From assembly GCA_027012135.1 (NCBI GenBank), contig JALUZF010000225.1:1-33015 (forward strand): DNA of 33,015 nt, read 5' to 3'. Position numbers and translations under genes: made by a program. Positions 1-33,015 of this stretch are shown piece after piece. The notes below the pieces were generated by a model. The model did not search any database and was not told where the DNA came from. It was given only the letters and a program-made list of their open reading frames with translations. The first letter of the stretch is position 1. Each line of letters opens with the position of its first letter. The stretch comes from Gammaproteobacteria bacterium. GTDB taxonomy: Bacteria; Pseudomonadota; Gammaproteobacteria; GRL18.

Positions 1-1
1 T

Positions 2-631
2 CCCGGTGAAGTGCACACTGCAAATATTGTTGCCGCAGTACTGCTGGCCTATCGTGGTATTGATACTCTGGGTGAACTGTCCATTCTGTTTACCGCAGCA
101 GCGGGTGTGGGCCTGATCCTGGGTCACAGCAGCCTGCGTTCAAATATTGTTGTGCAGCAATCCGAGCAGGCTGAAAGCGGTTTTATTACGACCCGGGCAG
201 TGGATCTGCTGATGCCGCTGCTGATTGTGGTGGGCTTCTATATTATTTTCTATGGTCATGTGACCCCCGGCGGCGGTTTTCAGGGTGGGGTGATTCTGGC
301 TATTGCTTTTTTCCTGCCAGCTCTGGTGCGTCCCGGCAATCATATTGAGCATGGCCTGATCACCCTGCTGGAAGGCCTGGCAGGAGGCGGTTTTATCCTG
401 GTCGGGCTGTGGGCATTATGGTATGACAAACCGTTTTTACAACCGATTTTTGATGCCTTTTTAGGCACTGGCCCTTTGGGCAGTCTATGGTCTGCCGGGA
501 CTTTACCCTTACTTTATCTTACGGTAGGTCTGAAAGTCGGTGCGGAGCTGGCCGGTTTGCTGGTTACTGTGGTTGACGTGCCGGATCTGAGTAATGAAAA
601 TTCTGATGCTAATGCTGTTAACAGGAAATAA
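2..631 (+). CDS. Mrp/Mbx-type antiporter subunit, MbhE-like + MnhB fusion (5' partial)
   Basis: Membrane subunit of the sodium/proton-translocating module of the complex encoded downstream. The reading frame is open to the left edge, so the true start lies outside; the GTG at 11 is internal, because the bases before it already encode family sequence. The first ~35 visible residues match the MbhE/MrpA C-terminal type (AYRGIDTLGE, then LFTAAAGVG). From about residue 50 an MnhB domain follows, with TRAVDLLMPLL and the conserved HVTPGGGFQGG loop between hydrophobic helices. In archaeal Mbh/Mbx these are usually two proteins (E and F); here they are one polypeptide. It ends 11 bases before the MnhC-like gene. 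Earlier Mrp subunits (E, F, G types) probably lie upstream, outside the window. The family is clear; the fusion is read directly, but the N-terminus is unseen. Confidence 0.88.
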   Translation, partial: PGEVHTANIVAAVLLAYRGIDTLGELSILFTAAAGVGLILGHSSLRSNIVVQQSEQAESGFITTRAVDLLMPLLIVVGFYIIFYGHVTPGGGFQGGVILAIAFFLPALVRPGNHIEHGLITLLEGLAGGGFILVGLWALWYDKPFLQPIFDAFLGTGPLGSLWSAGTLPLLYLTVGLKVGAELAGLLVTVVDVPDLSNENSDANAVNRK

Positions 632-642
632 ACTGAGAAGAA

Positions 643-1134
643 ATGTCTATGCCTGCAATTGAGGTGGTTTTATATACTGGCGCAATCGGTCTGTCGGTTA
701 TTGGTCTGGCGGGGCTGTTACTGCATAATAATGTCTTTCGTATGTTGCTTGCCCTGGTTATGCTGGAAGCCGGTGTAAACCTGTTGCTGATACTGGCTGG
801 CTTTCGTCTGGCGGGTGTTGCTCCAATTATCCTTCCCGAACAGATGCACAATCTGTCTGCTATTACCATGAATGATCCGGTGCCACAGGCACTGGTTTTA
901 ACTGCGATTGTGATTGGTGTGGGGGTTCAGGCACTGGGACTGGCGCTGATTATGCGTATTAAGGCTCAGTATGGAACTCTAAATATGCTTAAAATCCGCG
1001 AACAGCTTGAATTTGACCTGGCGGTTCAGGCTGAAGTGTCGACTCCAGTCAGTGCTCATAGTCCAGGCAGCCTGGCACAGGGACGTGTGCGACGGCATGT
1101 CAGTGAAGCTATAACTCAAAAGGATGAACAATAA
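643..1134 (+). CDS. MnhC/NuoK-like antiporter subunit (Mbh/Mbx G type)
   Basis: Small three-helix membrane subunit homologous to MnhC/MrpC and NuoK, part of the ion-translocating arm. The hydrophobic core spans residues ~5-105 and carries NVFRMLLALVMLEAGVNLLL and the family stretch ending in VQALGLALIMRI. At 163 residues it is longer than usual MnhC proteins (about 110-120). The extra ~50 residues form a charged, probably cytoplasmic tail. A GAGAAG-type ribosome site precedes the ATG at 643; the second in-frame ATG at 649 is an alternative. The stop codon shares a base with the next start (TAATG), implying translational coupling. Confidence 0.88.
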   Translation: MSMPAIEVVLYTGAIGLSVIGLAGLLLHNNVFRMLLALVMLEAGVNLLLILAGFRLAGVAPIILPEQMHNLSAITMNDPVPQALVLTAIVIGVGVQALGLALIMRIKAQYGTLNMLKIREQLEFDLAVQAEVSTPVSAHSPGSLAQGRVRRHVSEAITQKDEQ

Positions 1135-2609
1135 TGGATAACATTGTTCTACTGGTTGTTTTACCCTTACTGGCGGCGTTTTTAATGCCGGTACTGGCAC
1201 GCTTTTCTGAGGTTGTGGCACGGGTGCTGGGACTGTCAGTGCTGGTCTTTGCTATTGCAATTATTATCAATGTCTGGCCGCAGGTAAATAGTCAGGCAAC
1301 ATCTATTGCCATTGGCGGATTTATGCCGCCCATAGGCATCAGCTTTTATGTGGATCAGGTTTCGATATTATTTGCACTGGCAATTCCGGTTATGGTGTTA
1401 TTATTCTGGCCCTGGCAGCGTAAAACTTCCATCCGTGAATATTCCCTGATGATGTTATTAACCGCTTCTTCTTCCGGTCTGGTGCTCAGTGGTGATCTGT
1501 TTAATATCTATGTCTTTTACGAACTGCTGGCTGTAGCCTCCTATAGCCTGATTGCCGTACAGGGACGGGCTGTCAGTATTGCCGCTTCCTTCCGCTACCT
1601 GTTAATGGGCAGTGTTGGTTCAGTTATGATGCTGCTGGGCATTGCCATTATTTATACTCAGACAGGAACCCTGAATCTGGCTCACCTGTCCCTGCTGGCA
1701 CCGCTACATCTGGATAATATGGCCGGGCTGGCCGCCTTTGCCCTGATCCTGGTGGGTATGGGGGTTAAGGCCGAGCTGTTTCCAGTCAACAACTGGGTGC
1801 CGGAAGTGTACGGTTCCGTGTCCAGTAATCTGGCGGCACTGATGGCGGGTTTATTATCCAAGCTGGCCGTCATTGTTGTTGTCCGAATTATGGTATTACT
1901 GTTCCCTCAACCTGAAGCAATGCAGTTAATGGCTATGCTGGGGATTCTGGGCGTTATTACCGGCGAGCTGGTGGCCTGGCGTGCCAGAGATTTTGTGCGC
2001 ATGCTGTCATTTTCCTCTATTGGCCAACTGGGGCTGATATTTCTGGCCTTTTCCATTCCAGGAGATACAGGCATGATGGCAGGTATCGCTCTTGCTCTGC
2101 ATCATATGGTGGTTAAACCGGCCCTGTTTATGCTGGCGACTGGCTGGTCCGGGTCGCTGGAAAATCTGTCTGGCGTAGCACGGCGTTCGCCACTGACCGT
2201 ATTACTGTTTGTGCTGTTAATCCTGTCTCTGCTGGGTATTCCACCTCTGCCGGGATTCTGGGCTAAATATCTGCTGATGGTGGGGCTGGCTGGCCAGGAC
2301 AGTGCTGTCTATACCCTGGGTATGATAGCGGTACCTCTGGCTATGATTGTTGAAATAGCCTATCTGTTCCGTCTAGTGATGATTATGTATCGCAAAGAAG
2401 ATACTGTTAAGGTTAAAGCCCATTCAAAATGGGGGCTGGCTATTGCTGCATCGGCTGGCGCGGCGTTAATTGCCATTGTCCTGCAGTTACAGCCTGCCGG
2501 CGATAAGCTGACAACACTGGCGCAGCAGTTAAGTGACCGAAATTACTATATTATGACTGTTTTTCCACAGTTCCATACAGCTGAAACCGGGATGCAAAGT
2601 ATAAAATGA
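1134..2609 (+). CDS. MnhD/NuoN-like proton (sodium)-conducting antiporter subunit (H type)
   Basis: Large polytopic antiporter-like subunit of 491 residues (Proton_antipo_M family), homologous to MrpD and NuoL/M/N. Hallmarks are visible: the glutamate helix YVFYELLAVASYSLIAV, the lysine helix GMGVKAELFPVNNWVPEVYG, the histidine/lysine helix LALHHMVVKPALFMLATG, and the loop PPLPGFWAKYLL. These charged residues form the ion pathway in complex I and Mrp relatives. It overlaps both neighbours (TAATG upstream, ATGA downstream), so all subunits should be made together. Whether Na+ or H+ is moved cannot be decided from the sequence. Confidence 0.92.
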   Translation: MDNIVLLVVLPLLAAFLMPVLARFSEVVARVLGLSVLVFAIAIIINVWPQVNSQATSIAIGGFMPPIGISFYVDQVSILFALAIPVMVLLFWPWQRKTSIREYSLMMLLTASSSGLVLSGDLFNIYVFYELLAVASYSLIAVQGRAVSIAASFRYLLMGSVGSVMMLLGIAIIYTQTGTLNLAHLSLLAPLHLDNMAGLAAFALILVGMGVKAELFPVNNWVPEVYGSVSSNLAALMAGLLSKLAVIVVVRIMVLLFPQPEAMQLMAMLGILGVITGELVAWRARDFVRMLSFSSIGQLGLIFLAFSIPGDTGMMAGIALALHHMVVKPALFMLATGWSGSLENLSGVARRSPLTVLLFVLLILSLLGIPPLPGFWAKYLLMVGLAGQDSAVYTLGMIAVPLAMIVEIAYLFRLVMIMYRKEDTVKVKAHSKWGLAIAASAGAALIAIVLQLQPAGDKLTTLAQQLSDRNYYIMTVFPQFHTAETGMQSIK

Positions 2610-4561
2610 GTGTACTAGACGATTTATTACTGTTTACTGCGCTGGCCTCGGTGGCCATTATCGTAGTCAGACGTTTTGCTTCGGTCAGCAAGCTGTCCGT
2701 AATAGTGTACGCTCTGGCTACTGTACTGCTGGTAAAAATGTCAGCACTGGGTTATGGCGGCGAACCAATTTATTCCAGTTTTACCCTGAATGTACTGGGT
2801 CAGAATCTGTACTGGCGTTTTGATTCTCTGTCCTGGTTTTTTGCTCTGATCACGGTAGTGATAGCCCTGTTTACCTCGGTATTTATGAGCGGTGCCTGGG
2901 CTGAAAAATACTGTCAGGAACATTCCACAGAAGCCTACGGTTTATTACAGGCGGCACTGGTGCTGAACGTGCTGTCCATGCTGGTATTACTGGCCAGCGG
3001 TGACTTGCTGTCATTGTTTATTGGCTGGGAGCTGGTCAGCTGGGCCAGTTTTATGATGATGTTCCTTAACCAGGATAAAGTGGCTCGTAAAGCGGCTATA
3101 AAATACATTGTCTATGCGATGGCTGCTGCCATGTCTATCCTGATGGCGATTGCCATGACTTATAGTATGACCGGCTCACTGGATTATGTTCAGATTATGC
3201 AGGCTGTTGCCCATCTGTCCAATACCCAGATTGCCCTGCTGGTTACTTTATATGGCGTTGGTTTCGGTATTAAAATGGGTGTGATTCCATTTCATCTCTG
3301 GCAGGCAGCAGCTTATGCGGAAACACCTGGCCCTGGTGCCGTGTTTATGGGGGCTATTTCTGCCCGCATGGGCCTGTATGCACTGATCGTGATAGTGGTA
3401 CAGATTTTCAGTCTGACCCGGGTAGCAGCTATTGAAATTCCCTATACTTTTCTGAATATGCAAAATATACTGGCCTGGGTGGGTGCATTAACTACCATTA
3501 TTCCTACTTATATTGCACTCAAGCAGAATGATGCCCGTTATCTGCTGGCCTGGCATGGTGTCGGACAGGGCGGCTATATGCTGCTGGGGGTTATGATTGC
3601 AGATAGTATTGGTACTGCCGGAGGCATTATGCATGTCTTTAACTACGCAACTTATCAGGCGGCCCTGTTTATGGCCGTGACTGCGGTTATGTTTCGTACA
3701 GGCACCTCCAATTTCAGCAAACTTGGTGGTCTGGTTACCCAGATGCCCTTAACCTTTATGGTGATGGTGGTGAGCATTATCGGCCTGGCCGGTATTCCGC
3801 CAATGAATGGTTTTGTATCCAAATGGCTGGTCTATCGTGCTTTATTGCTTGACGGGGAGCCGTTGTTATTTGTTGCAGCAGTCATCGGAACCTTAGGTAC
3901 CATTCTGTCCGTTTATAAACTGGTACACAATACTTTCCTTGGGCAGTTACGTCTGGAACACCAGGACGTAAAAGAAGCGCCACTGAGTATGTTATTGCCT
4001 ATGCTGGGCCTGGTACTGATTATTTTCGGTACAGGTGTTATGCCCGGTGTGGTTCTGGACTGGGTAGCCGCAGCACAAAATGCTGTGGGAATTGCCCCGA
4101 TTACCCATAATCTGGGGGGTATTGAACTGGCTCAGGGTGGTCTGGATATGATATGGGTCACTGGTGTTATGTTCTATGGTTTTGCAGTGGGTGCTATTGT
4201 ATTTTACTTCCTGGGCGGTAAGTCTAAACATATTCATCAGTTTGACAATTATGCCGGGGGACATTTCCTGACCTCCAAAGTCCGTTATCACTATAGTAAT
4301 CATTTTTATGCCGGTCTTATGCATTTAATTGGCGGCTGGTATAAGGACTTCTTTAAGAAACTGGAACAGGCACTGGTTTCACTGGTTAGCTTCCTGTCAC
4401 AGTTGTCTGAAAATTTTTATCGTTCAGCCCAGCCGGCCGTGCTGGTAGCGGCAGTAGCCTTTATTGCACTGTGGTTTATCATGAGCAGCTTTAGTATGCC
4501 AGCTGATACCGGTACTGTTGCCCCCATAACGCAGGGTATCCAGGGAGGGCTGCCAAAATGA
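2606..4561 (+). CDS. Second antiporter-like subunit, NuoL/HyfB-like (H' type)
   Basis: Second and longer member of the antiporter family in the operon (651 residues). It has the conserved glutamate (LFIGWELVSWASFMM), the lysine plus substrate-loop motif (GFGIKMGVIPFHLWQAAAY, then AETPGPGAVFMG), and the PPMNGFVSKWLV loop. After the membrane core, from about residue 545, comes a C-terminal extension with FDNYAGG and RYHYSNHFYAG, followed by an amphipathic stretch and a final membrane helix. That extension is typical of hydrogenase-4 B and Mbx H' type subunits and may lie laterally along the arm. Two H-type subunits in tandem fit the Mbx layout rather than Mbh, which has one. It overlaps the neighbouring genes by 4 bases on each side. 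Confidence 0.92.
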   Translation: MSVLDDLLLFTALASVAIIVVRRFASVSKLSVIVYALATVLLVKMSALGYGGEPIYSSFTLNVLGQNLYWRFDSLSWFFALITVVIALFTSVFMSGAWAEKYCQEHSTEAYGLLQAALVLNVLSMLVLLASGDLLSLFIGWELVSWASFMMMFLNQDKVARKAAIKYIVYAMAAAMSILMAIAMTYSMTGSLDYVQIMQAVAHLSNTQIALLVTLYGVGFGIKMGVIPFHLWQAAAYAETPGPGAVFMGAISARMGLYALIVIVVQIFSLTRVAAIEIPYTFLNMQNILAWVGALTTIIPTYIALKQNDARYLLAWHGVGQGGYMLLGVMIADSIGTAGGIMHVFNYATYQAALFMAVTAVMFRTGTSNFSKLGGLVTQMPLTFMVMVVSIIGLAGIPPMNGFVSKWLVYRALLLDGEPLLFVAAVIGTLGTILSVYKLVHNTFLGQLRLEHQDVKEAPLSMLLPMLGLVLIIFGTGVMPGVVLDWVAAAQNAVGIAPITHNLGGIELAQGGLDMIWVTGVMFYGFAVGAIVFYFLGGKSKHIHQFDNYAGGHFLTSKVRYHYSNHFYAGLMHLIGGWYKDFFKKLEQALVSLVSFLSQLSENFYRSAQPAVLVAAVAFIALWFIMSSFSMPADTGTVAPITQGIQGGLPK

Positions 4562-5448
4562 GCACTATCACTGAATTATTAACAGAACTGTTCTTAATGC
4601 CTCTGATTGCCTTTATGGTCGGACTGGCCATGGTGCTGATGTTGCGTAAAATAGGTGCCCGCCTGCAGCGACGAGTAGGTCCGCCTCTGTTACAGCCCAT
4701 CTTTGATATTGTGAAACTTTATGGCAAGGACACCCAGGTATCTCATGGTTTGATCCATGATATTGGGCTGGTTATGGCTGTGGGCGGTTATGTGGCAGCT
4801 GAAATATTTTTACCGGTACCGGGTATGGACGGTATTGCTGATAAGGGCGGTATTATTACCCTGTCCTATGTCATGATGGTTCCTTCCCTGGGACTGGCTT
4901 TGGGGGTTGGTCAATGTGCTAACCCTAACGGTTCAATTGGTATTTCCCGTGCTTTAACAGCCATGCTGGCCTATGACATTCCTTTTATTATTGTTGTCTT
5001 TGGTGTGGCGGCGCATTATCAGAGTACCTCTTTAGTGGGTATGATTGAATACCAGCAGGCACACCAGTGGGGTATTTTTGAAATGCCTTTACTGGCGGCG
5101 GCCGGCCTGTTTGCTCTGCAGGGTATGATGGGTAAACAGCCCTTTGAAATTTATGTGGCACCCGCTGAAATTGCCACCGGCCCCATGGTGGAAATGAGTG
5201 GTAAATACATGGGAGGCCTGTTTGTTATGCAGACATTCCAGTTATATACTGCCGGGGTTTTATACACCTCATTATTTCTGGGCGGCGGCAGTAACTGGTT
5301 TGAGTTTCTGCTAAAAATATTTGTGGTGGTTGCGATCCCCATGAGCGTGGCTTTTGTCTTTCCCCGTTACAGAACGGAAGATATGGTACGGATTATGTGG
5401 AAGTGGCCGGTTATGGCGGCTTTAATTGGGATAGCCTTTGTACTGTAA
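4558..5448 (+). CDS. NuoH/HycD-like membrane anchor subunit (M type)
   Basis: Membrane subunit that links the peripheral Fe-S arm to the antiporter arm, homologous to NuoH, HycD and MbhM (296 residues). Diagnostic segments are GARLQRRVGPPLLQPIFDI with KLYGK, the loop around CANPNGSIGISRALTAMLAY, and the acidic cytoplasmic loop PAEIATGPMVEMSGKYMGG. The last corresponds to the charged funnel entrance in complex I. The start overlaps the preceding stop (ATGA). A 54-base AT-rich gap follows before the NuoB-like gene, the first real break in this operon, with no convincing terminator in it. Confidence 0.93.
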   Translation: MSTITELLTELFLMPLIAFMVGLAMVLMLRKIGARLQRRVGPPLLQPIFDIVKLYGKDTQVSHGLIHDIGLVMAVGGYVAAEIFLPVPGMDGIADKGGIITLSYVMMVPSLGLALGVGQCANPNGSIGISRALTAMLAYDIPFIIVVFGVAAHYQSTSLVGMIEYQQAHQWGIFEMPLLAAAGLFALQGMMGKQPFEIYVAPAEIATGPMVEMSGKYMGGLFVMQTFQLYTAGVLYTSLFLGGGSNWFEFLLKIFVVVAIPMSVAFVFPRYRTEDMVRIMWKWPVMAALIGIAFVL

Positions 5449-5502
5449 GCAGTACTCTGAATCTTTTTAATAAATGTATTATTAATAAAAGCTGGTATCA
5501 AA

Positions 5503-6204
5503 ATGAGCAAAATTGGCAATATTCCTGTTAATGCACAAGCTGGAAAAAAACGTACCAATCCCTTAGCAGGTGTGTTTGATGAGCTGGTTCAGTTCTGTCA
5601 GTCACGTTCCATGTTTATGCTGCATTATTGTACCGGCTGCGGGGCGATTGAATTACCCCCGGCTATGACCTCTCGTTTTGATATGGAGCGTCTGGGTATT
5701 CAGCCAATGGTGACACCGCGTCAGGCCGATATTTTGCTGGTGACCGGCTATGTTTCGGTGAAGACCCTGAAGCGGGTGATTCTGACCTATGAGCAGATGC
5801 AGTCGCCTAAATACGTTATTGGGATCTGTTCCTGTACGGTAAACGGCGGTATGTACTGGCAGAGTTATGCAACGGCCAAGGTTCTGAATGAATATCTTCC
5901 AGTTGATGTTTATATTGCCGGCTGTATGCCTCGCCCGGAAGCAGTTATTGAAGGGATGCGCCGCTTAATGAGAAATATTGAAGAGGGTAAAGGTCATGCC
6001 TGGAAAGATTATTTTCAGCGTTATGATTATTACCTGGGCAATCAGCAGCACCTGTTTGGTGATGACTGGCAGACACCAACGGATATTATTGGCGAAGCCA
6101 GACATTATGGTCTGGAAACTGAGCAGACTTATGGTGAGCATACCAGAATTCTGGAGCAGCATCAGCAGCCTCTGGAACCACATAAAATGCGTATTAAGTT
6201 TTAA
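5503..6204 (+). CDS. NuoB/hydrogenase small-subunit-like Fe-S protein (J type)
   Basis: Peripheral subunit that should bind the proximal [4Fe-4S] cluster next to the large subunit (233 residues). The candidate ligands are C43 and C46 (HYCTGCGAIELPP), C109 or C111 (GICSCTVNGGMYW) and C141 (AGCMPRPEA). The CxxC arrangement of the first pair is the hydrogenase/Mbh/Mbx type; true complex I NuoB has adjacent cysteines. Residues ~160-233 form a longer hydrophilic tail than in minimal NuoB proteins. No strong ribosome site precedes the ATG at 5503; the start is chosen from protein alignment logic. A 70-base gap with a small CCCTG/CAGGG dyad separates it from the NuoC-like gene. Confidence 0.92.
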   Translation: MSKIGNIPVNAQAGKKRTNPLAGVFDELVQFCQSRSMFMLHYCTGCGAIELPPAMTSRFDMERLGIQPMVTPRQADILLVTGYVSVKTLKRVILTYEQMQSPKYVIGICSCTVNGGMYWQSYATAKVLNEYLPVDVYIAGCMPRPEAVIEGMRRLMRNIEEGKGHAWKDYFQRYDYYLGNQQHLFGDDWQTPTDIIGEARHYGLETEQTYGEHTRILEQHQQPLEPHKMRIKF

Positions 6205-6274
6205 TATATGGCATTCAACCTCCCTGGGACTTTAATATCAGGGTCAGGCATAAAGTGAAAAGAGATAAAACTCA

Positions 6275-6844
6275 ATGAATTGTGAAGAAATTAATCTCTG
6301 GTTAGATACCTTACTGGCAGAAATAGAAGAAATTGAAGTAACCCGAAAAAGTGAACGGCGGGTACGTGTGGATGTGCCTGCCAGTTCTTTGCCGGCCTTA
6401 CTGGAATTACTGAAAGGTAAAGCTTCCTATGTACATCTGTCGGCTATTTCCTGTGTGGACTGGCCGGATGATGAAGAATTTGAACTGGTTTATCACTGCT
6501 GGTCCTATGAAGCAAAATCCTTGTTGTCTGCTCACACCCGGATCCCACGCAACTCTGCACAGGAATTTGCCCACTACGTGTCTGTCTATGATATTTACAA
6601 GCCGGCGGCATTTTTTGAGCGCGATATTTATGAAATGTACGGCATTTATTTTGAAAGCAGTCCATACATGGAAAAATTTATCCTGACCGAATGGAATGGG
6701 CCACCACCCATGCGTAAGGATTTTGATGCTGAGCAGTATGTCAACGATACCTTTAACTGGGCCGATTATCATCCTCAGTGGTTACAGGAACTTGAAGAAG
6801 ATGGCGGTGGAATTGCCGTCAGGCCGGAGGATATTCGTCTATGA
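6275..6844 (+). CDS. NuoC-like 30 kDa subunit (K type)
   Basis: Soluble structural subunit homologous to NuoC/HycE N-terminal domain and MbhK (189 residues). Family signatures are the central FELVYHCWSYEAKS strand, the FERDIYEMYGIYFE motif (equivalent to the EREAYDLFGI motif of NuoC), and the C-terminal PPPMRKDFDAEQY. It carries no cofactor in related complexes and packs against the NuoD-like subunit. It is encoded separately from the large subunit, whereas in many group 4 hydrogenases the two are fused. The last four bases overlap the next gene (ATGA). Confidence 0.9.
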   Translation: MNCEEINLWLDTLLAEIEEIEVTRKSERRVRVDVPASSLPALLELLKGKASYVHLSAISCVDWPDDEEFELVYHCWSYEAKSLLSAHTRIPRNSAQEFAHYVSVYDIYKPAAFFERDIYEMYGIYFESSPYMEKFILTEWNGPPPMRKDFDAEQYVNDTFNWADYHPQWLQELEEDGGGIAVRPEDIRL

Positions 6845-7983
6845 GGCCGGAGAATTATCAGCTCGTAGCACTACCTAATAGCGATGAATATGAATTATTT
6901 ATCGGGCCTAATCACCCAGGTATTGAAGGTAATTATGCCTTTAAACTGAAACTCGATGGAGACCGGGTGATTTCCGGTAAGGCCGATGCAGGCTATCTGC
7001 ATCGAGGTTTTGAAAAACTGATGGAAGGTCGCCTGTGGATACAGAACCTGGCGATTGTGCCGCGGATCTGTGTGCCCGACCCAGTACCCATGGAAGTGGT
7101 TTATTCGCTGACGGTAGAAGATATTGAAAAAATGGAAGTACCCCTGAGGGGGCAGTGGATCCGGGTTATGCAACTGGAACTGTCCCGCATCGCTTCGCAT
7201 TTATTTACTTTTGGCGGTCATGCGGCAACCACCGGTATGTACACACCCAGTTACTGGGGAGTAGCGGATCGGGATCTGGCGCTGGATCTGTTTGAAGAGT
7301 TAACCGGCGGCCGGGTTTATCATATTTACAATATTCCCGGTGGAGTACGCAGAGATATTCCCAATGGTTTTCTGGATCGTTTAAGTGATTATCTGGACTA
7401 TCTCGAAACCCGTCAGAATGATTATGACAATTTATTGTTTACCAATCAGGTATTTGTAAAACGTGCTCGTAATGTAGGTGTGATCAATCAGGAACAGGCC
7501 CTGGAATGGGGTGTTACCGGGCCGAATCTAAGAGCCACAGGACTGGCCTTTGATGTTCGTCGAGATGATCCTTACCTGATTTATAATGAGCTTGATTTTG
7601 AAATTCCGACCCAGACAGCCGGTGACTGCCTGGCACGGATTCTGGTACGTCGTGATGAGCTGTTTCAGAGTGTACGGATTTTAAGACAGATTATTAAACA
7701 CCTGCCTTCAGTCAAAGGGCCGGTACGTGCACCCATTCCTAATCCGCTGGCCTGGAATGTCTCCATGGGTGAAAGTTATTGCCGGGTAGAATCCTCCAAG
7801 GGTGAGCTGGCCTATTACACAGTGTCCGATGGCGGCCCTAAACCGTACCGGGTGCATGTGCGCGGCGCATCCTCCATGCATGCTGTACAGGTACTTGAAA
7901 ATATGGCTGTAGGTCAGCGTATTGAAGATATTGCTCAAATTATGTTTTCTCTGGATGCCTGTCCTCCTGAGGTGGATCGTTAA
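6841..7983 (+). CDS. NuoD/NiFe large-subunit-like protein lacking full NiFe site (L type)
   Basis: Catalytic-position subunit of 380 residues, homologous to NuoD, HycE and MbhL/MbxL. The N-terminal family motif GPNHPGIEG and the GYLHRGFEKLMEGR segment are intact. A NiFe hydrogenase needs four cysteines in two CxxC pairs. Here the first pair reads RICVPD (C77, with D80 in the second position) and the C-terminal pair reads DACPPE (C374, with E377), so only the first cysteine of each pair survives. H2 chemistry is therefore unlikely. True complex I NuoD has lost all four, so this is neither hydrogenase nor standard Nuo. From memory, archaeal MbxL/MbsL also keeps two cysteines used in sulfane chemistry, which makes polysulfide a candidate substrate; that is inference. 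The start overlaps the nuoC-like gene and the stop overlaps the next ATG. Confidence 0.92.
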   Translation: MRPENYQLVALPNSDEYELFIGPNHPGIEGNYAFKLKLDGDRVISGKADAGYLHRGFEKLMEGRLWIQNLAIVPRICVPDPVPMEVVYSLTVEDIEKMEVPLRGQWIRVMQLELSRIASHLFTFGGHAATTGMYTPSYWGVADRDLALDLFEELTGGRVYHIYNIPGGVRRDIPNGFLDRLSDYLDYLETRQNDYDNLLFTNQVFVKRARNVGVINQEQALEWGVTGPNLRATGLAFDVRRDDPYLIYNELDFEIPTQTAGDCLARILVRRDELFQSVRILRQIIKHLPSVKGPVRAPIPNPLAWNVSMGESYCRVESSKGELAYYTVSDGGPKPYRVHVRGASSMHAVQVLENMAVGQRIEDIAQIMFSLDACPPEVDR

Positions 7984-9845
7984 TGAAAAAGATAAAATAT
8001 GAAGATATTGGCAGCATTCTTAATCCACTGAAAAATCTACAGTTTTTTGCCCGCAAGCCAGTAACTGAACCACTTGGTCCCAGACCGGCCGCAGAAATTT
8101 ACCGTGGTTTCCATCTTAATGATATGGAAAAATGCATTGGCTGCAGTACCTGTCAGAAGATCTGCGATAATGCGGCTATTACCATGGTCAAGGTGCCGCA
8201 TTTAAAAAATGATCCGGTAAATGGCATACGTAACCTGCGTCCGGCCATTGACTACGGCCGCTGCTGCTGGTGTGCCTTATGTGTGGACATCTGTCCAGTG
8301 GGTGCTATTGAACTGTCCCGTGAATATGTGCATACCTGCAACGGAGATGAAGTCGATAGCTATTTTATGCTGCCGCAGGAAAAAGGCATGCACGGTACTG
8401 TGGAAGAAAAAGGCTGGACTAAAACAGAAACCAATGATCTGCTGGATCGGCATCGCCAGAAAATGGGCGAAATGGCACCGGAAGAGCGGGTAGATAATTT
8501 TGATGAAATTGTAGACGGCTTTACACCGGAACAGGCTGTACTGGAGGCATCCCGCTGTGTGCAATGCGGTATGTGTCATGATTCCTGTCCTACCCATATG
8601 CATGCACCGGAATATATCCGTGCCATCTGGAAAGGCAATGTGGAAGAAGCGGTGGAATGGATGTATGAAACCAATCCCTTCTCACATGTCTGCGGACGGG
8701 TCTGTACCCATCGCTGTGAAACCGCCTGTTCTCTGAACCAGACCGGACTGCCCCAGGGCAGTGAACCCATTGCCATTCGCTGGCTGAAGCGCTATGCCAT
8801 GGATGCGGTTCCCCATGAACGTATTAAGGAAATTGCCGCCAGCAAAAAATCGGCGACCAGAACAGGCAAAAAAATTGCCATTATTGGTGCCGGGCCTGCG
8901 GGTCTGACCGCCGCTTTTGACCTGATTAAACAGGGTCATGAAGTGCAGGTGTTTGAAGCTCTGGCTAAAGCCGGTGGAATGACCCGCTACGGCATCCCTT
9001 ATTATCGTCTGCCCGATGATATCCTGGAGCGGGACGTGGATGTTATTCTCTCCATGGGTGTTAAGATTCAATACAATACCCGTATCGGCAAAGACATTGC
9101 CATGGAACAGCTGCATAAAGACTACGATGCCGTTATCCTGGCTATTGGTCTGCAATCGGGGCGCTCTACCCGTATCCCCGGTTCTGATCATAAAGATGTC
9201 CACAGTGCCGTAGAGCTGCTGCGAAAAATCGGCAGTGTCCGGGATGATATAAAAGCAGAAAAAGATCCGGGTTTTGAAATACCCCGTTCTGCGGTGGTTA
9301 TTGGCGGAGGTAATGTGGCCATGGATATTGGCCGTTCCCTGGCGCGTTATCAGAAACAGCAGTATGGTGAGGTCAATATGACCATTACCGCCATTGATGC
9401 CATGGAAAATTTCCCCGCTGATGATGTTGAAATTAAAGAATCACTGGAAGAAGGCATCACCATTATTCCATCCCGAGGCCCGCAGGAAGTTATGCTGGAA
9501 AACGGCAGGGTAAAAGGCCTAAGAACCTGGAAAGTCATCTCAGTTTTTGATGATGACGGCCGCTTTGCTCCCCAGTACGACGAGTCCGATGAACAGCTAT
9601 TTGAAGCCGAAATGGTTATAGAAGCCATTGGTCAGATGGCTGAAACCGATCTGCTGGGCGAAGAACTAACGGAACAACTGGAATGGCAGCGCGGCAGAAT
9701 CAAGGTAACTGAAGACGGTGCCACCTCAGTTGACTGGCTATGGTCAGCGGGTGACTGTGTTAACGGACCGGATGTGGTTCATGCGGTTGCGGATGGACAT
9801 CGGGTGGCCGAGAGTATTAATGAAGCGCTGAGTGTTGAGCGCTGA
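7983..9845 (+). CDS. Fusion: NuoI-like 2[4Fe-4S] ferredoxin + GltD/NfnB-type NAD(P)-FAD oxidoreductase
   Basis: A 620-residue electron-transfer protein, probably the entry/exit subunit of the complex. The N-terminal part has two ferredoxin clusters: C51-C54-C57-C61 and C94-C97-C100-C104, as in NuoI/MbxN. After a ~85-residue linker comes a GltD-type Fe-S domain (C192, C195, C198, C202 and C237, C241, C245, C249). Next are an FAD-binding GAGPAG at 302-307, AGGMTRYGIPYYRLP, a second dinucleotide fold GGGNVAMD at 441-448, and a C-terminal SAGDC (FAD) motif. GltD-like proteins move electrons between NAD(P)H, FAD and Fe-S partners. The second fold lacks the usual YRR-type arginines, reading AIDAMENFPADD instead, so NADH preference or altered binding is possible. 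The final codons and stop lie in one arm of a long inverted repeat. The domain assignment is strong; electron direction is unknown. Confidence 0.93.
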   Translation: MKKIKYEDIGSILNPLKNLQFFARKPVTEPLGPRPAAEIYRGFHLNDMEKCIGCSTCQKICDNAAITMVKVPHLKNDPVNGIRNLRPAIDYGRCCWCALCVDICPVGAIELSREYVHTCNGDEVDSYFMLPQEKGMHGTVEEKGWTKTETNDLLDRHRQKMGEMAPEERVDNFDEIVDGFTPEQAVLEASRCVQCGMCHDSCPTHMHAPEYIRAIWKGNVEEAVEWMYETNPFSHVCGRVCTHRCETACSLNQTGLPQGSEPIAIRWLKRYAMDAVPHERIKEIAASKKSATRTGKKIAIIGAGPAGLTAAFDLIKQGHEVQVFEALAKAGGMTRYGIPYYRLPDDILERDVDVILSMGVKIQYNTRIGKDIAMEQLHKDYDAVILAIGLQSGRSTRIPGSDHKDVHSAVELLRKIGSVRDDIKAEKDPGFEIPRSAVVIGGGNVAMDIGRSLARYQKQQYGEVNMTITAIDAMENFPADDVEIKESLEEGITIIPSRGPQEVMLENGRVKGLRTWKVISVFDDDGRFAPQYDESDEQLFEAEMVIEAIGQMAETDLLGEELTEQLEWQRGRIKVTEDGATSVDWLWSAGDCVNGPDVVHAVADGHRVAESINEALSVER

Positions 9846-9922
9846 GAAAGAGCTAGAGCGAGGTTTTTTGTGCTTGCATTGTTATGTAGTAAGGTTAAAC
9901 TTTTCTCAACGCTCAACGCTCA
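9829..9922. repeat. Long imperfect inverted repeat spanning the gene end and first tandem repeats
   Basis: Bases 9829-9849 and 9902-9922 are complementary at 19 of 21 positions, separated by 52 bases. The left arm contains the last codons and TGA stop of the ferredoxin-GltD fusion gene; the right arm covers the first two heptamers of the tandem array. In RNA the arms could form a stem at the operon's 3' end. There is no T-run directly after the right arm, so it is not a classical intrinsic terminator. Confidence 0.75.
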
Positions 9923-9962
9923 ACGCTCAACGCTCAACGCTCAACGCTCAACGCTCAACGCT
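9907..9962. repeat. Eight perfect tandem copies of heptamer CAACGCT
   Basis: Eight uninterrupted, identical 7-base units (CAACGCT) lie in the gap between the Mbx-like operon and the ferritin-like gene, ending 19 bases before that gene's ATG. A heptamer in a non-coding leader can change copy number by slippage. Here it could alter promoter spacing or the 5' leader of the ferritin-like gene. The reverse complement of the unit is also found around the end of the upstream gene. Confidence 0.97.
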
Positions 9963-9981
9963 AAATATTTAGGTTAAAACT

Positions 9982-10482
9982 ATGACAATCACACCCTCAG
10001 GTAAAGACAAACTCAGTTCCTGTTCCACCTTACAGGATGTTCTGAAAGTGGCTACAGAGTTTGAACGGACGGCCAGGGATTTTTATGCGGCGCTGGCGCC
10101 TAAGGTCAGTAAGCGTATTCGTTATCTGGTGGATGAGCTGGTGGTTGAAGAACAGGCGCATTATGATCTGTTTACCAAACTGGCTAATGATCCGGAAGTT
10201 GAAAAGCAGATTAAGCAGGAAATTAATCTGCCGCCCAGTAATAAGCGGTTTTCAGACTGTATTCAATTACCTGATCTGGGTGACAATCCGGACGATCAAA
10301 GTATTCTGCAATATGCCCTGGGGCGGGAGCAGGCAGCCATGGATCAATATCATGCCCTGGCAGAAAATGCTCCTGAAGGTCCGTTAAAAGATGTCTTTAC
10401 TTACCTTGCTCAGGAAGAAACCGAACATAAAAATGAGCTGGAAAAAATATATTATGAAGTAGTACATAGTGGTGGAGTGTAG
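9982..10482 (+). CDS. Ferritin-like/rubrerythrin diiron protein without rubredoxin domain
   Basis: A 166-residue cytoplasmic four-helix protein of the rubrerythrin/ferritin-like family. Likely diiron ligands are E28 (EFERTARDFY), E57 and H60 (VEEQAH), E116 (GREQAAMDQY), and E146 and H149 (QEETEH). It lacks the C-terminal rubredoxin domain of classical rubrerythrin, so an external reductant would be needed. Such proteins usually detoxify peroxide or handle iron; the exact reaction here is not predictable. It begins just after the heptamer array, with a modest AGG ribosome site. The HDOD gene follows after 13 bases, so the two may be cotranscribed. A role in protecting the nearby oxygen-sensitive Fe-S complex is a guess from position. 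Confidence 0.85.
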   Translation: MTITPSGKDKLSSCSTLQDVLKVATEFERTARDFYAALAPKVSKRIRYLVDELVVEEQAHYDLFTKLANDPEVEKQIKQEINLPPSNKRFSDCIQLPDLGDNPDDQSILQYALGREQAAMDQYHALAENAPEGPLKDVFTYLAQEETEHKNELEKIYYEVVHSGGV

Positions 10483-10495
10483 TAACTGAAATTCT

Positions 10496-11515
10496 ATGTC
10501 CCTGTTCAAGCTAATTAAATCATTTTTTGTTTCTGATAATAAAACCGGTTATTTAGATTCAAAACAGCATCTGGAAACGGCCCATTCAAAACAGGCATTT
10601 CCGACACAGTCTGTAAACTGGCCGGATAGTCGTGTGTACCATGATCTGGAACAGGCTTATTATCAGTACTTTATTGGTGTTAATAGCTTGCTGGAAATGG
10701 AACTGAATTCCTTTGAACAGAAAGTTCTGGGCTCACTTGATATTTATTTTCAGGAAAGTCATCAGACGCTTGCCACTCAAATTCCTCGTCTTCCTGACAT
10801 TATCCCCAAACTTTTACATCTGTTGAGAACAAATGATTTTAGCTGGAAAGAAGTAGCTCATTTAATTGCCCGTGATCCAGTATTACTGATGCAAATACTT
10901 AAGCTGGCCAATAGTTCACGCTTTAATTTGCAGGCCAGTGAAGATAAGCTGGAACATGTTCTGGTTCAACTGGGTTTGCTTGAAGTTAAAAAAGTGATAA
11001 TGAAAACGGCTTTAAAACCCATTATGTTGTTTGAGGGGGGATATTTTCTTAAACATTCTGGCAGTAAAATATGGGAACATTCCGTTAAAACAGCATCTGT
11101 CTGCGAGTTAATCGCTCAACTGAAAAATCAGGAACCATTTGAAGCTTATTTATCTGGTTTATTACATAACCTGGGCATGATCCTGGTGGTTCAAACCATG
11201 AATTCAGTGGATGATTTTAAGGATGCTCCCCGTTCAGTGCTCTTTAAAGAACAGCTACTCAGTTTGTCAAAACGCCTGTCCGTATTAGTTGCTCAAAGTT
11301 GGGAAGTAAATCCATCTGTTATACAGGCTATTATAGATCAGGTCAATGATGCTGGTAAGCCAGAAACGGCTCTGGGGCAGATACTGTACCAGGCCAGCTT
11401 CATCAGTATGCGCCATACTCTTGAAGCAGCAGGACGCTGGCCTGAAGATACTGATATTGAAGGTTCAATGCAGTTGCTCTATAGCCAGTTAAAGCCGGAG
11501 CTGAATGCGCTTTGA
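10496..11515 (+). CDS. HDOD domain signalling protein
   Basis: A 339-residue protein with a central HDOD domain (about residues 95-290), recognised by IPRLPDIIPKLLHLL, the segment LIARDPVLLMQILKLANSS, and LVQLGLLEVKKVIM, followed by an LSGLLHNLGMILV segment. HDOD proteins are related to HD phosphohydrolases but usually lack catalysis and act in signalling. The first ~90 residues match no domain I recognise, and no second output domain (GGDEF, EAL, HD-GYP) is present. No clear ribosome site lies before the ATG, so the exact start is less sure. It sits between the ferritin-like gene and oadG, 32 bases before the latter, and could be read through into the oad genes. Confidence 0.85.
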   Translation: MSLFKLIKSFFVSDNKTGYLDSKQHLETAHSKQAFPTQSVNWPDSRVYHDLEQAYYQYFIGVNSLLEMELNSFEQKVLGSLDIYFQESHQTLATQIPRLPDIIPKLLHLLRTNDFSWKEVAHLIARDPVLLMQILKLANSSRFNLQASEDKLEHVLVQLGLLEVKKVIMKTALKPIMLFEGGYFLKHSGSKIWEHSVKTASVCELIAQLKNQEPFEAYLSGLLHNLGMILVVQTMNSVDDFKDAPRSVLFKEQLLSLSKRLSVLVAQSWEVNPSVIQAIIDQVNDAGKPETALGQILYQASFISMRHTLEAAGRWPEDTDIEGSMQLLYSQLKPELNAL

Positions 11516-11547
11516 GTATTTATTAGAATAATGACAAAGGTAGTGAT

Positions 11548-11817
11548 ATGCATTTAGGACTGGAACTGGTAATAACAGGAATGGGGACAGTTTTTGCGTT
11601 TCTTATCCTGCTTATTATTGTAACGACTCTTATGTCATGGGTCGTAAAGCGTTTTGAAACATCGTTTTCTGCTATTAGTGAAGCTGGGGTGAAATCAACT
11701 GATTCTACAGTTAAAGCTGAAGATAAAAAGGCCAGGAATCCTGACATGTCTTCTGAATTGTTAGCGACTATTGTCAGTTCAGCTATCCATAAACACCGTT
11801 CCAGGAGCAGGAAATAA
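11548..11817 (+). CDS. oadG: Oxaloacetate decarboxylase sodium pump, gamma subunit
   Basis: Small 89-residue membrane subunit that holds the OadA and OadB subunits together and, in studied enzymes, binds zinc through its tail. It has one N-terminal membrane helix preceded by [15 protein letters not shown], a typical OadG start, then a hydrophilic tail ending with HKHRSRSRK. An AAGG site precedes the ATG. The stop lies 1 base before oadA's ATG, and the gene order G-A-B is the usual one in gammaproteobacteria. Identity rests on both sequence and context. Confidence 0.92.
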
Positions 11818-11818
11818 T

Positions 11819-13684
11819 ATGTCAGAATTACACGGGACCAAATCAGAAAGCATATCAGGAAAGCCATTAGGAATAACTGAACTGGTTTTTCGGGATGCCC
11901 ACCAGTCTCTTCTGGCAACCCGCATGCGTCTGGATGATATGTTACCCATTGCAGAACAACTGGACGAGATTGGTTACTGGTCAATGGAATCCTGGGGCGG
12001 AGCCACGTTTGATGCCTGTATCCGTTACCTGGGAGAAGATCCCTGGGAGCGGATTAGAAAAATCAGGGAAGTTATGCCTAAAACCCCCCAGCAAATGCTG
12101 TTCAGAGGGCAGAATATTCTGGGTTATCGTCATTATGCGGACGATGTGGTGGAAAAATTTGTGCAGCGGGCAGCAGTTAACGGTATTGATGTATTCAGGG
12201 TCTTTGATGCCATGAATGATCCGAGAAACTTTATCACGGCCATCAAGTCAGTCGTGGCTCTGGGTAAGCATGCTCAGGCGGCCATGTCCTATACCACCAG
12301 TCCGGTGCATACCATTGAGCTGTGGCTGGATCTGGCCCAGCGCTTACAGGATATGGGCGCTCATTCCATCTGCATTAAGGATATGGCTGGCCTGTTAAAA
12401 CCCTATACGGCCTGGGAACTGGTGTCGGGTCTGAAAAAAGTGCTGGATATTCCGGTACATCTGCACTGCCATGCCACCACCGGGTTGTCTACTGCCAGTA
12501 TTATTAAAGCTATTGAAGCCGGAGTGGATAATGTTGATACTTCCATATCGTCTATGAGTGCAACTTATGGGCACTCTGCTACTGAATCTGTGGTGGCTAT
12601 TATGCAGGATCAGCCTGGTGACACTGGTCTGGATCTGCTTAAACTGGAAAAAATTGCCGCTTATTTCCGTGAAGTCAGGAAAAAATACCATCGTTTTGAA
12701 GGTTCATTAAAAGGCATTGATTCCAGGATCCTGGTGGCCCAGGTACCCGGCGGTATGCTTACAAATATGGAAAACCAGCTTAGAGAGCAGGGCGCTGCCG
12801 ACAAACTGGATCAGGTGCTGGAAGAAATTCCAAAAGTACGAGAGGATCTGGGGTTTATCCCCCTGGTGACACCCACCTCTCAAATTGTAGGCACCCAGGC
12901 TGTTATTAATGTTCTATCCGGTGAGTCCTATAAAACCATTACCCGTGAAACCGCAGGAGTGCTTAAAGGCGAATATGGAGCCTCTCCGGCACCGGTTAAT
13001 AAGGCATTACAACAGCGGGTACTGGAAGGTAAACAGCCGATTACGGTTAGACCTGCGGACATGCTGCAACCGGAAGTTGAAAAGCTAACCCGGGAATTAA
13101 AACAGATTGCTGAGGGTCGGCAGATCAGGCTGGCGGCTGAACCGATTGATGATGTACTGACCTATGCCCTGTTCCCGCAGGTCGGTTTAAAGTTTCTGGA
13201 AAATCGCGGTAATCCGGCGGCCTTTGAGAAAAAACCGGAGCAGGCGGATGAAGCACAACCGGATAAATCCACAGGCAGTCGGAATGAACAGCAAAGCAGT
13301 GTTTATACTGTTACAGTGTCTGGACAAAGTTATGTTGTGGAAGTAGCCGAAGGTGGTGATATTAAAACACCGGTAGCGGCCGGATCACGAGCTGTTTCAG
13401 GTTCACAGACTGCTGCAAAACCCGATACCGCACGAGCAAAAGCACTATCAGCCGGTGAACTTATTCCGGCACCCTTAAGTGGCAACGTGGTTAAGGTGCT
13501 GGTTAAATCGGAACAGCAAGTGCAGGAAGGCGATGTGATCCTGGTACTGGAAGCCATGAAAATGGAAACCGAACTGCGCGCCGGTAAAGACGGCACTATT
13601 GTGGAAATCTGTGCTGCGGAAGGGGACAAGGTCAGTGTCGGTGATGCCCTGTATAAAATAAATTACACGGATAACCCGTCCTGA
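11819..13684 (+). CDS. oadA: Oxaloacetate decarboxylase alpha subunit (biotin carboxyltransferase)
   Basis: Cytoplasmic 621-residue subunit that transfers the carboxyl of oxaloacetate to biotin, releasing pyruvate. The N-terminal carboxyltransferase domain has the metal-site motif [14 protein letters not shown], the lysine motif [10 protein letters not shown], and the histidine pair in [10 protein letters not shown] middle PYC/OadA domain is followed by a proline/alanine-rich linker (about 465-540). The C-terminal biotinyl domain has EAMKMETE, with the biotinylated lysine at K581. The ATG at 11819 is chosen because it follows oadG by one base behind an AGGAG site; the frame extends upstream into oadG, with a TTG at 11771 that is less likely. 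The stop overlaps the oadB start (TGATG). OadA-type proteins also serve pyruvate or other decarboxylases, but the OadG/OadB neighbours settle the role. Confidence 0.95.
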
Positions 13685-15111
13685 TGGAAAATATTTTCCG
13701 TATCTGGGAAGGCTCCGGGATTTATAATATCAGTCCGGGACAGGCTGTAATGATCCTGGTGGGGCTGGTATTACTGTTTCTGGCCATTCGCAAAAAATTT
13801 GAGCCTTTATTATTATTGCCCATTGGTTTTGGGGCCATTCTGTCTAATATACCCGGTGCTGGAATGTCTGAACCTGCAGCACTGCAGGCCTTCAATCAGG
13901 CACTCAACTACGAGCACCGGGTGCTGGAAGAATATATTGAAGAGAAGGGGCTTACTCAGCCACAGGCACAACGGCTTCAGTTTAAGAAGCTGCCGCCGGA
14001 GGTTCAGCAGTCCGGCAGTATTAAATCGGCTCAGTTGCTTAATGATATGCATCGTCTGCTGGCTAAGCCCATTGCAGAGGATTGCAAATCGGGCCGACTT
14101 TGCCATGAGGCATTTTATGCCGTGTACAATGGTGATGAAGTGCTGCATCATAAAATGAAATTACTGGCTGCCCAGAACAGTTTCAGTGACGGTATTTTAT
14201 ACCTGTTTTATCTGGTGGGACTGTCCAGCGGAGTATTTCCATTGCTGATATTTATGGGTGTAGGTGCCATGACTGATTTTGGCCCCCTGCTGGCCAATCC
14301 TAAAACCCTGCTGCTGGGCGGTGCCGCCCAGTTTGGTATTTTTGCTACTCTGGTCGGAGCCTTAATGCTGGGTTTCAGTGGTGAAGAAGCCGCTTCTATT
14401 GCCATTATTGGCGGTGCCGACGGGCCGACGGCTATTTACCTGACCAGTAAATTATCACCTCATCTGCTCGGTGCTATTGCCGTGGCAGCTTATTCCTATA
14501 TGGCTCTGGTACCTATGATCCAGCCGCCGATTATGCGTCTGTTAACGACTACAGAAGAGCGCCAGCGCAGTATGTCCCAGTTACGGGAAGTTTCTCAGAC
14601 TGAAAAAATTATATTTCCCTTAATGCTCTTGATTCTGGTGGGGCTGATCCTGCCGGAAGCCGCACCCTTGCTGGGTATGTTCTGTTTCGGAACCTTAATG
14701 CGTGAAAGCGGAGTTGTGGATCGGTTAAGTAATACCACCCAGAATTCACTGATTAACATTGTCACTATCTTTCTGGGGTTGGCGGTGGGTTCAAAACTGC
14801 AGGCCGAACAGTTTCTACTGTGGGACACTTTAAAAATTCTGCTGCTGGGGGTTGCCGCATTTGCAGTGGGCACTGCCTGTGGTGTGATTATGGCTAAAAT
14901 TATGCATCGTTTTACCAAAGAGGCTATTAATCCACTCATTGGATCGGCGGGTGTGTCTGCCGTACCCATGGCGGCCAGGGTATCCAATAAAGTCGGACTG
15001 GAAGCCAATCCGCATAACTTTCTGCTGATGCACGCTATGGGACCGAATGTAGCCGGGGTTATTGGTTCAACGGTGGCCGCAGGCGTGTTATTAAAATATT
15101 TTGGTGCCTGA
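13684..15111 (+). CDS. oadB: Oxaloacetate decarboxylase beta subunit (sodium pump)
   Basis: Membrane subunit that decarboxylates carboxybiotin and exports Na+ (475 residues). The key sodium-site motif [17 protein letters not shown] and the C-terminal [20 protein letters not shown] are intact, as is [17 protein letters not shown]. Between the first membrane part (to about residue 58) and the helix near residue 170 lies a hydrophilic stretch of ~105 residues, with two cysteines at 134 and 140. Enterobacterial OadB also has a soluble stretch here, so this is an enlarged version rather than a new domain. The total is roughly 40 residues longer than the ~433 usual in enterics. Translation is coupled to oadA by a one-base overlap. 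Confidence 0.95.
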
Positions 15112-15193
15112 GGTGCCTGTATCAATTACTATAACTCAATAGTATAATTTCCCAAAACTGCTTATCCCATTTCTAAATGGATACCTCGCTATA

Positions 15194-18100
15194 ATGAAAA
15201 AACGTTTCTTATTGCCCTGTTTGCTAATTCTGATATGTACTCTGAGTCTGTCAACCTATGCTGTTAACACGGACAGTATAACTGCCTCACTGGTCAGTGA
15301 GAAAAAAATCATGGACAAGATTGCTGAGATAAAAGATACCAAAGTTCTGGATGATGAAGCTAAAAACAATTTACTGAGTATTTACAGTAAAACCCTTGAT
15401 AATCTTGATGCCTTAAAATCCTATCAGGCTCAGACTGCCTCCTACCAGAAGTTAATAAAAACAGCACCGGATGAAATCAAAAAACTTAAAAAAGCCATTG
15501 CCCAGGCTGAACAGAAAAAAAATAAACCGGTGTTTAAACCGGGGGAACTCAAGCGACGTGGTCTTTTAGAATTAGAGCAGATGCTGAACTCGGAGTCGGC
15601 CAATCTGACGGCAGTGGAGACGCAGTTTTCCGATTTGAAACAGACCCAGGAACGTGAGTCAGGCAGTGCGGAAATGGTACGCAAACAGCTTATTGACGCC
15701 AATCATAAACTGGAATTGTTGCTGGATGAAAAAAATCAGCCGCAAACGGGTATCTCAGATGAACAGAAGAGGGCCAACCAGTGGTATCTTGATACCAGTA
15801 TTGCGGCTTTGCGCAGTGAATTAAAAATGCTGGATCAGCAACTGCTGAGTCTGCCGGTGCGCCTGCAATTACTGGAGCAGAAGAAAAATAATACTGCTTT
15901 AAAATTAAAACGCCTTGAGCAGAAGGTGGCTGAATTACAGAAAATAGTTGAAGAAAAGCGCAGCAGTGATATTCAGAAAACTCAGGACATTACCCGTAGT
16001 GAACAGCAAAAAGCAGAAGGTAAGCATCCTCTTATTCTCAAACTGGCCAAATCGAATAGTCAGCTCAGTGAACAGATTAATGAAAAGAATCAGAAATTAA
16101 AAGAATATGAACAGGATGAAAAAAAAGTTGATGCGGAAACCCGACGCATTATTGATGCCTTTTCCAGTACCCGAAAGAAACTGAATATTGCCGGCCTGAA
16201 CCAGGTTATGGGTGAAATGCTGCTGGAGCAGAGGAAGTCACTACCAGAAAAAAACCTGTATCTTAAACGTATAGATAAACGGGAAAAATATATTGCCCGT
16301 TCTAATCTTCAGAAAATTCAATACCAGGAAGAGTTGAGAGAACTGTCTGATACCCAGGTCTATATTCAGAAAATGGTGGCCAGTCTTCCAGAGGATATTA
16401 AACACAGGGTCGCTGAAGAACTTAAGCCCTTGCTGCAAACCCGAAAAAACTTATTAAAGAAAATTATTGAGCTTGATCGAAATCTGTTAAAGGCTGTTGC
16501 AGCACTGGATTTTATTGAGAAAAAATTACTTAAGGTCTCGGAACAGTATCGGCAACTTCTGGATGAGCATTTGTTCTGGTTACGCAGTGCGCCGGTTTTA
16601 AATGTGGATAATATAAAAAACATTCCGTCCCAGGTGCTGTTTTATATTTCACCAGCCAACTGGAATGTGTTTCTTAAAGATGTCCTGCATACACTGAAAA
16701 ATACGCCGGTGACTTTTTCAGTCGTGATGCTGTTTATTATTGTTCTGATTTCACAAAAAAGAAAATTTAAAGAAAAGCTTATTGAAGAAGGTGAAAAAAC
16801 CCGTCATACCTATTCAGACAGTCTTGGTCACACCTTCAGAGCGCTGCTTTATACCCTGCTGCTATCACTGCCCCTGTCAGTATTTGTTTTTTTAGCAGGT
16901 TCACAGCTGGAAAAAATGGTTTATGTCACTGATTTCACCCATGCTATTGCAACGGGATTGATTATGATAGCCCCGCCGCTGTTTTTTATGCAGTTTTTCC
17001 GTTATTTATGTACCCATAATGGTGTAGCGGAAGTGCATTTCAAGTGGCCAGGGGAACTGACTCATGGTTTAAATAAAGAATTACTGAGAATGATATTTTT
17101 TATTATTCCTGCCATTTTTGTTACCACGACTCTGGCCTATAAAGGGGCATCTGAAATTAACGGTGGTCTGGGTCGCCTGTCCCTGATTGTCGTACTGGTG
17201 ACTTATGCTATTTTTTATTATCGACTGTTTAAACCTGAAACTGGTCTTTTTAATATTATTGCCCGGAATAATCCTCGTGGGTTATACGCCCGTTATCAAA
17301 AGTTCTGGTTTTATTTAAGCCAGCTTGGAATGGTTGCACTGATAGTATTAACCCTGGTGGGCTATGTTTATACGGCAGGGCAGTTAACGATTAATATGAT
17401 GCAGACCATTCATCTGATCTTTATTGTGATACTGGCTCAGCAGCTGGCTCTGCGCTGGCTGGTTCTGTCCCAGAGAAAATACGCATTGCAACGGGCTAGA
17501 GAGAAACGCAGGGAAGCCTTAAAAAATAAAGATGCTGCTATTAAAGAAAATGATGACGGTATCCCGGTATCTGAATTTGAAGAACCCGAAATTAATATTG
17601 CGTCATTAAGTGAAGAGTCCAAAAAACTGTTAAATTTTATACTGTTTATTGCCTTTTCTTTTGGGCTATACCTGATCTGGTCTGATGTGTTTCCGGCATT
17701 AAATATTTTCCAGAAAGTTGAACTCTGGCAGCATAAAGGCGTGGTGGATGGTGTTGAGAAAATGGTACCGGTCACTTTAAGTAATGTTATCTGGGCACTG
17801 GTTATTATCATCATCACATTAATTGCCGGGAAACGCTTGCCTGCTATCTTAGAAATTCTCATGATTCAGGCTAAAGTACATTCCGGCAACCGTTATACCA
17901 TCACTACCCTGATTAACTACACCATTATCGGCATAGGCTTTTTTATCGTGGTTAATATGCTTGGAGTGGACTGGGTGCAGCTTCAATGGATGTTTGCGGC
18001 CTTAAGTGTGGGTATAGGCTTTGGTCTGCAGGAAATTGTGGCCAACTTTATCAGCGGTATTATTCTTTTATTTGAACGGCCTATACGGGTAGGGGATTAT

Positions 18101-18580
18101 GTTTCAATCGGGGAAAATGAGGGCACAGTCAGCCGGATACGTATCCGTGCTACAACTATTATGACCCGTGACCGTAAAGAGTTACTGGTTCCCAACAAGG
18201 AATTTATTACCGGTCAGCTACTCAACTGGTCATTATCCGATCCCGTTGCCCGTCTTAAAATTCCTGTGGGTGTAGCTTATGGCAGTGATATACCGCTGGC
18301 CCGGCAATTAATGCTGGAAGCGGCCAGGGAAAATGAGCTGGTTATGACCGAACCTGAGCCCCGGGTGCTGTTTCTGAATTTTGGTGATAATACCCTGGAT
18401 TTGCAGTTGCGCTGCTTTATCGGCAATGTGGATTATCGTCGGGCTGTTACCAGTGAAATCAATGAAGCGATTAATAATAAATTTATTGAGGCCGGAATTT
18501 CCATTGCATTTCCTCAGCGCGATGTGCATCTGGATATTTCACAGCCAATCGATATTCGCTTGCAGGATGATAAAATATAA
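15194..18580 (+). CDS. MscK/MscM-like large mechanosensitive channel
   Basis: A 1128-residue inner-membrane channel that should open under membrane tension and release ions and osmolytes. A signal peptide runs to about residue 23 (cleavage after STYA). A long lysine/glutamate/glutamine-rich coiled-coil periplasmic region (about 24-490, MscS_porin type) comes next. A block of membrane helices follows (from about 505). The MscS pore domain covers about 919-1125, with the pore helix AALSVGIGFGLQEIVANF and FERPIRVGDYVSIGE. The length equals that of E. coli MscK (about 1120) and MscM (about 1107); I cannot separate the two, and a second potassium-related gene (CPA2 type) lies downstream. The stop shares a base with the next gene (TAATG). 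Confidence 0.92.
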   Translation: MKKRFLLPCLLILICTLSLSTYAVNTDSITASLVSEKKIMDKIAEIKDTKVLDDEAKNNLLSIYSKTLDNLDALKSYQAQTASYQKLIKTAPDEIKKLKKAIAQAEQKKNKPVFKPGELKRRGLLELEQMLNSESANLTAVETQFSDLKQTQERESGSAEMVRKQLIDANHKLELLLDEKNQPQTGISDEQKRANQWYLDTSIAALRSELKMLDQQLLSLPVRLQLLEQKKNNTALKLKRLEQKVAELQKIVEEKRSSDIQKTQDITRSEQQKAEGKHPLILKLAKSNSQLSEQINEKNQKLKEYEQDEKKVDAETRRIIDAFSSTRKKLNIAGLNQVMGEMLLEQRKSLPEKNLYLKRIDKREKYIARSNLQKIQYQEELRELSDTQVYIQKMVASLPEDIKHRVAEELKPLLQTRKNLLKKIIELDRNLLKAVAALDFIEKKLLKVSEQYRQLLDEHLFWLRSAPVLNVDNIKNIPSQVLFYISPANWNVFLKDVLHTLKNTPVTFSVVMLFIIVLISQKRKFKEKLIEEGEKTRHTYSDSLGHTFRALLYTLLLSLPLSVFVFLAGSQLEKMVYVTDFTHAIATGLIMIAPPLFFMQFFRYLCTHNGVAEVHFKWPGELTHGLNKELLRMIFFIIPAIFVTTTLAYKGASEINGGLGRLSLIVVLVTYAIFYYRLFKPETGLFNIIARNNPRGLYARYQKFWFYLSQLGMVALIVLTLVGYVYTAGQLTINMMQTIHLIFIVILAQQLALRWLVLSQRKYALQRAREKRREALKNKDAAIKENDDGIPVSEFEEPEINIASLSEESKKLLNFILFIAFSFGLYLIWSDVFPALNIFQKVELWQHKGVVDGVEKMVPVTLSNVIWALVIIIITLIAGKRLPAILEILMIQAKVHSGNRYTITTLINYTIIGIGFFIVVNMLGVDWVQLQWMFAALSVGIGFGLQEIVANFISGIILLFERPIRVGDYVSIGENEGTVSRIRIRATTIMTRDRKELLVPNKEFITGQLLNWSLSDPVARLKIPVGVAYGSDIPLARQLMLEAARENELVMTEPEPRVLFLNFGDNTLDLQLRCFIGNVDYRRAVTSEINEAINNKFIEAGISIAFPQRDVHLDISQPIDIRLQDDKI

Positions 18581-19596
18581 TGCGTTTTATTTTAACTTTT
18601 CTGTTTCTGTTTGCAGGCAACTCAGTGCTTTATGCGGATACCCTGACTATGAAGGATGGTTCTGTTCTAAAAGGTCAGGTGGAATCGCAGGAAGGAAAAT
18701 CCCTGTTTTTTAAGACCTCTTATGCGGGTACCATTAAAATAAAATGGGATCAGGTCAGTAAGCTGGAAACAGAACAGCCTGTTAAAATTATGCTGGTAAC
18801 TGATGAGGTAATTGAATCCCGTTATATTAATAATATTGCAAACGGTATCAGCCAGATTAAAAAAGCAGACGAGGAATGGAAAACCGCCTTTAAAACAGAT
18901 AATGTTGCCTATATCAACCCTGATCCCTGGCGTCTGGGGCAGGGCTTTAAAATCAGCGGACGGGCTAATTTTTCCCTTAAATCCCAGCATGGTAATACTA
19001 TTAAGGATGAGCTGGATATGGACGGAATTATTGAATTTCGTAGTCAGACAGAGCGTTTTACCTTCAGCGGTAACCTGGAGCATGATACCAATAAAGACCG
19101 TACAACAGCGGATAACTGGATATTTAGCAGTAAATACGATTATTTTACAACAAAACAAAGATACTATGGTTTACAGCTTGTTTTTGAACGGGACAAATTT
19201 ACCGATCTGGATTTGCGGGTGACTTTTGGTCCCCATGTGGGACACCAGTTTTATGAAAGCAGGGCCATGAATCTGGGGGTGGATATTGGTATGGTCAAGG
19301 TGGATGAAAATAACATTGAGACTAAAGATAAAGACTATCTGGCCATGGACTGGAATGTGAATTACGATCAGTTTATCTGGGACGATATTGTCCAGCTCTA
19401 TCATAAAGATAATGGCTTATGGGACTGGGAAAAATCCAGTAAAGTCGTTATTAACAGCTGGACCGGTTTTCGTATTCCTCTCAATTCCGGCATCGTAGCC
19501 AGTGCTGAGGTTGAGTGGGAATATGACAGTAAACCTAAAGACGATGTCTCCACAACGGATACCACCTACCGGGTCAAACTGGGCTACCAATGGTAA
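18580..19596 (+). CDS. DUF481 (YdiY-type) outer-membrane beta-barrel protein
   Basis: A 338-residue exported protein with a signal peptide (about 1-19, ending SVLYA). A short N-terminal domain (LTMKDGSVLKGQV, about 20-70) resembles small beta domains often found ahead of DUF481. The C-terminal ~220 residues form a DUF481 region with alternating polar/aromatic strands, ending in YRVKLGYQW; the final aromatic residue is typical for outer-membrane insertion. The function of the family is poorly defined; it is often called salt-induced or YdiY. The one-base overlap with the channel gene means the two are probably translated together, suggesting a shared envelope or osmotic role (inference). Confidence 0.85.
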   Translation: MRFILTFLFLFAGNSVLYADTLTMKDGSVLKGQVESQEGKSLFFKTSYAGTIKIKWDQVSKLETEQPVKIMLVTDEVIESRYINNIANGISQIKKADEEWKTAFKTDNVAYINPDPWRLGQGFKISGRANFSLKSQHGNTIKDELDMDGIIEFRSQTERFTFSGNLEHDTNKDRTTADNWIFSSKYDYFTTKQRYYGLQLVFERDKFTDLDLRVTFGPHVGHQFYESRAMNLGVDIGMVKVDENNIETKDKDYLAMDWNVNYDQFIWDDIVQLYHKDNGLWDWEKSSKVVINSWTGFRIPLNSGIVASAEVEWEYDSKPKDDVSTTDTTYRVKLGYQW

Positions 19597-19647
19597 CTCA
19601 ATTCTTGTCATTGAAAAATAAGCATTTTTTGTTTATATTTAAGGCAG

Positions 19648-20304
19648 TTGCAAGTTGTTGTCATTGGACGGAGTCAGGTCATTAATTCCAGAATTCTATT
19701 ATGCCACGAATGTGATTTGCTGATTGAAAATCAGGACGTCTGTGAGGCCTGTAAAGTACAATGTCCCCGTTGTGGGCATATCCTTTATAAACAGAAACAT
19801 AATACCATCAGCCATAGCCTGGCTTATGCTTTAACCGCATTAATCTGTTTTTATCCTGCAGTAACCCAGCCAATTATGACCCTTGAAATGTCTGGCCTGT
19901 CTCAACAGCAGAGTCTTATCAGCGGTTCGCTGATTTTATTGCAGGAAAAATATTATGTGGTGGCTATACTGACTTTTCTCAGCAGTTGCCTGGTACCTCT
20001 GTTTCGTTTATTGCTGCTTACTTATGTTACCCTGAGTATTACTCTGAACTATTATCATAAAAGTCTTATCTGGTCTTTCCGTCTGTTTCATGAAATGGAA
20101 GAATGGGGCATGCTGGAAGTATACATGCTGGGGATTATTGTGGCTGTAGTTAAACTGCTGTCCATGGCAGAAATTCAGCCGGGCTTTGGTTTATGGGCTT
20201 ATGCAGCACTGTTACTGAGTTCCATTCTGGCAACGACAGTGTTGAATCCACATGAAGTATGGGATGCCTTGCTGGATCGAAAAACGCGTGAGGAACCCTG
20301 TTGA
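19648..20304 (+). CDS. pqiA: PqiA/LetA family half-protein 1
   Basis: A polytopic inner-membrane protein with an N-terminal zinc-ribbon-like segment, partner of MCE proteins in lipid transport across the envelope. Counting from the TTG at 19648 (218 residues), it has C19xxC22 and C39xxC42 (QCPRCGHIL), plus an extra C32xxC35, then four membrane segments. E. coli PqiA and LetA (YebS) have two such units in one ~420-residue protein; here each unit is its own gene. The start is doubtful. TTG 19648 has AAGG only 3 bases before it. An ATT at 19681, in frame and 7 bases after GGAG at 19670-19673, would give 207 residues starting MNSRILLCHEC. The stop overlaps the next ATG (TGATG). Confidence 0.88.
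   Translation: MQVVVIGRSQVINSRILLCHECDLLIENQDVCEACKVQCPRCGHILYKQKHNTISHSLAYALTALICFYPAVTQPIMTLEMSGLSQQQSLISGSLILLQEKYYVVAILTFLSSCLVPLFRLLLLTYVTLSITLNYYHKSLIWSFRLFHEMEEWGMLEVYMLGIIVAVVKLLSMAEIQPGFGLWAYAALLLSSILATTVLNPHEVWDALLDRKTREEPC
19670..19683 (+). promoter_or_regulatory. GGAG ribosome site ideally placed for a rare ATT start
   Basis: GGAG at 19670-19673 is followed, after 7 bases, by ATT (19681-19683), which is in frame with the PqiA-like gene. No ATG or GTG occurs in frame between the upstream stop (19612) and the first zinc-ribbon cysteine, so either TTG 19648 or this ATT must be used. Confidence 0.4.
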
Positions 20305-20993
20305 TGGCCAGCAAAACCATCACACCGACTCTGCCTGATAAAATAATAACCGGTAAGGAAGCCGGGCTGGTATTATGTACTGAATGTCATAAGGTACATC
20401 GCTATATTCCTGATGCTGAACAGGAGTGTAAATGCTGTGGTGCGGATCTGCATCAGAGAAAACCCGATAGTATTAACCGTACCTGGGCTTTTTTAATCGC
20501 CTCCATGATTTTATACATTCCCGCCAATACCATGATGATTATGAATGTTGCCTACTTTGGTGCGGATGAACCCTCCACTATTATGGGTGGTGTGATTTTA
20601 TTATTGCAGATGGGCTCACATGCTGTTGCTTTTGTGGTGTTTGTGGCCAGTGTACTGGTACCCCTGTTTAAAATGATTGGGATTATGCTTATTCTGTTTT
20701 CACTTAAATATAAAGTGAATATGACGGATAGACAGCGCATTAAGATGTTTCGGTTTATTGAATTTATTGGCCGCTGGTCAATGCTGGATATTTTCGTTAT
20801 TTCTATTCTGGCCGCTCTGGTTCATATTACCGGGGTTGCAGAAATCACGGCCGGGCCAGCGGCAACCGCGTTTGGTACAGTGGTGGTTCTGACCATGCTG
20901 GCAGCCAGCAGCTTTGACACCCGTTTGCTGTGGGATTATAAAAGAAAGAATTATAAAAATATCGAATTAAAGCAGGAACCGGCTGCCGATTAA
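20304..20993 (+). CDS. pqiA: PqiA/LetA family half-protein 2
   Basis: Second PqiA-type unit, 229 residues from the ATG at 20304, which overlaps the upstream stop by one base (an in-frame TTG lies immediately before it). The zinc-ribbon pair is C25xxC28 and C42xxC45 (CKCCG). Next comes the family motif NRTWAFLIASMILYIPANTM, then four membrane segments with FVASVLVPLFKMIG and FIEFIGRWSMLDIFVIS. Together with the preceding gene it would rebuild a complete two-unit LetA/PqiA. The MCE-protein gene follows after 39 bases, as in pqiABC and letAB operons. Confidence 0.9.
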   Translation: MASKTITPTLPDKIITGKEAGLVLCTECHKVHRYIPDAEQECKCCGADLHQRKPDSINRTWAFLIASMILYIPANTMMIMNVAYFGADEPSTIMGGVILLLQMGSHAVAFVVFVASVLVPLFKMIGIMLILFSLKYKVNMTDRQRIKMFRFIEFIGRWSMLDIFVISILAALVHITGVAEITAGPAATAFGTVVVLTMLAASSFDTRLLWDYKRKNYKNIELKQEPAAD

Positions 20994-21032
20994 AATCCAT
21001 GAATACTTTTAAAATAAAAAAACAGACTAATT

Positions 21033-24000
21033 ATGAGTAATAATGAACATCCGGATATAAATTCAGTGCCACTGGCCCGTCCCAAAGTTAATTCCCGGCG
21101 CAGTTTTTCACCCATCTGGATCCTGCCTGTTGTGGCGCTGCTGATTGGGCTGGGGCTGATTGTTGAAAGTTATCTTAGTGCCGGCATTATGATTACTTTA
21201 AAAGTGCGTACTGCCGAAGGCATTGAGGTGGGTAAAACCAGGGTCTTTTACAAGGGTATTACGACCGGGGTTGTGAAAAGCTATGAGGTGGCGGATGATC
21301 TGCAACATGTAATATTGCATATTGAAATGGATAAACGTACCGAACCCTATCTGAATGAAAAAGCCAAATTCTGGGTGGTAGAACCGCGTATTACCCTGTC
21401 CGGTGTATCCGGCCTGGATACTATTTTAAAAGGTCGTTATATCGCCATTGACTCTGAAAAAAGTGAAACCAGCAAAAGAGATTTTGTGGCTCTGGACAGA
21501 GCACCTCCGCCTTCGGGAAAAACACCGGGACTGCATATAAAACTGCGTCTGAACCGGCTGGCATCCGTGGACAGAGGAACCGTTGTCTTTTACAAGCAGG
21601 TACCAGTGGGAGAAGTTATTAACTATACCCTGGAAGAAAATGACTCCGAAATACACGCCTGGGTCGTGATCCGTCCCGAATATGCTCACCTGGTTAAGGA
21701 AAATTCCCGGTTTTATAATGTCAGCGGTATCAGTATCAAGGCCGGTTTAAATGGGGTAGAGATTAAAACAGAATCCCTGGTTTCCCTGCTGGTAGGAGGC
21801 ATTGCCTTTACCACACCGCTGGAGGAAAAACCGGCTCAGCCGGCTAAGCACGGCTCCCTGTTTTTATTATATGATGATTTTGAAAGTGCCCGTGTGGGAA
21901 TCCCGGTAATATTGCGATTTAAAAATATTGATTCCCTGGCAGCCAATCAGACCAAAATTAAATATCAGGGACAGGTCATCGGTCGTCTGGGTAAATTTGC
22001 CTATGACAGGAAGACTGATGAAAGCATCTGCGTTGCTAAACTGTCTCCGCTTGTGGCTGATGTGCTGACGGAAAATACCCAGTTCTGGATTGTTAAACCC
22101 AGCGTCAGCATTTTGAAAATCAGCGGGCTGGATGCTTTGCTGGAAGGTAATTACCTTGAACTGCGGCCCTCAGGTACCGGCAAGAAAAGTCGGGAGTTCA
22201 GGGTTTATGAATCAGTTCCGCCGTTGCCGGCCAGTGTGCCTGGTTTACACTTTACTATAGAATCAGAGGATCTGGGTTCTATCAGTAAGGATACCCCCCT
22301 GTATTACAAGAATATCAAGGTAGGTAATATTGAGTCTTTTAAATTGGCAGAGAATAATGAGAAAGTACAGTTGCAGGCCTATATTAAGCCGGAGTTTGCC
22401 CATCTGGTTACTGAATCAACCCGTTTCTATAATGTCAGCGGAGTTAATATCAAAGGTGGTCTGACGGGCATTAAAGTGACAACGGAGTCCATTGCCTCGC
22501 TACTTTCCGGCGGTATTGCTTTTTATTCGCCCAGCTACAAAAAAAGTGATATTAAAGCCAAAAACGGGGATGTATTCCCGCTCTATGACAGTTTTGATGA
22601 TGCTAAAGCCGGTATTGAGGTATCACTGATTTTTGATGATACCACCGGACTGACTGCTGATGTTACCAAGGTTATTTATAAAGGCATTGTGCTGGGTGTG
22701 ATTAAAAAAATCACCCCTAATACCGGTCAGGAAACTGCTACTGCAACGGTAATTATGGATCCCATTGCTGATTTTGGTCTGGTGGAAGATACCCAGTTCT
22801 GGATGGTCCGTCCTAAATTTGATATTACCGGTGTGGAAAATCTGGAAACCCTGCTGGCCGGTGATTATATTACAATGAGACTGGGCAAAAGTAAGAAGAA
22901 AAAGTACCGTTTTAAGGTCAGTATGACTAAACCGCCGCTGGATGCCAGTTATCCCGGACTGCATTTAAAGCTGAACAGTTCAGAGCTGGGATCGATTAGT
23001 ATTGGCGCCCCGGTTATGTACCACAGGATTAAGATTGGTAATGTACAGGATTATGAACTGGCGGCAGATGGAAAAAGTATTAATATTTTGATCTATATTT
23101 ATCCCAGGTATATGAATCTGGTTAGTCCCAATTCACGTTTTTATAATGCCAGTGGCTTTAAGGTAGAGATGGGCTTGTCAGGTTTGAGTGTTCGTACCGA
23201 ATCAGTTAAAAGCATTCTCAAGGGCGGCATTGGTTTATACAATGATGCCCGCTATGAGCCAGGGACCGGCAAACATAAAGTCCCCAATGGCACTAAATAC
23301 AGGTTATTTGATGATTATGAGGCTGCTCAAATCAATGCATTTTATGTCACTGTGCTGTTTGATAAAGTAGACGGCTTATCTTATGGCAGCAAGGTTATCT
23401 ATAATGATATTGAGGTAGGTAAGGTCAGGTCTGTCAAGCTCAGCCGCAAAGATGCAGAGAAAGTTGAAGTAAGCCTGGAGCTCAATGAACAGATTAAACC
23501 GCTACTGGGTAAGCGCTCCAGGTTCTGGGTAGTCAGGGCTGAATTTGGCCTGGCTAAAATTAAAAATGTGGGGAATTTAATCACGGGTAATTTTCTGCGG
23601 CTTGAACCGGTCAGGGGGCCTTTTAGTGATTACTTTATCGGTTATAAAGAAAAACCACTTAAAAAACAGTCTGCAGCCGGTTTTAATATTCACTTAACAG
23701 CCAGTCGCCTGGGTTCAATAAAAGTGGGTGACGGTGTTTATTATCGCCAGATTAAAGTGGGTGAAGTGGTGGGTTATGAGCTGGCCGATACCTCGGACCA
23801 GATTTTAATACACCTTACTATTCGTGAACGTTTCCGACCATTGCTGCGGGAAAACAGTCGTTTCTGGAATGCCAGCGGTATCTCTATGGATATCAATTTA
23901 TTCGGCCGTTCTAAAATCAGAACAGAATCGGTAGAATCTGTTCTTTCCGGCGGTATTGCTTTTGCCACTCCGGACAATGACGCCATGGGCAAGGAACTGT

Positions 24001-24098
24001 CAGAAGGCAGTTACTATATATTACATGATGAGCCTCAGCCGCAATGGCTGAAGTGGAATCCAATTATTCCTTTAAGCAGGGAAATACAGCAGAATTGA
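21033..24098 (+). CDS. PqiB/LetB-type MCE protein with eight MCE domains
   Basis: A 1021-residue periplasmic lipid-transport protein anchored by one N-terminal helix (about 27-46, after FSPIW). Eight MCE domains can be marked at about 53-140, 167-262, 291-380, 404-500, 528-618, 641-737, 771-860 and 883-980. They alternate strictly. Odd domains end in an FW(I/V/M)V-P-containing block and then a GLDxLLxGxY-like segment. Even domains contain RF(Y/W)N(V/A)SG and end in a TES-V-S-L-GGI(A/G) block. This implies four duplications of a two-domain unit. E. coli PqiB has three MCE domains and LetB/YebT seven, each stacking as hexameric rings to form a tunnel. Eight rings would give an extra-long tunnel. 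It follows two PqiA-like genes, its expected inner-membrane partners. No PqiC-like lipoprotein gene follows. Confidence 0.93.
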   Translation: MSNNEHPDINSVPLARPKVNSRRSFSPIWILPVVALLIGLGLIVESYLSAGIMITLKVRTAEGIEVGKTRVFYKGITTGVVKSYEVADDLQHVILHIEMDKRTEPYLNEKAKFWVVEPRITLSGVSGLDTILKGRYIAIDSEKSETSKRDFVALDRAPPPSGKTPGLHIKLRLNRLASVDRGTVVFYKQVPVGEVINYTLEENDSEIHAWVVIRPEYAHLVKENSRFYNVSGISIKAGLNGVEIKTESLVSLLVGGIAFTTPLEEKPAQPAKHGSLFLLYDDFESARVGIPVILRFKNIDSLAANQTKIKYQGQVIGRLGKFAYDRKTDESICVAKLSPLVADVLTENTQFWIVKPSVSILKISGLDALLEGNYLELRPSGTGKKSREFRVYESVPPLPASVPGLHFTIESEDLGSISKDTPLYYKNIKVGNIESFKLAENNEKVQLQAYIKPEFAHLVTESTRFYNVSGVNIKGGLTGIKVTTESIASLLSGGIAFYSPSYKKSDIKAKNGDVFPLYDSFDDAKAGIEVSLIFDDTTGLTADVTKVIYKGIVLGVIKKITPNTGQETATATVIMDPIADFGLVEDTQFWMVRPKFDITGVENLETLLAGDYITMRLGKSKKKKYRFKVSMTKPPLDASYPGLHLKLNSSELGSISIGAPVMYHRIKIGNVQDYELAADGKSINILIYIYPRYMNLVSPNSRFYNASGFKVEMGLSGLSVRTESVKSILKGGIGLYNDARYEPGTGKHKVPNGTKYRLFDDYEAAQINAFYVTVLFDKVDGLSYGSKVIYNDIEVGKVRSVKLSRKDAEKVEVSLELNEQIKPLLGKRSRFWVVRAEFGLAKIKNVGNLITGNFLRLEPVRGPFSDYFIGYKEKPLKKQSAAGFNIHLTASRLGSIKVGDGVYYRQIKVGEVVGYELADTSDQILIHLTIRERFRPLLRENSRFWNASGISMDINLFGRSKIRTESVESVLSGGIAFATPDNDAMGKELSEGSYYILHDEPQPQWLKWNPIIPLSREIQQN

Positions 24099-24127
24099 TT
24101 TAGTCAACTGCTCTAACAGGGATTACT

Positions 24128-25777
24128 ATGGATCTAAGCTGGATTTCAATTACTTTAGCAGAAACGGGCTGGCTGATACTGACCTTTGTATTCGGTTTCC
24201 TGGCCTACCGGATCGGCCTGCCGCCCATGGTGGGTTTTTTATGCGTAGGTTTTGTACTCAAGTTTTATGGGGTTGAAAGTACCGAGGCGCTCAGAGAAAT
24301 TGCCGATCTGGGTGTTACCATAATGCTGTTCACCATTGGACTTAAACTGAATCTTAAAAGCCTGCTGAGAGTACAGATATGGGGGGTAGCGAGTTCCCAT
24401 ATGCTGATAACCATTGTTGTTTATACTGGTATTTTTATTCTTTTGCAGCAGTCCGGGGTCAGTGCCTTTCAGGGACTGTCGTTGTGGAGCGGCGTATTAA
24501 TTGCTTTTGCGTTAAGTTTTTCCAGTACTGTATTTGCGGTTAAGGTGCTGGAAGGTAAAAATGAAATGATGGCTTTATATGCCCAGATAGCCATCGGGAT
24601 TTTGATTGTACAGGATATTTTTGCCGTTATATTCCTGTCTGCTTCTACAGGCAAGCTGCCCAGCATCTGGGCACTGGGGTTAGTGGGCTTACCACTGTTA
24701 CGCCCCTTATTGTATAAAATTATGGATCAGGTGGAGCACGGTGAATTACTGGTGCTTTATAGTCTGCTGCTGGCAACCGGCGGAGCCGCTCTGTTTGAAA
24801 TAGTCGGTATGAAAGCGGATCTGGGTGCACTGATTTTCGGTTTGCTGCTGGCCCCGCATATCAAGGCCTCGGAAGTCTCAAAAACCCTCTATAATTTCAA
24901 AGATCTGTTCCTGGTGGCCTTTTTTGTCAATATTGGTCTTTCCGGTGATCCATCGATGGAGAACCTGGTGATTGCCGGAATTTTATCCTTATTAATGTTT
25001 GCCAAGGTATTTCTGTTTTTCTGGCTGCTGGTTAAAACAAAAATGCGCAGCAGAACCTCATTTCTGGCTTCTATGAGTCTGGCCAACTATTCCGAATTCG
25101 GCCTGATTGTCGGGACTATCGGTGTACAGAACGGCTGGATGGATAGTTCCTGGCTGATCAGCATAGCCATAGCACTGTCCATGACTTTTATTATTGCCTC
25201 ACCGCTCAATGCCAGGGCTCATGAAATTTACGGCCGTTTTTCACGGGTGTTCCGTAGCTGGCAGTCAGAACAACGTCTGGATGATGAAAAGCCGGTGGAC
25301 GTAGCCGGGGCCAGTATTGTGGTGTTTGGTATGGGGCGTATTGGTACCGGGGTTTATAACGATCTGAATTACCATTTTCCGGGACAGGTTATCGGAGTGG
25401 ATTTTGATGCCGGTGTTTATGCACAGCATGAAAAAGATAAAAAAAATATTATTTATGCGGATGTTATGGATAAGGACTTCTGGAGCAAGCTGAACCTGGA
25501 AGGTGTACGCATGATCTTTTTAAACCTTCCCAAGCGGGAAAAAAACCTGTTTACCTTAAAACAGCTTAGGGAAATGGGCTTTAAAGGTACTGTGGCCGCT
25601 ATTGCTCTGTATGATGAAGATGTTGAAGTGCTGAAACAGGCCGGTGCTGATGAGGTCTATAATTTTTACTCAGAAGCCGGGATTGGTTTTGCAGAACATG
25701 TTCGTCATAACCTGCTTAATAAAGGTGAGTTTATACCTGAACCGTCTGAACAAAAGCCGGTAGAAGAATCAACTTAA
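24128..25777 (+). CDS. CPA2-family cation/proton antiporter with RCK (TrkA-N) domain
   Basis: A 549-residue membrane transporter of the KefB/KefC/RosB type. The N-terminal ~370 residues are a Na+/H+ exchanger domain with typical segments FLAYRIGLPPMVGFLCVGF, SFSSTVFAVKVLEGK and KADLGALIFGLLLAPH. The C-terminal part (about 395-535) is a TrkA-N nucleotide-binding fold beginning VVFGMGRIGTGVYNDL, followed by VIGVDFDAG. Only the first RCK half is present. It likely exchanges K+ or Na+ for H+ under nucleotide or redox control. KefF/KefG-type partner genes are absent here, so calling it KefB or KefC would be over-specific. Its stop is only 5 bases from the convergent DUF465 gene. Confidence 0.9.
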   Translation: MDLSWISITLAETGWLILTFVFGFLAYRIGLPPMVGFLCVGFVLKFYGVESTEALREIADLGVTIMLFTIGLKLNLKSLLRVQIWGVASSHMLITIVVYTGIFILLQQSGVSAFQGLSLWSGVLIAFALSFSSTVFAVKVLEGKNEMMALYAQIAIGILIVQDIFAVIFLSASTGKLPSIWALGLVGLPLLRPLLYKIMDQVEHGELLVLYSLLLATGGAALFEIVGMKADLGALIFGLLLAPHIKASEVSKTLYNFKDLFLVAFFVNIGLSGDPSMENLVIAGILSLLMFAKVFLFFWLLVKTKMRSRTSFLASMSLANYSEFGLIVGTIGVQNGWMDSSWLISIAIALSMTFIIASPLNARAHEIYGRFSRVFRSWQSEQRLDDEKPVDVAGASIVVFGMGRIGTGVYNDLNYHFPGQVIGVDFDAGVYAQHEKDKKNIIYADVMDKDFWSKLNLEGVRMIFLNLPKREKNLFTLKQLREMGFKGTVAAIALYDEDVEVLKQAGADEVYNFYSEAGIGFAEHVRHNLLNKGEFIPEPSEQKPVEEST

Positions 25778-25782
25778 CAGGC

Positions 25783-25986
25783 TCAGGCAAGAATGTCGGG
25801 GAGCAGAAGGTTCTCCAGCTTGATGATTTCATCCTTTAGATGCAGCTTGCGTTTTTTCAGGCGCGTGATCTGCATCTGGGTATGAATGGTTCTGGGCATA
25901 TGGTGAATGGCTTCATCCAGATCCCGGTGCTCCTGTTTTAAAGCCTCAAGCTGAGCTCTTATTTTTTGTTTATCGTTTTCAGTCAT
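25783..25986 (-). CDS. DUF465/YdcH family small protein
   Basis: A 67-residue, highly charged, helical protein and the only minus-strand gene in the window. The C-terminal motif ITRLKKRKLHLKDEIIKLE is the signature of DUF465 (YdcH/YqfE-like) proteins, which form a short two-helix coiled coil. The molecular role of the family is unknown. It converges tail-to-tail with the antiporter gene. Its own promoter would lie in 25987-26137, where I see no clear consensus. Confidence 0.85.
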   Translation of the reverse strand: MTENDKQKIRAQLEALKQEHRDLDEAIHHMPRTIHTQMQITRLKKRKLHLKDEIIKLENLLLPDILA

Positions 25987-26175
25987 TGATTGCCAGTAAT
26001 TAATTATTAGTTGTTATCGTTTTAATGGTGTGTTGATTGATGTATCGAGTATTTTGCTGTTTTAAAAGTGTAAAATATCTCTTCAGACAGACCCCAATTA
26101 TCTGTTATGATTTCTTTAAAATCAAGAACAGAAATGCATGCAGAGGATTCTGCAAAATGCCTGTAAAATCGGTAT

Positions 26176-26188
26176 GGAGAAACCAGTG
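26176..26188 (+). promoter_or_regulatory. Ribosome site GGAGA deciding a GTG start
   Basis: GGAGA at 26176-26180 sits 5 bases before GTG at 26186, in frame with the lipoprotein gene. The upstream ATG codons (26138 and 26174) have no comparable site, and using GTG yields a normal-length lipoprotein signal. Confidence 0.6.
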
Positions 26189-26845
26189 GTTTTAAAATTT
26201 ACAGCTCTTAGAGCAACAGTGTCAGGCATACTGCTAATTGTTGTTCTCAGTGCCTGCACCTCCAGCACCACCCTGTATGAACGCTGGAGCAATGATGCCT
26301 ATCAGGGGCCGAAACTGGAGAAAGTACTGGTTATCGGAGTATTCAAGGATGATATCAGACGCAGGGCATTTGAATCAGCCTTTGTTAAAGAATTGCAGGC
26401 CATGGGTGAAAAAGGGGTGGCTGGATATACCCTGACACCGCCCAATGAAAACTTTAAGAACAAGGAGGAAATTCTGGAAGCTGTGAAAAAATCCGGGGTG
26501 GATTCTGTGCTTATTACCAGTTTTAAAGGCGTAATAGAAAAGGAACGGGAAGTTCCTCCACGAATGGATTATGTACCCAGCATGGGAATGCGCTATGGAC
26601 GTTACGGCTATGGCTATGGTTATCCGGGTTACTATGGCGCCACTTATGATGTGGTCTACCGTCCGGGATACACGGTAAAAGATACCATTGTACAGCTGGA
26701 TACCCGGGTCTTTTCTGTTGCTACTCAGGAAATGGTCTGGGCGGGTAAAACCAAAAGTGTCAATCCGGCAACAGGTGAAGAGATTGTTCAGGAACTGGTA
26801 AAAATTGTAGTCAGGGATATGAAAGCAAGCGGGCTGATTAAATAA
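26186..26845 (+). CDS. Predicted lipoprotein, unrecognised family
   Basis: A 219-residue envelope lipoprotein when started at GTG 26186. The signal has basic residues, a hydrophobic core and a lipobox VLSAC, with the lipidated cysteine at residue 24. The mature part starts TSSTTLYERW. It contains an alpha/beta-like region (KVLVIGVFKDDIRRRAFE, then GVDSVLITSFKG), resembling DUF4136-like or other small periplasmic folds. A glycine/tyrosine-rich insert around YGYGYGYPGYYG separates this from a second stretch, VQLDTRVFSVATQEMVWAG. The overall pattern (sum of lipoprotein plus metal-independent fold) suggests an outer-membrane lipoprotein of unknown role. Starts at 26138 or 26174 are possible and would lengthen only the signal region. 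Confidence 0.75.
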   Translation: MVLKFTALRATVSGILLIVVLSACTSSTTLYERWSNDAYQGPKLEKVLVIGVFKDDIRRRAFESAFVKELQAMGEKGVAGYTLTPPNENFKNKEEILEAVKKSGVDSVLITSFKGVIEKEREVPPRMDYVPSMGMRYGRYGYGYGYPGYYGATYDVVYRPGYTVKDTIVQLDTRVFSVATQEMVWAGKTKSVNPATGEEIVQELVKIVVRDMKASGLIK

Positions 26846-26853
26846 TTTTAAGT

Positions 26854-26898
26854 GGTCAGAAATACTTAATAAACTGTAAGTATTCAGTATAACTGACC
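26854..26898. other. Bulged dyad after the lipoprotein gene
   Basis: GGTCAG at 26854-26859 pairs with CTGACC at 26893-26898, and inside it AATACTT (26861-26867) pairs with AAGTATT (26878-26884). An 8-base bulge lies on the right side. It starts 8 bases after the stop codon and could be a transcript 3' end, but no T-run follows. Confidence 0.35.
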
Positions 26899-27001
26899 GT
26901 GATTGCCTACAGTATCTGCAGCCAATCACTCTACAGTGCTATGATTCAGGATGAATCGTTACAAAAAATTAATTTCAAATTCATTTTATAAAAATCAGAA
27001 C

Positions 27002-27040
27002 TATAATGATTTAAATGACTGTTAATTCTGTTTAACAGTC
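27002..27040 (+). promoter_or_regulatory. Candidate -10 box and adjacent 9-bp palindrome
   Basis: TATAAT at 27002-27007 is preceded, at 16 bases spacing, by a weak TTCATT (26980-26985). Directly downstream, GACTGTTAA (27017-27025) and TTAACAGTC (27032-27040) form a perfect 9-bp inverted repeat with a 6-base centre. It would lie around the early transcribed region, where a repressor could bind or the leader RNA could fold. The -35 is poor, so the promoter is tentative; the palindrome is certain. Confidence 0.4.
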
Positions 27041-27060
27041 CGAGCTTCAGCGACAGAAAA

Positions 27061-27075
27061 AGGAGTAAGCACTTG
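27061..27075 (+). promoter_or_regulatory. Ribosome site AGGAG supporting a TTG start
   Basis: AGGAG at 27061-27065 precedes TTG at 27073 by 7 bases, an ideal spacing. No in-frame ATG or GTG lies upstream near enough, so translation probably begins at TTG. Confidence 0.65.
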
Positions 27076-28356
27076 TCCAGTAAATATAATATTGTTTATA
27101 GCGGTCTGCAGGAAAATATAACGGCAGAAACATTTGTTACCCGGTTTTGCAAAACCTTTGGTATTAGTGAAGCCAAAGCAGAACAGATTGCGGCATCCAG
27201 CTCGGATGTGACCATTAAAAAGAATGTGCCTGGTGACAAAGCCGCTAAATACATTAAGGCGCTGGAAGCCTGTGGTGCCATTGCTTATCTTCAGGAACAG
27301 GAGAAACCACAGGAGCCGCAAGCGGAGCAGACTCAACCCGGGGGTGGTCTGTCATTAGAACCCATTGAAGATGAACAGGTACGGCAGGAAGAAACACAAC
27401 AACCTGCGGTCTGTCCTAAATGCGGCTCTTCTAATATTAAAGACGATGAGTGTCTGGACTGCGGTATTTATATTTCTAAATATAAGGCTAATCTGGAATA
27501 TGCTCCAGAACCTGAAAGTATTACCGCAGGCTCTCAACAGGACAATGTTAAACAGGATTCTGATCCTACCCGGCAGATGGATACCAATCCCTATGCTACC
27601 CCCCAGGCTGAGCTTATTAATTCTGCTGCTGATGACGAACCACAGCCTGAAAAGGTACCCGCCGGCAGCGCTACTGCCTGGCTGGGAAGGGGCTACTGGC
27701 ACTTTAAACAGAACCCTTTTGCCTGGATAGGGGCTTTAATTATCTTTATTGTTTTATCCATGGGGCTCTCTTTTGTACCCTTAATCGGAGCACTGGCTGT
27801 TAATCTGCTGTCACCGGTTATTATGGCGGGCTTTTCCATTGGTGCTCAGGAGCAGGATAATGGCGGTGATTTTAGAATTGGCCACCTGTTTGCCGGTTTT
27901 TCACAGAACTTTGGTGCCCTTGTTATGGTCGGCGTATTTTACCTGTTGTTTATTATCCTTATCGGGGCAGTATTTGGCGGTATTATCGGCCTGACTATGG
28001 CTGGTTCAGGTATGATCGATCCTAATGCCGGTCCGGAAGCCATGATGAATAGCATGGGGCCGATTAGTATGATCCTGATGCTGCTGGCACTGATGTTAAT
28101 TGTTTTTGTGGCAATGGCTTATTATTATGCCCCGACTCTGATCGCTCTGGACAATATGAGCGCTCTGGCTGCAATGAAAATGAGTCTGAACGGCTGTTTA
28201 AAAAACTGGCTGGCCTTACTGGTATTCGGCATTCTGGCCTTTTTGCTATTAGTGGTCGGTATGATACCGGCGATGCTGGGACTGCTGGTGGTTATTCCCA
28301 TGCTGCAGGCTTCAATTTATGTATCCTACCGGGATATTTTTCATCATCAGGGCTAG
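27073..28356 (+). CDS. Zinc-ribbon membrane protein, BPSS1780-like C-terminal domain
   Basis: A 427-residue protein in three parts. Residues 1-75 form a small soluble domain of a type seen in several proteobacterial membrane proteins (CKTFGISEAKAEQI, SDVTIKKNVPGDKAAKYIKA, LEACGAIAYLQ). After a glutamine/glutamate/proline linker comes a zinc ribbon with CPKCGSSNIKDDECLDCG (about 115-132). A second low-complexity linker with NPYATPQAEL follows. The C-terminal ~215 residues have about five hydrophobic helices, starting WLGRGYWHFKQNPFAWIG, which is the pattern of the BPSS1780/DUF975-like integral membrane family. Function is unknown. It stands alone with its own leader and a hairpin after it. Confidence 0.75.
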   Translation: MSSKYNIVYSGLQENITAETFVTRFCKTFGISEAKAEQIAASSSDVTIKKNVPGDKAAKYIKALEACGAIAYLQEQEKPQEPQAEQTQPGGGLSLEPIEDEQVRQEETQQPAVCPKCGSSNIKDDECLDCGIYISKYKANLEYAPEPESITAGSQQDNVKQDSDPTRQMDTNPYATPQAELINSAADDEPQPEKVPAGSATAWLGRGYWHFKQNPFAWIGALIIFIVLSMGLSFVPLIGALAVNLLSPVIMAGFSIGAQEQDNGGDFRIGHLFAGFSQNFGALVMVGVFYLLFIILIGAVFGGIIGLTMAGSGMIDPNAGPEAMMNSMGPISMILMLLALMLIVFVAMAYYYAPTLIALDNMSALAAMKMSLNGCLKNWLALLVFGILAFLLLVVGMIPAMLGLLVVIPMLQASIYVSYRDIFHHQG

Positions 28357-28380
28357 TTTCCAGCAAGTCGTTTAAAAAAA

Positions 28381-28406
28381 GTGCAATTGCCATAAAGCAA
28401 TTGCAC
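28381..28406. terminator. Hairpin with perfect 10-bp stem
   Basis: GTGCAATTGC (28381-28390) and GCAATTGCAC (28397-28406) form a perfect 10-bp stem with a 6-base loop, 24 bases after the zinc-ribbon gene's stop. A run of A (28374-28380) precedes it, and only a TGCTTTA follows. It therefore resembles a terminator best on the minus strand and a weak one on the plus strand. The rest of the 28357-28579 gap is AT-rich and shows no gene. Confidence 0.5.
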
Positions 28407-28579
28407 TGCTTTATCCCCTCTGCAATTACGTCATCACTCACCCAAAACCCAGTAATAGAACAGCTTTTTTTGACAGTTATAAGAGTATAATAGCCGTTAA
28501 ATAAATGCTATTATATGAAATTAAACGTCTAAAAATACCTGCCAATATATTGATTTCGAATTAACCTAATGGAATAACG

Positions 28580-29779
28580 ATGAAAAGTTTTTACTTATTA
28601 AGTGTATTAATGATTACTTTGCTTAGCATGACATTCATCTCAGGCTGTAGTGAAAAAAAGCAGGAGGTTGAAAAAGTAGAAGAAATCAGACCGGTAAAAA
28701 CCATTGTGGTTAAAGCACCCGATGCGGGAGGCAACAGGCATTTCCCTGGTCGTATTGATGCCAATAAAAAAGCCGAACTGTCTTTTCGGGTATCAGGAAA
28801 AATAAAAGAGTTGCCGGTAAAAGAAGGTGATGAGGTGCGCAAAGGTGATCTTATTGCCAAACTGGATCCAACGGACTTTCAGATTGCCGTTAATGATAAA
28901 AAGGCCTTATTCACCCGGGCAGCCAATGATTACCATCGTGGACAGAAACTGGTTAAAGAAGGCCATATTTCCAAAATGGATTTTGACAAGCTTGAAGCGA
29001 ATTTCCTCAGCAGCAGAGCCGCATTAAACCTGGCCAAACAGCAACTGGCTTATACTGAACTGAAAGCTCCTTTTGACGGTATAGTAGCCCGTCGTCACAT
29101 TCAGAATTTTGAAGAAGTTCAGGCCAAGCAGCCCATTGTTACTTTAAACGATAATGAAATTCTGGAAGTAAAATTTGATCTGCCGGAAAATCTGATATTG
29201 CGTTTGCAAAGAGTCGGAGTCGTGGAAGAAGGTGAAGATCTTAAAATGAAAGACAGAATTCCGGTTTTCGCTGCCTTTCAGTCTCAGTCGGATCAGGAAT
29301 ACCCGCTCACTTTTAAGGAAATGTCCACTAAGGCTGATTCCAGTACCCAGACATTTTCAGTCACCTATACCATGAAAAGACCAGAAGATGTGATTGTTCT
29401 GCCGGGTATGACCGCAACGGTAAAAATTGATTTTAGTAAGGTTATGGAGGCAAAACATGTTTTTTATCTGCCGGTTAGTGCAGTCATCGCTGATGCTGCA
29501 TTAAAGCCGGTTGTCTGGGTAGTGGATGAAAAAACCATGCAGGTTGCACCGGTATCAGTAAAAGTCGGCACCATGAAAGGTAGCCAGATTGAGGTAACAG
29601 AAGGTATAAAAGACGGTCAGCGGGTGGTGGTCGCTGGAGTGCCCTTTTTATACAAAGGGCTTAAAGTTACCCTGATGAGCCAGTCGGAGCAGGCAGAGGA
29701 TAATATCCTGCATGAGTCACCGCTGCTGAAAAAAAGCTGTGAACAGAATACTTCTGCCAATACCTCATCAAAGGGATAA
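28580..29779 (+). CDS. RND efflux periplasmic adaptor (membrane fusion) lipoprotein
   Basis: A 399-residue periplasmic adaptor that should link the RND pump downstream to an outer-membrane channel. The signal has a lipobox FISGC with lipidated C23. The lipoyl/barrel-sandwich halves are recognisable: SFRVSGKIKELPVKEGDEV and, after a coiled-coil hairpin (about 105-155), LAYTELKAPFDGIVARRH. Beta-barrel and membrane-proximal domains follow (VVLPGMTATVKIDFS-like region near 275, then VGTMKGSQIEVTEGIKDGQRVV near 330). The short hairpin fits the AcrA/MexA class. An AAGGGA site near its 3' end serves the next gene, 6 bases on. No TolC-like gene is in the window. Confidence 0.92.
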   Translation: MKSFYLLSVLMITLLSMTFISGCSEKKQEVEKVEEIRPVKTIVVKAPDAGGNRHFPGRIDANKKAELSFRVSGKIKELPVKEGDEVRKGDLIAKLDPTDFQIAVNDKKALFTRAANDYHRGQKLVKEGHISKMDFDKLEANFLSSRAALNLAKQQLAYTELKAPFDGIVARRHIQNFEEVQAKQPIVTLNDNEILEVKFDLPENLILRLQRVGVVEEGEDLKMKDRIPVFAAFQSQSDQEYPLTFKEMSTKADSSTQTFSVTYTMKRPEDVIVLPGMTATVKIDFSKVMEAKHVFYLPVSAVIADAALKPVVWVVDEKTMQVAPVSVKVGTMKGSQIEVTEGIKDGQRVVVAGVPFLYKGLKVTLMSQSEQAEDNILHESPLLKKSCEQNTSANTSSKG

Positions 29780-29785
29780 GAAATT

Positions 29786-32700
29786 ATGAATATTGGAGAA
29801 TATTCGGTAAAAACACCGGTTATATCCTGGCTTCTGGTGATTGTTTTTCTGGTGGGCGGTTATAACGGTTTTTTAAAAATGGGTAAACTGGAAGATCCGG
29901 AATTTACCATTAAAGATGTCAAAATTATTACTCACTATCCAGGCGCTACCGCTCAGCAGGTCTATGATGAAGTAACTTATCATGTTGAAGAAGCGGTTCA
30001 GTTGATGGCACAGGTTAAGTGGATAAAAATGTCTATTTCACGGCCCGGGATGTCAGAAATTACCGTTACGTTTAAAGATAAATACACGACTAAGGACTTT
30101 CCGAATATCTATGATGAAGTACGTAGAAAAATCGCAGATATGCTGTATAAGCTCCCGCCGGGAGCCCAGAAACCGGTCATTGTAGATAGTTTTGCTGATG
30201 TTTATGGTGTTTACCTGGCCTTATCAGGAGACGGTTATACCTATCGTGATTTAAAAGATACCGCTGATTATCTCAAGAAGGAATTAGTGCTGGTTGACGG
30301 AGTTAGAAAAGTCGTCATAGGCGGTGCTCAGACTGAAGTAGTTTATCTGGATATGTCTCGCCAGCGTCTGGGTGAACTTGGGCTGTCACTGGAGAAAATA
30401 GCTCAGATCCTGCAGTCTCAGAATGTTGTGACGGATGCCGGTAAGGTGCAGGTGGGTGATGAATATCTGCGTATTCAGCCAACCGGTGAATTTCAGTCAG
30501 TAAAAGCCATTGGCGATCTGTTAATCAGTTCATCAGACAGGACTATGGTCTATCTGAAGGATATTGCAGAAATCCGACGTGAATATCAGGAAGTACCGGA
30601 TTTACTCATCTTTTATGAAGGTAAACCGGCCTTAACCCTGGGTATATCCATGCTGTCCGGTGAAAATGTCGTACAGGTCGGTAAAAATCTAACAGAAAAA
30701 TTTCATGAAATTGCCTCGCTGGTGCCTGTCGGCATGAACCTTGATGTTATTTATAACCAGCCTCATGAAGTCAAAAATTCAGTGAAAGGCTTTATGCTAA
30801 ATCTGGTCGCCGCTATTGTTATTGTTATTATTGTATTGCTGTTGTTTATGGGAGTAACAGCCGGTCTTATTATCGGTTCTGTACTGCTTATTACTGTTGC
30901 CGGCACTCTGCTGATTATGGAGATGTATGGTATTGATTTACAGCGAATATCGCTGGGTGCTCTGATTATTGCACTGGGTATGCTGGTGGATAATGCTATT
31001 GTGGTGGCAGAAGGCATGATGGTACGTATCCAGTCCGGTATGAATGCGGCAAAAGCGGCTAAAGAAGTGGTAGGCAAGAGTGCCATGGCTTTACTGGGCG
31101 GGACCATTGTGGGTATTCTGGCATTTTCTGCCATTGGTCTGTCACAGGATTCTACCGGTGAGTTCACACGTACACTGTTTTATGTGATTTTAATTTCCTT
31201 ATTTTTAAGCTGGGTAACGGCTGTCAGTACCACACCGTTATTTTGCGCTCTGTTTATTAAACCCAAAAAAAATACCGGCTCTGAACAAAATATCGAAGAT
31301 GCCTACTCAGGCTTTGTATTTATGTTTTACCGCAAGATATTAAAAAAAGCGCTGCATTTCCGGGCATTTACCATGACCCTGATTGTGGCTTTATTTGCTG
31401 TGGCGGTTTATGGTTTCGGCTATGTACGGCAGGGCTTTTTTCCGGACTCAAATACTCCGATGTTTTTTGTTGAAATATGGGAAATTGAAGGGACCGATAT
31501 CAGCAAAACACGGGATGATACGCTAAAAATCAGTGAATATATTCGTTCCCTGCCCGGTGTGACAAAAACTACGGAGCTAATTGGCGGCGGGGATCAGCGT
31601 TTTTCACTGGTCTATGAACCTAAAGAGCGCAGCCCGGCTTATGCTCAGATTATTGTACAGACAGAAACCCGTGAACAGATTGCGGATATCTGGCAGAAGG
31701 CCGATCTGTATATGAAAAACTTTTCTAATATAGAACCGATTATTAAATCGTTACGGATAGGTCCGGGAAGAGACAGTAAAATTGAAGCGCGTATCAGCGG
31801 TCCGGATGGAGCCGTTTTAAGGCAGTTATCTGAACAGGCTAAAGATATTTTTCGTAAAAATACCGGGACTAAAGAAATTCGTGATGACTGGCGTCAGCCC
31901 GTTAAACTGGTTAAACCCATTTTTAATGAACAGGTCGGACGGCAATTAGGCATTAATTATGAAGATCTGTCCAAGGCTTTAAAATATGCGTTTGATGGTA
32001 CTCAGGTCGGTCTGTATCGTGATGGTATCCGCTTATTGCCTATTTATAGTCGAGCCGCTGATGAGGAACGTGAAGATATTGCCAATATTCAGGACATTCA
32101 GGTCTGGAGTCCGGTATTACAAAAATCAGTGCCCATCGGTCAGGTCGTTAAACGCTTTGAAACGGTCTGGGAAAATACCGTTATCCGTGGTCGGGACCGG
32201 ATGCAGACCATTATACCCTCGTGTAATCCTGAAACCGGTGTTGATACCACAGAATTATTTAATCGTCTGCGTCCCCAGATAGAAGCGATGAAGCTGCCCC
32301 CGGGGTATCAGCTGGCCTGGGGTGGTGAATATGAAGATTCAAAATTGGCTAAAGACTCATTAGCCAGAGCTTTGCCCGGTGGTTTTTTGCTGATGATACT
32401 CACCACAATACTATTATTTGGTAAGGTTAAACAACCCTTAATCATCTGGTTAACTGTACCTCTGGCTATTATCGGTATTACTGCCGGACTATTGCTGCTG
32501 GACGGAGCCTTTGATTTTATGGGCTTACTGGGCGCTTTAAGTCTGATTGGATTATTGATTAAAAATGCCATTGTTCTGATTGAAGAAATTGATCAGCAGA
32601 TTGAAGACGGGGTTGAATCGTTTAAAGCTATTCTGGACTCAGCGGTCAGTCGGATGAGGCCTGTTATGATGGCTGCGGCTACTACTATTCTGGGTATGCT

Positions 32701-32842
32701 GCCGCTTCTTTCAGATGTCTTTTTTGTTAATATGGCCATTATCATTATGTCCGGACTGGCTTTTGCTTCAGTGTTAACGCTGATTGTTGTACCTGTCCTG
32801 TATTCTTACTTTTTCAAAATAAAGTACCGAGAAGAAGCTTAA
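29786..32842 (+). CDS. RND family efflux pump, inner-membrane permease
   Basis: A 1018-residue proton-driven exporter of the AcrB superfamily, trimeric in known cases. The N-terminal helix is followed by LEDPEFTIKDVKI and a periplasmic porter domain; the second half repeats this pattern. In the proton relay, AcrB has two adjacent aspartates in TM4. Here the motif reads LVDNAIVVAEG, with D402 kept and the second position N403. The TM10 lysine is present (LIKNAIVLIEE, K926). This DN form occurs in a branch of RND pumps and should still be active. Substrates cannot be inferred. The gene is coupled closely to its adaptor, and no regulator is adjacent. Confidence 0.93.
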   Translation: MNIGEYSVKTPVISWLLVIVFLVGGYNGFLKMGKLEDPEFTIKDVKIITHYPGATAQQVYDEVTYHVEEAVQLMAQVKWIKMSISRPGMSEITVTFKDKYTTKDFPNIYDEVRRKIADMLYKLPPGAQKPVIVDSFADVYGVYLALSGDGYTYRDLKDTADYLKKELVLVDGVRKVVIGGAQTEVVYLDMSRQRLGELGLSLEKIAQILQSQNVVTDAGKVQVGDEYLRIQPTGEFQSVKAIGDLLISSSDRTMVYLKDIAEIRREYQEVPDLLIFYEGKPALTLGISMLSGENVVQVGKNLTEKFHEIASLVPVGMNLDVIYNQPHEVKNSVKGFMLNLVAAIVIVIIVLLLFMGVTAGLIIGSVLLITVAGTLLIMEMYGIDLQRISLGALIIALGMLVDNAIVVAEGMMVRIQSGMNAAKAAKEVVGKSAMALLGGTIVGILAFSAIGLSQDSTGEFTRTLFYVILISLFLSWVTAVSTTPLFCALFIKPKKNTGSEQNIEDAYSGFVFMFYRKILKKALHFRAFTMTLIVALFAVAVYGFGYVRQGFFPDSNTPMFFVEIWEIEGTDISKTRDDTLKISEYIRSLPGVTKTTELIGGGDQRFSLVYEPKERSPAYAQIIVQTETREQIADIWQKADLYMKNFSNIEPIIKSLRIGPGRDSKIEARISGPDGAVLRQLSEQAKDIFRKNTGTKEIRDDWRQPVKLVKPIFNEQVGRQLGINYEDLSKALKYAFDGTQVGLYRDGIRLLPIYSRAADEEREDIANIQDIQVWSPVLQKSVPIGQVVKRFETVWENTVIRGRDRMQTIIPSCNPETGVDTTELFNRLRPQIEAMKLPPGYQLAWGGEYEDSKLAKDSLARALPGGFLLMILTTILLFGKVKQPLIIWLTVPLAIIGITAGLLLLDGAFDFMGLLGALSLIGLLIKNAIVLIEEIDQQIEDGVESFKAILDSAVSRMRPVMMAAATTILGMLPLLSDVFFVNMAIIIMSGLAFASVLTLIVVPVLYSYFFKIKYREEA

Positions 32843-32913
32843 TCGGGCCTGGGGTCTGATTTAAACCTAAATAAATCATTTGAACCTACTGCGAATGTCC
32901 ATAGCACTGAATC

Positions 32914-32992
32914 TACAAGGCTTTCCAGAATATTTTGACTTCACCCGTAGGGTGGCTACGAATAAAGCCAAAATAACCTGTAAATCCTTGTA
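32914..32992. repeat. 79-base imperfect palindrome at the right edge (mobile or REP-like element?)
   Basis: Arms 32914-32941 and 32965-32992 are complementary at 23 of 28 positions. The 23-base centre contains a further small stem, CGTAG (32946-32950) with CTACG (32956-32960). Upstream, GGGGTCTGATTTAAAC near 32851-32866 resembles the conserved borders that I associate from memory with repeats near Y1/REP-type transposases. No protein-coding signal is convincing in 32843-33015. The element may continue beyond the window. Confidence 0.6.
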
Positions 32993-33015
32993 TCTCCAGC
33001 ACTCTGATCATTCTC

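Follow-up and report, generated by a model that had tools for sequence, protein, structure and literature searches.

What does the large subunit of a [NiFe] hydrogenase-like pair do once each of its two metal-binding CxxC motifs has lost a cysteine? The question is raised by a gene at 6841–7983 in the 33,015-nt stretch of DNA analysed here (contig JALUZF010000225.1, positions 1 to 33,015, forward strand; hereafter the window), which encodes a NuoD-like large subunit of 380 aa (MbsL, or L for short). An earlier note had pointed out that this protein keeps exactly two of the four NiFe cysteines, C77 and C374, with D80 and E377 in the other places, and that the survivors are the first of each former pair. 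Both points proved exact: the translation carries the motifs R75-I-C77-V-P-D80 and D372-A-C374-P-P-E377, and alignment with Escherichia coli HycE (RVCGIC ... DPCYSC) puts C77 and C374 in line with the leading cysteine of the two pairs, with D80 and E377 where the second would be. None of these four residues varies among 31 aligned homologues (65–96% identity, from several orders) or in any other full-length copy that we inspected of the same form of L, here termed type A, so the pattern is not a matter of chance, but is real and conserved, and the invariance of the two cysteines within type A implies some constraint on them. Further cysteines of L (C263 and C314) lack conservation.

The view that this is not a hydrogenase also stands. 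The fold and ancestry of L and its partner subunit J are shared with group 4 [NiFe] hydrogenases such as MBH and HycE, but those enzymes have four NiFe cysteines and a C-terminal extension, and the window protein has neither: the second position of each CxxC pair is taken by an acidic residue (D80, E377), and L ends exactly at the arginine where hydrogenases are trimmed, while HycE continues beyond it. A group 4 enzyme can be ruled out on the missing second cysteines. A true NiFe hydrogenase large subunit is encoded elsewhere in the same genome.

The genes around L, all on the forward strand, give a clearer idea of its company. The window opens with a MbsF/MrpB-like gene (11–631; MnhB domain, PF04039), whose 5′ end is cut by the contig start (206 aa, compared with 264 aa in the homologue at locus L024). 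There follow genes for MbsG, a MrpC/NuoK-like subunit (643–1134; PF00420); MbsH, an antiporter-like proton pump of the MrpD/NuoN kind (1134–2609; PF00361); MbsH′, a second antiporter-like subunit (2606–4561); MbsM, a NuoH-like membrane anchor (4558–5448); MbsJ, the NuoB-like subunit for the proximal [4Fe-4S] cluster (5503–6204); the NuoC-like MbsK (6275–6844; PF00329); L itself; and MbsN (7983–9845), a NuoI-like two-cluster ferredoxin fused to a flavoprotein. The resulting order, F G H H′ M J K L N, is that of the sulfane reductase MBS of Pyrococcus furiosus. The last gene of the operon (9982–10482; PF02915) encodes a rubrerythrin-like protein of ferritin fold with no rubredoxin domain, and such a gene directly follows N in nearly all loci that reach that far, both of type A and of the sister form, type B, considered below. 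In relatives there are further Mrp-like subunits upstream, including MrpE-, MrpF- and MrpG-like genes at locus L071. A scan for promoters and terminators yielded no signal above chance with a bearing on L or its complex.

Is this simply a variant of complex I, an ordinary NADH:quinone oxidoreductase with an alternative NADH module? Pfam and NCBIfam assign L as NuoD-like, with PRK06075 (NuoD) above its cut-off; other subunits are homologous to NuoB, NuoC and NuoH; and the flavoprotein-fused N could serve as an NADH dehydrogenase module. Structural comparison was neutral. An AlphaFold2 model of L (mean pLDDT 73, with the cysteine loops in or beside the low-confidence stretches 50–76 and 375–380) gave, among the 50 VIA-align matches listed, complex I or NDH 49 kDa-type chains throughout, no MBS chain appearing among those 50, but since all the listed matches had similar Z the fold does not separate the families. 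The sequences do so more readily. The best solved relative of L is P. furiosus MbsL (6u8y_L, 400 bits), well ahead of Thermus complex I (243) and Pyrococcus hydrogenase (119), and the same holds for J (6u8y_J, 216 bits against 115 or less for others), M (6u8y_M, 185 against 60 for MBH) and H′ (6u8y_X, which is MbsH′, 206 against 141 for MBH); for N, no NuoI-type match in the PDB ranks above 6u8y_N. In a tree of L proteins, type A, type B and MbsL group together, separate from complex I (support 99/98), although the branches are long and the branching order inside this group is not to be trusted. In place of the histidine and tyrosine that hold the quinone headgroup in complex I (H38 and Y87), L has E29 and V78, and MBS, too, is reported to lack this histidine and tyrosine (PMC7684303); the loop in J is of MbsJ type and lacks the adjacent CC seen in complex I; there is no NuoE, NuoF or NuoG gene among the window's open reading frames; and a canonical NuoD is encoded separately in the genome. 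On the replaced residues, the loop in J and the tree we reject complex I, and we regard such a variant of it as decidedly unlikely. In our reading of these comparisons, the operon is of the bacterial MBS/MBX respiratory type, with 6841–7983 as its L subunit.

The kinship with the archaeal sulfane reductase that the earlier note had named is therefore accepted, the more so as MbsL shares the two cysteines and the acidic replacements (motifs RICVPE and NCPPD; C77 corresponds to C85 and C374 to C385). But are these cysteines the catalytic site? The same note had proposed that they form a polysulfide- or persulfide-reducing site or a redox disulfide, and their invariance in the 31 homologues, together with their presence in MbsL, speaks for some such persulfide-carrying or disulfide function. 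In the cryo-EM work on P. furiosus MBS (formerly MBX; 6u8y), MbsL C85 and C385, together with MbsJ C25, were the obvious candidates, lying about 12 Å from the proximal cluster, yet the C85A/C385A double variant and the MbsJ C25A enzyme both had wild-type activity with dimethyl trisulfide (PMC7684303). It was the removal by ferricyanide of the non-cysteinyl iron from the proximal [4Fe-4S] cluster, which has three cysteine ligands, that abolished activity, reversibly, and so identified the cluster itself as the catalyst (PMC7684303). The window's J aligns with 6u8y_J without gaps over the CTGCG loop, which thus has the length of that in MbsJ; its C46, C111 and C141 correspond to the MbsJ cluster ligands C28, C93 and C123 and are conserved in homologues, and its C43 corresponds to the spare, non-ligand C25. 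On this analogy, the cysteine pair is likely not to be the catalytic site: C77 and C374 are probably leftovers of the NiFe site that line the pocket, and their proposed role in reducing polysulfide lacks support. We consider it very unlikely indeed that they act as a persulfide-carrying site or redox disulfide. The measurements on the MBS variants used a soluble subcomplex and a model substrate (PMC7684303), which leaves room for the cysteines to matter in coupling or when natural polysulfide is the substrate; and, as type A loses neither of them, they may contribute to the structure of the pocket, to tuning or to coupling.

Independent support against the cysteine pair comes from type B, whose L proteins (46–48% identity to type A) occur in six further members of the window's family and in four more distantly related genomes (loci L013–L018 and L065–L068). 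Type B loci share the J-K-L-N-rubrerythrin genes with type A, including the same fused N, but C374 of L has become tyrosine (SLHTYPPEIER), C77 being retained, and C43 of J has become glycine (GTGCG), the three cluster ligands being retained. The expectation that both cysteines would be conserved in homologues with the same operon thus holds for all close homologues and fails for C374 in type B. It appears from these alignments that, of the three cysteines that the Pyrococcus enzyme can do without, type B has dropped two and kept the cluster ligands. Among 24 genomes of the window's family (G000–G023), type A occurs in nine and type B in six, and the two never occur together. The rubrerythrin tree, drawn from loci of both types in which this gene follows N (the window's 9982–10482, L069, L070, L077–L080 and L082–L084), groups by organism rather than by complex type (support 98/96), which suggests that a resident rubrerythrin gene stayed in place when the complex next to it was exchanged for the other type, and that both types of complex serve the same role. 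Two sister forms, one with two cysteines and one with a single cysteine, but with the same downstream genes, would provide a natural test of which residues of the NiFe site matter, with a bearing on the evolutionary path between hydrogenases and complex I. As a separate observation, solitary L genes, near which J, K and N were not detected, occur in two MAGs labelled Dichelobacter nodosus and Thiomargarita (L054:7986-9143 and L056:8001-9146).

The likeness to P. furiosus MBS thus extends over the set and order of the subunits present in the window, the two cysteines and acidic replacements of L, the absence of the quinone histidine and tyrosine, and the CTGCG loop and three cluster ligands of J. 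There are also differences: MBS is archaeal and ferredoxin-linked, its N being a 208-aa ferredoxin, whereas the window complex has a rubrerythrin-like gene after N, is carried by Pseudomonadota with dsrA, and, in what we take to be the main difference, has its N fused to a GltD/NfnL/DsrL-like flavoprotein that appears to be of NAD(H) type. According to Pfam, NCBIfam (PRK13984) and alignments, N comprises the two-cluster NuoI-like part, a Fer4_20 domain and an FAD/NAD(P) unit. Its second Rossmann fold has AID, ALE or AME, in both types, at the position of YRR in the Nfn-type relatives 4ylf and 9bov. In DsrL, which belongs to the same flavoprotein family as this half of N, YRR marks users of NADP(H), and the oxidative forms prefer NAD(H) (PMC7596348). 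Since it lacks YRR, N probably uses NAD(H), a specificity read from this one motif. Ferredoxin may be an electron partner of N. A predicted model of N is weak over its ferredoxin half and was left aside. Flavin bifurcation of the Nfn kind was set aside, as no second branch (NfnS-like, [2Fe-2S]) is seen in the operon.

Two known systems bear comparison with N. DsrL, the NAD(P)H:acceptor oxidoreductase of the reverse Dsr pathway, is likewise a GltD-like iron–sulfur flavoprotein, linking sulfur oxidation to NAD+, but it is a soluble partner of rDsrAB, outside any membrane complex (PMC7596348). Thermotoga maritima has MBX, a 13-subunit bacterial MBS homologue upregulated with S0 (PMC9431562), and somewhere in its genome, included here as a control, is a protein above the cut-off for the fused PRK13984 family, so the ferredoxin–flavoprotein fusion is not unique to the organisms considered here; Thermotoga, unlike the host of the window, is a thermophilic fermenter.

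Who carries the complex? By name, type A is carried by Thiocapsa, Lamprocystis, Thiohalocapsa, Sedimenticola, Thiolapillus, Thiohalobacter, Parasulfuritortus and others, many of them MAGs; named genera of sulfur oxidisers and purple sulfur bacteria are among the carriers. In an even sample of 398 Pseudomonadota, the L gene was present in six genomes (that of the window included) and dsrA in 52, and all six L-bearing genomes were among the 52. With the window's own genome left out, the comparison is five of five against 51 of 397, for which the chance would be about 3 in 100,000 if genomes were independent, as they are not fully. RuBisCO turned up in every type-A genome in which it was sought, but in none of the four more distant genomes with type B, which means that a tie to CO2 fixation does not hold generally. 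A putative Mrp-Mbx in Endoriftia, the symbiont of Riftia, was reported to be co-expressed with the rTCA cycle (PMC11636981), and would, judged by its name and that co-expression, be a complex of this kind in a sulfur oxidiser of the Gammaproteobacteria. The window's own genome, like those of several relatives, has two full-length dsrA-like genes (G000:C125:4371-5582 and G000:C137:19755-20966), for which the 4.6% contamination of this MAG is a possible cause.

The identities of the parts, their conservation, the gene order, the NAD-type motif and the association with dsrA together make it rather probable, to our minds, that the operon specifies an ion-coupled NAD(H):sulfane-sulfur oxidoreductase of MBS/MBX type, with catalysis at the proximal cluster; activity, substrate and direction are read from these features, and a close relationship with MBS is no proof that the substrate is shared. 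In such an enzyme, the flavoprotein half of N would bind NAD(H), and electrons would pass between this cofactor and the proximal [4Fe-4S] cluster of J by way of the FAD and iron–sulfur clusters of N. The cluster iron that has no cysteine ligand would make or break the sulfane S–S bond in a pocket formed by J, L and M, lined by C77 and C374, and this chemistry would be coupled to the movement of H+ or Na+ through H, H′ and the Mrp-like subunits. If this is right, an archaeal type of sulfane-sulfur respiratory complex, tied to NAD(H), has its place in dsrA-bearing Pseudomonadota.

In which direction might it run? NADH lies at about −320 mV and polysulfide at about −260 mV, so that with NADH as donor and polysulfide as acceptor little energy would be left for ion pumping, which weighs against an NADH-driven sulfur reductase; conversely, on these textbook potentials, the transfer of electrons from sulfide or persulfide to NAD+ would be cheap if driven by an ion gradient. 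Stored sulfur is known from related sulfur bacteria, and its reduction to sulfide at the expense of NADH could maintain redox balance in anoxic or dark metabolism. This would be the direction of archaeal MBS, and represents one of the two directions of the proposed oxidoreductase rather than another enzyme; it would accord with the link of MBS and Thermotoga MBX to S0 reduction (PMC7684303; PMC9431562) and with the co-expression reported from the Riftia symbiont (PMC11636981), but in DsrL a motif of NAD rather than NADP type goes with the oxidative direction (PMC7596348). The potentials, the NAD-type motif and the link with dsrA make it a serious possibility, which we put forward tentatively, that in sulfur oxidisers of the Dsr type the complex runs backwards, an ion gradient pushing electrons from sulfide or persulfide at the proximal cluster onto NAD+. 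Dark or anoxic sulfur reduction, to be held just as tentatively, is about level with it. Were the backward direction to be confirmed, the complex would supply NADH for CO2 fixation far more cheaply than reverse electron flow via quinol and complex I, and estimates of the cost of autotrophic sulfur oxidation would change.

Finally, we draw attention to some other genes of the window. Downstream of the operon (11771–15111) are oxaloacetate decarboxylase alpha- and beta-like genes (of Na+-transporting type by Pfam name), the beta-like protein having what seems to be an additional segment of some 100 residues beyond residue 60. Further on (21033–24098), a gene for a protein with seven MlaD stretches adjoins two PqiA genes, an arrangement resembling PqiAB/YebST.
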